Shown one piece after another: positions 1 through 64,000 of a stretch of 64,000 bases of DNA. The DNA is from Flavobacterium azooxidireducens (GTDB lineage: Bacteria > Bacteroidota > Bacteroidia > Flavobacteriales > Flavobacteriaceae). The number at the start of each line of letters is the position of its first letter. Positions within the stretch are counted from its first letter, which is position 1. The notes under the pieces are model-generated. The model made no database searches and was not told the origin of the DNA. It was given only the letters and a program-made list of their open reading frames with translations. Location of the stretch: assembly GCF_023195775.1 (NCBI RefSeq), contig NZ_CP096205.1, positions 1,798,001 to 1,862,000 on the forward strand. Direction: 5' to 3'. A program made the position numbers and the translations under genes.

Positions 1-1038
1 TTAGGATTTGCAAAAAGTGAAGCGATTTTTCAACAAACACATGACTTGTTAGTTTCCAGAAATTACAAAGTAAACGGAGCCACCGGTTCACGATTACTCA
101 CGGGAAATCATTCCATTTATACAGAAACAGAAGAATTCATTGCCCAATTCCATCAGGCAGAAGCAGCTTTAATTTTTAATTCCGGCTACGATGCCAATGT
201 GGGTTTTTTTAGCTCCGTTCCGCAACGGAATGATATTATTTTATATGATGAACTCAGTCATGCCTCCATCCGCGATGGCATCCAAATGAGTTTAGCCAAA
301 TCGTTCAAATTCAAACACAACGATGTAGTTGATTTAGAAAATTTACTCACTAAGTTCCAAACCGCAACCCGCAACCCGCAACCTGCAACCATTTTCATCA
401 TCACCGAAAGCGTTTTTTCCATGGATGGCGATTCACCCGATTTAGAAAAATTGGTCGCTTTATCCGAAAAACACAACGCCTATTTAGTCATCGACGAAGC
501 CCATGCCATAGGAGTTTTTGGGGAAAAAGGAGAAGGTTTAGTGCAACAGTTGAATTTGCAAAATAACGTTTTTGCCCGAATCATCACCTTCGGAAAAGCC
601 TTAGGTTGCCACGGAGCGGCAGTTTTGGGGAGTGAACAACTTAAAACCTATTTAACCAATTTTGCCCGAAGTTTTATTTACACCACCGGATTATCGCCCC
701 ATTCGGTTGCGACTATTTTTGTGGCCTATCAGCAATTGGCTAAAAGTCAGCAAGAAAGAGAGAACCTTTTTCAAAACATCGACTATTTTAAGTCATGTCT
801 TCCATCTTCCATCTTCCATCTTCCATCTTCCTCAACCATCCACTCCGTTGTAATTCCTGGAAACGAGCGAGTAAAAATCATTGCACAACAACTCCAACAA
901 AATGGCTTTGATGTAAAACCTATTTTGTCACCAACCGTTCCTGAAGGCCAGGAAAGATTGCGGTTTTGTTTGCACTCTTATAATTCTCAAAAAGAAATTT
1001 TTACTGTTTTAGATTTGTTAAGTACATTTGTGTTTTAA
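1..1038 (+). CDS. bioF: 8-amino-7-oxononanoate synthase BioF, 5' end outside the window
   Basis: A PLP-dependent alpha-oxoamine synthase that condenses pimeloyl-thioester with L-alanine in biotin synthesis. The frame is open from base 1 (LGFAKSEAIF...), so roughly the first 25-40 residues lie upstream; the first internal start-like codon (TTG at 46) is not the true start. Family marks are the glycine-rich NGATGSRLLTGNH segment, VIDEAHAIGVFG (cofactor-binding Asp and His) and the Schiff-base lysine in TFGKALG (codon 595-597). Two stretches look foreign to the family: codons around 361-390 (cgcaacc heptamers) and 798-831 (tcttcca heptamers) encode RNPQPAT and HLPSS-like inserts in what should be loops. 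The frame stays intact, so the enzyme is probably functional. It heads a bioF-bioD-bioA series interrupted by a GxxExxY gene. Confidence 0.95.
   Translation, partial: LGFAKSEAIFQQTHDLLVSRNYKVNGATGSRLLTGNHSIYTETEEFIAQFHQAEAALIFNSGYDANVGFFSSVPQRNDIILYDELSHASIRDGIQMSLAKSFKFKHNDVVDLENLLTKFQTATRNPQPATIFIITESVFSMDGDSPDLEKLVALSEKHNAYLVIDEAHAIGVFGEKGEGLVQQLNLQNNVFARIITFGKALGCHGAAVLGSEQLKTYLTNFARSFIYTTGLSPHSVATIFVAYQQLAKSQQERENLFQNIDYFKSCLPSSIFHLPSSSTIHSVVIPGNERVKIIAQQLQQNGFDVKPILSPTVPEGQERLRFCLHSYNSQKEIFTVLDLLSTFVF
361..390 (+). repeat. Heptanucleotide repeat inside bioF (cgcaacc unit)
   Basis: Three cgcaacc units are followed by tgcaacc, in frame within bioF. The tract lengthens the segment before the ITESVFSMDGD strand. 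Its style (7-bp units) matches other word repeats in this window. Confidence 0.8.
798..831 (+). repeat. Heptanucleotide repeat inside bioF (tcttcca unit)
   Basis: About 4.9 copies of tcttcca are translated in frame as a Ser/Pro/Phe/His-rich loop. The same unit on the opposite strand (tggaaga) makes up the intergenic tract at 9141-9221. Confidence 0.85.
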
Positions 1039-1039
1039 G

Positions 1040-1068
1040 CCACGGATAAAACTGATTTTAACAGATAT
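1040..1068 (+). repeat. Left arm of an imperfect inverted repeat flanking the GxxExxY gene
   Basis: It begins ccacggataa one base after the bioF stop. Its partner, ending ttatccgtgg, is at 1481-1509. Ten outer bases match exactly and, with one gap, most of about 28 bases match. The arms bracket the GxxExxY gene. Confidence 0.6.
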
Positions 1069-1079
1069 AAACAGATGAT

Positions 1080-1484
1080 ATGACAAATTTATTACACAAA
1101 TCAATTACAGATGCAATTTTAAAAGCCTATTACAACGTATATAATGAATTAGGCTCCGGTTTTCTTGAGAAAGTATATCAAAATTCCATGTTTTTTGAAT
1201 TAAAATCGTTTGGACTTAAAGTTGAAGCTCAAAAGCAAATTAAAGTCTATTTTAAAAACCAACTTGTTGGAGATTTTTATTCAGATTTATTAATAGAAGA
1301 CAAAGTAATTGTTGAGTTAAAAGCCACTGAGTTTCTCATGGATATTCACACAGCACAAATAATAAATTACTTAAAAGCAACACCCATTGAAGTAGGTATG
1401 TTATTAAATTTTGGAGAAGAACCGGAATTTAAAAGAGTGATTTACACAAATAATAGAAAAACGAGCATTAAAAATCAGCAATAA
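1080..1484 (+). CDS. GxxExxY family protein (PDDEXK-like fold)
   Basis: A 134-aa protein of the GxxExxY family (PDDEXK_3-type nuclease-like fold). It shows the name-giving GSGFLEKVY motif at about residues 23-31, then DLLIEDKVIVELKA (core D...ELK, residues about 73-86), HTAQIINYLKAT and LLNFGEEPEFKR. The D and ExK residues of a PD-(D/E)XK site are visible, so nuclease activity is possible, but the biological role of this family is not established. It interrupts the biotin series between bioF and bioD, has no evident link to biotin, and is bracketed by inverted ccacggata/tatccgtgg arms. This suggests it arrived as a small cassette. The ATG at 1080 lies within a word-repeat tract and no clear ribosome binding site is visible. 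Confidence 0.9.
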   Translation: MTNLLHKSITDAILKAYYNVYNELGSGFLEKVYQNSMFFELKSFGLKVEAQKQIKVYFKNQLVGDFYSDLLIEDKVIVELKATEFLMDIHTAQIINYLKATPIEVGMLLNFGEEPEFKRVIYTNNRKTSIKNQQ

Positions 1485-1509
1485 TCCGTTCAATCCGTAT
1501 TATCCGTGG
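1481..1509 (+). repeat. Right arm of the inverted repeat flanking the GxxExxY gene
   Basis: Reads ataatccgttcaatccgtat and ends ttatccgtgg. It is the reverse-complement partner of 1040-1068 and overlaps the stop codon of the GxxExxY gene. Confidence 0.6.
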
Positions 1510-1592
1510 TTAAAAATAGAATGATATTATTTTAGTAGTCGTTGAAAAAAGGCGAGCTAAAAGCAGTATCATACTTATAATATTTTCAAAAA

Positions 1593-1634
1593 TCCTTGCA
1601 AACTTTGCGTATTCTTTGCGAACTTTGCGGTTAA
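1593..1634 (+). repeat. Word-type repeat (ctttgcg) before bioD
   Basis: Degenerate reiterations of ttgcaaa/ctttgcg run up to 10 bases before the bioD start. No promoter or terminator is evident in the 1510-1643 spacer, so bioD may be read from upstream. Confidence 0.6.
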
Positions 1635-1643
1635 ACAACTACC

Positions 1644-2264
1644 ATGAAAATATTCATCACCGGAATTGGAACCGACGTAGGAAAAACAATTGCTTCCGCC
1701 ATTATCACAGAAGCCCTTGAAGCGGATTATTGGAAACCCGTTCAAGCCGGAGAATTAGATTTTTCAGATAAAGATAAAGTGCAATCACTCATCAGTAATT
1801 CTAAAACTAAAATTCACGAAAATAGTTATGCTCTGCAAACGCCTGCTAGTCCACATTATGCCGCAGCTTTGGACGGAATTTCCATCAACATCAATTCTAT
1901 CAAAGAACCCAAAACAAAAAATCATTTGGTGATTGAAGGAGCAGGAGGCATTTTTGTTCCATTAAATCAAACAGAAACGGTGATGGACTTAATTCAACCT
2001 GATTACAAAGTAATAATCGTTTCTCGTCATTATTTGGGAAGTATCAATCATAGTTTGTTAACGATTGAAGCATTAAAAAACAGAAATTTCAACATCGGTG
2101 GAATTATTTTTTCAGGAGATGAAAATGAAGCCACAGAATCTATTATTCTATCCAAAACCGGAGTAGCTTTTTTAGGAAGAATTGACAACGAACCCTATTT
2201 TGATCAAAATGTAATTTCCTATTATGCCGAAAAGTTCAAAGAAAATCTTCAACGCCTCGTCTAA
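1644..2264 (+). CDS. bioD: ATP-dependent dethiobiotin synthetase BioD
   Basis: Closes the ureido ring of dethiobiotin from 7,8-diaminopelargonate, CO2 and ATP in the cytoplasm. At 206 aa it is near the usual length. The P-loop GIGTDVGKT occupies residues 7-15 (Lys14, Thr15). The DAPA-binding lysine region KPVQAGELD and the EGAGGIFVPL motif (residues about 98-107) are present, as is SRHYLGSINHSLLTIEAL. It lies between the GxxExxY insertion and bioA and is separated from bioA by a 50-nt spacer made of an octamer word repeat. Confidence 0.95.
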   Translation: MKIFITGIGTDVGKTIASAIITEALEADYWKPVQAGELDFSDKDKVQSLISNSKTKIHENSYALQTPASPHYAAALDGISININSIKEPKTKNHLVIEGAGGIFVPLNQTETVMDLIQPDYKVIIVSRHYLGSINHSLLTIEALKNRNFNIGGIIFSGDENEATESIILSKTGVAFLGRIDNEPYFDQNVISYYAEKFKENLQRLV

Positions 2265-2310
2265 CAATCCAACAATCGAACAATCCAACAATCGAACAAT
2301 CCAAAAATCC
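2264..2310 (+). repeat. Tandem repeat between bioD and bioA (aacaatcc/aacaatcg units)
   Basis: A 16-bp unit caatccaacaatcgaa occurs nearly three times and fills the whole bioD-bioA spacer, starting at the bioD stop and ending four bases before the bioA ATG. Confidence 0.85.
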
Positions 2311-2314
2311 CCTC

Positions 2315-3571
2315 ATGAACCTTTCGCAAAAAGACAAACTCTACAACTGGCATCCTTACACCCAACACCAAACCACCGGACTTTTGCCGGCGATTGTAAA
2401 AGGCGAAGGTGTTTATCTTTGGGATGAAAATGGCAAGGAATACATCGATGCCATTTCAAGTTGGTGGGTCAATCCGTTTGGGCATTCCAATCCGATTATA
2501 GCCAATGCGATTTATAAACAATTAACTACGTTAGAGCATGTTTTGTTTGGTGGTTTTACGAACAAACCCGCTGTAGAATTAGCAGAAAAATTGATTTCTA
2601 TTTTACCATCCAACCAAAAAAAACTGTTTTATTCGGATAATGGTTCCACTGCAGTGGAAATTGCCATTAAAGCAGCGTTGCAATTTTTTTATAATAAAGG
2701 AGAAAAACGTACCAAAATTATTGCTTTTGAAAACGGATTTCACGGTGATACATTTGGAGCCATGGCGGCCAGTGGCATTAGTTTTTTTACGGAAGCTTTT
2801 CAAGGATCGATGTTGGAAGTGGTTCGGATTTCGATTCCAACATCAGAAAACAATAGTTTAACTTTATTGGAAAATTTACTTCAATCCAACGAATTTGCTG
2901 CGTTTATTTTTGAGCCGTTAGTGCAAGGTGCTGCCGGAATGGTGATGTATGAACCACAAGAATTAGACAAACTCATTTCGCTTTGCAAAAAAAATAATGT
3001 TTTCACAATCGCCGATGAAGTGATGACCGGATTTGGTAAAACAGGAAAAACCTTTGCCTGCGATTATTTATCTGAGCAACCCGATATGATGTGCTTATCA
3101 AAAGCCTTAACCGGAGGAACTATTCCAATGGCAGTGACAAGTTTTTCGCAAGAAGTTTTTGACGGATTTTTGTCGGAAAACGTGAACAAAGCATTATTTC
3201 ACGGACACACTTTTACCGGAAATCCAACCGGATGTGCCGCGGCTTTGGCAGCGATTGAGTTACTTTTTTCGACGAAAATGCAGAAAAATATTGTTCGGAT
3301 TGAAGAGCAACATTTGCAATTTAAAAAACGAATTGAGCTTCTTCCAAATGTTGAAAATATACGAGTTTTAGGAATTATTTTCGCTTTTGAAATCAAAAGA
3401 GAAATTTCCGAAAGCTATTATGGTGATTTCAGAAATAAATTATATGCTTTTTTTATCGAAAACGGCATCATTCTTCGTCCGGTGGGCAACACCATTTACA
3501 TTCTTCCGCCGTATGTTACCACCAATGAACAATTGGAAATAATTTATAAAACCATTGAAAAAGCGTTGTAG
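2315..3571 (+). CDS. bioA: Adenosylmethionine-8-amino-7-oxononanoate aminotransferase BioA
   Basis: A class III PLP aminotransferase that makes 7,8-diaminopelargonic acid from the BioF product with S-adenosylmethionine as amino donor. It has 418 aa, normal for the family. Visible marks are WHPYTQ near the N-terminus (substrate-binding region), YSDNGSTAVEIA (cofactor phosphate binding), IADEVMTGFGKTG and the Schiff-base Lys263 in CLSKALTGG. The last bases contain a promoter for the following ketosynthase gene, so that gene may be partly independent of bioFDA transcription. Confidence 0.95.
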   Translation: MNLSQKDKLYNWHPYTQHQTTGLLPAIVKGEGVYLWDENGKEYIDAISSWWVNPFGHSNPIIANAIYKQLTTLEHVLFGGFTNKPAVELAEKLISILPSNQKKLFYSDNGSTAVEIAIKAALQFFYNKGEKRTKIIAFENGFHGDTFGAMAASGISFFTEAFQGSMLEVVRISIPTSENNSLTLLENLLQSNEFAAFIFEPLVQGAAGMVMYEPQELDKLISLCKKNNVFTIADEVMTGFGKTGKTFACDYLSEQPDMMCLSKALTGGTIPMAVTSFSQEVFDGFLSENVNKALFHGHTFTGNPTGCAAALAAIELLFSTKMQKNIVRIEEQHLQFKKRIELLPNVENIRVLGIIFAFEIKREISESYYGDFRNKLYAFFIENGIILRPVGNTIYILPPYVTTNEQLEIIYKTIEKAL

Positions 3572-3585
3572 ATAGTGTAAATTTG
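3555..3585 (+). promoter_or_regulatory. Promoter for the ketosynthase gene, inside the bioA 3' end
   Basis: TTG at 3555-3557, a 20-nt spacer, then TAAATTTG at 3578-3585. This fits the Bacteroidetes TTG-N17-23-TAnnTTTG consensus and lies about 30 nt ahead of the TTG start codon at 3617. Confidence 0.6.
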
Positions 3586-3616
3586 TATTTTATAAATTTC
3601 ATTCAAATTTCTTTTT

Positions 3617-4780
3617 TTGAACTCAAAAATTGCCATAACTTCTTTTGCTTCGGTTTCGCCTTTAGGAAATGATGCGGTTTCTGTTTGGGAAGCCTATCAA
3701 TTGGAACAATCCTTTATCAAACCCACTCAAATTGGAACTTCTACTGTTTTTGCTTCTTCTTTATCGAAAGAAAATAAACAAAAAGTAGCCGCATTGCGAT
3801 TATCCGAAACCAAATATAAATTTTTAGACGATTCTGTTTTGTTTGCCATTTTAGCTTCTCGACAAGCTGTTTCTTTGGCAGAATGGAATTCTGAGGATAT
3901 TTTCGGAATAAACATTGGTTCTTCACGTGGAGCCACACAATTGTTTGAAAAGCATCATGCCGAATTTTTATCCACCGGAAAAGCTCAAACCTTAGCTTCG
4001 CCAACCACCACGTTAGGAAATATTTCGAGTTGGGTGGCTCAAGATTTGCAAAACAACGGACCGGAAATTTCACATTCTATTACATGTTCCACTGCTTTGC
4101 ATGCGTTGCTTAACGGAATTGCTTGGCTTAAATCTGGCATGGCTGATAAATTTTTGGTCGGTGGAAGTGAAGCACCGCTTACACCATTTACGATTGCTCA
4201 AATGCAAGCGTTAAAAATTTATTCTTCCTCAGAAAGTTCAGATGCTTATCCTTGTAAAACCTTTGATTTTTCCAAAACAAAAAACAGCATGGTTTTAGGT
4301 GAAGCTGCAGCCACAATTTGTTTAGAAAGTGGTGAAAACGAAAAAGCAATTGCTTATGTTGAAGGTTTTGGCTATGCTACTGAAAATTTGAAACATTCGA
4401 TTTCCATTTCTGCGGAAGCAACTTGTTTTCAAAAATCGATGAAAATGGCTTTGGGAAGAATGAATCCGGAAGAAATTGATGTGATTGTGACGCATTCTCC
4501 CGGAACAATTCAAGGCGATTTGAGCGAAATGAAAGCAATCGAAATTGTTTTTGGAAATAACATTCCATTACTCACCAACAACAAATGGAAAATTGGTCAC
4601 ACGTTTGGAGCTTCCGGTATGTTGAGTGTGGAAATGGCTTTGTTGATGCTACAGCACAATCAATTTATTCAAGTTCCTTTTTTGAAACAACAACAGCAAA
4701 TTCGTCCGTTAAGAAAAATCATGGTGAATGCGGTTGGTTTTGGAGGAAATGCGGTTAGTATTGTTTTATGTAAGGCATAA
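3617..4780 (+). CDS. Beta-ketoacyl-[ACP] synthase family protein
   Basis: A 387-aa thiolase-fold condensing enzyme of the KAS I/II type. The Cys-His-His triad is complete: Cys157 in ITCSTALHALLNG, His293 in VTHSPG and His328 in KIGHTFGASG. The GFGGNAVSIVL C-terminal loop is also typical. A TTG start (MNSKIAITSFASVSPLGND...) fits the homologous N-terminus and no upstream ATG is usable. It is somewhat shorter than housekeeping FabF (about 410 aa). Placed directly after bioA, it may act in making the pimeloyl moiety for biotin; that role is inferred from position only. A stand-alone fatty-acid or polyketide role cannot be excluded. Confidence 0.85.
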   Translation: MNSKIAITSFASVSPLGNDAVSVWEAYQLEQSFIKPTQIGTSTVFASSLSKENKQKVAALRLSETKYKFLDDSVLFAILASRQAVSLAEWNSEDIFGINIGSSRGATQLFEKHHAEFLSTGKAQTLASPTTTLGNISSWVAQDLQNNGPEISHSITCSTALHALLNGIAWLKSGMADKFLVGGSEAPLTPFTIAQMQALKIYSSSESSDAYPCKTFDFSKTKNSMVLGEAAATICLESGENEKAIAYVEGFGYATENLKHSISISAEATCFQKSMKMALGRMNPEEIDVIVTHSPGTIQGDLSEMKAIEIVFGNNIPLLTNNKWKIGHTFGASGMLSVEMALLMLQHNQFIQVPFLKQQQQIRPLRKIMVNAVGFGGNAVSIVLCKA

Positions 4781-4806
4781 AAAAATCCGATTTCAAAAAA
4801 GAAAGT

Positions 4807-5097
4807 TTATAATTCAATTTGAATTTTCACTTTTCCTCCAAATCCTTTTTCTACAATATCATATAACGTTTTGAGTGTTAGATTACCTCCGTTGTTTTCT
4901 ATTCTTGAAATATATTCTCTTTTTTTGTCAATTAAATCGCCAAGTTCAGTTTGTGTTAATTGCTTTTCTTCTCGAGCTTTTTTTAAAAGTAAACCAATTT
5001 TAAAACCTTGGAATTCTCTTTCAAGTTCGTCTCGTCTTTCGGTTCCTTTTTCACCGTAGACATTATCTTTAATTTCTTTCCAACTTTTAGTTTCCAT
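4807..5097 (-). CDS. HigA-like antitoxin, XRE-family helix-turn-helix
   Basis: A 96-aa protein with an acidic/basic N-terminal part and an XRE helix-turn-helix at about residues 33-88 (LLLKKAREEKQLTQTELGDL...ISRIENNGG). Such proteins neutralise RelE/HigB toxins and repress their own operon. It starts 3 bp beyond the toxin stop (ATG at 5097), as expected for a toxin-first HigBA-type operon. The gene is intact while its toxin is broken, leaving a solitary antitoxin. Confidence 0.88.
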   Translation of the reverse strand: METKSWKEIKDNVYGEKGTERRDELEREFQGFKIGLLLKKAREEKQLTQTELGDLIDKKREYISRIENNGGNLTLKTLYDIVEKGFGGKVKIQIEL

Positions 5098-5099
5098 AA

Positions 5100-5441
5100 T
5101 TATTTAGTTTTCTCTTGGTAATACTTAGTCATTAATTTTAACGCTTTCTCAATTTCATTTTTTGGTGTTTTTTGCGTTTTCTTTTGAAAGCCATTAAGTA
5201 ATATTACTAGTTTCCCATTGTCAAAAAAGCAAAATACTCGCTAAATATTTGAACCTAACTGAATTCGAGCTTCATACAAACCATTTGTTCCTTCCATCGA
5301 TTTTAAATAATTGGATGGAACTCTTTCTAACGTTTCAATTGCTTCAATTATTTTGAATATTTTGTCTTGAACTTTTTTTGGCTTCGATAGTAGAAAATCT
5401 TCAAAATGATTTTCGTAGGCGATGACTTCACGAACTTTCAT
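5100..5441 (-). pseudogene. RelE/HigB-like toxin gene interrupted by an in-frame TAG
   Basis: Encodes a phage Gp49/HigB-type mRNA interferase-like toxin (about 113 codons). After residue 66 (...YEARIQLGSNI) an amber codon occurs (TAG, + strand cta at 5241-5243). The same frame then continues without further stops with typical family sequence (RVFCFFDNGKLVILLNGF, then KKTQKTP, ending YYQEKTK) to a stop at 5100-5102. In relatives the interrupted position is usually aromatic, so a single base change (TAT or TAC to TAG) would explain it. The truncated 66-aa product lacks the core beta-strands with the likely catalytic residues. Sequencing error, or suppression of the amber codon, is the alternative explanation. 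Confidence 0.85.
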
Positions 5442-5445
5442 TCTA

Positions 5446-5477
5446 CAAAGGTAACTTAAAAGTTACTATTGAAACAA
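5446..5477 (-). promoter_or_regulatory. Toxin-antitoxin promoter
   Basis: On the minus strand: TTG (5475-5477), 21-nt spacer, TACCTTTG (5446-5453). The -7 element ends only 4 bp before the toxin ATG, so the transcript would be leaderless or nearly so. Confidence 0.6.
5451..5466. promoter_or_regulatory. Palindromic operator in the toxin-antitoxin promoter
   Basis: Perfect dyad GTAACTT-AA-AAGTTAC overlaps the -7 element and spacer of the toxin promoter. It is placed as expected for autoregulation by the XRE antitoxin. Confidence 0.6.
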
Positions 5478-5530
5478 ATTTTTTAGACTTTTTTATTGCT
5501 AACTAATTGAATACTATGTTTTCTAAATGA

Positions 5531-8500
5531 TTAAAAAATCAATTTTCTTGTCACAATTTCATTATTCTCCAATTTTATTTTTACAATTAAAACTTGATTA
5601 GAAATGTTTAATTGATTTGAACTAAATGCATTTTGATTAATATCTTCGTAGAAAGCAACTTGTTTTCCGGTTATATCAAAAACTGAAATCGCTTCAATAG
5701 TATTAGAAGGTGATTTTACTTCAATTGTTTTGTTTGATTTGATTACTTGCAAGTTATTTTCAGTCAACGTTGGATTTTCAACACTTAATGTTTCGTTTGT
5801 AAATCGCAATTCAAAACGATTGTCAAAAGTACCCGGAGTGGCTTCAAAACTAAATGGAGCGGCTTTTAAATCATGATACAGTTCGGTAGTTTTATCAAAT
5901 AAATACACATTTTGTTCACCAAAAAATCCGTCAACTTGTTCAATTGCAATCGACATTTGGCTTGAAATCGTACTGACATATCCAATCGGAATAATTTCTG
6001 TTTCTTCAAATGGCAACGCTCTTCCTTGAATGGATAATTTGTTTTCATCCAAAAGAGAATAAATGCTCACAAAATTTCCGCCGTTTTTGTGTTTTCCATC
6101 AAAGCCATAGTCTAATTCGTTGGTTGCTCCGTCTAAATAGCCTAATAACGTTTCATGATATGCTCCGTTTTCATTTGAGATATTCAACCACAAACGGTTT
6201 TTTTCCGTTGATTCAGAAGATGTTGATGGAGATGAATTTCTAAAAAATTGATTATTTTGTTCTACCAATCTCATGCTGTTGTTAAATTGTGCTTGATATG
6301 TTCCATTTGATAACTCGCTTTTCACATTAATAAAAAATGCTTGGCCCGATGCTACTTTTCCTGTTGGAGTAACCACGCCGGTAATGGCAGATTTTGAAGT
6401 TTTTACACCACCGGTTAAATTGTAGGAAGCATAATCATCGGCTGTATAATTGTAGACATGATTACCGGGAATGCTATTACTGATAGCTGTGTTGTGCGTC
6501 CAAAGATAAATTGTTCCTTCAAAAATGGATTTATTTATTGGGTCTAAAATAAATTTATCAATATCAATGGCCGAAGGATATGGATTTCCAATAAGATTAT
6601 TAGTATTTGCTCCTTTTGTAACGTTAATGCTTACGTTGCTATTGTTTGGTGTTCCAACAAAATGACCTTCAAAAACACCGTTGTGAGCATTAGTTAAACT
6701 CCATCCTGTTGGAGCTTGAACAATATATCCTTTTCCGGATTGCATAATATGATTTCCTCCTGAATGTCCTGCCCAATTTCCTGTGGAAGGATTATAACTA
6801 TAGAAACGAGAAGCATTTGTGTTTGGTGACAATTGGTTTAATTTCCAACCTTGAACAGGAGAAGACCAATAAGTGTAATCTGATGCCTTCATTGGTGTGG
6901 TTTTTCTGTACATTAAAATTTCACCAACACTTTCGCTTTCGTCTTCTACTTGAACCAAACTTCCGCTGTCTAAAATTGTTAAATCTCCATGAATGGTTAC
7001 ATTTGTTTCAATTTTAAAATAATTGTTTTCTGCAATAATTGCTTCTACATTTTCATTTATAAGTAATTCACAAGCAATTAGGTTTCCATGAATTTCGGTG
7101 TTATAATTGCCGTTCAAAATGGCTTTTACATTTTCATTAGGTGTTCCGTTGTTCCAAGACGAACCATTCCAAACCGTTGTTGTTCCACATTTTTGAGCCA
7201 TGAATTCATCGGCACCTATATCGGGCGTTGTTGTACTTCTAATTTCTTCATCAATATCAATGGCAACATTACTCAAAAACGTTCCTTTATTGTCTAAATC
7301 AGGGTTTTCTTCTGTTAAATGTAAATCGGTTGCAGAAACAAAGTTTGGAATTAAATTCAAAGAATTAGAATCTTTTTGAGTCGCAGTTTTCCAATTGGCC
7401 AATGTGGTTCGGTTAGAACCTAAATAACCAATGTGTTGAGTAGAATAATAATTGTTGAAATCAATGTTTGTGTAAGCCGTTCGTGCAACACCTGAATATA
7501 ACGCATAGCGTGTTCCGGTAGTTGAGGTATTTCCTAAAATGTTATTCACCACATTAAACTGGGAACCGGCATCAATTCGCAATGCAGCACTAATATTGTT
7601 TTGATTGCTATTCATCACAATCGTGTTGTGGTATAATTTTATATCTCTTCCTGATCGAACATAAATTCCGTTAGCATTGTTTGTTGTTGTTCCGTTGGAA
7701 GCAACATCGCTGATAAAATTATTGCTAATTTCTGTGTTGGTGTTGGTTGAAGTTGAAATATTTATGTCAATTCCACGAACAATTCCACCGCCACTATTTT
7801 TGATGTTTCTGATGATATTTCTTGTAATCGTTGCATTGTTTGTGCTGTTTCCTTGAATGTACATCGCTGCTCCAATCATATTATTAGATGGATGAGAATA
7901 GTTTAAAATTTGATTTCCTACAATAGTATAGTTCAATCCGTTTAGAATATTCATCCCATACATGTTCGAGCTTCCGCTATTGATGTGACGAATACCATCG
8001 ATTATATTATTTTCAATTCTAAAATCACTAACATTGTTAATGTAAATTCCCATATCCGGTTTTTGATTGTCTACCGTTGATATCATTCTGTTTCTACTAA
8101 TCAAAAGACGTGTAATTCGGTTGGAATTACTGTTACTATTCACATGAACTCCTTGACGAATATTCACAAATTCATTATTAATGATTTGCATATTGGTATT
8201 ATTAGCTGATGCTACACTGTTTGATAAATCGGAGTCGCTTCCGTTTCCGCCGGAAAAAACACCACTTAACCAGCGGCCGTCTTGGTTGCGGTTGGAATGT
8301 CTTAAAACCGTGTTTTTCAACGTTATGTTTGTAGCTGCGTTTGTTCCATTACTGGCAATCCAAAAAACAGTTTGGCTTACATAGTTAACTGAATTGTTGT
8401 TTTGCAAAATTAAATTGCGAATATTTTGATCGTTAGAGTTGTTTCCGTTGATGATGATATTATCTCCACCATTAATTTTTAATACTGCAGCAACACCTGT

Positions 8501-8803
8501 ATAGCTGTTGGGGTTGTTCACAGAAATCGTTACATTACGGTTGACTTCCGGTTCAATTGTTACGGTGTTGGTAGTGCTTGAACCTGCAAAGGAATTAATC
8601 ACAAGTGTAGCGTTGTAACTTTCATTGTTCAACAATTTAAAAACAACCGGACCATTTACACCATTTGTATTTAAACGATTAATTGCGTTTTGTAAATTGT
8701 TAAAAGGAGCGGTTTGTGTGGTGCCAATTTGATACGTACCATTCAAAGCCTGAGCAAACGTAAAAAACGGTAAAAAGCAAACAAAAAATAAAATTTTTTT
8801 CAT
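5531..8803 (-). CDS. Large secreted beta-helix protein with T9SS type C-like sorting signal
   Basis: A 1090-aa exported protein. Residues 1-18 are a signal peptide (MKKILFFVCFLPFFTFAQ). About 20-530 is Asn-rich with reiterated ITRNIIRNI / ISNNFISDV / RIENNIIDGI rungs, the pattern of a right-handed parallel beta-helix (pectate-lyase or NosD-like). About 545-1010 holds the WNGSSWNNG...YWSSPVQGW...LIGNPYPSAIDID region shared with the proteins at 9853, 27513 and 33858. The last about 75 residues (VFDITGKQVAFY...ISNQVLIVKI...VTRKLIF) resemble the ChiA-like type C T9SS sorting signal. Polysaccharide binding or cleavage is possible from the fold, but no catalytic residues can be assigned. It is likely released or anchored at the cell surface. 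Confidence 0.88.
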   Translation of the reverse strand: MKKILFFVCFLPFFTFAQALNGTYQIGTTQTAPFNNLQNAINRLNTNGVNGPVVFKLLNNESYNATLVINSFAGSSTTNTVTIEPEVNRNVTISVNNPNSYTGVAAVLKINGGDNIIINGNNSNDQNIRNLILQNNNSVNYVSQTVFWIASNGTNAATNITLKNTVLRHSNRNQDGRWLSGVFSGGNGSDSDLSNSVASANNTNMQIINNEFVNIRQGVHVNSNSNSNRITRLLISRNRMISTVDNQKPDMGIYINNVSDFRIENNIIDGIRHINSGSSNMYGMNILNGLNYTIVGNQILNYSHPSNNMIGAAMYIQGNSTNNATITRNIIRNIKNSGGGIVRGIDINISTSTNTNTEISNNFISDVASNGTTTNNANGIYVRSGRDIKLYHNTIVMNSNQNNISAALRIDAGSQFNVVNNILGNTSTTGTRYALYSGVARTAYTNIDFNNYYSTQHIGYLGSNRTTLANWKTATQKDSNSLNLIPNFVSATDLHLTEENPDLDNKGTFLSNVAIDIDEEIRSTTTPDIGADEFMAQKCGTTTVWNGSSWNNGTPNENVKAILNGNYNTEIHGNLIACELLINENVEAIIAENNYFKIETNVTIHGDLTILDSGSLVQVEDESESVGEILMYRKTTPMKASDYTYWSSPVQGWKLNQLSPNTNASRFYSYNPSTGNWAGHSGGNHIMQSGKGYIVQAPTGWSLTNAHNGVFEGHFVGTPNNSNVSINVTKGANTNNLIGNPYPSAIDIDKFILDPINKSIFEGTIYLWTHNTAISNSIPGNHVYNYTADDYASYNLTGGVKTSKSAITGVVTPTGKVASGQAFFINVKSELSNGTYQAQFNNSMRLVEQNNQFFRNSSPSTSSESTEKNRLWLNISNENGAYHETLLGYLDGATNELDYGFDGKHKNGGNFVSIYSLLDENKLSIQGRALPFEETEIIPIGYVSTISSQMSIAIEQVDGFFGEQNVYLFDKTTELYHDLKAAPFSFEATPGTFDNRFELRFTNETLSVENPTLTENNLQVIKSNKTIEVKSPSNTIEAISVFDITGKQVAFYEDINQNAFSSNQLNISNQVLIVKIKLENNEIVTRKLIF

Positions 8804-9140
8804 AGTAGATTTGGAAATTTTTTTAAAGGCAATTCTTTTTTGTACTAATTTTCGTTGTCAAAACTATTTCTTAATTTTTTTATATCAAAATAAAAAATCG
8901 ATAAAGTGTATAATTTTAACGTCAAATAGCATTTATTAACTTTATTTGAAAGAAAAAACACATTAAAATTGTTTTTCTCTTTTTATATCTACGGCAAAAG
9001 TACTGCTGTGGTTTTCTGTTTTAAATTAAATCAGGCAAACTGATAGAGAAAACGATGAGTAACATCATTTAACAGTTTTGGTGTTGTACGTCGATGAGTT
9101 TAACAACTTTTAACAAAAGGTTGATTTTGCTGGGGTTGGG
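8804..9140. other. AT-rich intergenic region without a gene
   Basis: Contains the promoter region of the minus-strand beta-helix gene and otherwise only AT-rich sequence. I see no ORF or RNA gene that can be supported. Confidence 0.6.
8859..8888 (-). promoter_or_regulatory. Promoter for the beta-helix protein gene
   Basis: Minus strand TTTG/TTG at 8886-8888, 19-nt spacer, TAGTTTTG at 8859-8866, about 55 nt upstream of the ATG. A second TACTTTTG lies near 8996-9003. Confidence 0.55.
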
Positions 9141-9221
9141 GAAGAGGGAAGATGGAAGATGGGAGATGGAAGAGGGAAGATGGGAGATGGAAGATGGAAG
9201 ATGGAAGAGGGGAGATGGAAG
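9141..9221. repeat. Intergenic heptanucleotide tract (tggaaga/tgggaga units)
   Basis: About eleven degenerate copies of a 7-bp unit (tggaaga, tgggaga, agaggga) lie just beyond the 3' end of recX. The unit is the reverse complement of the tcttcca repeat inside bioF. A long purine-only strand results. A reading frame across it is low-complexity and not a gene. Confidence 0.85.
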
Positions 9222-9232
9222 TTTTAGAATTT

Positions 9233-9712
9233 TTAAGATAAACGTTCCAATTTTTTGGAAGCTTCATAAACCCAATCACTTTCCCAGCCTTTTCGAAGTA
9301 AGGTGTCGCAGAATTTTTTTCTTTTTTTGATTGTATTTCTTTCTGAAATTGAATCCCACGTTTTTTTGGCTAAATCAGTAAAAGTAGTCTCATATTCTTC
9401 TTCGGGAATTTCTTTTAAACCCATTCGAATCAAATAATCAGAGATGTTTCGTTGTTTCAATTCGTTTGAAATACGTTTTTTTCCCCACTTTTTTTGATGA
9501 AATTTACTAATCGAAAACAACTTAGCAAACCGTTCTTCGTTCAGAAAATTATGATGAATTAAATGCACAATCACTTCGTCATGTTGGTTTTGAGGAACCG
9601 TTAACGTGTATAATTTTTGAACCACTTCGGCATGGCAACGCTCCTGATAAGAGCAGTAGAATTCCATCTTTTGAACGATTTCTGAAAGTGAAGTGGTTGA
9701 TTGTGAACTCAA
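9233..9712 (-). CDS. recX: RecX-family regulator of RecA
   Basis: A 159-aa helical RecX protein, which caps and modulates RecA filaments. Three tandem three-helix repeats are visible: YCSYQERCHAEVVQKL (residues about 19-34), HHNFLNEERFAKLF...KKWGKKRISNELKQRNI (about 53-92) and KKFCDTLLRKGWESDWVYEA. Length and order match the family. It is flanked by large secreted-protein genes and is unrelated to them. A TACCTTTG -7-like element lies at 9754-9761, without a well-spaced -33 TTG, and overlaps the control region shared with the divergent gene at 9853. Confidence 0.92.
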   Translation of the reverse strand: MSSQSTTSLSEIVQKMEFYCSYQERCHAEVVQKLYTLTVPQNQHDEVIVHLIHHNFLNEERFAKLFSISKFHQKKWGKKRISNELKQRNISDYLIRMGLKEIPEEEYETTFTDLAKKTWDSISERNTIKKRKKFCDTLLRKGWESDWVYEASKKLERLS

Positions 9713-9761
9713 TGATGGAAATTTAGTGGTTTTTTGTTAATAATTTAGTAACGCAAAGGTA

Positions 9762-9791
9762 TTGAAATTCTGCAATTTAGCTGTAAATTTG
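9762..9791 (+). promoter_or_regulatory. Promoter for the large protein gene at 9853
   Basis: TTG at 9762-9764, 19-nt spacer, TAAATTTG at 9784-9791, about 60 nt ahead of the ATG. It is adjacent to the divergent recX control region. Confidence 0.6.
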
Positions 9792-9852
9792 TACCCGCCA
9801 AAAATTCAACTATAAAAGCCAAAAAAACTATAAAAACTTATCATTTCCAAAA

Positions 9853-12800
9853 ATGAAAACAAGAATACTTTTAGTAGCACTTTTTTTGAGTGCTTTTTCG
9901 TGGGGGCAATCGATTTTTGAAAATCCGATTACCGGAACAAATCCCAATACGGCAAATCCCTACACTACAGGTCAGGTTGTAGCTCCTAATTTAACTGTTT
10001 CAGGAATTGGAAGAGGAGCAGGAGCACTCGGAGCAGGTGCTAATAATAGATACAATGCCAGCAGTTGGAATACCGCCGCAATTGATTTAACAGCTTATTT
10101 TGAATTTACACTCACTCCAGCTTCAGGATATCAAATAGACTTTGTGAGTTTTGTTTATACAGGACAACTTTCAGGAGGACCAGCTAATTTTGCTTTTCGG
10201 TCAAGTCTAGATGGCTATGCATCAAATATTGGAACACCAAACGCAGCAGGAACAACAATTTCTCTTGCTGTAGCAACTTATCAGGGAATTACCTCTGCCG
10301 TAACTTTTCGATTTTATGTTTGGGGTACTGATGTTCCTACAAGAACTTTTAGTATTAATGATTTTATATTTAATGGTTATGTTTATTCAACAGCACCAGC
10401 GGCACCAATAATCACAAGTGAATTAAATGTCTCAGGTTTTGTTGGAGATCCGTTTAGTTATACCATAACTGCAATAAATAGTCCTACAACTTTTAATGCA
10501 ACTAGCTTGCCTCCGGGATTTTCAATAAACGCAACAACGGGTGTAATTACCGGAACACCAGGGGCAACTGGAACTTTTTACATTTCAATATTTGCAATAA
10601 ATGCAAGCGGTTCAGATGAACAAACACTGACATTAACAGTAAGTAATCCAGGGCCCGAAATTAATGTTAGAGGAGCAACAGGAGCTACTAATAATATTGT
10701 TAACGGGAGTACAATTCCAAATGCATTTAATAACACATTATATGCTGCTCAGAATATTGGAAACAATCAACTCAAAGATTTTAGAATACAAAATATAGGG
10801 ATTTCAAATCTTAATTTAACAGGGGTTCCTCGTGTGCAGTTATCTGGCCACACCGCTGATTTTACAGTTACAACTCAGCCTTCTTTGACTGTTTTGCCAG
10901 GCGGTTTTTCAGATTTTGTAATCCGCTTTGCTCCAACTACAGGAGGAGTTAGAACAGCTGTTGTTTCTATAATAAATAATGATTCAGATGAAAATCCATA
11001 TACATTTACAATTCAAGGAACAGGAATCGCTCCTGATATTAATGTGATAGGGAATGGGTTAGATGTTATAAATGGAAGCACAACAACTTCCTTGACAAAT
11101 CACACCAATTTTGGAAATGTTAATGAAGCCGGTGCAGCTAGTAAAGACCGTAATTTTTATATTGCTAATTATGGGGGAGCTAATTTAACTCTTTCAGCCG
11201 CAACAATTAGCGGGCCAAACGCCGCTGATTTTACAATTTTTGCGTCGCCAGTTACTCCTGTTGTTGCAAATAGTGTTTCAATTTTAACGATTCGTTTTAA
11301 CCCATCTGCTTTAGGGTTAAGACAAGCCACAGTATCAATCCCTAATAACGTTTCAGGAAAAAACCCTTATGTTTTTGCGATATCAGGAGTTGGAATTAAT
11401 TTTGATGAATGTGTACTTACTACACCAAGTGTAATTTTTGCCCAAAACTTTGATACCGTTAATACATTGGGATATACTCCTTCAACTTTTTCAACAGGAA
11501 CAACTCCAGTTGTTGCTGGCGGACAAGCTTTTGGTAGTAGTAGATCTGTACCTTCAAACAAATTTATTGGAACACGTAGTTTGCAGGTAAACGGTGCATT
11601 TGCTGCTTCTTATGGTGATAATGATGGTTATTCTACAGTATTATTTAACACAATTGATGTTACATCCTATGCCGAAGTTGAATTACGTTTTAATGTTGGA
11701 GCTTATTCAACAAGTACAACACAAGGTTTAGATTTTGGAAGTGATCAAATACGAGTTTTTGTAAGCTCAGATGGTGGTGTAACTTGGTCTAACGAACTCA
11801 TTATTAAAGGTGATGATAATTCTATTTGGGATATAAACACAGCTACTCCGGCTAATTATGAGACAAATTTCAGAGGGGTTAATATTCCTTTGCAGACAGT
11901 TCCCACTACAACAAATTCAGTTAATTTAGGAAATAAGTATTATAGACTTACAACGATGCCTATATCCAATCAACTTAGAATAAAGTTTGAATTTTATGTT
12001 GATCGTTCAGATGAAATATGGGTACTAGATAATGTTGAAATTAGAGGAAGAACACCATTTACAAGTGTTTGGGAAAGCGATAACTGGACTGGAGGAGCAC
12101 CAGATCAGTATCGAAAAGCTATTTTTAGAGATGATTACAACACAGGAACAAACGGTAATGTTGTAGCATGTGAGTGTGAGATAGATGCTACTCATGCCGT
12201 AACTATCAATGCTAATAATCACATTCAATCCGCCGGAAGAATTATTAACAACGGAACATTAAACATTCAAAACAACGGAAGTTTAATCCAATTAGATGAT
12301 TATGCCGTGAATAGTGGAAACATCGGATTAACCAGAACAGCCAATATCCGCCGTTTAGATTATGTATATTGGTCGTCTCCGGTAGCTTCTTTTCCGGTGT
12401 TGAACATTTCTACCGGAACGCCGGCATCTAATGTGTTTAAATGGTTGCCAACGATTGGAGGTAACTTTGGAAACTGGACAGCCGCCAACGAAGATATGGA
12501 AGAAGGAAAAGGTTATATTGTTCGTGGTCCTTCCTCTTTTACTACAACTATTCAGCCTTTTAACACCATATTTACAGGAGAGTCGCATAACGGAATTATT
12601 ACTCCTGAAATTCAACGTGGTTCTTACACAGGAGCAGGTTATCCAAGTCCAACAAATCCTTTAATAACTGTAACAGCCAATGATGACAATTTCAATTTAG
12701 TAGGTAATCCCTATCCTTCTGCTATTAGAGCCTTAGATTTTTTAAATGAAAACACAAACATTGAAGGTTCTGTTCGAATTTGGACACATGGTGTATTGCC

Positions 12801-13722
12801 CGACATTCCTTTTAATGATCCTTTTTATAACAATTTTGTTTATAATTATGATCCAAATGATTACATTGTTTACAACGCAGTTGGACCATCAACCGGACCG
12901 TCTTTTAATGGTTTTATCGCTTCAGGTCAAGGATTTTTTGTCTTGATGAATGATGGAGCTGCGGCTACAGAAACCGTTACCTTTAAAAACTCAATGAGAA
13001 ACATTGCCCATGCAAACAATCAGTTTTTTAGAAGTTCGAGTGAGTTGAATGGTGAAAGTGATTTTAAAATTTGGTTGGATTTTATCCCTCAAAATGGTTC
13101 TCCTTCAAGAACTTTGTTGGGTTATGTTGATGGAGCCACAAATGAAAAAGACAGACTATTTGATGCCTCGACTAAAGTGGATGGTTCTTCAAAAATGTAT
13201 TCGTTAATTGATAATAAACCATTTATTATCCAAGGAAGACCATTGCCTTTTGATGAAAACGATGTTGTGCCTTTGGGTTACAACACAACAACTGCCGGAA
13301 CATTTACAGTTGCTATTGCAGAGGTGATAGGCTTAGAAAATAGAAAAGTGTATTTGAAAGACAAAATGTTAAATAGTATTCACGATCTAACATCCAGTCC
13401 TTATGTTTTTGATTCAAATGCCGGTGAAGTTAATAATCGTTTTGAATTACGTTACACTAATGAAACATTGTCAAATCCAAACTTTAACGAAGTTGCTTCC
13501 AGTGTCATAGCATTTGGTTCAAACGGACAGCTTCGTATAAAATCTTCGTTAGAAAAAATCAATAGCGTTTTGGTTTATGATGTTTTAGGAAGAGTAGTGT
13601 TTTCTCAAAAAGAACAGGGTACAAACGAATTTGTAGCAAACACAAACTTTTCAAAGCAAACGGTTATTGTGCAAATCGAGTTAGAAAATGGTCAAGTTGT
13701 TACTAAGAAGTTGATTTTATAA
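9853..13722 (+). CDS. Large secreted choice-of-anchor D / Ig-domain protein, T9SS type C-like signal
   Basis: 1289 aa with signal peptide (residues 1-19, MKTRILLVALFLSAFSWGQ). In order: an N-terminal domain at about 20-178 also found in the protein at 24053 (SGIGRG...YFEFTLTP...FRSSL); a putative Ig (He_PIG-like) domain at about 180-262 (PPGFSINATTGVITGTPG); two choice-of-anchor D-like domains (about 268-510, each with DFTV/DFTIF and IRFAP/IRFNP strands); a jelly-roll-like region at about 518-735 (NFDTVNTLGY...SSDGGVTWSNELI); the WSSPVASF...LVGNPYPSAI region to about 1200; and a ChiA-like sorting signal (VYDVLGRVVFSQKE...VVTKKLIL). It has no catalytic motif and is probably structural or adhesive at the cell surface. 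Confidence 0.88.
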   Translation: MKTRILLVALFLSAFSWGQSIFENPITGTNPNTANPYTTGQVVAPNLTVSGIGRGAGALGAGANNRYNASSWNTAAIDLTAYFEFTLTPASGYQIDFVSFVYTGQLSGGPANFAFRSSLDGYASNIGTPNAAGTTISLAVATYQGITSAVTFRFYVWGTDVPTRTFSINDFIFNGYVYSTAPAAPIITSELNVSGFVGDPFSYTITAINSPTTFNATSLPPGFSINATTGVITGTPGATGTFYISIFAINASGSDEQTLTLTVSNPGPEINVRGATGATNNIVNGSTIPNAFNNTLYAAQNIGNNQLKDFRIQNIGISNLNLTGVPRVQLSGHTADFTVTTQPSLTVLPGGFSDFVIRFAPTTGGVRTAVVSIINNDSDENPYTFTIQGTGIAPDINVIGNGLDVINGSTTTSLTNHTNFGNVNEAGAASKDRNFYIANYGGANLTLSAATISGPNAADFTIFASPVTPVVANSVSILTIRFNPSALGLRQATVSIPNNVSGKNPYVFAISGVGINFDECVLTTPSVIFAQNFDTVNTLGYTPSTFSTGTTPVVAGGQAFGSSRSVPSNKFIGTRSLQVNGAFAASYGDNDGYSTVLFNTIDVTSYAEVELRFNVGAYSTSTTQGLDFGSDQIRVFVSSDGGVTWSNELIIKGDDNSIWDINTATPANYETNFRGVNIPLQTVPTTTNSVNLGNKYYRLTTMPISNQLRIKFEFYVDRSDEIWVLDNVEIRGRTPFTSVWESDNWTGGAPDQYRKAIFRDDYNTGTNGNVVACECEIDATHAVTINANNHIQSAGRIINNGTLNIQNNGSLIQLDDYAVNSGNIGLTRTANIRRLDYVYWSSPVASFPVLNISTGTPASNVFKWLPTIGGNFGNWTAANEDMEEGKGYIVRGPSSFTTTIQPFNTIFTGESHNGIITPEIQRGSYTGAGYPSPTNPLITVTANDDNFNLVGNPYPSAIRALDFLNENTNIEGSVRIWTHGVLPDIPFNDPFYNNFVYNYDPNDYIVYNAVGPSTGPSFNGFIASGQGFFVLMNDGAAATETVTFKNSMRNIAHANNQFFRSSSELNGESDFKIWLDFIPQNGSPSRTLLGYVDGATNEKDRLFDASTKVDGSSKMYSLIDNKPFIIQGRPLPFDENDVVPLGYNTTTAGTFTVAIAEVIGLENRKVYLKDKMLNSIHDLTSSPYVFDSNAGEVNNRFELRYTNETLSNPNFNEVASSVIAFGSNGQLRIKSSLEKINSVLVYDVLGRVVFSQKEQGTNEFVANTNFSKQTVIVQIELENGQVVTKKLIL

Positions 13723-13745
13723 ACTTTTTAAAAATAAAATTTTAG

Positions 13746-13779
13746 AAATCCCTTCCATTTTTTGGTTGGGATTTTTTGT
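13746..13779 (+). terminator. Rho-independent terminator after the gene at 9853
   Basis: Stem AAATCCC (13746-13752) pairs with GGGATTT (13768-13774), followed by a T-rich run. Confidence 0.75.
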
Positions 13780-14137
13780 TTCGTATAACAATCTTTTTGA
13801 AATAGAAAAGAATATAAAAAATAGCTTTCTTGCAGTCGGAAATCAACAAATTGAATTTGAAATCAACCCCAGCATCAATTCAAAAAATTTAAGGGTATGA
13901 TGTTTGTAAGAGCGTTGTTCTAACAAACGTTACACCAATTAAATCGATTATAAAAAAATAATTTATTAAAATTAAACCTAGGTTTTTCGAAAAACCGAAA
14001 ATTATCAGGCTTTTTATTTGCCGTTTATCGATGTTCTTTGCCGATTGCCGAACTTAACGAATTGGTAACCTAATTTTATGGTTTTCTAGAGCTTTCTAAG
14101 TAATTTTGTTATGTCAAAAATTAAAACTATTTACATG
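13780..14137. other. Intergenic region without a gene
   Basis: AT-rich. It carries a TAATTTTG -7-like element at 14101-14108 with no well-spaced TTG. No ORF or RNA is supported. Confidence 0.5.
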
Positions 14138-17100
14138 ATGAAAACAAAAATTACTTTTAAACCCTTTTTCTTGCTGTTACTTTTCGTGGTAACTATGGGT
14201 TGGGGTCAGACTTTTGAACAGATTACGAGTCTTGAGTCATTAACAAGTGGTGAGTATCTCATAGTGGGCGATGGCTCGGCTAGTGATGGAATTATGCTTA
14301 ACACAACTAGTAGTGGACCAATTATTAACTTCACTGCTGTAACCAATCCGGGAAGTACAATTACTACGGGTTTTACAAACAATAATGTATTTGCCATTTC
14401 TGTAGAGTCAAATCAAATTACAATTTACAACCCATCTGTTGGATATGTGTCATGGGGTAATGCGGGAACAGGGACTGCAAATCATGCAGGTTTTTTTAAT
14501 AATACACCGACAAATAACGAAAAATGGACGTTTAGTGTTGCATCAGGATTGTGGACATTAAGCAATGTTGCTACGCCGGCTAGACAATTGCAATGGAATA
14601 ATTCAAATCCACGATTTGCTTGTTACACGTCAGCTCAAGTAAAATTAAAATTATATAAAAAACAAGTTGTTGTTTCAGAACCAACCCTTTCTGTTGCTCC
14701 AATTACTGTTTCAGATTTAACGTATGTTGTTGGTGAAGGTCCTTCAGAGGCAGAATCATTTGTAGTAAGCGGAACTAATTTAGATGGTTCAGAAGATGTA
14801 ACCCTTTTAGCAGATATAGGTTTTGAAATTTCTACCAACAATTCAACTTTTAGTGATGAGGTAGTTTTATCCGGATATAACGGAGCTAACACAACTATTT
14901 ATGTTCGATTAGCTGCTGGTTTGAGTGTGAATAGTTATAATGGAATTGTATATGTGTCAGGTTATGATTTAGATGAAGAGGTTTCAGTTTCAGGAATAGT
15001 TACAGAACCAGCCGGACCATTAAACCACTTAGTTATTAGTCAAGTTTATGGTGGTGGTGGAAATTCAGGAGCTCCCTATAAAAATGATTTTGTGGAGATT
15101 TATAATCCTACTGCTTCTGCAGTAAGTCTAAACGGATGGTCTATTCAGTATGCTTCTAGTACTGGTATAGCATGGACAAACAATGTAGATTTACCAAACA
15201 AAAGTGTTCAACCGGGAGGTTATTTTTTAGTTCAATTAGCAGGAGGTGCAACGGGTAGTGATTTGCCAACCGCTGATCATATCGGTACGATAAACATGAG
15301 TGGAACTAATGGAAAAGTTGCTTTAGTAAATAGCACAACTCCTTTAACCGGAACTTGTCCGGCTGATGCAAGTATTATTGATTTTGTAGGATTTGGAAGT
15401 GCAAATTGCTTTGAAGGATCTGCTGCAACCGGAGTACTTTCTAACTCTACTGCTGCACTTAGAAATAATAATGGATGTGATGATACAGATGTCAATTCTG
15501 CAGATTTTACTGTTGGTACTCCAACTCCTAGAAATTCAGCTTCGGCTTCATTTTTCTGTGATTTTGTAACATCACCAATTCTTACAGCAACACCAACGTC
15601 TGTTTCGGGATTAACTTATGTTGTTGGCTCTGGCCCATCAAACTCAGGTACTTTTGAATTAAATGGATTGAATCTGGACGGAAGTCAAGAAGTTGTAGTA
15701 TTACCGGGAGATAATTTTGAAATATCACTAAACAACTCAACATGGTTTGATTTTGCAGAAGGTGGAATTACATTATCAAATTACGATGGAAGTGCCACAA
15801 CTGTTTATGTACGTTTAGTTAGCGAATTGCCTGTCGGAAATTATACTGATATAATTTATGTAGAAGGTTATGATTTTGATTTAGAAATCAATGTTGCCGG
15901 TGAAGTTCAGTCGCTTCCGGATCCTGAATTAATTGTTTCTCAAGAATCATTAGATTTTGGTAATGTTATTGTAGAAGAAAATTCAGCAAGTCAAACTTTC
16001 ACTCTTTCAGGTTCTTTTTTAACTTCGAATGTTCTACTAGTAGCACCAGACGATTTTGTATTGAGTACGAATGATGTTGATTTTTCTTCCTTTTTAAATT
16101 TAGGGCAAACAGGAGGAAGTATTAACGGTCAACCAATAACAGTTTACGTTCGTTTTCAACCTTCTTTTTCAGGAGCTACCGGTGGTGATATCGAAATATC
16201 TTCAAACGGAGCAACAACTCAAATTGTTTCTGTAAGCGGAACAGGTGTTAATCCAATTATTGATGCTCCTGTTGCTACAGCAGCTACTACTGTTAGTTAT
16301 AGAGCTTTTACAGCTAATTGGGAAGAAGTAGAAGGTGCAACAAGTTATCAAGTTGATGTTTACACAGAGGTTTCTTCTTTAAGTCCGGAATTAGTGATTA
16401 ACGGAGGTTATGAAAACGGAGATACAAGTGGTTATTCTTCGGCCACTGGTTCAGGTAATTATTTTGTAACTACAACAAATCCTCATTCAGGTAATTATGC
16501 TGTTGCAAGAACTGGTACAGATACATCAATAATTCAACAAGACGTAACTGTAGAAGTTGGAAAAACATACGTGTTTTCATTTTGGTATAACAATTATTCA
16601 GCTTCAGGTACAAACGGTTTAAAAAACTTTTCTATCCAAGGAACTTCCGGAACTAACTATATTGAAGGCGGAACGCCTGCAAAGCTTCCGGCTGCCAGTA
16701 CTTGGACAAAATATGAAAGGACTTTTACAGCAACACAATCTACAATTAGAATCAGTTTGCGATCATACGAAGCTGTGACAATTGATGATATTAGTATTCG
16801 TTCTACCGATACGATACTTGAAAATGTGCCTGTATTTGGTTCGCCATTTACGGTTGCTGCTCCTGAAACTTCTTTAAATGTTTCGGGATTATCAACTTTA
16901 ACAACATATTCTTATGTGGTTCGTGCGGTTGATGCAGTTTCTACTTCTGAAAATTCAAATGAAATTTCTGTAACAACTTTGGCACCAGTTCTAACCCAAA
17001 TTCGTCCTTATTTCTGTGGAACCACATTGCAATTTGTTAATTCTTCTATCTTGGCAGATACACCAACAGGATTGCCTGTAGGAGCAACTGTAACCGGTTA

Positions 17101-18190
17101 CCGTTATGAGATAACCAATTTATCTACAACGGCAGTTAGAGAAGTAGAAAAAACAATTGCGATGATTCGTATCAATGAAACAGATATGGCAGGTTTCAAT
17201 ACTGCTTATTCCATCCGTGCAATGGTTAGAATTAATAACGAATGGCAAGACTATGGAACAGCTTGTACTATACTTACTCCGGCAATTCCAACTACCGCAG
17301 TGAGTACAGTTTGTGGTCAAGTTTTACCATCATTACAATCTACTATCTATGCTACTACAGTAGTTTCGTCCACAGGATATGAATTTGAAGTAAGTCGTAT
17401 GGAAGGCGGAGTAGCTGTTGAAACAACTACAATCGAACGCTCGGTAAACAATTTCAAATTAACCTTGTTAAGCGGAATTCAGTATGTTTATGCTTCGGAA
17501 TATCAAGTTCGTGTTCGAGTAAAAGCAAATGTAAATGGAATAGAGGGTTGGTCTAATTACGGAGCAGTATGCTCTGTATATACACCAGAGGCCCCAGAGG
17601 CAGCAATAGATGGTTGTGGAGGAGAGCAAGGTATTGCACCAGCCGCACTAAACACACCAATTTATGCTACACCATTAACGGGAGCAACACAATATCGTTT
17701 CACGTTAAGTGATGGTGTTAGCTATAACCAAGTATACACTACATCAGCACGATTCTTTAGGTTGAGTACCTTTAATGCATTGCAGACTTTAACGCCGGGT
17801 GGTCAATATTCAGTGACAGTAGAAGCTGAGATTTACGGTTATTTCTATGCCGGAAAAGATTGTAATATTTTAGTGCCAGGTGGAGCAGCAATACGATCAA
17901 ATCCTATTGTTAAAGCAGAAGAAACAATCAAAGACATGTCAACAGAATTCAAAGCAGTGGCTTATCCAAACCCATTTGCAAACAGTTTTGCTGTTGATGT
18001 AAGAACTTCCAGCACTGAAAAAGTGAGCTTGACTGTGTATGACATGGCAGGACGACTTTTAGAAGTAAACGAAGTAAATGCAAGCGAAGTTGCTAACTAT
18101 CAATTTGGAGATCGTTATCCATCGGGAGTTTACAATATGATTGTAACACAAGGTGAAGAAACGAGAACTGTGAGAGTGGTGAAACAGTAA
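14138..18190 (+). CDS. Large secreted lamin-tail / FN3 protein, T9SS type A signal
   Basis: About 1350 aa. I prefer the start at 14138 (MKTKITFKPFFLLLLFVV...WGQ, a clean signal peptide). An ATG at 14111 is in frame but sits right after a TAATTTTG promoter-like element, where a transcript could hardly include it. Modules: N-terminal domain about 25-180; two copies of a LTYVVGEGPS/LTYVVGSGPS...YVRL domain; a lamin-tail-like domain (HLVISQVYGGGGNSG, DFVEIYNPT); a choice-of-anchor D-like domain; a carbohydrate-binding-like jelly roll (ELVINGGYENGDTSGY); FN3. From about 950 come three Cys-bracketed repeats, then the type A sorting signal (YPNPFANSF...YDMAGRLLEV...YPSGVYNMIV). The 3' 1.2 kb is almost identical to that of the gene at 24053. 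Confidence 0.87.
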   Translation: MKTKITFKPFFLLLLFVVTMGWGQTFEQITSLESLTSGEYLIVGDGSASDGIMLNTTSSGPIINFTAVTNPGSTITTGFTNNNVFAISVESNQITIYNPSVGYVSWGNAGTGTANHAGFFNNTPTNNEKWTFSVASGLWTLSNVATPARQLQWNNSNPRFACYTSAQVKLKLYKKQVVVSEPTLSVAPITVSDLTYVVGEGPSEAESFVVSGTNLDGSEDVTLLADIGFEISTNNSTFSDEVVLSGYNGANTTIYVRLAAGLSVNSYNGIVYVSGYDLDEEVSVSGIVTEPAGPLNHLVISQVYGGGGNSGAPYKNDFVEIYNPTASAVSLNGWSIQYASSTGIAWTNNVDLPNKSVQPGGYFLVQLAGGATGSDLPTADHIGTINMSGTNGKVALVNSTTPLTGTCPADASIIDFVGFGSANCFEGSAATGVLSNSTAALRNNNGCDDTDVNSADFTVGTPTPRNSASASFFCDFVTSPILTATPTSVSGLTYVVGSGPSNSGTFELNGLNLDGSQEVVVLPGDNFEISLNNSTWFDFAEGGITLSNYDGSATTVYVRLVSELPVGNYTDIIYVEGYDFDLEINVAGEVQSLPDPELIVSQESLDFGNVIVEENSASQTFTLSGSFLTSNVLLVAPDDFVLSTNDVDFSSFLNLGQTGGSINGQPITVYVRFQPSFSGATGGDIEISSNGATTQIVSVSGTGVNPIIDAPVATAATTVSYRAFTANWEEVEGATSYQVDVYTEVSSLSPELVINGGYENGDTSGYSSATGSGNYFVTTTNPHSGNYAVARTGTDTSIIQQDVTVEVGKTYVFSFWYNNYSASGTNGLKNFSIQGTSGTNYIEGGTPAKLPAASTWTKYERTFTATQSTIRISLRSYEAVTIDDISIRSTDTILENVPVFGSPFTVAAPETSLNVSGLSTLTTYSYVVRAVDAVSTSENSNEISVTTLAPVLTQIRPYFCGTTLQFVNSSILADTPTGLPVGATVTGYRYEITNLSTTAVREVEKTIAMIRINETDMAGFNTAYSIRAMVRINNEWQDYGTACTILTPAIPTTAVSTVCGQVLPSLQSTIYATTVVSSTGYEFEVSRMEGGVAVETTTIERSVNNFKLTLLSGIQYVYASEYQVRVRVKANVNGIEGWSNYGAVCSVYTPEAPEAAIDGCGGEQGIAPAALNTPIYATPLTGATQYRFTLSDGVSYNQVYTTSARFFRLSTFNALQTLTPGGQYSVTVEAEIYGYFYAGKDCNILVPGGAAIRSNPIVKAEETIKDMSTEFKAVAYPNPFANSFAVDVRTSSTEKVSLTVYDMAGRLLEVNEVNASEVANYQFGDRYPSGVYNMIVTQGEETRTVRVVKQ
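16987..18190 (+). repeat. C-terminal cassette copy A
   Basis: A 1.2-kb coding segment for three Cys-bracketed repeats plus the type A sorting signal. It is nearly identical to copies at 22525, 25768 and 46792. Against copy C I count about two base differences across about 1,170 aligned bases. Identity ends at the stop codon; the downstream terminator differs from the other three copies. Confidence 0.9.
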
Positions 18191-18211
18191 GCACATCTTA
18201 ATAGTTTAATG

Positions 18212-18243
18212 AAAACTCCTCATTTTTTGAGGAGTTTTTTTGT
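18212..18243 (+). terminator. Rho-independent terminator after the gene at 14138
   Basis: AAAACTCCTCA (18212-18222) pairs with TGAGGAGTTTT across a short T loop and is followed by a T run. Confidence 0.85.
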
Positions 18244-18399
18244 TATATAATAAAATGAGATTCGATTTACTAGCTATTGTTAAATTTAAGTGCATTTCAC
18301 CGATGATTTAAGAATTTAAACGATTTGATAACTTTTGGTTAACATTGTCGATAAGAATCATCTTAACTTTATGTATTAATTTAATATTATTAACTATTT

Positions 18400-21300
18400 A
18401 TGAATTCAAACTACATTTTTTTGAACACGCGATTGGGGTCGCAGTTCAATCGTAAGAAGTTGGAGCAAAGTGAACGAGATTCTTCATTTTCCTCCAATTT
18501 TCTTTCGTTAACATGGCTATCGTCATTGGCTTTGATGCTATCATTTTTGATGGGTCAAGGGGCGATGGCCCAAGTGTCTACGTACACTTTTTCTCAAAGT
18601 TCGGGAACGTATACGCCAATTACAGGAGGGACACTTGCGGCTTCTGGAGCAGGTCTTGATGACACTATTTTAAGTGTTATTTTACCAACGTCTTTTAATT
18701 ACAATGGAACCACAATAACTACCGTTGGTTTTAGTCCAAATGGTTATCTTATTATGGGGAATGCAAACACTCACGGCTACATACCCATCAGTAACTCAAC
18801 AACTTCTAGTGGAATAATAGCTGCATTAGGAACTGATTTAGTTTCTGCATCAGCTACTTCTGAATTGAGATGGCAACAGATTGGTGATGAAATTATTTTT
18901 CAGTGGAAAGAATTTAAAAGATATAATTCAACACCTTTTACAAATGAAAGTGTAAGTTTTCAAATTAGATTAAATACTTTAACTAGATCAATTTCAAATG
19001 TATATGATGGTTCTGCTTCTGTCAATGCAAGTATAGCCCTAGTTCCGCAAGTTGGATTAAGAGGCACAACAAACTCTGATTACAATGCTAGAAGGTTGAC
19101 AACTTCAGTGCCAGATTCTTCACCTGCCTGGAATGATACAGCTGCCGCAACTAGTAATGCTCATAACGTAAGATTTACTTCTACATCAATTGCGGCGTTT
19201 CCATCGGCAGGTCTAACGTTTACTTGGACACCTTTAGTTTTAAGTCCATGCGTTACTCCAAGTGCATTGCCAACAGGATTATCATTTAGTGCCGTTACTA
19301 CCACTTCTCTAAATGGTTCATTTACTGCAGCTTCTCCCGCTCCAAGTAAATATTTAGTGGTAAGAAGTACAAGTGCAATAGCACCAACACCTTCAAATGG
19401 AACTGTTTATACAGTTGGATCAACCACTTTAGGGGCAGGCACCAATGTTAGATTAGCTAGCAATGCAACGACTTTTTCGGATAGTGGATTAACATCAGGT
19501 ACACAATATTATTACTATATTTTTTCATACAATGATTTGTGTACGGGGGAACCTTTTTATAGTGCCACAGCATTAAGTGGATCACAAAATACACTTTGTG
19601 CTACAGGAACTTCTTTAGGCTCAAATACAATTACACAAAATTCTGCAAACATTACTTGGACTGGTTCTGGAAATTATATTGTAGAGTATGGGCTTTCAGG
19701 ATTTACACCCGGAACCGGAGCAACAGCTGGTGCAGGAGGAACAATAGCTTCTAGTGTTGCAACTTCACCATATGCCTTGTCTGGATTATTGCCTTCAACT
19801 ACATACCAAGTTTATGTTAGACAAGTATGCCCATTAGGAGGATATAGTTTAAATTCTTCGTCTACTTCTTTTACAACAGCTTGTGCCGCTTTTGATGCTC
19901 CAACTACAGTTGAGCCTTTTGCTTCTGCTGTGCCTCCATCTAATTGTTGGTCAAGAAATAATGGTCTTTTAGGGGCTTCAACTACATTGACAAGTTCTAC
20001 AGCATGGATTTTGGATGATTATGCAAATGTTACTTCTCCAGTTAACAATGCGGCTAGAATTAATATTTTTGGAACTTCTAGAAGAGATTGGTTAATTTCA
20101 CCAAGTTACAACCTAGGAACTGGAGGAGAATATCAGTTAGAATTTGATTTAGCTTTAACTGCATTTGGGGCAACTACACCAGCAACATTAGGTGTTGATG
20201 ATAAATTTGCAGTTGTGATTTCTACTGATAATGGCGTAACATGGTCAAATGCTAATATTTTACAACAGTGGACAAGTGCAACTCCTATTCCAAACGGTTT
20301 AGGAACACATGTTATTATAAGCCTTGCTTCTTATACAGGAACAGTTAGAATTGGATTTTATGGAGAAAGCACGATTAGTAATGTGGACAATGATTTGTTT
20401 ATTGATAATGTTGTAGTTAGTACTATTCCCGTTCTTCCACCTAATTGTGCTACTGCTTTAATACCAGGAGATTTAGCAACAAATGTGATTAGAAATTCGT
20501 CAATATCTTGGTCTGCCGCCACAGGAGGCCCAACGAGTTATGATGTCTATTTTGGAACATCTTCTAACCCAAGTTTAGTAGCTAACGTTACTGCTTTAAG
20601 TTATACTCCGGCTGTTATGGCAGCCAATACCACATACTATTGGAAAATAGTTCCTAAAAATAATAATGGTGATGCGGTTGGTTGTGTTGAACAGTCTTTT
20701 ACAACAGGATCAGATTTAAACTATTGTGCTTCTGTGCCAACTAGCAACGATGCATTGGGTATCACTCAAGTGGTATTAGGCACTACAACTGTTAGTATTC
20801 CTGATGTAACATACCAAAATAATACTGCTACTGTAGTTTCAGTTAATCAAGGTGCAACATTAAATACTCAAATAACGTTTGCCACCGGATTTACATATGA
20901 TACTAATATTTGGATTGATTTTAATGATAATGGTTCTTTTGCCGATGCAGGAGAGTTAGTTTATACAGGAGTTTCCTTATCTGCTAATCCTACTACATTA
21001 AACGCAACTTTCACTATACCTATGAGTGCTACTTTAGGAGCTCACAGAATGAGAATTGGTACAGCAGACTCTGGTCAAGTTCCGCCAAATCCTTGTTATA
21101 GTGATTCTTATGGTGTAACTTTAGATTTTACTGTTCAGGTAAACCCTATGCCAACCGATACTCCAGATTATGTAAATCTTCAGTTCCCAGGCTCTGCTAC
21201 TATATTATTAGGAGAATCTGCAACTGTTTATGCACGTGTGTATGAAGGAGGTTTAACAAATACAACTTCGGGTCAAGCACCAGGTATTGAAGCTTGGATT

Positions 21301-23727
21301 GGTATTAGCCCGATAGGTGCTGATGCTTCTTCTAACCCAAACACATGGACAACTTGGGTGCCGGCTACTTTTAATGTTGAAACAGACGGAAACAATAATG
21401 ACGAATACCAAGCTACTATCGGAAGTACACTTCCAATTGGAACGTATCGTTATGCATCTCGTTTTAGATTAAATGGCGGTCCTTTTGTTTATGGCGGTTA
21501 TGAGTTTAACGAATGGAATGGAACTTCAAGTATTAGTGGTGTTTTAACTGTTAATCCAAACCCAACACAATGTGCTACATTGATTTCTCCTGTTAATGGA
21601 GCTACGAATGTGCCGGTTGGTAGTTTAACGCTTACCTGGGCAGCACCAACTTCTGGCCCAACTCCTACGGGATATAAATTGTATGCCGGGACAACCTCTG
21701 GAAGTTTGTCTTTGGTTACAACAGTAACAGGCTTGACTACAAATGTTATTATATCAGGGTTTGAAACAACGTTCTATTGGCAAATTGTTCCTACCAGTGG
21801 TATTGGTGGTGATGCAGTAGGATGTGGAGAGTTTAGTTTTACAACTGAAATAGATCCTTTTGTGCCATATTGTTCGGGAGTTAATTATTCTGACGCTATA
21901 GAGCCAATTACTTTAGTGAATTTTGCAGGAATTAATAATACTTCAAGTAATGTAGTTAATGGTTCTGCTTCACTTGAAAATTTTATTGCAGTGACAGGAA
22001 ATGTTACAGCTGGACAATCTTATTCAATGACTTTAAAAGGTAATACAGATGGTCCTTTTAATAATAATTTTAGAGTATTTGTTGACTGGAATCAGGACGG
22101 TGATTTTGATGATGCCGGTGAAACCTATAATGCTGGTTCAATTTACTCGTCTACTGGACTGGATGCTGTTCAAGCAGTTTCAAACATTGTGGTTCCAGCG
22201 AATGCTTCAGCAGGCTCAACTCGTATGAGAGTTAAAAAATTATTTGGCACTACGGATATTAATAATCCATGTTTAGGTTTTGAATATGGTCAAACTGAAG
22301 ATTACACATTAATTGTTAGCCGTACATGGTATCAAGATTTAGATGGTGATACTTATGGTAATGATGCTGTAACTACCGTTGCTTCAGCTCAACCTGATGG
22401 CTATGTAGCAGTAGGTGGCGATTGTAATGACAACGCTAACACTATTTACCCAGGAGCCACAGAAATCTGTTACGATGGTATCCTTCAAAACTGTAACGGT
22501 GATTTAAATGACGGATGTCCGGTTGTTCTAACCCAAATTCGTCCTTATTTCTGTGGAACCACATTGCAATTTGTTAATTCTTCTATTTTAGCTAATACTC
22601 CTACAGGTTTACCAAACGGAGCAACTATAACCGGTTACCGTTATGAGATAACCAATTTATCTACAACGGCAGTTAGAGAAGTAGAAAAAACAATTGCGAT
22701 GATTCGTATCAATGAAACGGATATTGCAGGTTTCAATACTGCTTATTCCATCCGTGTAATGGTTAGAATTAATAACGAATGGCAAGACTATGGAATAGCT
22801 TGTACTATACTTACTCCAGCAATTCCAACTACCGCAGTGAGTACAGTTTGTGGTCAAGTTTTACCATCATTACAATCTACTATCTATGCTACTACAGTAG
22901 TTTCATCCACAGGATATGAATTTGAAGTAAGTCGTATGGAAGGCGGAGTAGCTGTTGAAACAACTACAATCGAACGCTCGGTAAACAATTTCAAATTAAC
23001 CTTGTTAAGCGGAATTCAGTATGTTTATGCTTCGGAATATCAAGTTCGTGTTCGAGTAAAAGCAAATGTAAATGGAATAGAGGGTTGGTCTAATTACGGA
23101 GCAGTATGCTCTGTATATACACCAGAGGCCCCAGAGGCAGCAATAGATGGTTGTGGAGGAGAGCAAGGTATTGCACCAGCCGCACTAAACACACCAATTT
23201 ATGCTACACCATTAACGGGAGCAACACAATATCGTTTCACGTTAAGTGATGGTGTTAGCTATAACCAAGTATACACTACATCAGCACGATTCTTTAGGTT
23301 GAGTACCTTTAATGCATTGCAGACTTTAACGCCGGGTGGTCAATATTCAGTGACAGTAGAAGCTGAGATTTACGGTTATTTCTATGCCGGAAAAGATTGT
23401 AATATTTTAGTGCCAGGTGGAGCAGCAATACGATCAAATCCTATTGTTAAAGCAGAAGAAACAATCAAAGACATACCAACTGATTTCAAAGCAGTGGCTT
23501 ATCCAAACCCATTTGCAAACAGTTTTGCTGTTGATGTAAGAACTTCCAACACTGAAAAAGTGAGCTTGACTGTGTATGACATGGCAGGAAGACTTTTAGA
23601 AGTAAAAGAAGTAAATGCAAGCGAAGTTGCTAACTACCAATTTGGAGATCGTTATCCATCTGGAGTTTACAATATGATTGTAACACAAGGTGAAGAAACG
23701 AGAACTGTGAGAGTGGTGAAACAATAA
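18400..23727 (+). CDS. Very large secreted FN3/GEVED/MopE-like protein, T9SS type A signal
   Basis: 1775 aa. The N-terminus is unusually long: a charged about 38-residue leader precedes the hydrophobic stretch LSSLALMLSFLMGQGAMAQ, cleaved near 57. Modules: an N-terminal domain at about 58-285 (SFNYNGTTITTVGFSPNGYL...VPQVGLRG) shared with 27513 and 33858; FN3-like domains; a choice-of-anchor J-like domain at about 500-680 (DWLISPSYNL...STDNGVTWSNAN); GEVED domains at about 780-920 and 1160-1305 (WIDFNDNGSFADAGE, DWNQDGDFDDAGE); a MopE-like metal-binding stretch at about 1310-1370 (DLDGDTYGND...GGDCNDNANTIYPGATE); three Cys-bracketed repeats; and a type A sorting signal. It is probably surface-displayed and calcium-stabilised. 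No enzymatic motif is seen. Confidence 0.88.
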   Translation: MNSNYIFLNTRLGSQFNRKKLEQSERDSSFSSNFLSLTWLSSLALMLSFLMGQGAMAQVSTYTFSQSSGTYTPITGGTLAASGAGLDDTILSVILPTSFNYNGTTITTVGFSPNGYLIMGNANTHGYIPISNSTTSSGIIAALGTDLVSASATSELRWQQIGDEIIFQWKEFKRYNSTPFTNESVSFQIRLNTLTRSISNVYDGSASVNASIALVPQVGLRGTTNSDYNARRLTTSVPDSSPAWNDTAAATSNAHNVRFTSTSIAAFPSAGLTFTWTPLVLSPCVTPSALPTGLSFSAVTTTSLNGSFTAASPAPSKYLVVRSTSAIAPTPSNGTVYTVGSTTLGAGTNVRLASNATTFSDSGLTSGTQYYYYIFSYNDLCTGEPFYSATALSGSQNTLCATGTSLGSNTITQNSANITWTGSGNYIVEYGLSGFTPGTGATAGAGGTIASSVATSPYALSGLLPSTTYQVYVRQVCPLGGYSLNSSSTSFTTACAAFDAPTTVEPFASAVPPSNCWSRNNGLLGASTTLTSSTAWILDDYANVTSPVNNAARINIFGTSRRDWLISPSYNLGTGGEYQLEFDLALTAFGATTPATLGVDDKFAVVISTDNGVTWSNANILQQWTSATPIPNGLGTHVIISLASYTGTVRIGFYGESTISNVDNDLFIDNVVVSTIPVLPPNCATALIPGDLATNVIRNSSISWSAATGGPTSYDVYFGTSSNPSLVANVTALSYTPAVMAANTTYYWKIVPKNNNGDAVGCVEQSFTTGSDLNYCASVPTSNDALGITQVVLGTTTVSIPDVTYQNNTATVVSVNQGATLNTQITFATGFTYDTNIWIDFNDNGSFADAGELVYTGVSLSANPTTLNATFTIPMSATLGAHRMRIGTADSGQVPPNPCYSDSYGVTLDFTVQVNPMPTDTPDYVNLQFPGSATILLGESATVYARVYEGGLTNTTSGQAPGIEAWIGISPIGADASSNPNTWTTWVPATFNVETDGNNNDEYQATIGSTLPIGTYRYASRFRLNGGPFVYGGYEFNEWNGTSSISGVLTVNPNPTQCATLISPVNGATNVPVGSLTLTWAAPTSGPTPTGYKLYAGTTSGSLSLVTTVTGLTTNVIISGFETTFYWQIVPTSGIGGDAVGCGEFSFTTEIDPFVPYCSGVNYSDAIEPITLVNFAGINNTSSNVVNGSASLENFIAVTGNVTAGQSYSMTLKGNTDGPFNNNFRVFVDWNQDGDFDDAGETYNAGSIYSSTGLDAVQAVSNIVVPANASAGSTRMRVKKLFGTTDINNPCLGFEYGQTEDYTLIVSRTWYQDLDGDTYGNDAVTTVASAQPDGYVAVGGDCNDNANTIYPGATEICYDGILQNCNGDLNDGCPVVLTQIRPYFCGTTLQFVNSSILANTPTGLPNGATITGYRYEITNLSTTAVREVEKTIAMIRINETDIAGFNTAYSIRVMVRINNEWQDYGIACTILTPAIPTTAVSTVCGQVLPSLQSTIYATTVVSSTGYEFEVSRMEGGVAVETTTIERSVNNFKLTLLSGIQYVYASEYQVRVRVKANVNGIEGWSNYGAVCSVYTPEAPEAAIDGCGGEQGIAPAALNTPIYATPLTGATQYRFTLSDGVSYNQVYTTSARFFRLSTFNALQTLTPGGQYSVTVEAEIYGYFYAGKDCNILVPGGAAIRSNPIVKAEETIKDIPTDFKAVAYPNPFANSFAVDVRTSNTEKVSLTVYDMAGRLLEVKEVNASEVANYQFGDRYPSGVYNMIVTQGEETRTVRVVKQ
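22405..23727 (+). repeat. C-terminal cassette copy B, including the MopE-like stretch
   Basis: From the MopE-like codons (22405) the DNA matches copy D (from 46672). The cassette core starts at 22525. It carries IAGF/IRVMVRI and NTEKVS/LLEVKEV variants as copy D does, whereas A and C carry MAGF/IRAMVRI and STEKVS/LLEVNEV. Confidence 0.88.
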
Positions 23728-23809
23728 GTTTCTAAAAACTAAGATACTGAGCAACTGAGTTGCTGAGTTTTTATAAAGAGAAGCCTCCGAGAAATCGGAG
23801 GTTTTTTTT
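23728..23809 (+). terminator. Shared downstream module with terminator (copy B)
   Basis: Begins gtttctaaaaactaag, then an AGCAAC-TGA-GTTGCT hairpin, then CCTCCGA-GAAA-TCGGAGG (23784-23801) and eight T. The same module follows copies C and D. Confidence 0.85.
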
Positions 23810-24052
23810 ATAAAATCCCCATTTATAGGTATTTTTAATATAGATAAATGCATTAATTTTGAATAATCATTATGAATGTGTTGAAAAACAGGTATTTAAT
23901 CGGAAATATTATCAACTTGTCGAGTTTTTTATGCTGGAGTAATGATGTTAACTAAATTTGATATTCCAAAATTCAACACACCCTTTTTTCATTGTTAACC
24001 AGATGAATTTCAGAACGTTTCCAAGATTGTATTCAACTAAATACATTTATAT
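23810..24052. other. Intergenic region before the gene at 24053
   Basis: AT-rich with no supported gene. A TACATTTA element (near 24041) is close to the -7 consensus but has no well-spaced TTG. Confidence 0.4.
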
Positions 24053-26941
24053 ATGGAAACTAAACATTTACGTTTTTTTGGGCTACTAACAATTTTAGCC
24101 TTTGTTTTTTTACCTGTCCTTTCTATTGGTCAGGTAAACATGAATGCGACTGGGAGCTATTCTCAGAATTTTAACACGCTTGCGACAAGCGGTACAAACA
24201 ACAGTTTTTTCAATAACAGTACTATTCCATCTTGGTATATTGAAAGAGAAGACGGTAATGCCAGTCCAAACGTCTATGCTGCCAATAATGGTGAAAGTAG
24301 TACCGGACGTTTTTATAGTTACGGTACAGGGACTAACTCTGACCGAGCGTTAGGTATTGTTAATAGCGGAAGTACAGACGATGCAGCTATTGGGCTTTTG
24401 TTAAGAAATACATCGGGTGTTACGATTACTTCAATTACAGTCACTTATACCTTGGAGCAATGGAGAAAAGGAGAAAGTGCTACACAAGGTATAACTTTTA
24501 GATACAGAACAAGCTCATCTTCATTTTCAGATTTAAATGAAAATTCAGATTTTGGTTGGACATCAGTTTCTGCTTTGGACGCTAACGGACCACTTAATGG
24601 TGGCCCATCTGGTTCCCGTGATGGTAATAGTCCAGGCAATCGAGTAACTAGAACAAATATTTCTATTCCGGGTTTATCTTTAGCTAATGGTGATTATATT
24701 ATGCTTCGTTGGAGAGATATAGATCATAGTGGTAGTGATCATGGTTTTGGTATTGATGATGTAACAATTAATTATGAAGTACCGAGCGTTATTTTCCTAA
24801 ATGACATAACAACCGATAACAACTCAGCAAATCCGTTTACAACAAATCAGGTTGTGGATGCAAATGCAACAGCTTCTGGTATTGGACGAGGTCCAGGTTT
24901 ATCTTACAAATCTCGAAATGGAGCTTACAGTGCAGAAGATTGGTCCGAAAATAGTACGTTAAATCGTTATTTTGAGTTTTCTATCACTCCATCAGTAGGT
25001 TATCAATTAAATTTTGAAAGTTTTGATTATCAAGGTCAGAGAAGAAATAATGATGCTCCAGAAAATTTTTCTTTTAGGTCTAGTTTATCAAATTATGGAA
25101 GCTCAATAGGGTCAAATTATTCTACGGGTAGTACAAATTCTCATAATCGTTCGATAGATTTATCTTCAGGTACATATCAAAATATTCAAAGCACTATTAC
25201 TTTTAGATTATTTGGATATAATGCTGACGATGATAATGGAGAATTTAGCATAAATAATTTTGCGTTTTATGGAACCGTTACTATGATTCCTCCATCGGTC
25301 TCAAATACTGCCCCAACAGCTATTTGTGATAATGGATCCGGTTCGGTAACAATTTCAGGAAATAATTTAATTCATGTGACTACAGTAACAGTAGGTGGAA
25401 CTCCGGTTTCTATTGATTCACAAACTAATACGCAATTAGTAGTCACTGTTCCTCAAGGAGTTTCTGGGTTAGTGACAGTTACTAATGACGCAGGTAGTGC
25501 CAATGGAGCTACCATAACACTTTTGAATGCTGTAACTTATTATGCTGATCTTGATGGTGATGGATTTGGGAATGCTGCAAGTTCAATTTCAAATTGTACC
25601 GGACAACCTGTTGGTTATGTTACTAATAATTTAGATTGTGATGATACCAATAACACCATTTATCCGGGAGCAACAGAAATTTGCTACGATGGTATTCTAC
25701 AAAATTGTAATGGCCAGTTGAATGATGGTTGTCCAGTAGTTTTAACACAAATCCGCCCCTATTTCAATGGAACCACATTGCAATTTGTTAATTCTTCTAT
25801 CTTGGCAGATACACCAACAGGATTGCCTGTAGGAGCAACTGTAACCGGTTACCGTTACGAGATAACCAATTTATCTACAACGGCAGTTAGAGAAGTAGAA
25901 AAAACAATTGCGATGATTCGTATCAATGAAACAGATATGGCAGGTTTCAATACTGCTTATTCCATCCGTGCAATGGTTAGAATTAATAACGAATGGCAAG
26001 ACTATGGAACAGCTTGTACTATACTTACTCCGGCAATTCCAACTACCGCAGTGAGTACAGTTTGTGGTCAAGTTTTACCATCATTACAATCTACTATCTA
26101 TGCTACTACAGTAGTTTCGTCCACAGGATATGAATTTGAAGTAAGTCGTATGGAAGGCGGAGTAGCTGTTGAAACAACTACAATCGAACGCTCGGTAAAC
26201 AATTTCAAATTAACCTTGTTAAGCGGAATTCAGTATGTTTATGCTTCGGAATATCAAGTTCGTGTTCGAGTAAAAGCAAATGTAAATGGAATAGAGGGTT
26301 GGTCTAATTACGGAGCAGTATGCTCTGTATATACACCAGAGGCCCCAGAGGCAGCAATAGATGGTTGTGGAGGAGAGCAAGGTATTGCACCAGCCGCACT
26401 AAACACACCAATTTATGCTACACCATTAACGGGAGCAACACAATATCGTTTCACGTTAAGTGATGGTGTTAGCTATAACCAAGTATACACTACATCAGCA
26501 CGATTCTTTAGGTTGAGTACCTTTAATGCATTGCAGGCTTTAACGCCGGGTGGTCAATATTCAGTGACAGTAGAAGCTGAGATTTACGGTTATTTCTATG
26601 CCGGAAAAGATTGTAATATTTTAGTGCCAGGTGGAGCAGCAATACGATCAAATCCTATTGTTAAAGCAGAAGAAACAATCAAAGACATGTCAACAGAATT
26701 CAAAGCAGTGGCTTATCCAAACCCATTTGCAAACAGTTTTGCTGTTGATGTAAGAACTTCCAGCACTGAAAAAGTGAGCTTGACTGTGTATGACATGGCA
26801 GGACGACTTTTAGAAGTAAACGAAGTAAATGCAAGCGAAGTTGCTAACTATCAATTTGGAGATCGTTATCCATCGGGAGTTTACAATATGATTGTAACAC
26901 AAGGTGAAGAAACGAGAACTGTGAGAGTGGTGAAACAGTAA
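24053..26941 (+). CDS. Large secreted IPT/TIG and MopE-like protein, T9SS type A signal
   Basis: 962 aa, the smallest of the cassette family. Signal peptide 1-27 (ends VLSIGQ). Modules: an N-terminal domain at about 28-240 (GSYSQNFNTLATSG...TYTLEQWRKG...FGIDDVTINYE); a domain at about 245-415 homologous to the N-terminus of the protein at 9853 (SGIGRGPG...YFEFSITP); IPT/TIG at about 418-495 (VTISGNNLIHVTTVTVGG); MopE-like at about 497-560 (DLDGDGFGNA...LDCDDTNNTIYPGATE); three Cys-bracketed repeats; and a type A sorting signal. The first Cys of the first repeat is Asn here (YFNGTT instead of YFCGTT), at the edge of the near-identical tract. Confidence 0.88.
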   Translation: METKHLRFFGLLTILAFVFLPVLSIGQVNMNATGSYSQNFNTLATSGTNNSFFNNSTIPSWYIEREDGNASPNVYAANNGESSTGRFYSYGTGTNSDRALGIVNSGSTDDAAIGLLLRNTSGVTITSITVTYTLEQWRKGESATQGITFRYRTSSSSFSDLNENSDFGWTSVSALDANGPLNGGPSGSRDGNSPGNRVTRTNISIPGLSLANGDYIMLRWRDIDHSGSDHGFGIDDVTINYEVPSVIFLNDITTDNNSANPFTTNQVVDANATASGIGRGPGLSYKSRNGAYSAEDWSENSTLNRYFEFSITPSVGYQLNFESFDYQGQRRNNDAPENFSFRSSLSNYGSSIGSNYSTGSTNSHNRSIDLSSGTYQNIQSTITFRLFGYNADDDNGEFSINNFAFYGTVTMIPPSVSNTAPTAICDNGSGSVTISGNNLIHVTTVTVGGTPVSIDSQTNTQLVVTVPQGVSGLVTVTNDAGSANGATITLLNAVTYYADLDGDGFGNAASSISNCTGQPVGYVTNNLDCDDTNNTIYPGATEICYDGILQNCNGQLNDGCPVVLTQIRPYFNGTTLQFVNSSILADTPTGLPVGATVTGYRYEITNLSTTAVREVEKTIAMIRINETDMAGFNTAYSIRAMVRINNEWQDYGTACTILTPAIPTTAVSTVCGQVLPSLQSTIYATTVVSSTGYEFEVSRMEGGVAVETTTIERSVNNFKLTLLSGIQYVYASEYQVRVRVKANVNGIEGWSNYGAVCSVYTPEAPEAAIDGCGGEQGIAPAALNTPIYATPLTGATQYRFTLSDGVSYNQVYTTSARFFRLSTFNALQALTPGGQYSVTVEAEIYGYFYAGKDCNILVPGGAAIRSNPIVKAEETIKDMSTEFKAVAYPNPFANSFAVDVRTSSTEKVSLTVYDMAGRLLEVNEVNASEVANYQFGDRYPSGVYNMIVTQGEETRTVRVVKQ
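25768..26941 (+). repeat. C-terminal cassette copy C
   Basis: Near-identical to copy A from the last base of the Asn codon at 25766-25768 onward. Immediately upstream the protein sequence is alike but the codons differ (for example gtagttttaacacaaatc against gttctaacccaaattc), marking a sharp recombination edge. Confidence 0.9.
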
Positions 26942-27014
26942 GTTTTTAGAAACTAAGATACTGAGCAACTGAGTTGCTGAGTTTTATAAAGAGAAGCCTC
27001 CGAGAAATCGGAGG
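26942..27014 (+). terminator. Shared downstream module with degenerate terminator (copy C)
   Basis: Same module as after copies B and D, with the CCTCCGA-GAAA-TCGGAGG stem (26997-27014). The T run is replaced by ttaacttaaa, so intrinsic termination may be weak. Confidence 0.7.
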
Positions 27015-27041
27015 TTAACTTAAATGATTTAACAACATATA

Positions 27042-27081
27042 AAAGCGATTAAGTTTAAATAGTTTATAATTTAATCGCTTT
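27042..27081. other. Perfect 11-bp inverted repeat
   Basis: AAAGCGATTAA (27042-27052) and TTAATCGCTTT (27071-27081) are separated by an 18-nt AT-rich loop. No T run follows. It could be a backup terminator or a protein site. Confidence 0.5.
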
Positions 27082-27512
27082 AAATATGTTTTAAGTTATG
27101 CAAAAACAATTTATTTGAGTATAAATCTACTTGTAGTCCTAATTTACTTCAATGATAAATAAAGAAGACTAAATTTTGTTTTAAAATCAAAGATGCTTTC
27201 TAACAGCATATTAGAATATTTATCAGGTTTATTTCTACAATTACTTTTTTATATACGTTTATTTATGAGTGTTTTATGTTTTAGTTTTCTCTAATTATTG
27301 TTGGATTTATTGGTTATGATTATAATTACTTAACGGATTTATATTTAACATATTATTGTAAGAAAAAACACGATTAACATTAGAAAATACGTATTTCATC
27401 GTTAAAAATGTTTTTATATCGAATAAATTTAAAATTAAATTAAAAAAAGTTAGCTATATGCTCATTTGCAGTAATTTAGCGTAAAATTTTTTGATTTATA
27501 ACCTTTTAAGTC
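27082..27512. other. Long AT-rich intergenic region
   Basis: More than 400 bases of very AT-rich sequence before the gene at 27513. I see no ORF, tRNA or clear promoter. Confidence 0.5.
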
Positions 27513-30500
27513 ATGAAATTTCAACTCAAATTCAAAAATATAGCACACATGTTTGGTAATTGTTCAAAAAACCTAAAACTTCTTCTGACAGTTGGGTTGT
27601 TTATTCTTTTTCAAAATAAAATAAATGCTCAAGTAAGTGCTTATTTTTTTAGTGAAGAGTTAAGTGCTTATACTGAAATAGTTGGCGGAAACGAGGCTTA
27701 CGCAGCTCCTTGGGATAATCATACAGCTGGTGCAGCAGTTTTGGCAAACATCGGATTTACATTTGAATATGACAATGGTTCACATACAACTTGTTATATT
27801 AGTCCAAATGGTTTTATCACTTTTGGAACAACGCAGCCAATCGCAACAACGTATATCCCAATAAGTGCAGGAACTGCTTATAATGGAGCAATCAGTGCTA
27901 TGGGTGCGGATTTAATTTCTACAACAAATGCAATTACTTACACTACAATCGGTACAGCTCCAAACCGTGTTTTTATAGTACAATGGAAAAACGCAGAAAG
28001 AAAATCGAATACAGGGGTTTTAAATTTTCAAATTAGACTTTATGAGACTTCTAATGAAATAAGACTACATTATGGTTTTTGTTTTCCGGATGATACAGCT
28101 TTTACAACTGCTCAAGTTGGATTAAGAGGACCTAATAACGCTATATTACCTAATGTAAACAATCGTTCTCAGGCCGGTGCAAACATTAATAGTTCTTGGT
28201 TTTTAAGAAGTGTAAAAGGCACAGCCAATACTCAAACTATGCGATTGAGTACAGTAGAATTTCCGGATAACGGTTTACTTTATAAATACGAAAGACCTTC
28301 TCCGTGCACTGTTCCAACCGGAACTCCTTCGGGATTAGTTATTGGAGGTTCTTCAATAACTATTAATTCATTTGCCGGAAATAGTTTTACTCCCGTAGCA
28401 TCTCCACTAACACGTTATTTAGTTTTGAGGAGTACTGTAAACACGCCTCCAACTGCCTCTCAAATACCAAATGGGACTTATTGGGCTGTTAACAATGTTA
28501 TCGGGGGCGATTATACTGTAGTTAGTACATCAAATGCTACAACATTTAATCAAACAGGCTTAGCAAATAACACAACCTATTATTATTGGGTAATTCCTTA
28601 TAATGGCGATTGTTTAGGTGGCCCGCTTTATAATTTAGGAAATATGATTACAGGTTCACAAACAACTTGTATTCCTGCACCAACACTTGCCCCAACAACC
28701 AACAATACGGGAAATGGCTTTACAGTTAATTTTAATCCTGTTGTAGGTGCTACCGATTATCAAGTGGATGTGTCTACTAATAATACCTTTACACAAATTC
28801 TACCTGCATACTCAGGTGTTTTAACCGGTGGAGCAACCACATTTGTTGTGACCGATTTGCCTCCTCTAACGAATTATTGGTTTAGAGTACGTGCAGTAGG
28901 TTTAGGGTGTAGTATAAACAGTGTCTCTAGTCTGGTGGTTTTATCGTGCGGATATTATTTTATTCCTTACACACAAAATTTTGATACCACTACAGTAAAC
29001 ACAATTCCAGGTTGTTCTGTCACAGTTGATGATAATGCCGACGGTATGTCATGGAGAGTGCAAACTATTAATCCTGCTTCATCACCACGAGCCTTGTATC
29101 TAAATAAAAACAATACCGTTGCAATGGATGATTGGTTCTTTCTTCCGGGTTTAAAATTGGATGCGGGGGTTTCTTATCGTTTATTTTTTAGATATAACTC
29201 TACCAATTCCGGGGGGTTAGTAGAACGATTAAGAGTGCGTTTAGGATCGGGTCAGTCACCTGCACAAATGAGTTTGACTATTTTAGATTTGCCAAGCATT
29301 ACAAACACAATATATCAATCAGCCTTTGTTGATTTTACACCTGTTTCTAATGATATTTATTATTTAGGTTTTCAAGGTTACAGTCCTGCAAATCAAAGTT
29401 ATTTGGTCTTAGATGATATTAGTGTTACCATTGCACCTACTTGTTTTGAACCCGAAAATTTAACAATTTCTGCGGTTAGCAATAATTCTGCAACAATTGA
29501 TTTTGATCCTCCAACAGTTGAACCCGCAAATGGATATCACTATTACCTTTCAACAGTGGAAACACCACCAACAGGAGCAACGGCACCAACAGGTTCTGTG
29601 CCATTTGGTTCTACTTCTATTCCTTTAACAGGATTGACTTCTTCCACCTCATATTATATTTGGATTCGGGGAAATTGTGGTCCGGGAGACACTAGTATTT
29701 GGTCGCAATTATTTTCATTTAGCACCGAATGTATCCCTCCTACATTTACAACAATAACTCCTGCTAACCGTTGTGGAACCGGAACGGTAAGTTTAGTAGC
29801 AGTTCCCAACGCAGGGTCGGTAACAGAATGGTATGATGCCCCAAGTGGCGGTAATTTACTTTTTACAGGATCAACTTTTACGACACCTCCATTAGCTACC
29901 ACCACAACTTTTTATGCTCAAGCAAAGGCTGCCGGAGGAAATGCATCAGTAGGACCGCGTTCACCTAATTCAATTGCAGGTGCCAAAACTGCTTTAACAG
30001 CACCTTCGGGTGTTTTTATTACCGTTACAAATGAAACCGAATTGCTAGGGGTTGATATTTTTCCACTTTCTTCTGGGCAGAATGGCTTAATAGTTATACG
30101 AAATTCTCTAAATGTACCTGTAATTTCAGTTCCATTCACAACTACTGTGGTAGGAGGTAGCACACCTCAAACTATTCCAATTAACTTTGATTTTATACCG
30201 GGAAATTATACAGTAAGTCTTTCTACTGTTCCCACTTCGGGTTTAATTGGAAACATCGAAAATGTGTCTTATCCTTATACTTCCTCAGTAGCTACTATTA
30301 ATGGTAATAATTTTGACAATTCATTTTATAACTTTTTTTATAATTGGCGATTTACAACCTCTTGTTATTCTCCATTTTCTCCAATTATCGCCACCGTAAC
30401 TACACCGCCCGTATTAAGCTTGAGTTCAGGTTCAGCAATTATTTGCAGCGGACTAAGCACACCAACAATTACAGTTTCTGGAGCAGCTTCATTTAATACA

Positions 30501-33353
30501 TTTACATGGTCGCCTAACACCGGCGTGTCAGGAAATGTGGTTGCCGGATTTACTTTTAATCCAACAGAACCAACATTATATACCTTAACTGCTTCGCAAA
30601 CTTCCGGAGCGTTATGCACAGCTACAGCTACTTTTATGGTTACTGTAAATCCCTCTCCACCAACAATCACCATTGTTCCGGGAGACAGTACAGTTTGTGA
30701 AGGAACAATTCAACCCTTATCGGCAACATTTGGTGCTTCCGCAGCAGTTAATATTGTGAATGAAAATTTTGAAGGACCAAGCGGTTGGACTGTAATCAAT
30801 AATTCTGTTGGAGGTAACGTGGCAAACGCAAATTGGACATTGCGTAATAGTATTTATACTTATGCTAGTGCTTATTGGAATTTTAATGCAAGCAGTAATG
30901 ATGCCTCTCAATTTTATATGGCTAATTCCGATGCTCAAGGTTCTCCTAGCTCTAATTTAACCAGAACAATTTTAGAATCTCCTTCGTTTAGCTTAGATGG
31001 CTATTCTACAGCCGAATTAAGTTTTTGGCATTACCTACGATGGATTGCAGGAAACAAAGCACATGTTGAAATTTCTACAGATAGTGGAACTACTTGGACT
31101 CAAATTGGTGCTTATATCGGAATACAAGGTACTGCCTCCAATTTTGTAAATAGAACAATAGACCTCACGCCTTATGTTGGAAATAGCTTTGTTAAACTGA
31201 GATTTCTTTTTGAAGCAACTTGGGATTATGGTTGGGCAATTGATAATGTTCGTGTATCGGGAATTGTTGCAACAGCTGTTGCTTGGTCCCCTGTAGATGA
31301 TTTATTTACCGATGCCGCAGCTACTGTTCCTTATGTTGCAGGTACTCAATTGGCCGTTGTTTACAGCCAACCAACACAAACCAGAACCTATAACGCAATT
31401 GTTACTACGGTAGACGGATGCGAATCTCAGTCCAATGTAACACTAACCTTTGATGCCCAACCAATAGCCGGAATATTAACCGGAAATCAGGTCTTGTGTG
31501 CAGGATCCTCTTTAGCAAACTTAGAATTAACAGGTAGTTCAGGGCCAATTGTTCGTTGGGAATATGCCGATGATTCTGCCTTTACAGTAAATCTAACACC
31601 AATTGCTTCAACTGCCACTAGTTTGACACCTCTAGAAATGGGTGTTTTTTCCAATATTCGTTATTTTAGAGTTGTATTACAAAATGGAGTATGTGCTACA
31701 GTTTACTCCAATGGGGTTGCCGTAGAATTTCCTACTACGATTTGGAACGGAACAACTTGGAGTAACGGTTTACCCAATTCATCAAAAAGAGTAATTTTTA
31801 CCGGAAATTACACTTCTTCCGGTGATCTTGAAGCTTGTTCTATTGAAGTGCAATCGGGGATAATAACTGTTTTAACTAATCACAATTTTATCGTAAATAA
31901 CCAAATTAATGTAACAGGTCCGCCTGCAACTACCAATTTTATATTTGAAAACAACGCCAGTTTAATTCAAATTAATGATGTGGTGAATACGGGTTCAATC
32001 ACTTACCGAAGAAATTCTACACCAATGCTATCCTTAGATTATACCTATTGGTCTTCTCCGGTAGCTAATCAAATATTTAGTGCTTTTTCACCAAACACTC
32101 CAGCCAATCGATTTTATTTGTGGAACACAGCAATTTATAATTGGGCAAACATTTCAACCGCTTCCACTTTTGTAGAAGGTGTTGGCTACATTATCCGTGG
32201 TCCTGGAATTGCTCCTTTTAATACATCAACACCAAACGTTTATAATGGTCAGTTTGTTGGAGTTACACACAACGGAGATGTTCCTGTTTCTATCGTTGTA
32301 AATGGTTTGAATGACAGAAACCTTCTCGGAAACCCCTACCCAAGTGCCATTAGTGCCGATGATTTTATGGATGAGCCATCTAACGCAGGAGTGGTAGGAG
32401 GAACAATTTATTTCTGGACACACAATACACCAATTACCAATAATCAATACACCTCCAACGATTATGCGGTCTATAATTACACGGGTGGAGTTGGAACACA
32501 GTCTGCCACCAACCCCGGAATAAACGGCAATATTCCAAACGGAACAATAGCTGCCGGACAAGGTTTCTTTATGAAATGTATTGGAACCGGAACTGCAACA
32601 TTTAAAAATTATATGCGATTGTTAGGAAGCAATAACCAATTTTTTAGAATGAACAATTCGCAAAAATCTTCAAATGCAATTGAAAAAAATAGACTTTGGA
32701 TTGAACTTTCCAATAATCAAGGAGCTTTCAAACAATTGTTGTTGGGATACATTCAAGGTGCTACTAATGATTTTGATTATAAATACGATGGAGAACTTTC
32801 TGAAGTTGGAAATCCGGTTAGTTTTTATTCGCTTCTAAACGATAAAAAATTAACCATTCAAGGACGTGCATTGCCATTTGATGTTGCAGATATACATCCT
32901 ATTGGATACAATTCGCCTATTCAAGGAGAATTTTCAATACAACTGGCAGCTTTTGATGGCTTGTTTACCACTCAAAATGTTTATTTAGAAGATAAATTGA
33001 ATAACACCATTCACAACCTAAAAAATTCACCTTATTCATTCTTTACAGAGCAAGGAACATTTGATGGTCGCTTTGTGCTTCGCTTTACAAATGAAACATT
33101 AGGTGTAACGCCAATTTTATTGCAAGATGTTGCAGTAGTAAAAAATCATTCAAACATAGAAATTTTAGCTTCAACCAATCTGGTTTTAGATAGAGTGAAT
33201 ATTTATGATATGCGAGGAAGATTAATTACAGCTAAGCAAAATATTAATTCAAATACAACAAGTTTCACAAACCTTAACCTTGCTAATCAAATTTTGTTAG
33301 TTCAAATTTTTGATAAAAACGGAAATGCAGTTACCAAGAAAGTAATTTTCTAA
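27513..33353 (+). CDS. Very large secreted FN3 / Ig / jelly-roll protein, T9SS type C-like signal
   Basis: 1946 aa. Signal sequence of about 40 residues (KLLLTVGLFILFQNKINAQ). N-terminal domain at about 41-265 (GFTFEYDNGSHTTCYISPNGFITFG...AQVGLRG) shared with 18400 and 33858. Then FN3-like segments, a choice-of-anchor J-like domain at about 485-640 (PYTQNFDTTTVNTIPGC...DDWFFLPGLKLDAG), further FN3 and Ig-like domains, and a MAM-like jelly roll at about 1080-1250 (NENFEGPSGWTVINNS...WDYGWAIDNVRVSG). From about 1409 comes the WNGTTWSNG...YWSSPVANQ...LLGNPYPSAI region, then a ChiA-like sorting signal (IYDMRGRLITAKQ...LANQILLVQIF...VTKKVIF). Strong homology to its neighbour at 33858 suggests tandem duplication. 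Confidence 0.88.
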   Translation: MKFQLKFKNIAHMFGNCSKNLKLLLTVGLFILFQNKINAQVSAYFFSEELSAYTEIVGGNEAYAAPWDNHTAGAAVLANIGFTFEYDNGSHTTCYISPNGFITFGTTQPIATTYIPISAGTAYNGAISAMGADLISTTNAITYTTIGTAPNRVFIVQWKNAERKSNTGVLNFQIRLYETSNEIRLHYGFCFPDDTAFTTAQVGLRGPNNAILPNVNNRSQAGANINSSWFLRSVKGTANTQTMRLSTVEFPDNGLLYKYERPSPCTVPTGTPSGLVIGGSSITINSFAGNSFTPVASPLTRYLVLRSTVNTPPTASQIPNGTYWAVNNVIGGDYTVVSTSNATTFNQTGLANNTTYYYWVIPYNGDCLGGPLYNLGNMITGSQTTCIPAPTLAPTTNNTGNGFTVNFNPVVGATDYQVDVSTNNTFTQILPAYSGVLTGGATTFVVTDLPPLTNYWFRVRAVGLGCSINSVSSLVVLSCGYYFIPYTQNFDTTTVNTIPGCSVTVDDNADGMSWRVQTINPASSPRALYLNKNNTVAMDDWFFLPGLKLDAGVSYRLFFRYNSTNSGGLVERLRVRLGSGQSPAQMSLTILDLPSITNTIYQSAFVDFTPVSNDIYYLGFQGYSPANQSYLVLDDISVTIAPTCFEPENLTISAVSNNSATIDFDPPTVEPANGYHYYLSTVETPPTGATAPTGSVPFGSTSIPLTGLTSSTSYYIWIRGNCGPGDTSIWSQLFSFSTECIPPTFTTITPANRCGTGTVSLVAVPNAGSVTEWYDAPSGGNLLFTGSTFTTPPLATTTTFYAQAKAAGGNASVGPRSPNSIAGAKTALTAPSGVFITVTNETELLGVDIFPLSSGQNGLIVIRNSLNVPVISVPFTTTVVGGSTPQTIPINFDFIPGNYTVSLSTVPTSGLIGNIENVSYPYTSSVATINGNNFDNSFYNFFYNWRFTTSCYSPFSPIIATVTTPPVLSLSSGSAIICSGLSTPTITVSGAASFNTFTWSPNTGVSGNVVAGFTFNPTEPTLYTLTASQTSGALCTATATFMVTVNPSPPTITIVPGDSTVCEGTIQPLSATFGASAAVNIVNENFEGPSGWTVINNSVGGNVANANWTLRNSIYTYASAYWNFNASSNDASQFYMANSDAQGSPSSNLTRTILESPSFSLDGYSTAELSFWHYLRWIAGNKAHVEISTDSGTTWTQIGAYIGIQGTASNFVNRTIDLTPYVGNSFVKLRFLFEATWDYGWAIDNVRVSGIVATAVAWSPVDDLFTDAAATVPYVAGTQLAVVYSQPTQTRTYNAIVTTVDGCESQSNVTLTFDAQPIAGILTGNQVLCAGSSLANLELTGSSGPIVRWEYADDSAFTVNLTPIASTATSLTPLEMGVFSNIRYFRVVLQNGVCATVYSNGVAVEFPTTIWNGTTWSNGLPNSSKRVIFTGNYTSSGDLEACSIEVQSGIITVLTNHNFIVNNQINVTGPPATTNFIFENNASLIQINDVVNTGSITYRRNSTPMLSLDYTYWSSPVANQIFSAFSPNTPANRFYLWNTAIYNWANISTASTFVEGVGYIIRGPGIAPFNTSTPNVYNGQFVGVTHNGDVPVSIVVNGLNDRNLLGNPYPSAISADDFMDEPSNAGVVGGTIYFWTHNTPITNNQYTSNDYAVYNYTGGVGTQSATNPGINGNIPNGTIAAGQGFFMKCIGTGTATFKNYMRLLGSNNQFFRMNNSQKSSNAIEKNRLWIELSNNQGAFKQLLLGYIQGATNDFDYKYDGELSEVGNPVSFYSLLNDKKLTIQGRALPFDVADIHPIGYNSPIQGEFSIQLAAFDGLFTTQNVYLEDKLNNTIHNLKNSPYSFFTEQGTFDGRFVLRFTNETLGVTPILLQDVAVVKNHSNIEILASTNLVLDRVNIYDMRGRLITAKQNINSNTTSFTNLNLANQILLVQIFDKNGNAVTKKVIF

Positions 33354-33376
33354 CCAACTTTTTAAAAATAATAGTC

Positions 33377-33408
33377 AAGCCCTTTTCTTTTGAAGAGGGT
33401 TTTTTTAT
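33377..33408 (+). terminator. Rho-independent terminator after the gene at 27513
   Basis: AAGCCCTTTT (33377-33386) pairs with AAGAGGGTTT (33393-33402) with wobble, followed by T7. Confidence 0.75.
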
Positions 33409-33857
33409 TTTTACTAATTATGCATTTTTTATGATAAATAACCCCTCTTTTCGTGAATTATTTAGATTATTTTTTTTTGAAATGCTTTTTTAGATTAAAA
33501 AAATTCATTTATTGTAAGTTCTTTTTTACTCATTTTATAAATTTTAGCATCTTAACATAAAAATTTAGCAAAACAACTAAATAGTGTTAATAATTTGTGA
33601 TGAAATAGTAAACGTATTCCACAAAAAAATGTATTTTTGCTCTTAACAGTTACAAAAAATAGGGTTTTATAGTGTTGATTTTGAAATGTTTACGCCTTAA
33701 TTTATCAGAATTTTAAAACATAAATTTAAGTTAAAAGTAGTTAGTCGATGATTTAACACATTTAGTCGGTTTTTATTATTTTAAGAATTTGTAAGCCGAT
33801 TATTTTTAACTCAGCCAAAAACCAAAAAAATAGAATTTCCAAAAAAACTAGAATACT
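33409..33857. other. Long AT-rich intergenic region
   Basis: Nothing coding is supported. It contains cgatgatttaa near 33747, also seen upstream of the gene at 18400. Confidence 0.5.
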
Positions 33858-36800
33858 ATGAATACAACTTTACAATTAAAAAAAACCTTAGCTAATTTAT
33901 TTCAAAAGACAACTTTCAATTTTGGAATATTGTTTTTAGGATTTTATTTATTTACCTCTTTGAGTGCACTAGCACAAGTGGTTAACTATGGTTATCAGGA
34001 GTTCAATGGAGTTTCTCATGGAGAGGTTTATACACCTATTGCCGGAACAGATATTTTTGGGTCAACACCATTTAACCAATTCACTCCTATAGGTTCTGAG
34101 ATTCCAATTGGTTTTTCATTCAATTATAATGGCACAAACTATTCACAAGTTAAAGTGCATTCAAATGGGTTTATCTATTTTGGAGGTTCCTCAAATGTTG
34201 TTGCTGCTCAAGCGACTCCTATTAATAATGCAAGTATAACACAATATGCAGGAGCTGTTGCGGGACATTCTAGAGGTTTGGTTTATTCAAGCTTTGGTTC
34301 GGCACCTATTTATAGTGCAGTGACTCATCCAACAAGTGTTGAATATTTAATGACAGGAGCAGTAGGCAGTAGAGTTTTTACTGTGCAATTTAAAAATATG
34401 GCAAGACCCAATGGTTCGTTGGCAGCTAGGGAAGGGTTGTTAAATTTTCAAATTAAATTGCATGAAGGAACAAATGTAGTTGAGGTTATATACGACCAAC
34501 AAGTATCATCTCCTTCAACAAATGTGCAACTTCCCGGACAATGTGGTTTAAGAGGTGCGGCTGCCACGGATTATAGTAATAGAGTAGCAAATTCAGTTGA
34601 TTATCTCGTTACAACACCAGGTGGAGCTAATAATGTTGGTATAAATTACAGAAACACTTCTAATGCAGGAACTGTTATACGTATGCAATGGACACCGCCA
34701 TGTTATACTCCATCGGGATTAACAGCAATAAATTTTACCGGTACAACGGCAGATATTTCATGGACTGCACCAACGGTTGCACCAACCAGTTATCAATTTG
34801 AAGTACGAAGTAGTGGTTTAGCTGGTTCAGGACCAGTTGGTTTAGGCGATTCAGGAACTGTTGCCGGAATATCAACGGTGGCCAATGGTTTATCAGAAGG
34901 TTTTACGTATACATTATATGTGCGTTCGTTTTGTGGCGGGTCAGATTACAGTGCTTGGGTAACAGGACCAACATTTACGTTGCCTTGTGTCGCAACAACG
35001 GTACCTTATTATTTACCTTTCGATCCTATGTCGGATGGATTTACAATTGGTAACATGCCGGTGTGTACGTCTAATCAAAACGGAGGCGGAGGTGGAAACA
35101 ACTGGTTATCCACAAACCCGAATTTTGGAGCTGGTTATTTTGATGAGCATTTAACATATAGTGCTCATCCTACTAATCCGGCAAACACATGGTTTATTAC
35201 AAAGGGTATTGCTTTAACAGCAGGAGAAACCTATCGAATTCAATATCTATATGGAGGATCTTCTAATTTTACTTTCTACACAAATAAAATGGAAGTTCGC
35301 TATGGTACTACCGGAACAGCAGCAGGTTTGGCTGGAGCTATTCAGATAGAAAATCATCCTGAAATTAAATCTTCGCCTGAAACTAATATCGTGAATTTTA
35401 CCGCACCAACAACCGATACCTATTATTTTGGTTTTAGAGCTTATTCTGATGCTAATATGGCCAATCTATATTTAGATGATATCTTTATTGATGTTTCTAA
35501 CTGTTTAAAACCAACAGGTCTTATAGCACCAGCGGTTTTAGTTAGTTTTAATAATGCTACCATCACTTGGACGGCTCCAACACCTTCCCCGGCAAATGGA
35601 TATGCTTATTATTATAACACAACCGGAGTTGCTCCAACTAATGGAACGCCTTTTTCGGGCACAGTTCCTGCAGGAACAACGTTAACAACTATTCCAAGCT
35701 TAACACCCAACACATTATATTACGTTTGGGTAAGAAGTATTTGCGGGCCGTCTGAATTTGGAGAATGGTCAGCAGGAACAAGTTTTACAACGTTACCTGC
35801 ACCACCAGTTTATTGCATTCCTTCTGGAGCGGGTTATTTTCAAGACCCAAATGGTATTACAAACGTAACGATGGGAAGTATAAATAATACAACGGGTCTG
35901 GAATTGCCAAATTATTATGGAAATTATTCCGGTTTAACAACCAATGTGGCTCAAGGAGCAACAGTTCCTGTGAGTATAACTTTTAGAACAGGTTTTACCT
36001 ACGACACAATTATTTGGGTAGATTGGAATAACGATGGTGATTTTGTAGATGCAGGAGAACAAGTATATTCCGGAGTATCAGGATTTACTAATCCAACTAC
36101 TTTGTTAGCCAGTTTTACTGTGCCAGGAGCTCAGCCTCTAGGACCAAGACGATTACGTATTGGTAGTATAGATGCCCCTACTTTTGTAGGGGGAGCGTTA
36201 ACGTCGTGTAGAAATGGTGAGTATCAAGCTTTTGAAGATTATACCATTAACGTAATATTTCCACCGCCAGCGTTAACGCTAAGTGCGTCAACAATGTCGG
36301 CTCAATGTGGATTAACTAATTCACCGTTAATTACCATTACATCGCCTTTAGCAAATTATGATGTGTATACCTGGACACCATCTGCAGGTGTGTCCGGTAC
36401 TCCCGGAACAGGTTTTACATTTAATACCAGTGCAACTACAACCTATATTTTAACAGCTAGTCAAACCAGTGGTAGTTTCAGTACCAATACGGCTACGTTT
36501 ACCTATGTAGCCAATGAAACCCCTACACCTATTACAATTGCAACGCCAAACGGAACAGCAAGCTGTGTCAATGGACCGGCTATACAGTTAAATGCAGCAG
36601 GTGGTATTGTTTCAAATGTAACAGTGTTTAGTGAAAACTTTAATTCAGGCATCAACGGGCCACCGGATTTAGTTCCTGTGCCGCCGGTACTTCAGTTTAA
36701 ATCAAGAATTAGTTCTACTGGAGGAAGTAGTCCTGCTGCTTCTGCCTGGACGATACGACCAAGCGGATACACCACAACGGGTCCAGTTTGGTTTGATACT

Positions 36801-39311
36801 TTTAGTAGTAATGATAACACTAATTTTGTTTTTGCTAATTCAGATTCACAAGGAGATCTTCCTGCACCAAGTGTAACTAGATCAAGGTTGATTTCACCAC
36901 CAATCAATTTAACCTCATACACCTCTGCAACATTAAACTTTTATCATTATTTCAGGTATTTGGGAATAAATGATTTAGCTTATGTTCAAGTGGCTATTGA
37001 TAACGCAAATCTTGCTACTTTCCCGGAAGGAACCGATCCTGAATCGCCCTCATTAACTTGGACTAATTTAGCTCAATATACTTCCAATCAAGGAACGGCT
37101 ACCAATTTTGCACAGACATTTTTAAATTTGAACCCGTATGCCGGGCAAGTAATTCGAATTCGTTTTAATTACCAATCCAATTGGGGTTGGGGTTGGGCTG
37201 TTGATAATTTTAGAGTATTGGGAAGTGCTTCATCAGATATTGTTTGGTCACCAACTACTGGATTGTATACCGATGCGGCTGGAACTATTCCATATACCGG
37301 AACAGCTACAAATGTAGTATATGCTATGCCTGCTACAGATCAAGTTTATACAGCTGCAGCAACTGCACCGGGACCAACTTTTTGTCAAAGTACACAAACA
37401 GTTGCCATCACGGTTACACCACAAGTAGGAGGAACACTTTCTGCTAATCAAGTTTCTTGTGATACGGCTTCGTTTAACAACATTACATTAACAGGTCATA
37501 CAGGAAATATAATTCGTTGGGAATATGCTAATGATGCTGCTTTTACAGTGGGTGTAACAACTATTGCAAACACAACAACAACGTTAACTCCTGCACAATT
37601 TGGAACATTTACAACTGTTCGCTATTTTAGAGCAGTGGTGGGAACGGGTGTATGTAATCCTGTTTATTCAACAATAACTTCAGTAACTATTAATTCAACT
37701 ACATTAACAGGAACCAATACATGGAGTAACGGTACACCGGATATAACTAAGCGAGTAATTATTGCAGGAAACTATACAGCCTCTTCAAACTTTAGTGCTT
37801 GTTCGGTTCAGGTTTTGTCCGGAGCAACTTTACTTGTGCAATCAGGTGTAACAGTTATAGTTGAAAACGAGTTTGTGGTAGATGGACCTTCTTTGCCTAC
37901 CACAGTTATTTTTCAAAATAATTCAAGTTTAGTGCAGTTGAGCGATGCGGTTAATTCAGGTTCAATCCGATATGAAAGAAACACAACGCCTGTTGTTTTT
38001 TATGACTATACCTATTGGTCGTCGCCGGTTGCAAATCAGACGTTAGGAACTTTTTCACCAGACACAGCTGCCAATCGTTTTTATGTGTTTAATAACACAA
38101 CCTATTCTTGGCAAAATATTAGTACGGCTTCTGTAATGAATGCGGCTAAAGGATATATAATTAGAGCTCCAGGCACACACAGTACAACAGTACCGTCGGT
38201 TTTCACGGGTTCGTTTTATGGAGTGCCCCACAATGGACCTTATTCCATTGGTATAGTTGTTTCGGGAACGCAAAACAGAAACTTATTAGGAAATCCGTAT
38301 CCAAGTGCTATTGATGCCGATTTGTTGTATGCGGCAAATAATACAGTGTTGCAAGGAAACATGTTCTTTTGGACGCACAATACACCAATAACGGCAAATA
38401 ATTATAATTCTAACGATTATGCTGTTTATAATGCATCAGGTGGGGCTGGAACAGCTGCTTCACCAAATCCGGGTGTAAATCCAAATGTTCCAAACGGTAA
38501 TATTGCTGCAGGACAAGGATTTTTTGTGCAAGGATTGGCATCTGGAACAGTTAATTTTGATAACACAATACGTTTGTCAGGATCAAACAATTTGTTTTAT
38601 AGAAGTGCAAATGCTCAGCAACTCAAATCACTTGAAAAACATAGAATTTGGTTAAATATAATCAACCAACAAGGGGCATACAAACAAATGCTGCTAGGTT
38701 ATATTGAAGGAGCAACAAACGAATTAGATAATGCGTACGATGCCGAACTAACAGAAGCAGGAAATGTGGTTAGTCTTTACTCTTTAAACAGTGATAAAAA
38801 ATTAACGATACAAGGACGAACATTGCCGTTTAATGTGAATGACGAAGTGCCGCTTGGTTTTAGAACTTCTGTTCCGGGAGCCTATTCAATTGAATTAGAA
38901 AATTTTGATGGTTTGTTTGAAGAAGGACAAATAGTTTATTTAGAAGATAAATGGCTTAATGTAATTCATAATTTGAACGAAAGTAATTATAACTTTACAA
39001 CAGAAACCGGAACTTTTGAAGATCGATTTGAGGTTCAATTTACTAACGGAACATTAGGAGTTACTAATCCAACCGATGCATCCAATGCAATTGTTGTCTA
39101 TAAAAATAGCGAAACCATTTTCATCAATTCATCCAATTTAATGATGGCCGAAGTAAAACTTTTTGATATCAGAGGACGATTGATTACAGCCAAACAGGAT
39201 ATCTTGGCAACAGAGGTAAGTTTTGCCAATTTAAACATTGCTAACCAAATGATTTTAGTTCAAATTACAACCACAGATGGTGTAATTTTGACCAAAAAAG
39301 TCGCCTATTAA
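33858..39311 (+). CDS. Very large secreted FN3/GEVED protein, T9SS type C-like signal
   Basis: 1817 aa. Signal sequence of about 40 residues (FGILFLGFYLFTSLSALAQ). N-terminal domain at about 41-285 (GFSFNYNGTNYSQVKVHSNG...GQCGLRG); FN3; choice-of-anchor J-like at about 385-550; FN3 at about 555-650; GEVED at about 655-800 (WVDWNNDGDFVDAGEQVYSG); Ig-like; a jelly roll at about 910-1100 (FSENFNSGINGPP...WGWGWAVDNFRVLG). The WSNGTPD...YWSSPVANQ...LLGNPYPSAIDAD region runs from about 1287, and the ChiA-like sorting signal ends in LFDIRGRLITAKQ...IANQMILVQI...LTKKVAY. It resembles the neighbour at 27513 in module order but adds a GEVED domain. Confidence 0.88.
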   Translation: MNTTLQLKKTLANLFQKTTFNFGILFLGFYLFTSLSALAQVVNYGYQEFNGVSHGEVYTPIAGTDIFGSTPFNQFTPIGSEIPIGFSFNYNGTNYSQVKVHSNGFIYFGGSSNVVAAQATPINNASITQYAGAVAGHSRGLVYSSFGSAPIYSAVTHPTSVEYLMTGAVGSRVFTVQFKNMARPNGSLAAREGLLNFQIKLHEGTNVVEVIYDQQVSSPSTNVQLPGQCGLRGAAATDYSNRVANSVDYLVTTPGGANNVGINYRNTSNAGTVIRMQWTPPCYTPSGLTAINFTGTTADISWTAPTVAPTSYQFEVRSSGLAGSGPVGLGDSGTVAGISTVANGLSEGFTYTLYVRSFCGGSDYSAWVTGPTFTLPCVATTVPYYLPFDPMSDGFTIGNMPVCTSNQNGGGGGNNWLSTNPNFGAGYFDEHLTYSAHPTNPANTWFITKGIALTAGETYRIQYLYGGSSNFTFYTNKMEVRYGTTGTAAGLAGAIQIENHPEIKSSPETNIVNFTAPTTDTYYFGFRAYSDANMANLYLDDIFIDVSNCLKPTGLIAPAVLVSFNNATITWTAPTPSPANGYAYYYNTTGVAPTNGTPFSGTVPAGTTLTTIPSLTPNTLYYVWVRSICGPSEFGEWSAGTSFTTLPAPPVYCIPSGAGYFQDPNGITNVTMGSINNTTGLELPNYYGNYSGLTTNVAQGATVPVSITFRTGFTYDTIIWVDWNNDGDFVDAGEQVYSGVSGFTNPTTLLASFTVPGAQPLGPRRLRIGSIDAPTFVGGALTSCRNGEYQAFEDYTINVIFPPPALTLSASTMSAQCGLTNSPLITITSPLANYDVYTWTPSAGVSGTPGTGFTFNTSATTTYILTASQTSGSFSTNTATFTYVANETPTPITIATPNGTASCVNGPAIQLNAAGGIVSNVTVFSENFNSGINGPPDLVPVPPVLQFKSRISSTGGSSPAASAWTIRPSGYTTTGPVWFDTFSSNDNTNFVFANSDSQGDLPAPSVTRSRLISPPINLTSYTSATLNFYHYFRYLGINDLAYVQVAIDNANLATFPEGTDPESPSLTWTNLAQYTSNQGTATNFAQTFLNLNPYAGQVIRIRFNYQSNWGWGWAVDNFRVLGSASSDIVWSPTTGLYTDAAGTIPYTGTATNVVYAMPATDQVYTAAATAPGPTFCQSTQTVAITVTPQVGGTLSANQVSCDTASFNNITLTGHTGNIIRWEYANDAAFTVGVTTIANTTTTLTPAQFGTFTTVRYFRAVVGTGVCNPVYSTITSVTINSTTLTGTNTWSNGTPDITKRVIIAGNYTASSNFSACSVQVLSGATLLVQSGVTVIVENEFVVDGPSLPTTVIFQNNSSLVQLSDAVNSGSIRYERNTTPVVFYDYTYWSSPVANQTLGTFSPDTAANRFYVFNNTTYSWQNISTASVMNAAKGYIIRAPGTHSTTVPSVFTGSFYGVPHNGPYSIGIVVSGTQNRNLLGNPYPSAIDADLLYAANNTVLQGNMFFWTHNTPITANNYNSNDYAVYNASGGAGTAASPNPGVNPNVPNGNIAAGQGFFVQGLASGTVNFDNTIRLSGSNNLFYRSANAQQLKSLEKHRIWLNIINQQGAYKQMLLGYIEGATNELDNAYDAELTEAGNVVSLYSLNSDKKLTIQGRTLPFNVNDEVPLGFRTSVPGAYSIELENFDGLFEEGQIVYLEDKWLNVIHNLNESNYNFTTETGTFEDRFEVQFTNGTLGVTNPTDASNAIVVYKNSETIFINSSNLMMAEVKLFDIRGRLITAKQDILATEVSFANLNIANQMILVQITTTDGVILTKKVAY

Positions 39312-39331
39312 AAAATCAAAAATTTAACTAT

Positions 39332-39367
39332 AAAACCCTTAGAGTTTTCTAAGGGTTTTGTTTTTTT
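39332..39367 (+). terminator. Rho-independent terminator after the gene at 33858
   Basis: Perfect 12-bp stem AAAACCCTTAGA (39332-39343) / TCTAAGGGTTTT (39348-39359), then G and T7. Confidence 0.88.
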
Positions 39368-39516
39368 ATAAACAAGTCAAAAAAAAATTGTTAAAAAGAA
39401 ATGATATGCATTTTATCGATTAATCGTGCTTTTTAACGATTTGTATAGGTTTGCTTAACAACATGTTAACAAATTTTGTTACATTCACTAACTTATTTTA
39501 AACCAATTTTTTAATT

Positions 39517-42500
39517 ATGACTAAATACTACAATTCGTTGAGTTGGCGTTTGGGGACGTCGCTCAAAACCCGAGAACCGGATGGAGATAAAAATCCATAT
39601 GTTAGTTCGTTTTTTGCCACTAAGAAAGTATGGCATTTGATGTTTTTATTTTTGATATTGAACATTTTTAGTTTGGATTCTTTTGCTCAAATTACTGTTG
39701 GTGCAGGTAACACATCAAATGGAAATGGACCTTTTAGTTCGTGTTGGGGATATTCCTATCATCAGCAAATTTACCTTCAACCAACTATCAACACAGCAGG
39801 TAATATAACGTCTTTGTCTTTTACAAGTGCGGGAATAATTCCAACTACAGCAACAGGCGGTACACCTAATACTCCACAAGGTGCCAATACCGCTTTTAGG
39901 ATATATTTAGGCCATACCACCAAAGCAGACTTTGCAACCAATAACGATTGGGAGCCATTGGCAAACTTGACATTGGTTTATGATGGGTCTGTCACTATGC
40001 CAACATCATCTGGGCAAGTGATTACTATCAATTTAACTGTTCCTTTTGCATATAATAACACAGATAATCTAATTTTAGCGGTTGACGAAAACTCACCAGG
40101 ATATTCTTGTACTTATAATTGGCTAGCAAATACAGCTCAAACAAATAGAAATATTTATTTTCGAAGTGATACCATAAATCCTGACCCTACCGCACCTGGT
40201 ACGGGAGCGAGAACAACAACAACACCGCAAGTAGTTTTGGGCGGTCTGGTTCCTGTTTTACCACCTAATTGTATTGCTTCTCCAACCACTCCTTCAAATG
40301 CAGGTACTGGGTTTAATGGTTCAAACTTAACTTGGTCTGGAGCAACAGGAAATCCTTCTGGTTATACATTATACTTCGGAACAGATGGAGGAGGGACATT
40401 AGCTCCTACCAATTTAGTGAATGGAAGTGCATTAGGTTTAACCAATACTTATGCTATACCACCAGGAACTTTATCACCATCAACAACCTATTATTGGCAG
40501 GTAATTCCAACGAACAATAATGGTGCAGCCACAGGTTGTGCAATTTGGTCTTTCACAACAGCAAATTTGCCAAATTGTGTCACAACACAAACACCTGCAA
40601 ATCTTGCCACAAATGTGGCTCTTAACACTGCTTTATCATGGAGTTCAGTAGCGGGAGCATCTAGTTATGATGTTTTCCTTGGAACTTCATCACCAGCAGC
40701 TTTTTATGCCAATGCAACAGGAACTTCAACACCATTAGTAGCAACATTATTGGCGAATACAGAATATTTTTATAAAATTGTCCCTAAAAATGCATTAGGA
40801 AGTGCAACATCTTGTGTTGAAGGTTCTTTTACAACAGGTTCTAGTTTTATATATTGTAATCCTACCTATTCTTTAGGGTGTGGAACCGATGCTATTACTA
40901 ATGTAGTTTTGGGAAGTTTATCAAACGCATCAGGCTGTACTGCTTCTCCACATTATACTTTTTATAATGCATTAACAGTTCCTACACTTCAAAGAGGGGT
41001 GAATCAAAATATATCCATTTCTTTTGGTACGGACTCTAACCAATATTCTGCTGTTTGGGTGGATTTTAATCAAAATGGTACTTTTGAAGCCTCAGAAGGA
41101 TTTCTAGCTACTGGTAATGCCGGAGCAAGCGGCACCGCTGTAATCACAATTAATGTTCCACTAGGAGCCGTTTTAGGAAATACTAGACTAAGAGTTAGAG
41201 GTGGAGATGATTCTCCTCTTACGACTAGTATGGCTTGTGGTGCATCTGCTAGTTCTTATGGTGAAACAGAAGATTATATTGTTACTATAACAGAAGCCCC
41301 AGTTTGTTTACCTCCAACAGCATTTACTGCTAATGTGTTAGGTGATTCTGTTAACTTGAACTGGTCAAGTACAGGCTCTGATTTTCAAATAGAATATGGT
41401 CTGTCAGGTTTTACATTAGGAACTGGAACAACCGTTTTAGCAAGCGGAATATCTACAACAATAGAAGAACTTACACTTGAACAAGCATATCAAACCTACA
41501 TTCGTCAAGATTGTGGCGTAGATGGTTTTAGTTCTTGGGTAGGGCCAATTACCTTTACCCCATCAAACTCGGTTACTAATACTTCTGGAAATATTAGTAC
41601 TTTATTAGTAGCTGTTGAGCCTACGCCATCAACTTTTTCAACATGTCCTGGAACATTATCTATTACTGTTCCTACAGGAAAATGGATCGCTTCATTAGCA
41701 GTTGAATACAGTATGACTGCTGTGGGAGACCTTTTTGATGAGGGTTGGATGAGCGAACAACGTTCCTTCATTTATTCCCCAACTTTAGGAGTAGGTGAAG
41801 CAACTGTTGCTGCAGGAGCAGGAGATTCCACAGGTACATTTAATTACAGTAGAAACCTTCCGTTCGCTGAACAAGCCACAGGTACTATAACATTCCAATT
41901 ACATGCCTTTAGAGGGTATGGAGGAAGTGGTTGTGGAACAACTTTTAACTTGGTGAATAATGGAACTTGGAAATTAACTCCAGTTTTTGAAGATATACCA
42001 AGTTGTTTTGCTGTTTCAGCTAGTAGTATAGTAGTTGTACCAAGTGCTGTAGATAGTGCTTCTATTACTTGGAACGCACCATCATCGCCACCTGCTGTGG
42101 GCTATGAGTGGGCAATGACCACTTCGGCAACGCCTCCTACTTCAGGAACTTTTACGGCAACAACATCGGCAGAAGCGGGTTCTTTAGCGATAGGAACTTC
42201 CTATTATGTGCATGTTCGCGGAGTATGTGAAGAGGGGGTAGATTATAGTGCTTGGAGAACTTCAGCAATTTATAATACACCTTGTATATCAACCACAGTA
42301 CCTTATTTTATGGGGTTTGAAGTGGCTGAAAACACAAGCTGTCTCTTGTATCAAGATTTGAATGGTGTGTCAACTTGGAATGTCTTTACAGGTACTTCAA
42401 CATCAGCATCAACAGGAACAAATAGTATGCAGTATCAGTGGAATGCTTCAGTTCCGGGTAATGATTGGTTCTTCCTTCAAGGATTAACATTAGATGCCAA

Positions 42501-45500
42501 TGCTAATTACCGTTTCAAATTTAAATACAAAGCATCAGATGGCCCTACCTATGTTGAAAATTTGGAGGTAAAATACGGAACATTACCTACAGCTTCTGAA
42601 ATGACTTCTGGAACGTTGGCTACCCTTACAGGAATTAATTCTGCTTTGGCAAGTCCATTTTCTGAGTTTACAATTGATTTTTCACCTGCTACTACAGGAG
42701 TATATTATATTGGATTCCATAATTTCTCTGCGGCTGATAATGCATTTCTATATATCGATGATATTTCAGTAGATTTTGTACCTCCGGTATTTACATCATT
42801 CGAACCAGCAACAGCATGTTCTGATGATTTAAATGAAACTACTATCACTATAACAGGTTCAAATCTATCCGATATTTCTGAAATAGAGATTAACGGAAGT
42901 TCTTATCCTTTTACGGTGGTAAATGACACTACTATTACAGTTGATTTAGATGAAAATGTAACCACTGGTGTAATAACAATCTCGGATGGTTTTTCAACAG
43001 TAAATAGTGCTACTTTGTTTGAAGTATTCAACTCACCGGATGTTGATCCAATCACAGCACCAGATACAGCCTTATGTATGCCTAATACATTATTATTAAC
43101 AAGTACATCAGGTGGTTCTTGGTCATCGTCAGATGAGACTATAGCAACTGTTGTTGGAGGTACAGTTTCAGGGGTTAGTCCTGGTACCGTAACAATCAGC
43201 TATTCAATTACTGATAATGGCTGTACTACTACTGTTACCTATGATGTAACTATTAATGCTCCAGTAGTAATTAACTCATTTACACCAAGTCAAACTGTTG
43301 TAACGGGTAATAATGCTACATTCTCAGTTACTGCTTCAGGAACGGGATTAACCTATCAATGGTTTGCCTTTGATGGTATTGATACGTACCAATTGGATGA
43401 TTTGTTAAGCTTATATGGAGAATCATATACAGGTTCTACTACTTCTTCTTTAGTTATTGGAAGTGTGCCCGGAGATATGAATGGTTTTGAGTTTTATTGT
43501 GAGGTATCAGGAGTTTCTCCTTGTACACCAGAAACTACAACACCAAATTCTATACTAAATGTAGGTGATACTGGTATTAGTTCTGATCCTGTGAATGCTG
43601 CACTTTGTGATGGTGGTTCAACTACTTTCACTGTTGTGAGATCAGGTGATGATGCAGAAGAAGATATTACCTATTCATGGGAATATGATGCAGATGGTAC
43701 AGAAAACTGGTTGCCTGTTACGGATGGTGATTTAGACGGTATGACAATCTCAGACGCTGAGACTAATGTATTATCTGTTTCTACAATTACATTAGTTCAT
43801 GATGGTTATAGATTTAGAGGAGTAGTTACAGGACCTGCAAATGCAGCAACTTCAAACCCTGCTACTTTAACTGTAAATGAAGGTGTTTCAATTTCAGATC
43901 AACCGGATAGTACTTTGGTTTGTAGAATTAATACAACTGCTAACTTTAGCGTTGCTACAGGTGGAGTTGTTTCTGGAATTCAATGGCAATCTTCTCCAAA
44001 TGGAGTTGATACTTGGACTAATGTTGGAACAGGAGCTTCACTAAGTGTGAATGTTACTCCTGCTAGTTCTGTTGGTGTAACTTATTACAGAGCTGTTGTT
44101 AGTGGCACCTCACCTTGTTTACCATTAAATTCAGATGTTGTTACGTTAACAGTTCAACAACCAACAATTTCGGTAACACCAAGTTCTGCTTCTTATTGTG
44201 TACCAAGTGATCCAGTAAGTTTAACTGCTTCAGGAGCCGCTACATACACATGGTCGCCAGCAACAGGTTTAAGTGCAACAACTGGAGATACTGTCTTGGC
44301 TTCTCCTGCCTCTACTACAACTTATACAGTTACAGGTGTAGATGCTGATGGTTGTTCAAATACAACTACAGTAACTGTAACTGTAAATAATGCTGTTCTT
44401 GCTACAGCAACGGCAACTCCAGACACGGTTTGTCCGGAAGCAAATGTACAGTTAGATGTTACTCCAACTCAAGGAAGTAAAAATATCAGTGCTTATAAAT
44501 TTACTAGAACAACATCTACTTATTCAGCTTTAACTGGAGCAACTACATTTTCTATAAGTGCAGGAGCCGGTACAGCTGATGATGGGTATTCTGCTTTATT
44601 AGGTATTGGATTTAATTTTAACTTCGGCGGGAATAATTTCACACAGTTTAGAGTAAGTTCAAACGGAGCTGTTTATTTAGGAGGTGCTCCGGCAGCTACT
44701 TCTTATGCTGCTTTAGGTGCAGACTCAAATGTAATTGCGTTTAACAGTCGTGATTTAAATAATTCTGGTGCTGTTTATAGTTATGTTGTAGATGGAGTAG
44801 CTCCAAATAGAATTTTAAAAATCCAGGCTACTAATTTTTACAGATACAATACTCCAGCTCATACAGGAAATGCACAAGTTTGGTTGCATGAAACTTCTAA
44901 TTTAGTTGAAATTCGTTATGGAGCTTATAACCAAGCATGGACTTCAGCTGGAGTACAAGTTGGTTTAAGAGGAACCTCATCAGCAGCAACTCAAATTCGT
45001 TCGATTTCATCAACAACTTGGGCTGCTATTACTGATGCAAGTGCATCAACTTCCAGTTCAGCAACAATTACTCAAGGAACCACAAACCAAGTTGTAAGTG
45101 GAACTTTGTTTAGATTTACACCTGATTACTCAGATCAATTTACTTACTCTTGGACTTCTGAACCTGCAGGCTTTACGTCTTCAGTTAAAAATCCAATAGC
45201 AAACCCAACAGAAGATACTACTTATACAGTTACTGTAACAGGAGCTTCAGGATGTTCTACAACATCAGAAGTTGCTGTAAGTGTTATTTCTGGTGCTGAA
45301 ATTGAAACTCAACCAGTTTCATTAGTACAATGTGCCGGAACAAATGCTACTTTCACTGTAGAAGCTTCAGGTCCGGGTATAACTTACCAATGGAGAAAAG
45401 GTGGTGCTAGTATTGATGGTGCTACTTCAGCAACATTACAATTGAATAACATTTCAGCAAGTGATGATGCCTCTTATGATGTGGTAGTTACTCCGTTATG

Positions 45501-47985
45501 TGGAGAGCCTGTTACATCAGATGCAGTTACTTTAACTGTAAACCCTCTACCAACTGCTGTGGCTACTAATAATGGTCCGGTTTGTGAAGGTGGAACTGTT
45601 AATTTAACAGGAAGTTCAGATGTGGGAGTTACATTCTCTTGGACAGGTCCAAACGGATTTACTTCAACAGATCAGAATCCAACGATTTCAGATGTTACAC
45701 TTGCAGCATCAGGAACATATACATTCACAGCTACTTCTGCTGACAATTGTTCATCAACTGGATCCACAGAGGTTTTAATATCACCAAGTTTAGTATTAGC
45801 AATTACACCTAGTGCAAATCCTATTAATGTTTGCGAAGGAGATTTACAACAATTAACAGTTTCTACTTCAACAACTAGTGTTATTCTGACTGAAAACTTT
45901 AATGGTGCTGCTTCTGGGTGGACTACACAGAATCTTACAACTGGTGGATCTAATCAGGCTGCGACAGCATGGACTTTAAGACCAAGTCCGTATACTATTG
46001 CTGGAACTTTTGGAGCAACCTTAAGTAGTAATGATACTAGTCAGTTTATGTTAACAGATTCTGATATTGGAGGAAGTGGTTCTGTAACAGATACACGTCT
46101 ACAATCTCCGGCTTTCAGTACTGTAGGTTATAATTCTGTTAATATTAGTTTTTATCACTATTACAGAATCCCTGCTACTTTTGCCGGCCTAGAATATTCA
46201 CTTAACGGGACAACATGGACTACATTAAAGACCTATACAACAGTTCAAGGAGCTCCAACCGGTTTTGTTCAAGATAATATTGTTTTGCCTGCAGCAGCTT
46301 TAAATCAGGCTGTTGTATATGTGAGATTTAGATACGATGCTACTTGGCAATATTATTGGGCAGTTGATAATTTTGTGGTTTCAGGAACTCCTATTCCTAA
46401 TGTGACTTGGTCACCAGCAACGGATTTATATACCGATGCTTCTGGAACTATTTCTTATACGGGTGGAAATGCAGCAACGGTTTATGCTAGAATATCAACA
46501 ACTAGTCCAACTAGTTATACTGCTACGGCCGTGAGTTCTTTTGGTTGTGAATCAGAGGCTATAGTGTCATTGTCTGTAACACCTGCAACCACTTGGTATG
46601 CAGATACAGATGGAGACGGTTTTGGTAATGATGCAGTTACTCTTCAAGCATGTACTCAACCAGTAGGCTACGTAGCAGTAGGTGGCGATTGTAATGACAA
46701 CGCTAACACTATTTACCCAGGAGCCACAGAAATCTGTTACGATGGTATCCTTCAAAACTGTAACGGTGATTTAAATGACGGATGTCCGGTTGTTCTAACC
46801 CAAATTCGTCCTTATTTCTGTGGAACCACATTACAATTTGTTAATTCTTCTATCTTGGCAGATACACCAACAGGATTGCCTGTAGGAGCAACTATAACAG
46901 GTTACCGTTATGAGATAACCAATTTATCTACAACGGCAGTTAGAGAAGTAGAAAAAACAATTGCGATGATTCGTATCAATGAAACGGATATTGCAGGTTT
47001 CAATACTGCTTATTCCATCCGCGTAATGGTTAGAATTAATAACGAATGGCAAGACTATGGAACAGCTTGTACTATACTTACTCCGGCAATTCCAACTACC
47101 GCAGTGAGTACAGTTTGTGGTCAAGTTTTACCATCATTACAATCTACTATCTATGCTACTACAGTAGTTTCGTCCACAGGATATGAATTTGAAGTAAGTC
47201 GTATGGAAGGCGGAGTAGCTGTTGAAACAACTACAATCGAACGCTCGGTAAACAATTTCAAATTAACCTTGTTAAGCGGAATTCAGTATGTTTATGCTTC
47301 GGAATATCAAGTTCGTGTTCGAGTAAAAGCAAATGTAAATGGAATAGAGGGTTGGTCTAATTACGGAGCAGTATGCTCTGTATATACACCAGAGGCCCCA
47401 GAGGCAGCAATAGATGGTTGTGGAGGTGAAGAAGGTATTGCACCAGCCGCACTAAACACACCAATTTATGCTACACCATTAACGGGAGCAACACAATATC
47501 GTTTCACGTTAAGTGATGGTGTTAGCTATAACCAAGTATACACTACATCAGCACGATTTTTTAGGTTGAGTAACTTTAATGCATTGCAGACTTTAACGCC
47601 GGGTGGTAACTACTCGGTAACAGTAGAAGCTGAGATTTACGGTTATTTCTATCCAGGAAAAGATTGTAATATTCTAGTGCCAGGTGGTGGTCTAAGATCA
47701 AATTTAGTTAAAACTGAAGAAACGATCAACTTACCAACTGATTTCAAAGCAGTGGCTTATCCAAACCCATTTGCAAACAGTTTTGCTGTTGATGTAAGAA
47801 CTTCCAACACTGAAAAAGTGAGCTTGACTGTGTATGACATGGCAGGACGGCTTTTAGAAGTAAAAGAAGTAAATGCAAGCGAAGTTGCTAACTACCAATT
47901 TGGAGATCGTTATCCATCTGGAGTTTACAATATGATTGTAACACAAGGTGAAGAAACGAGAACTGTGAGAGTGGTGAAACAATAA
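39517..47985 (+). CDS. Giant secreted multidomain protein, T9SS type A signal
   Basis: 2822 aa, the longest gene here. Like the protein at 18400 it has a 58-residue N-terminal leader with a distal hydrophobic stretch (LMFLFLILNIFSLDSFAQ). Modules include FN3-like domains, GEVED at about 446-600 (WVDFNQNGTFEASEG), choice-of-anchor J-like at about 930-1085, IPT/TIG at about 1090-1175 (TITGSNLSDISEIEINGS), a BIG2-like domain at about 1175-1250 (IATVVGGTVSGVSPGTVTIS), several Ig/PKD-like domains, an internal copy of the 'FNFNFGGNNFTQF...VQVGLRG' domain that is N-terminal in sister proteins, a jelly roll at about 2110-2300, MopE-like at about 2360-2425, three Cys-bracketed repeats and a type A sorting signal. 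No catalytic site is visible. A large adhesin or matrix protein is the likeliest role. Confidence 0.88.
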   Translation: MTKYYNSLSWRLGTSLKTREPDGDKNPYVSSFFATKKVWHLMFLFLILNIFSLDSFAQITVGAGNTSNGNGPFSSCWGYSYHQQIYLQPTINTAGNITSLSFTSAGIIPTTATGGTPNTPQGANTAFRIYLGHTTKADFATNNDWEPLANLTLVYDGSVTMPTSSGQVITINLTVPFAYNNTDNLILAVDENSPGYSCTYNWLANTAQTNRNIYFRSDTINPDPTAPGTGARTTTTPQVVLGGLVPVLPPNCIASPTTPSNAGTGFNGSNLTWSGATGNPSGYTLYFGTDGGGTLAPTNLVNGSALGLTNTYAIPPGTLSPSTTYYWQVIPTNNNGAATGCAIWSFTTANLPNCVTTQTPANLATNVALNTALSWSSVAGASSYDVFLGTSSPAAFYANATGTSTPLVATLLANTEYFYKIVPKNALGSATSCVEGSFTTGSSFIYCNPTYSLGCGTDAITNVVLGSLSNASGCTASPHYTFYNALTVPTLQRGVNQNISISFGTDSNQYSAVWVDFNQNGTFEASEGFLATGNAGASGTAVITINVPLGAVLGNTRLRVRGGDDSPLTTSMACGASASSYGETEDYIVTITEAPVCLPPTAFTANVLGDSVNLNWSSTGSDFQIEYGLSGFTLGTGTTVLASGISTTIEELTLEQAYQTYIRQDCGVDGFSSWVGPITFTPSNSVTNTSGNISTLLVAVEPTPSTFSTCPGTLSITVPTGKWIASLAVEYSMTAVGDLFDEGWMSEQRSFIYSPTLGVGEATVAAGAGDSTGTFNYSRNLPFAEQATGTITFQLHAFRGYGGSGCGTTFNLVNNGTWKLTPVFEDIPSCFAVSASSIVVVPSAVDSASITWNAPSSPPAVGYEWAMTTSATPPTSGTFTATTSAEAGSLAIGTSYYVHVRGVCEEGVDYSAWRTSAIYNTPCISTTVPYFMGFEVAENTSCLLYQDLNGVSTWNVFTGTSTSASTGTNSMQYQWNASVPGNDWFFLQGLTLDANANYRFKFKYKASDGPTYVENLEVKYGTLPTASEMTSGTLATLTGINSALASPFSEFTIDFSPATTGVYYIGFHNFSAADNAFLYIDDISVDFVPPVFTSFEPATACSDDLNETTITITGSNLSDISEIEINGSSYPFTVVNDTTITVDLDENVTTGVITISDGFSTVNSATLFEVFNSPDVDPITAPDTALCMPNTLLLTSTSGGSWSSSDETIATVVGGTVSGVSPGTVTISYSITDNGCTTTVTYDVTINAPVVINSFTPSQTVVTGNNATFSVTASGTGLTYQWFAFDGIDTYQLDDLLSLYGESYTGSTTSSLVIGSVPGDMNGFEFYCEVSGVSPCTPETTTPNSILNVGDTGISSDPVNAALCDGGSTTFTVVRSGDDAEEDITYSWEYDADGTENWLPVTDGDLDGMTISDAETNVLSVSTITLVHDGYRFRGVVTGPANAATSNPATLTVNEGVSISDQPDSTLVCRINTTANFSVATGGVVSGIQWQSSPNGVDTWTNVGTGASLSVNVTPASSVGVTYYRAVVSGTSPCLPLNSDVVTLTVQQPTISVTPSSASYCVPSDPVSLTASGAATYTWSPATGLSATTGDTVLASPASTTTYTVTGVDADGCSNTTTVTVTVNNAVLATATATPDTVCPEANVQLDVTPTQGSKNISAYKFTRTTSTYSALTGATTFSISAGAGTADDGYSALLGIGFNFNFGGNNFTQFRVSSNGAVYLGGAPAATSYAALGADSNVIAFNSRDLNNSGAVYSYVVDGVAPNRILKIQATNFYRYNTPAHTGNAQVWLHETSNLVEIRYGAYNQAWTSAGVQVGLRGTSSAATQIRSISSTTWAAITDASASTSSSATITQGTTNQVVSGTLFRFTPDYSDQFTYSWTSEPAGFTSSVKNPIANPTEDTTYTVTVTGASGCSTTSEVAVSVISGAEIETQPVSLVQCAGTNATFTVEASGPGITYQWRKGGASIDGATSATLQLNNISASDDASYDVVVTPLCGEPVTSDAVTLTVNPLPTAVATNNGPVCEGGTVNLTGSSDVGVTFSWTGPNGFTSTDQNPTISDVTLAASGTYTFTATSADNCSSTGSTEVLISPSLVLAITPSANPINVCEGDLQQLTVSTSTTSVILTENFNGAASGWTTQNLTTGGSNQAATAWTLRPSPYTIAGTFGATLSSNDTSQFMLTDSDIGGSGSVTDTRLQSPAFSTVGYNSVNISFYHYYRIPATFAGLEYSLNGTTWTTLKTYTTVQGAPTGFVQDNIVLPAAALNQAVVYVRFRYDATWQYYWAVDNFVVSGTPIPNVTWSPATDLYTDASGTISYTGGNAATVYARISTTSPTSYTATAVSSFGCESEAIVSLSVTPATTWYADTDGDGFGNDAVTLQACTQPVGYVAVGGDCNDNANTIYPGATEICYDGILQNCNGDLNDGCPVVLTQIRPYFCGTTLQFVNSSILADTPTGLPVGATITGYRYEITNLSTTAVREVEKTIAMIRINETDIAGFNTAYSIRVMVRINNEWQDYGTACTILTPAIPTTAVSTVCGQVLPSLQSTIYATTVVSSTGYEFEVSRMEGGVAVETTTIERSVNNFKLTLLSGIQYVYASEYQVRVRVKANVNGIEGWSNYGAVCSVYTPEAPEAAIDGCGGEEGIAPAALNTPIYATPLTGATQYRFTLSDGVSYNQVYTTSARFFRLSNFNALQTLTPGGNYSVTVEAEIYGYFYPGKDCNILVPGGGLRSNLVKTEETINLPTDFKAVAYPNPFANSFAVDVRTSNTEKVSLTVYDMAGRLLEVKEVNASEVANYQFGDRYPSGVYNMIVTQGEETRTVRVVKQ
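46672..47985 (+). repeat. C-terminal cassette copy D, including the MopE-like stretch
   Basis: Matches copy B from 46672. The core starts at 46792. It has private variants (GGEEGIAP, LSNFNALQ, GNYSVTV, FYPGKDC, GGGLRSNLVKTEETINLPTD) amid identical flanks, showing a patchwork. Confidence 0.88.
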
Positions 47986-48067
47986 GTTTCTAAAAACTAA
48001 GATACTGAGCAACTGAGTTGCTGAGTTTTATAAAGAGAAGCCTCCGAGAAATCGGAGGCTTTTTTTG
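47986..48067 (+). terminator. Shared downstream module with terminator (copy D)
   Basis: AGCCTCCGA-GAAA-TCGGAGGCT (48039-48060) followed by T run. The upstream part is the same as after copies B and C. Confidence 0.88.
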
Positions 48068-48104
48068 TGCTTTACGTTTTCAAATAAATCGAATGTCTTT
48101 AAGT

Positions 48105-48134
48105 AAAAAAGCTCTTGGCATTTATGCTAAGAGC
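48105..48134 (-). terminator. Rho-independent terminator for bioB
   Basis: On the minus strand GCTCTTAGCA-TAAA-TGCCAAGAGC (one wobble pair, 48111-48134) is followed by T6, about 40 nt past the bioB stop. Confidence 0.85.
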
Positions 48135-48173
48135 TAATCATAGATATCTTGTTTTTAGTTATTTTGAATTTGA

Positions 48174-49259
48174 TTACTTTCCTTTCAACGAAACCTCAAC
48201 ATTACGTTCAATTGTGTGTCCGGGTCTTGACCATTTAGGCTTTTCGCCCAACGCATGTAATTGCGAATCTTCTGCTTCAACTGTTTTGGGTTGCAATCCT
48301 TTTTCAAATGGTTTTTGCGGCTTGAGACCTAATAATTCAAACATTTTCATGTCTTCATTTACATCCGGATTAGGAGTAGTCAATAGTTTATCTCCTGCAA
48401 ATATTGAATTAGCTCCTGCAAAAAAGCACATCGCTTGGCCTTCTCTATTTATTTCTGTTCTCCCGGCAGATAAACGAACTTGCGTTTCCGGCATTACAAT
48501 CCTAGTAGTAGCAACCATTCTAATCATTTCCCAAATTTCAATTGGTTTTTGGTTTTCCATAGGCGTTCCTTCCACTGCAACAAGAGCATTGATTGGAACA
48601 GATTCCGGTTGCGGATTTAAGTTTGACAATGTCACCAACATTTCGGCTCTATCTTCAATACTTTCTCCCATTCCAATAATTCCTCCACTACAAACGGTTA
48701 TGTTTGTTTTTCTAACGTTGTTAATGGTTTGCAATCGATCTTCAAACCCACGGGTAGAAATCACTTCTTTATAAAATTCTTCCGATGTGTCAAGGTTGTG
48801 GTTATAGGCATATAATCCGGCTTCGGCTAAACGGTGAGCTTGATTTTCTGTGAGCATTCCCAAAGTGCAACAAACTTCCATATCTAGTTTATTAATGGTG
48901 CGAACCATTTCCAGCACTTGATCAAATTCCGACCCATCTTTCACGTTTCTCCAGGCTGCACCCATGCAAACACGGGAAGAGCCTGATGCTTTGGCTCGCA
49001 AAGCCTGTGCCTTAACGTGCGGAACACTCATTAAATCATTTCCTTCCACCTTAGTGTCATAGCGAGCAGCTTGCGGACAGTAGCCACAATCTTCTGAACA
49101 ACCTCCTGTTTTAATAGAAATTAGTGTAGATACTTGAACTACATTTGGGTCATGATGTGTTCTGTGAATTGAGGCAGATTCAAACAACAAATCCATCAAA
49201 GGTTTGTTGTATAAGGCAAGTATCTCCTCCTTTGTCCAATTGTGTTTTGTGGTATTCAT
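48174..49259 (-). CDS. bioB: Biotin synthase BioB (radical SAM)
   Basis: Inserts sulfur into dethiobiotin, the last step of biotin synthesis, using a [4Fe-4S] radical-SAM cluster and a second FeS cluster. 361 aa. The radical-SAM cysteines are Cys54, Cys58 and Cys61 in GGCSEDCGYC. Later family motifs include SRVCMGAAWRNV, CCTLGMLTENQAHRLAEAG, YNHNLDTSEEFY, CSGGIIGMGE and RLSAGR, the last holding the conserved Arg that ligates the auxiliary cluster. The C-terminal tail after about 320 is slightly extended. It has its own promoter and terminator and is separated from bioFDA by about 43 kb of secreted-protein genes. Confidence 0.97.
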   Translation of the reverse strand: MNTTKHNWTKEEILALYNKPLMDLLFESASIHRTHHDPNVVQVSTLISIKTGGCSEDCGYCPQAARYDTKVEGNDLMSVPHVKAQALRAKASGSSRVCMGAAWRNVKDGSEFDQVLEMVRTINKLDMEVCCTLGMLTENQAHRLAEAGLYAYNHNLDTSEEFYKEVISTRGFEDRLQTINNVRKTNITVCSGGIIGMGESIEDRAEMLVTLSNLNPQPESVPINALVAVEGTPMENQKPIEIWEMIRMVATTRIVMPETQVRLSAGRTEINREGQAMCFFAGANSIFAGDKLLTTPNPDVNEDMKMFELLGLKPQKPFEKGLQPKTVEAEDSQLHALGEKPKWSRPGHTIERNVEVSLKGK

Positions 49260-49276
49260 AAAATATTATTATATGT

Positions 49277-49310
49277 CAAAAGTACTTAATTTAGACGAAT
49301 AAGAAGCAAA
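49277..49310 (-). promoter_or_regulatory. bioB promoter
   Basis: Minus-strand TTTG at 49307-49310, 22-nt spacer, TACTTTTG at 49277-49284, 18 bp from the ATG. No biotin-repressor palindrome was noticed. Confidence 0.55.
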
Positions 49311-49329
49311 GCAAAAGATTTTTTAAAAT

Positions 49330-50664
49330 TTATTTCTTACTTATATCTCCTTCTTTATCGTAAAGAACAATCCATTCATTATGTCCAAAATAGTTCCATT
49401 CTGCTTCTGCAAAATCAACTGTTGGATCAATAAAGGTTTTGTAAGGTTTATTATTGACAGAAAGTTTCGAATCAATATAAATACTAACTTCTATGCCTTG
49501 TTCTGCAAATTCTTTTTTGATATGTTGGGCCATTTGCCACATTCCGTCCGGTTTACTGGAAACCAAACCCAGCTGTTTTCGGGTTAATTTCTCAACAATA
49601 TTGTAAGGGAGTTCTTGATTGGTATTTTTATCAATCACTTTAAAATGTGTAATGCCGTTTTTTTGCCTCAACATCATTCTCCAACTTAAGCGATGAGCTT
49701 CCTCTGTCCAAAGTACATCACCTTTAATAAAAAAATGTCTGATGGGAAGAATGAGTTGTATAATAAAAAAAGGTATAAAAAAATAAGTGATAACATTGGA
49801 ATAAGAATAGTGTTTACTTAAATCCTCCATTTGAAGTTGAGGTTTCTTTTTAAAGAAGATGTGTCGAATGGTTTCCGGCGAATAGAAAAATACAATAAAG
49901 CTTAAAGCAAAATAGGGAAAAATACCAATTTGTAAGGTAACTGAATTAAACAGATGAAAAAGTAAACTAGCCACAAACGCAATATTTCTTGTTTTCTTCC
50001 AAAGAAGTGCAGGTATGATTAGACCATCAAAGAAAATTCCGGCATAAGCAATAAAAACATGAAACCATTTTTCAGTAAACACTGAGCCTAAAACCGGAAA
50101 ATTAGATAAGTTTGAAAATAAAATTCCTGTAAAAGTTCCATCTAACCAATCTGGATAAAACTTGGCTAAGGTGGCAAAAAAATAAACAATAGTCATCTGA
50201 CAAATCATGACCCACGAGCACCATCGGGGCATCGTGAGGCTTTTTATGATTGGATTTTTTTTAGCATCCAACGAAGCATATTGATTGGCCGGAAGAAAAA
50301 GCATAATTAAACACACCAAAATAAGTAGATAATAATGGTTGTTATAAGATGCTTTTTGCATTAAATATACACTTGTCCAAAGTATGGTGTATAATCCTAA
50401 CGAGTACCGATATTTAAAACCCAACATAATAAATATTCCTAAAATCCCCATTATGCTAAAATAGAAATACATACCATAACCGGGAAGAGGTACCAAAAAA
50501 TCAAAGCCAATATGCGGAATAGAAATCGTGGGGTCAATTAAATTTTTTTTAACCCATCCTGTAAAAATAGCAACAATGCTTTCTGCCGCAATCAAAAGCC
50601 CCATGGTTATTCTAAAAAGAATAAGCGGAGAATTGTCGATGGGTTCAAAAGCCTTTTTTAGCAT
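49330..50664 (-). CDS. HTTM-domain membrane protein (vitamin K-dependent gamma-carboxylase-like)
   Basis: 444 aa with several membrane segments in the first about 285 residues (for example FRITMGLLIAAESIVAIF, FSIMGILGIFIMLGF, YLLILVCLIMLFLP, LSFIVFFYSP), followed by a soluble C-terminal part of about 160 residues. KFYPDWLDG and NHYYLLILVCLI are typical of HTTM proteins, distant relatives of vertebrate gamma-glutamyl carboxylase. Whether bacterial members carboxylate anything is generally unknown. Its ATG overlaps the ribF stop (TAATG), implying translational coupling. Confidence 0.85.
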   Translation of the reverse strand: MLKKAFEPIDNSPLILFRITMGLLIAAESIVAIFTGWVKKNLIDPTISIPHIGFDFLVPLPGYGMYFYFSIMGILGIFIMLGFKYRYSLGLYTILWTSVYLMQKASYNNHYYLLILVCLIMLFLPANQYASLDAKKNPIIKSLTMPRWCSWVMICQMTIVYFFATLAKFYPDWLDGTFTGILFSNLSNFPVLGSVFTEKWFHVFIAYAGIFFDGLIIPALLWKKTRNIAFVASLLFHLFNSVTLQIGIFPYFALSFIVFFYSPETIRHIFFKKKPQLQMEDLSKHYSYSNVITYFFIPFFIIQLILPIRHFFIKGDVLWTEEAHRLSWRMMLRQKNGITHFKVIDKNTNQELPYNIVEKLTRKQLGLVSSKPDGMWQMAQHIKKEFAEQGIEVSIYIDSKLSVNNKPYKTFIDPTVDFAEAEWNYFGHNEWIVLYDKEGDISKK

Positions 50665-51593
50665 TACAATGAATTTATGTGTTGAATTGCAACGGTTTTA
50701 TCTTTTAAAAGCTGTTCTTTCAGTTTTTCAATGTTTTCAAACTTTACTTCATCACGAATTCGATCTAAAAGCTGAATTTGGATTTTTTTAGAATACAAAT
50801 CACCATCAAAATCAAAAAAGTGTATTTCAATTGATTTTGATTCGCCATTTACAGTAGGATTAAATCCGATGTTCATCATGCCATAAACCAATTTATTTTC
50901 AATCAAACTTTGAACAATATAAACACCGTTTTTTGGAATTAATTTATACGATTCTTCTATCTGTAAATTAGCAGTGGGAAAGTCTAAAGTTCTGCCAAGC
51001 CCTTTTCCTTTTATTACAATTCCTGTTAATAAATAGTTGTATCCCAAGTAATCATTAGCCAATTTCACATGACCGTCTATCAGAGCATTTCTAATTTTTG
51101 TAGAACTAACAGAAACTTCGTCTATTTCTTGAGCAGAGATTTGCTCTACTTCAAAATCAAATTTTTTTCCAAACTCTATTAAATCATTAATGTCTGCAGT
51201 TCTGTTTCTACCAAATCGATGATCATAACCAATTATAATTTTTCTTACGTTAAATTGGTTAACTAAAATAGTAGAAACAAATTCTTCGGCAGTTAATCTT
51301 GAAAAGACTTGGTCAAAAGGGTGGATGATTAAGTTGTCTAAGCCCGATTTTTTTAATAGTTCAGTTCGTTCTTCAATAGTGTTTAATAGTTTAATTTCAC
51401 TATTATCCTGAAGCACCATTCTTGGGTGTGGAAAAAAAGTGAGCACTAAACTTTCACACTCGCACAAGGAAGAATTGTGAATTAATTTTTCAATAATTTT
51501 TTTATGACCAAAATGAACACCATCAAAAGTTCCGAGGGTTACAATCGTTTTGTTTTTTGGATGAAAAGTATATATAGAATGGAAAGTTTTCAA
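50664..51593 (-). CDS. ribF: Bifunctional riboflavin kinase / FAD synthetase RibF
   Basis: Makes FMN and then FAD. The N-terminal nucleotidyltransferase domain shows TLGTFDGVHFGHKKII (HxGH-like motif), FFPHPR and a GYDHRFGRNR segment with SSTKIRNALIDG. The C-terminal riboflavin kinase domain shows GKGLGRTLDFPTANL (PTAN motif) and GVYIV...MNIGFNPTV. I choose a TTG start at 51593 (MKTFHSIYTF, about 309 aa). An in-frame ATG at 51623 lies inside the TACTTTTG -7 element (51621-51628), so it would not be in the mRNA. It is coupled to the downstream HTTM gene by a TAATG overlap. Confidence 0.93.
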   Translation of the reverse strand: MKTFHSIYTFHPKNKTIVTLGTFDGVHFGHKKIIEKLIHNSSLCECESLVLTFFPHPRMVLQDNSEIKLLNTIEERTELLKKSGLDNLIIHPFDQVFSRLTAEEFVSTILVNQFNVRKIIIGYDHRFGRNRTADINDLIEFGKKFDFEVEQISAQEIDEVSVSSTKIRNALIDGHVKLANDYLGYNYLLTGIVIKGKGLGRTLDFPTANLQIEESYKLIPKNGVYIVQSLIENKLVYGMMNIGFNPTVNGESKSIEIHFFDFDGDLYSKKIQIQLLDRIRDEVKFENIEKLKEQLLKDKTVAIQHINSL

Positions 51594-51620
51594 ATCGAGA
51601 TAGGTATTTGTACTGCAAAA

Positions 51621-51628
51621 CAAAAGTA
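51621..51628 (-). promoter_or_regulatory. -7 promoter element of ribF
   Basis: Minus-strand TACTTTTG abuts the terminator of the upstream M43 gene. A TTG about 24 nt upstream lies within that terminator stem, slightly outside the usual spacing. Confidence 0.45.
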
Positions 51629-51629
51629 A

Positions 51630-51663
51630 TAAAAAAAAGGGTTTTGATAGCTCAAAACCCTTT
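51630..51663 (-). terminator. Rho-independent terminator of the M43 protease gene
   Basis: Perfect 12-bp stem AAAGGGTTTTGA / TCAAAACCCTTT (51636-51663), followed on the minus strand by T8. Confidence 0.9.
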
Positions 51664-51682
51664 CTTCATATAAAACAAAAAA

Positions 51683-53698
51683 TTAATTTTTAATAAACTG
51701 TAGTGTTTTAGACTCGTTATTTTTTTCGATTTTTACAAAATAAACTCCATTACTAAACCCATCAGTTGAAATGCTTAAATCTGAATTTGAACTGATTTTT
51801 GAGTGTTTAATTACTTGTCCTAAAGTGTTAAAAATAGTGAAAGATGAAGGAAGTTCATACTCATTTGAAATTCCAATATTCAAAATTCCACTTGTTGGGT
51901 TAGGATATAAATTGATTGAATTTAACATTGAAAAGTCTTCAGTTCCAAGCGTACCAATAACAAAAGGTGTTACTTGCGACGAAAATGGACCTGTAGTATA
52001 ATCTACTATGGTTACATTTTGAGCTGTTTTTAAATTATAATACCCATTACCAAATCCGCAGCACATACCATCACCATAACTGTCATTCATTGTAAATACA
52101 TAACAATCATTATTAGGAACATTGATAGTTTGCGTTATTAATGCGGGAAGAGTTCCAACTGAATTGGCATAAGGGCCTCCTTGAGCTATAGTTGCACCAG
52201 CACTATTTTTTAAATTCCAAGTTGTTTCAGAACCGTAAAAATCTCTTTGTAAAGTTAACACAACTTGAGCAGTGGTATATGCTGTTGGTGCAACAGGTAA
52301 AACAAAATCGCCAAGAGCATCATTGTTAGAAGCTCTTTGATCTGTAACGCCATTGGCGTTAATAATACTCATGTTTAATGAGCCAGATGAAGTAGCATTA
52401 ATTGGCATGTCAAAGGTTTGGAATTTATGTGTAGCTAAATTACCAGACCAATTATAAGTTTGTGTTGGTCCGCCAGCAATACTATATTCAATTGAAGCAG
52501 AAGTTAAGTTTGAAGTTCCTCTGTTATAAATGGTTACTTTTTGAACAGACCCTGAACATGAACCCCCACCCGATGTACATGAATTTTCAACAATAATTTC
52601 AGCATCGTTTGCAAACAATGCGATAGGTTGATCTTTTGTAGATGTTTTTAAGGTAGTTCTTCTAGGAGAATTGTTCATTACAACAATCATTCTTTCTTTT
52701 TGGTTTTGTGTAAAGATGTTCATACAAATATCATCGGTATAATCCATGTAGTTTTCTATCATGTCAACCGTGGTACAAGAAATATGACCTGTAGGACAAT
52801 CATAATTTGCAGCATCAGAAGCGGGCGTGTCTGCACAGAAATCATCAACACCACAACCACCATCACCCCAGATGTGTTTAAGTCCTAAAAAATGTCCTAC
52901 TTCATGTGTCATTGTTCTTCCTCTATTAAAAGGAGCTGATAATAAAAATGTCCCGTCATTGTAATCAATGCTACCAAAAGTAGCAAAATTTGCAACAACA
53001 CCGTCTGTTGAAGCCGATCCATTATTTGGTTGTAAACCACCTAATCCAGAATTGTTAGGGAATTGTGCATAACCCAATAGTGTTTGATCTGAAAAATTCA
53101 CACTCCACATGTTCATGTACTGAGTTGGATCCCATATGGTGCTTGGCTTTACCGTACCGTTTATGTCAGCTGTACTCCAAGAAGGTTCACAAAGGTTTAC
53201 TCTGTTGATACCATTTGTAGGATTACCATTAGGATCAACTTTTGCCAGAGCAAATTGTATTTGTGTGTCTGCTCCAACAGGATTGTTATTAAAACCAGGA
53301 GTTCCCGCTAATCTTCTAAAATCGTTGTTCATAACGGTAATTTGTGACTCAACTTGTGCATCTGTAATGTTTGGTGCAGTTCCAACTGGTTGACCATTGT
53401 GAATAACATGAACCACAACAGGAATAGTAATAATTCCACCTGATTGTGAACTTACTGACTCAAGTTGTCTGTATTGATCAATTAAAGGGGCAATCCATGC
53501 TTCAAATTGAGCATCAGTTAATCTTTTTGGATCACTTTCTTGAAGAAATTTTTCATACTCTGTGGTTATACATCTAACATGTCCTGAAGGAGAAATTGCA
53601 TCTGCAGAAATAGCCTTTCCGAAAACAACTGGAGTTTTTTGTTGTCCAAAGCTAAAGAAGGACAACATCATAATTGTAATTAAAGTAATTTTTTTCAT
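51683..53698 (-). CDS. Secreted M43 (pappalysin/cytophagalysin-type) zinc metalloprotease, T9SS type A signal
   Basis: 671 aa. Signal peptide MKKITLITIMMLSFFSFGQ. The pro-region (to about 95) is followed by the peptidase domain: IPVVVHVIHNG at about 96-106, zinc site HEVGHFLGLKH starting at residue 265 (two His and Glu plus third His), and a Cys-rich CGVDDFCADTP with the later YMDYTDD Met-turn segment. These are metzincin features of family M43. Middle domains (about 385-590) look like beta-sandwich binding domains, including DSYGDGMCCGFGNG. The C-terminal YPNPTSGILNI...GVYFVKI is a type A T9SS sorting signal. It likely degrades extracellular protein. Confidence 0.92.
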   Translation of the reverse strand: MKKITLITIMMLSFFSFGQQKTPVVFGKAISADAISPSGHVRCITTEYEKFLQESDPKRLTDAQFEAWIAPLIDQYRQLESVSSQSGGIITIPVVVHVIHNGQPVGTAPNITDAQVESQITVMNNDFRRLAGTPGFNNNPVGADTQIQFALAKVDPNGNPTNGINRVNLCEPSWSTADINGTVKPSTIWDPTQYMNMWSVNFSDQTLLGYAQFPNNSGLGGLQPNNGSASTDGVVANFATFGSIDYNDGTFLLSAPFNRGRTMTHEVGHFLGLKHIWGDGGCGVDDFCADTPASDAANYDCPTGHISCTTVDMIENYMDYTDDICMNIFTQNQKERMIVVMNNSPRRTTLKTSTKDQPIALFANDAEIIVENSCTSGGGSCSGSVQKVTIYNRGTSNLTSASIEYSIAGGPTQTYNWSGNLATHKFQTFDMPINATSSGSLNMSIINANGVTDQRASNNDALGDFVLPVAPTAYTTAQVVLTLQRDFYGSETTWNLKNSAGATIAQGGPYANSVGTLPALITQTINVPNNDCYVFTMNDSYGDGMCCGFGNGYYNLKTAQNVTIVDYTTGPFSSQVTPFVIGTLGTEDFSMLNSINLYPNPTSGILNIGISNEYELPSSFTIFNTLGQVIKHSKISSNSDLSISTDGFSNGVYFVKIEKNNESKTLQFIKN

Positions 53699-53721
53699 TA
53701 TAATTGGAAATAGTTAATAGG

Positions 53722-53753
53722 CAAAAGTATTAAAAAATATTATATCAAATCAA
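53722..53753 (-). promoter_or_regulatory. Promoter of the M43 protease gene
   Basis: Minus-strand TTG at 53751-53753, 21-nt spacer, TACTTTTG at 53722-53729, about 24 bp from the ATG. Confidence 0.55.
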
Positions 53754-53942
53754 TAATTTTATTGATTATCATTAAATTATATCTGTAATTGTTTAACAAT
53801 ATGCAATTAGGGTTCTAAAAAAATCAAGTTTCTTAGGCTTTTTTTATTATTTTTGAAAAATGAAACTTTTGTTTCTTCTTAGTCAGAATTAGTTGTTAGT
53901 TCCAAATCATTTTTTCTTTTTACTACTTTATAATTTAATTAC

Positions 53943-56900
53943 ATGAAAAAAGCTTTATTTATAGTATTATTCAGCCTATTGTTTTCAACCAGTTATGCAC
54001 AGAAAAATTTCTGGGAAAAGATTGATGAAACAAATTTATCTCCAATTCAAAGAGTTCAAAGAACAACATTTCCAATAGATTATGATATTTATTCTTTAGA
54101 TCTACAAAATTTTAAAGGAGAGTTGCTTAAAGCTCCTAAAAGAGATAAATCGAACTTGCTTTCAAACGTTATTTTAAATTTTCCAAATGCCGAAGGAGAA
54201 TTTGAAAGTTTCAGAATTTACGAAGCTTCTGTCATGCATCCGGATTTACAAGCTCAATTTGCAGACATTCGATCGTATGTAGGTATTGGCACAGAAAATA
54301 AGACAGCAATGGTGCGTTTTAGTGTTACAATGTTTGGATTACATGCTATGCTTTTCAGGGCAGACAGAGCGGTTCATTATATTGATACCTATACAAATGA
54401 CTTGACTCAGTATGTTATTTATTCTAGAAAAAACATTCAGCCTAGCTCAACCTTTAGTTGTTTGGTTGAAGATGAAGATTTTGAAGAAGATAAAGGTATT
54501 CATTTTTCTCCAAGAAATAATTTTGATATATCATCAAACACTGGAATTTTTAGAACCTATCGTTTGGCGATGGCCTGCACTATTGAATATGCACAATTTC
54601 ATTGGCAAGCGGCCGGAATGACGGCGGCTACACCAGAGGAAACCAGAAAGACAGCAGTTTTAGCAGCTATGAATGTTTCTATGACCCGAATTAACGGAAT
54701 CTTTGAAAGAGATATGTCTTTAACAATGCAATTGGTTCCTAATAATTTAGATATAATTTTCATAACGAGTGATAATTTCAATAATACCAATTCAAATATT
54801 TTAATTAACCAAAGTCAGACAGTAATTGATGGTATAATAGGTAGTGATAATTACGATATTGGTCATACTGTAAGCACAGGTGGCGGTGGTTTGGCTCAAT
54901 TAAATTCTCCATGCACAAACAACAAAGCAAGAGGTATTACAGGTTCATTTGCACCCGTTGGTGATCCTTTTGATGTTGATTATGTTGCTCATGAAATGGG
55001 TCATCAATTTGGAGCAACACATACACAAAATAATAGTTGCCAAAGATCAGGAGCAACTGCTGTTGAGCCGGGTAGTGCTTCAACCATAATGGGCTATGCG
55101 GGTATATGTTCGCCAAATGTTCAAAATAATTCGGATGCTTATTTTCATGTGCTAAGTTTGGCTCAAATGGATAATTTTATTGCAGGAACAGGCAATTGCT
55201 CTGATAATATTAATAACAATAATAGTGCTCCTGTAATTCAATCTATTCCAAATTATACAATTCCAAGGAGTACCGCTTTTGTTTTAGAAGGAAATGCCAC
55301 CGATGCAGACGGAGATGCTTTAACTTACTGTTGGGAACAAACTGATACAGGAATTGCAATTCAGCCTCCAACAGCAACCGATGCAGCAAATGGTCCAAGG
55401 TTTCGATCCAGAAATCCATCGTCTAGCCCGAATAGGTATTTGCCTTTTATGACAACAATTTTAGCTGGAGCAACTTCAAATACGTGGGAGGTAGTTCCAT
55501 CCATCGCAAAAACCATGAATTTTGCCTTAACCGTTAGAGATAATGCAACACCAAACGGAGGTCAAACTGCCAGAGCTAATATGACGGTTACCACTGTTGC
55601 AAACGCAGGCCCTTTTATTGTAACTGCTCCTAATACAAATGTTTCATGGGTAGCAGGAACAAACCAAAATGTAACTTGGGATGTGGCGGGAACTACTGCA
55701 AATGGTGTTGACACTCCTTATGTAGATATTTACTTGTCAACCAACGGAGGTTCAACTTTTCCAATTTTATTGGCAAGTCAGGTTCCAAATGATGGATCAG
55801 AAATAATTACTGTACCAAATTCTGTTGGAACAACGAATAGAATTATGGTAAAAGGACATAAAAATATATTTTTAGATGTTTCTAATACAAACTTTTCTAT
55901 TACTGCTCCCACGCCTACAATGGCTATTGCTTTTAATGGGATTGAAGGAGAACAGAATAAAGCAATTTGTCAAGGAAATAATGAAATTTTTAACTTAGAT
56001 TATCAAACTTTTGCAGGATTTAATGCTAATGCTACTTTTTCTGCAACTGGAAATCCTGCCGGAACAACAGTATCGTTTTCACCAACATCAGCTTCAACGC
56101 AAGGAGTTGTTCAAATGCAAGTAACAACAAATGCATCTACACCTATTGGGTTATATACTATTGCTGTAACGGCAACTTCTGGAGTTATAACCAAAACAGT
56201 TAATATGTATTTAGATGTGGTAAGCAGTAATTTTGATACAATAATGTTAAACTCTCCTGCAAACGCATCTAATGTCGAGCCTTCAGGAGTGTCATTTGAA
56301 TGGGCAGCTGATTCGAATGCTTCTTTATATACAATTCAAATTGCTTTAGACGCTTCGTTCTTAACAATTTTTGAAGAAGCTGTGGTTGGAACAAATAGCT
56401 ATGTTGCTACTTCTTTGCCTAATCAAACAACTTTGTATTGGAGAGTTTCACCAAGAAATAGTGCTTGTTCAGGAATTTATTCATCGCCATTTTCTTTTTC
56501 AACAACCTATTGCGGAACTACGGCATCTGAAAATGTTCCAATAGTAATTCCTTCTACCGGAACTCCTACAGTAAATTCAATGTTAACAATTCCAGCAGTT
56601 GAAAATGTAATAATTCAAAAAATTACAGTAACATTAAACGTTTCACATACTTGGATAAACGATTTGATAGTAACTCTAATTAGCCCTTCTGGAACACAAG
56701 TGCAATTAATGAACAGAGAATGTAATCCCGATGAAGGTGATGCAAATGCAGTGGCAACATTTGACGATAACGGAATTGTTCTGGTTTGTGGTGTTAATCC
56801 TGCAATTTCAGGTGTGCTATTGCCAGAGCAACCTTTGTCAGCTTTAAATGGTCAAAATTCGCAAGGGGATTGGACACTAAGAGTGCAAGATGTATTTAAT

Positions 56901-57227
56901 CTAGACGGAGGAGCTATTAATAGCTGGAGTTTAACTATTTGTAGTGAAAATGCTCCGGCAAGTCTTGCGGATAATATTGGTTTAAATTTTGGACTATATC
57001 CAAATCCAACCAAAGGTAACTTTACACTTGCGATGAATAATTTAGAATCTGAAAAAATTGCGGTAACTGTGTTTGATATGAGAGGAAGATTGATTTTTGA
57101 ACAATCGTATTCTAATAATGGTTCTTTTAACGAAGAAATTCAGTTAGTAAATCCGCAAGCAGGGATTTATTTAGTAAAAGTTTCCGATGGAAATAATCAA
57201 GAAACAAAACGTTTAATTGTTGAATAA
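53943..57227 (+). CDS. Secreted reprolysin-like (M12B) metalloprotease with P-domain, T9SS type A signal
   Basis: 1094 aa. Signal peptide MKKALFIVLFSLLFSTSYAQ. Pro-region to about 200. Metzincin domain with zinc site HEMGHQFGATH from residue 350 and a downstream STIMGYAG Met-turn, as in reprolysin-like enzymes. Then Ig/cadherin-like domains (ATDADGDALTYCWEQ), an FN3-like segment, and a proprotein convertase P-domain at about 855-985 (VTLNVSHTWINDLIVTLISP...QGDWTLRVQD). The end (YPNPTKGNFTL...VFDMRGRLIFEQ...GIYLVKV) is a type A sorting signal. It is divergent from the M43 protease gene. Both are probably nutritional or surface-remodelling proteases. Confidence 0.92.
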   Translation: MKKALFIVLFSLLFSTSYAQKNFWEKIDETNLSPIQRVQRTTFPIDYDIYSLDLQNFKGELLKAPKRDKSNLLSNVILNFPNAEGEFESFRIYEASVMHPDLQAQFADIRSYVGIGTENKTAMVRFSVTMFGLHAMLFRADRAVHYIDTYTNDLTQYVIYSRKNIQPSSTFSCLVEDEDFEEDKGIHFSPRNNFDISSNTGIFRTYRLAMACTIEYAQFHWQAAGMTAATPEETRKTAVLAAMNVSMTRINGIFERDMSLTMQLVPNNLDIIFITSDNFNNTNSNILINQSQTVIDGIIGSDNYDIGHTVSTGGGGLAQLNSPCTNNKARGITGSFAPVGDPFDVDYVAHEMGHQFGATHTQNNSCQRSGATAVEPGSASTIMGYAGICSPNVQNNSDAYFHVLSLAQMDNFIAGTGNCSDNINNNNSAPVIQSIPNYTIPRSTAFVLEGNATDADGDALTYCWEQTDTGIAIQPPTATDAANGPRFRSRNPSSSPNRYLPFMTTILAGATSNTWEVVPSIAKTMNFALTVRDNATPNGGQTARANMTVTTVANAGPFIVTAPNTNVSWVAGTNQNVTWDVAGTTANGVDTPYVDIYLSTNGGSTFPILLASQVPNDGSEIITVPNSVGTTNRIMVKGHKNIFLDVSNTNFSITAPTPTMAIAFNGIEGEQNKAICQGNNEIFNLDYQTFAGFNANATFSATGNPAGTTVSFSPTSASTQGVVQMQVTTNASTPIGLYTIAVTATSGVITKTVNMYLDVVSSNFDTIMLNSPANASNVEPSGVSFEWAADSNASLYTIQIALDASFLTIFEEAVVGTNSYVATSLPNQTTLYWRVSPRNSACSGIYSSPFSFSTTYCGTTASENVPIVIPSTGTPTVNSMLTIPAVENVIIQKITVTLNVSHTWINDLIVTLISPSGTQVQLMNRECNPDEGDANAVATFDDNGIVLVCGVNPAISGVLLPEQPLSALNGQNSQGDWTLRVQDVFNLDGGAINSWSLTICSENAPASLADNIGLNFGLYPNPTKGNFTLAMNNLESEKIAVTVFDMRGRLIFEQSYSNNGSFNEEIQLVNPQAGIYLVKVSDGNNQETKRLIVE

Positions 57228-57246
57228 AAGATCATCATAAATTTTC

Positions 57247-57279
57247 AAAGCCCAATCATTTTTTTGATTGGGCTTTTTT
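57247..57279 (+). terminator. Rho-independent terminator after the M12B-like gene
   Basis: 12-bp stem AAAGCCCAATCA / TGATTGGGCTTT followed by T run. Confidence 0.9.
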
Positions 57280-57373
57280 ATTAAAAATTCACAAAAATTA
57301 ATTAAATTTTTGCAGGAATAAGATGTAGTTTATATCATTGTAGTTCTAATTCATAACTAAATTTTTCTTTATC

Positions 57374-58834
57374 ATGAGACAAAAAAAACTGTTTGTGTTT
57401 TTATTTATCTTGTCAGGATTTTTATCGCTGGCACAAGTTACTAACAAAGATGTGCTCAATGCTCATGTCAGCTATTTGGCTTCTGAACAATTAGAAGGAA
57501 GAGGATTGGGAACAGACGGTAAAGATTTGGCTAAAACCTACATCAAAAAAGAATTTGAATCAGCCGGTTTGATGGCCATGGGCGAAGATCATTTTCAAGA
57601 ATTTCCTTTAAAAATGGGTATGGTTTGGGTAAAAGCCACCAATGTTGTTGGAATGGTTGAAGGGTCAGACCCGTTATTGAAAAATGAATATATCGTTATT
57701 GGAGCTCATTATGACCACATGGGTTACGAGATGCGAAAAGGCACAAAAGTTATTTATCCCGGTGCCGATGATAACGCATCCGGTGTGGCTGCAATTATTG
57801 AATTGGCAAAGCACTTTAATAAAGCCGGAAACAAACCCAAACGGAGTTTAATTTTTATTGCTTTTGATGCCGAAGAAAGTGGATTGTTAGGCTCTAAACA
57901 TTATGTAGAAACCATTGATGCAGAGCTACGCAATCAAATTAAAGTTATGTTTAGTTTTGACATGGTTGGTATGTTGGAAGCTAATAAAGGCTTAGATTTA
58001 AAAGGAATAGGAAGCTTAGTTAACGGAGTAGAAATTGCCAAAAAGCATACAGAAGGAATCACGTTATTAAACACAAGTGCTTCTATTGAAAACAGAACAG
58101 ATACCGAACCTTTTGGTGATAAAGGAATTCCGGCAATTCATGTATTCACCGGAACAAAATCACCCTATCACAAACCGGAAGACAAAGCCGATTTGTTGGA
58201 TTATGATGGAATGACTAAAGTGGTAGATTATACCGCAAAATTAATTTCAGATATTGGTAATCAGCCGCAATTGGAAGCAGCATCTTCTTTAAAAAGTATT
58301 CAAACAACAAACGACAATGGTATTACAAAGCGTTTTCAAGCCGGTTTGGTTTTAAATCTTGGAAATGGAAGACATCTTTATAAAGATGAGTTTTTTGATG
58401 CCAAAAACTCCTTTAGTTACAGTGCCGGTATTCAAATGAACTATAAATTATCACGTGTAGTACATTTGAATCTTGAGGCTTTGTATGATGATAATCGCAG
58501 TAAATCTGCTCAAGGAACCTTTAAAAGACAATCCATTACTGTTCCATTGAATGTAGAGATAGGAACGCCAACTAATTCCGGAAACAGTATGCGTATGTTT
58601 GTTTTTGCAGGACCTTATTACCGTCATAATTTTGATGGAAAAGACGGAAATATCAACTTAGATTTTGATACTATTTATAGAGAAAATGAATGGGGCTACA
58701 ATTTTGGTATTGGTATGGATGTGAATAAAATAAGATTAGCTTTTGTTTATAGAAGTGCTTTTCAGTCAATTATTGAAGACGGAGCAAACATTAGAGCCAC
58801 AGGAAGTTATATAACATTAGGCTATCGATTTTAA
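57374..58834 (+). CDS. Exported M28 aminopeptidase with C-terminal beta-barrel-like domain
   Basis: 486 aa. Signal peptide to about residue 21 (FILSGFLSLAQ). The M28 domain has all expected zinc and catalytic positions: His112 (GAHYDH), Asp132/Asp133 (GADDNASG), Glu167/Glu168 (DAEESGLLG), Asp196 (FDMVGM) and His266 (SPYHKPED). Residues about 320-486 are not peptidase-like. They alternate polar and aromatic residues in strands (FQAGLVLNLGN, FSYSAGIQMNYKL, MRMFVFAGPYYRHNF, WGYNFGIGMDV, GSYITLGYRF) and end in aromatic Phe, as outer-membrane beta-barrels do. An eight-strand barrel tethering a peptidase is inferred. There is no T9SS signal, consistent with outer-membrane insertion instead. Confidence 0.88.
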   Translation: MRQKKLFVFLFILSGFLSLAQVTNKDVLNAHVSYLASEQLEGRGLGTDGKDLAKTYIKKEFESAGLMAMGEDHFQEFPLKMGMVWVKATNVVGMVEGSDPLLKNEYIVIGAHYDHMGYEMRKGTKVIYPGADDNASGVAAIIELAKHFNKAGNKPKRSLIFIAFDAEESGLLGSKHYVETIDAELRNQIKVMFSFDMVGMLEANKGLDLKGIGSLVNGVEIAKKHTEGITLLNTSASIENRTDTEPFGDKGIPAIHVFTGTKSPYHKPEDKADLLDYDGMTKVVDYTAKLISDIGNQPQLEAASSLKSIQTTNDNGITKRFQAGLVLNLGNGRHLYKDEFFDAKNSFSYSAGIQMNYKLSRVVHLNLEALYDDNRSKSAQGTFKRQSITVPLNVEIGTPTNSGNSMRMFVFAGPYYRHNFDGKDGNINLDFDTIYRENEWGYNFGIGMDVNKIRLAFVYRSAFQSIIEDGANIRATGSYITLGYRF

Positions 58835-58860
58835 TAAATCAATTATCAGCTAAGTATATA

Positions 58861-58897
58861 AACCTGACAGATTTCAATAATCTGTCAGGTTTTTTTA
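58861..58897 (+). terminator. Rho-independent terminator after the M28 gene
   Basis: AACCTGACAGATT / AATCTGTCAGGTT stem with TCAAT-type loop and T7. It lies between convergent genes. Confidence 0.9.
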
Positions 58898-58900
58898 GTG

Positions 58901-59404
58901 TTATTTTACAGAAATACTTTTGATAATCTGTGGCACTTTATCGCAGGTAAAATTTAAATTGAAGCTTATAGCAGACTTAGCCGATAGTTGTAAATTTCCT
59001 TTTTCAATTTTAAAATAACCGGTTTGTCCTTTGCAGAAACAATGACGACCAAAAATTAATTTGACTTGTTGAAGTTCTGAATCAGTTAGGTCTAATGATT
59101 TATCTGAATTTTTTATTTCAAAAATAATGTCTTCGCGATAATGACCGTCTTGTAAATTTGCTTGTGTAGTTTTGTTGTATTGATAGTGAATTACCGTGGT
59201 TCCTTCTTGGTCTTTGATGTCATAATACATTCCGCCCAAATCATCGTAATGCAGAATGAGTTGTTTGTTTTTTAGAATTTCTACTTCACACGTTCCGTCT
59301 TTAGGACATTCGCTGACGAGTTTTGGCATAGCTGTTGAAACGTTTTTCTGAGCGTTACAGGAAAATAATAATCCAAATAAAAATAGAGTAATTATTTTTT
59401 TCAT
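58901..59404 (-). CDS. Hypothetical lipoprotein
   Basis: 167 aa from the start at 59404 (MKKIITLFLFGLLFSCNAQK). An upstream in-frame ATG at 59443 would put 13 residues before this clean lipoprotein signal, and it lies against the pth stop. The lipobox is LLFSC, so Cys would be lipidated. The mature part has four further cysteines (ECPKDGTCEVE and RHCFCKG). It contains YYDIKDQEGTTVIHYQY and a beta-rich pattern. I do not recognise a named family. It is convergent with the M28 gene and downstream of pth. Confidence 0.75.
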   Translation of the reverse strand: MKKIITLFLFGLLFSCNAQKNVSTAMPKLVSECPKDGTCEVEILKNKQLILHYDDLGGMYYDIKDQEGTTVIHYQYNKTTQANLQDGHYREDIIFEIKNSDKSLDLTDSELQQVKLIFGRHCFCKGQTGYFKIEKGNLQLSAKSAISFNLNFTCDKVPQIIKSISVK

Positions 59405-59443
59405 GGTTGATGTTTTAAATGAATGTTTCAAAAAGCAAGCCAA

Positions 59444-60067
59444 TTATTTTCCGTTGAATTCGTTCATTGTGTTGCTTAATCCTGCTAAAGCAAACGATTG
59501 AATGATTTGAGCAGATAATTCTAATCGTTCGGTTAGTTTTGATTTTTCCTCTTCGTCCCATTCACCCAAAACGTAATTCACTTGTTGACCTTTTTTGAAT
59601 TGGTCGCTGATGCCAAAGCGAAAACGTGGATATTCGGTGGTATTTAATAAACTTTGGATACTTTTTAATCCGTTGTGACCGCCATCGCTTCCTTTGGTTT
59701 TGATGCGGATGGTTCCGAAACTGAGGTTTAAATCGTCGGTGATGACCAAAACATTTTCCTTTTCGATGTTTTCTTTTTCCATCCAATATTTCACGGCTTT
59801 TCCGCTGAGGTTCATATAGGTGTTGGGTTTGAGAAAAATCAAGGTTCGTCCTTTGATTTTGAATTCGGCTACGTCGCCCAACTTAGCGGTTTGAAAACTG
59901 ATGCTTTCTTTTTTGGCAAAATGGTCGAGTATTTTGAATCCGATGTTGTGGCGAGTATTGGCATATTCGGCTCCGATGTTTCCGAGTCCGACGATTAGAA
60001 ATTTTTTCATATCCGGTTCTGTGGCGGGTTTTTGGGTTTGAAAAAGTGATGTGATCCAGTTAATCAT
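59444..60067 (-). CDS. pth: Peptidyl-tRNA hydrolase Pth
   Basis: Releases peptides from peptidyl-tRNA to recycle tRNA. It shows FLIVGLGNIGAEYANTRHNIG (catalytic His and conserved Asn), KPNTYMNLSG and DDLNLSFGTIRIK...GGHNGLKSI. 207 aa from 60067. The family core begins at a second ATG, 60010 (MKKFLIVGLG), and a TACTTTTG element at 60072-60079 ends only 4 bp before the first ATG, so the shorter form (188 aa) is possible. Its upstream spacer carries an rplY terminator and a palindromic element, so it is probably transcribed separately from prs-rplY. Confidence 0.93.
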   Translation of the reverse strand: MINWITSLFQTQKPATEPDMKKFLIVGLGNIGAEYANTRHNIGFKILDHFAKKESISFQTAKLGDVAEFKIKGRTLIFLKPNTYMNLSGKAVKYWMEKENIEKENVLVITDDLNLSFGTIRIKTKGSDGGHNGLKSIQSLLNTTEYPRFRFGISDQFKKGQQVNYVLGEWDEEEKSKLTERLELSAQIIQSFALAGLSNTMNEFNGK

Positions 60068-60112
60068 AGTGCAAAAGTACGAAAGTTTCTAATTCTAGCC
60101 GATTTTGATTTG

Positions 60113-60266
60113 GAGCACGTTCTACCCCTGATGGTAACGGAAAGCCTTGTGCAGCCAAAACCGATTTTTTCTTGCTGACCCAAAGCGACTAACGGAAGCT
60201 CTTGGGGCGGCTTAGAAAAAACGGGTTTGGCAAACAAGCTTGTAGTGAACAGCGGGATTAGGTTCT
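60113..60266. repeat. Intergenic element with long imperfect palindrome
   Basis: Between pth and rplY. It is bounded by tctacccctgatggtaacgg and agtgaacagcgggattaggt. Inside, 60151-60185 (ccaaaaccgattttttctt...) and 60199-60232 (...ttagaaaaaacgggtttggc) are imperfect inverted arms of about 33 nt. GC content and codon-free structure differ from the surroundings. It looks like a dispersed non-coding repeat of Flavobacteriia. Confidence 0.55.
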
Positions 60267-60273
60267 AAAAAAA

Positions 60274-60300
60274 GTTGTCGGTTGTCGGTTGAGAGTTTTC
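60274..60300. repeat. Heptamer word repeat (gttgtcg)
   Basis: gttgtcggttgtcggtt followed by gagagttttctg. The same phrase occurs at 61024-61056 on the other side of rplY. Confidence 0.7.
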
Positions 60301-60330
60301 TGTGATTGTGATTCTGAAAAAAGTTCAGAA

Positions 60331-60366
60331 TAAAAAAAAAGCACCGGCGTGAACCGATGCTTTTGT
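60331..60366 (-). terminator. Rho-independent terminator of rplY
   Basis: Minus strand GCATCGG-TTCACG-CCGGTGC (one wobble) followed by T9. Confidence 0.85.
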
Positions 60367-60383
60367 TGTTGAGAAAATTGAAA

Positions 60384-60992
60384 TTATTTTTTCTTTTTTG
60401 CTCCGCCTTTTTCTGCTTTTGCTGCTTCTTGAGCGGCTTTCATAGCGGCACGTGAAATTCTCACTTGAGCTACAACAGTGTTGTCCGGGTGCATTAATTT
60501 GAAGTTGTTGGTTTCAATTTTTGTAACGTATAATTTGTTACCCATTTCTAATGGAGAAATGTTTGCTTCTACGAAATCAGGAAGATTTTTTGGTAAAGCT
60601 CTCACTTTTAATCTTCTTTGGTTTAAACGTAAAACTCCACCGGCTAATACACCTGGCGATGTTCCTGTTACTTTTACAGGGATTTCCATAACGATTTCTT
60701 TGTCGTCTTTTAACGCATAGAAGTCGATGTGCAAAATTTTGTCTGATACAGGGTGAAATTGGATGTCTTGTAAAATTACATCTGCTTTTTTACCGCTATT
60801 TAGTTCGATTACAACAGTGTGTGCGTTTGGAGTGTACACCAAGTTTTTGAACGCTTTTTCTTCTGCTGTAAAATGCACTGGTTGATCTCCTCCGTAAATA
60901 ACGCAAGGAACCATTCCAGCATCACGTACGGCCTTCGTTGCCTTTTTGCCTACGTTTTCTCTTTCTGATCCTTTAATCGTAATCGATTTCAT
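60384..60992 (-). CDS. rplY: 50S ribosomal protein L25, long (Ctc) form
   Basis: 202 aa from the start at 60992 ([17 protein letters not shown]), which matches the family N-terminus. An in-frame upstream ATG (61070) would run through a word repeat and is rejected. L25 binds 5S rRNA. This is the two-domain Ctc form with an N-terminal RNA-binding domain ([29 protein letters not shown]) and a C-terminal TL5-like domain ([18 protein letters not shown]). The tail is Lys/Ala-rich ([17 protein letters not shown]). It lies downstream of prs, as often seen. Confidence 0.96.
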
Positions 60993-61023
60993 TGTAAATA
61001 ATATATAGTTAATAAATAAAAAT

Positions 61024-61056
61024 TCGTTGTCGGTTGTCGGTTTTCTGTTGTCGGTT
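61024..61056. repeat. Heptamer word repeat (gttgtcg) between rplY and prs
   Basis: gttgtcg units alternate with gttttct. It is a near copy of the phrase at 60274. Confidence 0.7.
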
Positions 61057-61114
61057 ATTTTATAGTCCAAATCACCAATTAACTTTCACCAATAACCCAT
61101 TACTTTTCAAAAGC

Positions 61115-62056
61115 CTACATTAAAAATTTTCCACTGATGGAATTGTTGTGTTGCACCATGTGCATTACTTCTGCAAAAAGCGGTGCACAACTCACCACTC
61201 TAATTTTGTTTGATTCTTTCTTTAACGGAATAGAATCGGTTACTATTAATTCGCTCAATTTTGATTTTTCGATTTTTTCGTACGCATCACCGGATAAAAT
61301 GGCGTGTGTACAAATGGCTCGAACGCTCAGAGCTCCTTTTTCAATCATTAAATCGGCTGCCTTTGCAAGGGTTCCGCCGGTATCAATCATATCGTCAACT
61401 AAAACGACGTTTCTTCCTTTTACTTCTCCGATAAGTTCCATTGTGTCGATCACGTTGGCAACTTTTCGTTGTTTGTAACAAATTACAACATCCGATTCTA
61501 GAAATTTAGAATAGGCGTAGGCTCTTTTGGAACCGCCCATGTCGGGTGAAGCAATCGTTAGATTCTCCAAATTCAAACTTTTTACATATGGCAAAAAGAT
61601 GGTGGAGGCAAACAAATGGTCAACCGGTTTTTCAAAGAAACCTTGAATCTGATCGGCGTGTAAATCCATCGTCATAATTCGGGTTGCTCCGGCTGTTTCT
61701 AATAATTTGGCTACTAGTTTTGCTCCAATTGGCACTCTTGGCTTGTCTTTTCTGTCTTGTCTGGCCCATCCGAAATAAGGAATTACAGGGGTAATGTGTC
61801 TGGCTGATGCTCTTTTGGCAGCATCAATCATTAACAAAAGTTCCATCAAATTGTCGGCACTTGGAAAAGTGGAACAAACGATGAAGACCCGCAATCCGCG
61901 AATGGATTCTTCAAAAGACGGTTGAAACTCACCGTCGCTATATTCAGAGAACGTTACTTTACCTAGCGGAATTCCATAGTTTTTGGCTATTTGTTCGGCT
62001 AAGTATACACTTTTTGAACAAGCAAATATCTTTGCTTCCGGTTCGTTGTGTGACAT
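61115..62056 (-). CDS. prs: Ribose-phosphate pyrophosphokinase Prs
   Basis: Makes PRPP from ribose 5-phosphate and ATP for nucleotide, His and Trp synthesis. 313 aa, normal length. It has DGEFQPSFEESIRG, YFGWARQDRKDKPR (ATP-binding flexible loop), MDLHADQIQGFF (metal-binding His) and the PRPP-binding VVLVDDMIDTGGT. A TAAATTTG -7 element lies at 62108-62115, divergent from the tRNA-Leu promoter. Likely co-transcribed with rplY. Confidence 0.97.
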   Translation of the reverse strand: MSHNEPEAKIFACSKSVYLAEQIAKNYGIPLGKVTFSEYSDGEFQPSFEESIRGLRVFIVCSTFPSADNLMELLLMIDAAKRASARHITPVIPYFGWARQDRKDKPRVPIGAKLVAKLLETAGATRIMTMDLHADQIQGFFEKPVDHLFASTIFLPYVKSLNLENLTIASPDMGGSKRAYAYSKFLESDVVICYKQRKVANVIDTMELIGEVKGRNVVLVDDMIDTGGTLAKAADLMIEKGALSVRAICTHAILSGDAYEKIEKSKLSELIVTDSIPLKKESNKIRVVSCAPLFAEVMHMVQHNNSISGKFLM

Positions 62057-62157
62057 TTTAATTCGTTGTTTTGTAGTTAGTTAGTTGTGTGTCGCCGAAA
62101 CGAGGTGCAAATTTAGAAATAAAAATCAACTTGGAAAGGATATTTTAGACAATTTTT

Positions 62158-62188
62158 TTGAAAAAGTAAAGAAAACTACTTACATTTG
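62158..62188 (+). promoter_or_regulatory. tRNA-Leu promoter
   Basis: TTG at 62158-62160, 20-nt spacer, TACATTTG at 62181-62188; the tRNA begins 24 nt later. Confidence 0.7.
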
Positions 62189-62211
62189 CACCCACAAATA
62201 AGCATCCTTAT

Positions 62212-62291
62212 GCCCGGATGGCGGAATTGGTAGACGCGCACGACTCAAACTCGTGTACTTAGGTGTGTGGGTTCGATTCCCACTCCGGGTA
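62212..62291 (+). tRNA. tRNA-Leu (anticodon CAA)
   Basis: 80 nt. Acceptor GCCCGGA pairs with TCCGGGT (one G-T). Anticodon stem CACGA/TCGTG closes the loop CTCAAAC, giving anticodon CAA. The T arm is GTGGG-TTCGATT-CCCAC. The long variable region and D arm with GGTAGACGC fit leucine. CCA is not encoded. Confidence 0.95.
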
Positions 62292-62293
62292 CA

Positions 62294-62322
62294 AAACCTC
62301 TCAGAAATGGGAGGTTTTTTTT
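62294..62322 (+). terminator. Terminator of tRNA-Leu
   Basis: aacctc...gaggtt hairpin followed by eight T. The GIY-YIG start codon at 62323 follows the T run directly. Confidence 0.75.
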
Positions 62323-62616
62323 ATGAAATTTAATTTAAAATTTATGTTTTTTGTATACGCCATATCAAGTTTAGAAAGAAATTATATCTATGTTGGATTA
62401 ACAGATGATTTAGAAAGACGTTTTTTTGAACATAATTCAGGAAGAAATAAAACAACAAAACCTTATAAGCCATTTAAGCTTATTTATTTTGAAGAATATG
62501 CCACAAGAATAGAAGCTCGAACAAGAGAAAAATATTTTAAATCAGGCATTGGAAAAGAAAAGTTGAAAGTTATTAGAGATAATTTTGAGAATGAAGACTC
62601 AAACTCGTGTACTTAG
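62323..62616 (+). CDS. GIY-YIG domain protein ending in tRNA-derived codons
   Basis: About 97 aa from 62323 (MKFNLKFMFFVYAI); 62344 (MFFVYAI) is an equally good start and matches the usual family N-terminus. The frame continues upstream into the tRNA, which is not coding. GIY-YIG features: VYAISSLERNYIYVGLTDDLERRFFEHNSG (Y...YVG and the Arg), then EEYATRIEARTREKYFKSG with the family Glu and Tyr. Small stand-alone members are YhbQ-like nucleases of uncertain role. The last six codons (DSNSCT) and the stop TAG are bases of a duplicated tRNA-Leu 3' half. No promoter was seen; it follows the tRNA terminator immediately. Confidence 0.85.
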   Translation: MKFNLKFMFFVYAISSLERNYIYVGLTDDLERRFFEHNSGRNKTTKPYKPFKLIYFEEYATRIEARTREKYFKSGIGKEKLKVIRDNFENEDSNSCT

Positions 62617-62695
62617 GTGTATGGGTTCGACCTGCCTGCCGGCAGGCAGGTTCCCACTCCGGGTACAAAACCTCTCAGAAATGGAAGGTTTTTTT
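62596..62695 (+). repeat. Partial duplicate of tRNA-Leu 3' half and terminator
   Basis: An 80-bp stretch copies 62242-62321 (anticodon loop through T-run) with two base changes, plus a 20-bp insertion in the T loop. It lacks the 5' acceptor and D arm, so it is not a functional tRNA. Confidence 0.92.
62631..62650. repeat. 20-bp perfect palindrome inserted in the tRNA-Leu copy
   Basis: cctgcctgccggcaggcagg is its own reverse complement and splits ttcga from ttcccac exactly. The intact tRNA at 62212 lacks it. I see no other copy in the window. Confidence 0.9.
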
Positions 62696-62846
62696 GTTTT
62701 TAAAACTCCAACTTTTTTACTCTGACCTTAATAGATTAATTTAATTAACTACAAATTACTTCTATTTTTATTTTATATTTAAAAAAAACTTATTTTTAAC
62801 TGTTTACTTTGTTTGAATAAGGACACTAACAATTTAAAGAAGTTTT

Positions 62847-64000
62847 ATGAAATATGTTGTAGTTGTTTTGTTGAGCATTATGCTGAATTTATCATTGCAT
62901 AGTCAAAATAGTGATAGAGAAATGCTTTTGAATAAAGCAGATTCTTTGGATAAAAGCAAAAATTATAAAGCTTCCTTACCACTATGGGAAAATCTCAAAA
63001 CGAGCAATAAAGAAGGGGATGTTGCTTTTTATACCGCCCGATATCTTTATGCAAAAGGAGGAATTGAAATTGAAAACAACAATGTTGCTGGAGCTGTTTC
63101 GATTTTTGAACAAGCAATTCCATTTATTTCAAAGATTAAAGTATTGGATAGCAATAAAAAGTTTATCAGTGAATTTTATAGTGATTTGTACCTTTCAACC
63201 GGATTTTCCGGAAATTGGGAAAAAGCACTCAACTACGCCAAAACAGGATATGACTTCACGGCTAAAAATCTTCCTAAAGACAAAGACTTAATTAATTTTG
63301 TTCAAGATCAAGGTTATATTTTAAAGCAGCTTCGTAGGTATGAAGAATCAATTATAGCTTATGAAAAGGCTTTGAAATTGGCATACAAATTTTATGCAAA
63401 AGATTATTTTCGCTTAGGAATTGTTCACAACGGCTTGGCAACTGCCTATTCAGATTTACACTTTCATAATCAATCATTGTATCATTACACTAAAGCTCTT
63501 GAATTTCACAAAAAGTCAAATGATATAGATAAAAGTTATGTTGTTTCTTCTTCCAACAATACCATTTGGGAAAATTTAAGCTACGGAGATGAAAAGCAAG
63601 CAAAAATCGTTTTAGATAACTTGAATTCAAATTTTAGTAAATGGTATGCCGAAGAGGGTTTTGCTTCCAAAACAAAAAGAGGCGATAAAATCGAAAAAGA
63701 GCACTACAAAATGCTAAAGTATCTTTCAAACTTACGGTATAACAATAAGATAAATAAGAATAATTTCGCCAAAAATTACTTGGATTCTGTTGTTTTGGTT
63801 TTTGATAAATTACCCGAAGATTATAAACCAAAATTATATGAGCCAATGCTTTTGGCAAGGTTTGATTATGAAGATGTTTTTTATAAAAACAATGTTTTAG
63901 ACGAAAATCAAATCAATCAACACATTGCTTTTAATAAAAAAACTCTTGAATTGGCAAGAAAGTATAATTCTAAACATGATGAGTTAGTAGCTTGTTTAAA
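62847..64000 (+). CDS. Exported TPR-repeat protein, 3' end outside the window
   Basis: Open from ATG 62847 to the window end (384 codons and counting). Starts MKYVVVVLLSIMLNLSLHSQ, a signal peptide. The rest is helical with TPR-like pairs, for example NYAKTGYDFTAKNLP, GYILKQLRRYEESIIAYEKA and NGLATAYSDLHFHNQSLYHYTKALEFHKKS. Such architectures in this phylum often continue into a CHAT peptidase domain or a sensor kinase; which one cannot be seen here. No match to neighbours. Function unassigned. Confidence 0.8.
   Translation, partial: MKYVVVVLLSIMLNLSLHSQNSDREMLLNKADSLDKSKNYKASLPLWENLKTSNKEGDVAFYTARYLYAKGGIEIENNNVAGAVSIFEQAIPFISKIKVLDSNKKFISEFYSDLYLSTGFSGNWEKALNYAKTGYDFTAKNLPKDKDLINFVQDQGYILKQLRRYEESIIAYEKALKLAYKFYAKDYFRLGIVHNGLATAYSDLHFHNQSLYHYTKALEFHKKSNDIDKSYVVSSSNNTIWENLSYGDEKQAKIVLDNLNSNFSKWYAEEGFASKTKRGDKIEKEHYKMLKYLSNLRYNNKINKNNFAKNYLDSVVLVFDKLPEDYKPKLYEPMLLARFDYEDVFYKNNVLDENQINQHIAFNKKTLELARKYNSKHDELVACL

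Follow-up and report, generated by a model that had tools for sequence, protein, structure and literature searches.

The window analysed here, a stretch of 64,000 nucleotides from the chromosome of Flavobacterium azooxidireducens, raises the question of how a small GIY-YIG nuclease gene came to lie between an intact tRNA-Leu(CAA) gene and a broken copy of the same tRNA, with its own stop codon inside the copy. An earlier note on this DNA had proposed a homing-like, tRNA-targeted mobile cassette, with tandem duplication followed by gene capture as the alternative. We compared the locus with its counterparts in the same genome, in the genus and in other phyla.

The tRNA-Leu(CAA) locus of the window

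The locus comprises the following features.

61115..62056, minus strand: conserved neighbour, named from its own sequence and presumably prs (phosphoribosylpyrophosphate synthetase); anchor for the empty-site search
62212..62292, plus strand: intact tRNA-Leu(CAA) (ARAGORN; Rfam RF00005, 57.3 bits)
62293..62322, plus strand: intrinsic terminator of the tRNA, doubling as left end of the nuclease gene (read off the sequence)
62323..62616, plus strand: GIY-YIG nuclease ORF (PF01541, E 1.6e-17)
62596..62630, plus strand: left piece of the orphan tRNA-Leu, tRNA positions 31-65 (34/35 identical to the intact tRNA)
62631..62650, no strand: perfect 20-bp palindrome CCTGCCTGCCGGCAGGCAGG within the orphan T loop (sequence and shuffle test)
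62651..62666, plus strand: right piece of the orphan tRNA-Leu, tRNA positions 66-81 (sequence comparison)
62667..62695, plus strand: second copy of the tRNA terminator (sequence comparison)

The nuclease frame starts at the ATG at 62323 or at 62344 and stops with TAG at 62614-62616, inside the orphan tRNA. Coordinates and sequence identity confirmed the order described earlier, namely the intact tRNA with its terminator, the GIY-YIG gene and the partial tRNA copy, and the last six codons and stop of the frame (GAC TCA AAC TCG TGT ACT TAG, 62596-62616) are tRNA bases, as had been noticed; the repeat period of the tRNA/nuclease/orphan unit was measured as 354 bp, in agreement with the cassette length of about 354 bp given then. 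The 3′ orphan had likewise been recognised, but the 20-bp palindrome splitting its T loop, a feature central to the reading given below, had been missed. This palindrome, CCTGCCTGCCGGCAGGCAGG, was present in 0 of 100 shuffles of the window, even allowing 3 mismatches, and has 10 copies with at most 1 mismatch in the genome (reversed control, 0). In a genome search with the tRNA sequence, the intact tRNA-Leu(CAA) was the sole full copy, and the other match was the orphan.

The window protein is a member of the GIY-YIG superfamily, and PF01541 is its only Pfam match. The GIY-YIG domain is recognised by a conserved set of Tyr, Tyr, Arg and Glu residues; in the window protein Y5, Y16, G18, R26, H30 and E62 are invariant among 14 aligned sequences, and we take these to hold the catalytic roles. 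The fold alignment left out L211, L219 and L222 (stops in frame), L214, L217, L223, L224, L228, L231, L236, L240, L266, L267, L279 and L280 and added L270 and L272, and its window row begins at residue 2 of the shorter ORF. An AlphaFold2 model of the protein (89 residues, mean pLDDT 87.9) gave no match at E ≤ 0.001 in a PDB fold search, the best being UPF0213 entry 1zg2 (E 0.0066), followed by the I-TevI catalytic domain (E 0.3). Sequence comparison placed the UPF0213 chains 1zg2 and 1ywl closest among solved structures, with SLX1 next.

Familiar kinds of element were considered and rejected. The score against the group I intron-encoded endonuclease model TIGR01453 was 22.1 bits (cut-off, 56.05), and an Rfam search of positions 61000-64000 (E ≤ 0.1) returned the tRNA and one sub-threshold match over it, and no intron. 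A tRNA-integrating genomic island with an integrase does not fit, as the GIY-YIG gene is the sole ORF of at least 60 codons between the tRNA copies. A plasmid search with the window protein gave no match.

The prs/tRNA-Leu(CAA) locus was compared in 30 of the 54 genomes with a prs match. The nuclease was present in 1 of the 30, the window only; no GIY-YIG gene was found at the other 29 loci, for which the downstream span was 700 bp in 26 and 512, 146 and 89 bp in three. Two of these 29 nuclease-free loci carry a short orphan. Thus, occupied and empty alleles of the same site both exist, and the empty sites that the earlier note had proposed to seek in relatives were found. At the same locus (L171-L200), two strongly different tRNA-Leu(CAA) alleles, differing from the anticodon arm to the T arm, are dispersed across the prs tree. 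Because of this scatter in the test of allele co-inheritance, we make no claim that the element replaced the tRNA.

A PF01541 search of the complete 3.82-Mb genome returned six matches, four of which are short frames. The second short frame is flanked by an intact tRNA-Met on one side and, on the other, by a copy of that tRNA in which the palindrome TCCGCCCAGGCGGA alters the anticodon arm; another copy, truncated, is located upstream. Another is adjoined by apparent tRNA-Asn remnants, recognised by eye (automatic labelling gave no flag). The fourth (L002, G000:C1:2249462-2250211), assigned to class B (loci outside the tRNA-linked group), sits among copies of the repeat GTCATTCCGTAGGAATCTC, which has 27 genome copies with at most 2 mismatches (reversed control, 0); a second GTCATTCCGTAGGAATCTC cluster is located elsewhere in the genome (G000:C1:3204828-3206422). 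Palindromes of the family found at the window locus (P1, see below) also occur in this genome at sites where ARAGORN calls no tRNA (L007-L019), many with GACC...GGTC-like flanks.

Two loci carry tRNA fragments and no GIY-YIG gene in the stretch shown. At L160 (about 1395-1680), an intact fMet tRNA stands between two palindrome-bearing broken copies, possibly non-autonomous or nuclease-less remains; the tRNA-Asn locus L152 has one such copy upstream.

Recurrence in the genus and in other phyla

The genus set comprised 125 loci, taken as the best-scoring matches from 61 genomes with short frames preferred. Six of the 125 had no profile-matching ORF and were dropped, leaving 119, and one more lacked the flank needed for the bracket test. 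A same-strand repeat common to both 500-bp flanks (E ≤ 1e-3) was found at 82/118 GIY-YIG loci, against 3/101 control positions in the window. With 350-bp flanks, the counts at the same threshold were 80/116 around the gene and 1/108 at control positions placed elsewhere in those loci, and at E ≤ 1e-6 they were 71/116 and 0/108. By class, the repeats at E ≤ 1e-6 divide into 32/42 tRNA-linked loci and 39/74 class B loci. The class B repeats were tested for perfect stems, and 12 of 39 beat at least 19 of their 20 shuffles; because of this result, they are not taken as generally palindromic.

Same-strand tRNA sequence lies beside the gene at 43 of the 119 genus loci (best matches), on both sides in 32, upstream only in 7 and downstream only in 4, and the best tRNA match on each side is always on the strand of the gene. 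For a random gene, a same-strand tRNA within 400 bp upstream would be expected in about 0.2% of cases (an estimate from about 42 tRNAs and a 3.8-Mb genome). Ten tRNA genes are targets in the genus, namely Leu-CAA, initiator and elongator Met, Ala-GGC, Val-TAC, Pro-TGG, Asp-GTC, Arg-TCG and Asn-GTT, with Arg-TCT at L102. In downstream orphans of the genus the anticodon arm is commonly swapped for a palindrome, and some have a second palindrome in the T loop; 12 of 44 genus loci fit neither orphan arrangement. ARAGORN calls tRNA-Lys(TTT) over palindrome-bearing broken copies at L102 (1745-1822, gene orientation) and L080 (a full-length 100% match), so that some broken copies are taken for extra tRNA genes by tRNA finders, and public tRNA counts in the genus may be inflated.

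Two tRNA-Pro loci carry tandem arrays: L101 has five genes, spaced at 350 bp, behind an intact tRNA-Pro, and L134 has six at 357-359 bp, one of them with a stop in frame. Arrays of this size could be expected if the nuclease were a domesticated amplifier, whose DNA break beside a tRNA would let the cell multiply that tRNA, for example against tRNA-cleaving toxins or defences; in phage T6, the GIY-YIG enzyme SegB, encoded beside tRNA genes, is described as driving tandem amplification of tRNA and segB (PMC13096335). In the arrays at L101, L134 and L038, however, the repeated unit contains a broken tRNA, not an intact one, so that tRNA dosage does not rise, and the phage matches of the window protein are distant (14/50,697 records at E ≤ 1e-3, 30-42% identity). 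We consider such an amplifier unlikely, and return to the homing-type reading below.

Three close proteins were used to scan named genomes; this gave 227 relatives, and the best 80 were taken further. These best 80 come from Bacteroidota, Ignavibacteriota (Ignavibacteria), Chlorobiota and many candidate-phyla bacteria. Among them, 62 loci have an ARAGORN tRNA on one side of the gene and an orphan on the other, with the orphan upstream in 40 and downstream in 22. This split is approximate, since assignment began with the downstream arrangement and some of the called tRNAs may be palindrome-bearing copies, as the 95-nt call at L230 appears to be; the remaining 18 of the best 80 fit neither arrangement. 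The 3′-half duplication proposed earlier therefore holds for the window, where a 3′ orphan lies downstream, and is too narrow elsewhere, where the orphan can be a 5′ part lying upstream. Orphan edges are scattered over the tRNA with no single exact site; an exact insertion point at the anticodon loop was rejected on this ground, and we place insertion no more precisely than in the middle of the tRNA. By all three counts (tRNA beside the gene in the genus, orphan arrangements in named loci, flank repeats against same-locus controls), GIY-YIG genes are strongly enriched beside tRNA duplicates, the second check that the earlier note had suggested.

The nearest named relative among the best 80 is that of Flavobacterium sp. 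UBA2787 (92% protein identity), with closely similar flanks. The window protein is 71% identical to proteins of Paceibacter and a Paceibacterota bacterium, against 46 and 55% for two Arg-type proteins of its own genus. In a tree of P1-type proteins (79 of 83 rows), there are at least 9 changes of tRNA (22-26 in five shuffles) and 14 changes of orphan side (19-22 in five shuffles). Candidate-phyla proteins are intermixed with FCB proteins (9 changes, only 1 of which strongly supported branches require).

Protein lineages, palindromes and clean insertions

A tree of 138 of the 140 proteins was built from protein sequence alone; the alignment is short, many forks are weak, and the row L063_1 is a spurious frame. 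Labels assigned by hand were those of L004 (tRNA-linked, by eye), of L003 (elongator Met), of L102 (kept separate), and of L075, L135 and other loci labelled Lys-TTT (changed to Val). One branch (SH-aLRT 96) parts 61 tRNA-linked proteins from the 77 others, and the Val, Met, Ala, Asp and Arg groups each lie on one side of a branch (support 63, 88, 98, 97 and 79, respectively). The 12 target groups need 11 changes on the tree, which is the minimum, compared with a shuffled mean of 58.3, and Pro needs 4 changes. The window protein forms a long branch.

In the Val, Met and Ala clades, the nuclease and prs have diverged to a similar degree at synonymous sites, with both near saturation, so that vertical descent with frequent loss is possible in the genus; no recent transfer within the genus was seen in this comparison. 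The homing-like mobile cassette of the earlier note is partly supported: the reading withstood both refuting conditions named there, given the empty sites and the enrichment at tRNA duplicates, and the divergence in these three clades gives no evidence of movement. The window protein gave dN/dS values of about 0.15 against L203 and about 0.19 against L204, and medians for pairs in the usable range were 0.14 for Val, 0.11 for Met, 0.17 for Ala (2 pairs), 0.55 for Pro (5 pairs) and 0.45 for class B. These values indicate purifying selection, and hence a functional nuclease in at least several lineages.

Five palindrome families, P1 to P5, were written after the genus data had been viewed, and the loose P1 pattern after some named loci had been viewed; the match between palindrome and lineage in the genus is therefore descriptive, the motif families being defined from the same data. 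P2 occurs near the gene in 9/10 Val and 6/6 Ala loci, P3 in 7/9 Met loci, P4 in 4/4 Asp loci, and P1 in 2/2 Arg loci and the window locus. The Pro loci fall into two parts of the tree: in the clade of L060, L094, L101, L134 and L107 (support 99), P5 is near the gene in 4/5, the exception being L107 with mixed palindromes, and in L063, L100 and L110, which group with Val-type proteins (support 91), P2 is found in 3/3. Where two protein lineages share a tRNA, the palindrome thus goes with the protein (p 0.029 for 4 + 3 loci, small numbers). L004, L054, L064 and L085 carry none of the five families.

The P1 sequence was known before the named set was chosen. In that set (best 80 of 227), P1 lies within 250 bp of the gene at 54 of 80 loci, and the other families at 2, 1, 0 and 0. 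Overlapping start counts gave 108 P1 in 38.0 kb near the gene and 3 in 99.3 kb far from it, a density about 94-fold higher. P1 is present with Leu (16/23), Arg (24/32), Asn (1/1) and Lys (1/1) targets and at loci with no arrangement assigned (12/18), and was not found with Ser (0/1), Glu (0/2) or Gln (0/2) in the named set. Genome-wide co-occurrence of P1 with a P1-type nuclease is weak (2/3 against 2/58 genomes, p 0.0096).

Rickettsia palindromic elements are small inserting elements, and the palindromes here could similarly be an independent inserting element that settles in dispensable tRNA copies, the nuclease being a separate passenger. P1 copies outside tRNA contexts in the window's genome fit this account, as do two genomes with P1-like palindromes and no P1-type nuclease profile match at E ≤ 1e-12. 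Yet the palindrome tracks the place of the protein in the tree at one and the same tRNA and persists when the tRNA changes, and its concentration near the gene relative to distant positions in the same loci also argues against independence, which we judge improbable.

Within 300 bp of the gene, 72 P1 palindromes were found at 81 loci (80 named and the window). For 31 of the 72, an exact 10+10-nt empty site exists in the same locus, and 22 of these 31 inserts are 20 bp long; the other 41 have no exact empty site in their own locus. The test allows 64 boundaries, and control windows outside the gene with equal boundary freedom gave an empty site in 10/990 (a one-boundary control gave 4/1620). 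Three of the 31 (L219 twice, L281) look artefactual, with repeats inside the palindrome, which leaves 28. At the empty site the left flank abuts the right one directly, which means that the target is not duplicated. Insertion sites recur in the D loop (GGAA^TTGG, TGGATA^GAAT), T loop (GTTCGA^TTCC) and anticodon loop (ATCAGA^TTTCGG), as placed on the cloverleaf by hand. The palindrome of the window itself fails the 10+10 test, by a single base of its left flank.

These insertions bear on the alternative raised from the outset, in which unequal recombination duplicated the tRNA region and the nuclease was captured between the copies by chance, with no mobility and the duplicates decaying. Tandem arrays with near-exact periods, and orphans without a nuclease such as those at the fMet and Asn loci L160 and L152, are what it would produce. 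Unequal crossing-over, however, does not yield clean palindrome insertions, and chance capture fails to explain why one arrangement is found again and again at many tRNA genes, across Bacteroidota, Ignavibacteria, Chlorobiota and candidate phyla, with lineage-specific targets and matched palindromes; we regard it as quite unlikely.

Possible mechanism and comparison with known systems

Taken together, the cassette is probably one of a large family of minimal selfish elements of the homing type, each consisting of a GIY-YIG gene set between tRNA copies and a palindrome characteristic of its nuclease. From sequence comparison, we infer cleavage, the order of events, mobility and the role of the palindrome as follows. 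The element would comprise one small GIY-YIG gene (about 80-100 codons), copies of the target tRNA on both sides, and the palindrome of its nuclease lineage. The nuclease may cut or nick tRNA genes in mid-gene, from the D loop to the anticodon loop, and during repair the gene would enter together with a copy of one tRNA half, which would rebuild a complete tRNA at one end of the gene and leave an orphan half at the opposite end. If the 3′ half is brought, the upstream tRNA would be whole and a 3′ orphan would lie downstream, as in the window; if the 5′ half is brought, the orphan would lie upstream. One kind of entry event could thus account for both orphan arrangements. The orphan, now dispensable, would be free to take a palindrome. 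As the palindrome pairs with the protein lineage, it is probably a DNA hairpin on which the enzyme acts, and which the nuclease might recognise or mobilise in the manner of REP hairpins with RAYT nucleases. Repeat-driven recombination would then give rise to tandem arrays with units of about 350 bp.

A broader proposal is put forward more tentatively, as plausible yet somewhat short of probable. The elements may represent a new kind of selfish element in which GIY-YIG nucleases each recognise their own palindrome, taking the role that HUH enzymes have in REPs; tRNA loops would serve as landing sites, the palindrome would move as a clean insertion of about 20 bp without target duplication, and the tRNA branch would be one arm, the other being tied to dispersed repeats.

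If such a family exists, it would explain why broken tRNA genes and palindromes are widespread among the genomes of Bacteroidota and candidate phyla, and small GIY-YIG proteins would gain a testable role. Nuclease-palindrome pairs occur naturally, among them two protein lineages that share tRNA-Pro and differ in palindrome, and they make recognition directly testable. A literature search, the coverage of which left out most subscription papers and bioRxiv preprints, returned no description of a tRNA-bracketed GIY-YIG element with a palindrome.

In RAYT/REP/REPIN systems, each nuclease lineage has its own palindrome, copies of which flank the gene and are also dispersed through the genome. The cassette resembles them in these respects, the pairing of nuclease lineage and cognate palindrome being here by sequence only, and differs in that RAYT is an HUH tyrosine transposase, whereas the cassette encodes a GIY-YIG protein and its palindromes lie in tRNA gene copies. 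Membership in this family was rejected, as there is no HUH transposase and GIY-YIG is the only domain matched. In the mitochondria of the fungus Allomyces, a mobile endonuclease ORF (atp6/ORF360) reportedly carries the 3′ end of the gene that it enters. There too the element is said to supply a replacement for the interrupted part of the gene, with the old part left behind; the targets are protein-coding organelle genes, and palindrome pairing is not known to be part of that system. The UPF0213 entries 1zg2 and 1ywl are the closest solved proteins to the window protein by sequence, and 1zg2 also by fold; we know of no association of either with tRNA or palindromes.

The closest described case is phage SegB, compared here by its published description (PMC13096335), where recombination in T-even phages between the 5′ region of a tRNA and the 3′ end of the nuclease gene is also reported. 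The word stem "palindrom" occurs 0 times in the main text of that paper. SegB and the other free-standing GIY-YIG endonucleases of T-even phages, so described, share with the cassette a single GIY-YIG gene by tRNA genes and tandem amplification; the cassette differs in being chromosomal, in lying between an intact and an orphan tRNA, and in having a lineage-specific palindrome. It would also be a chromosomal counterpart of the tRNA amplification recently demonstrated for SegB in phage.
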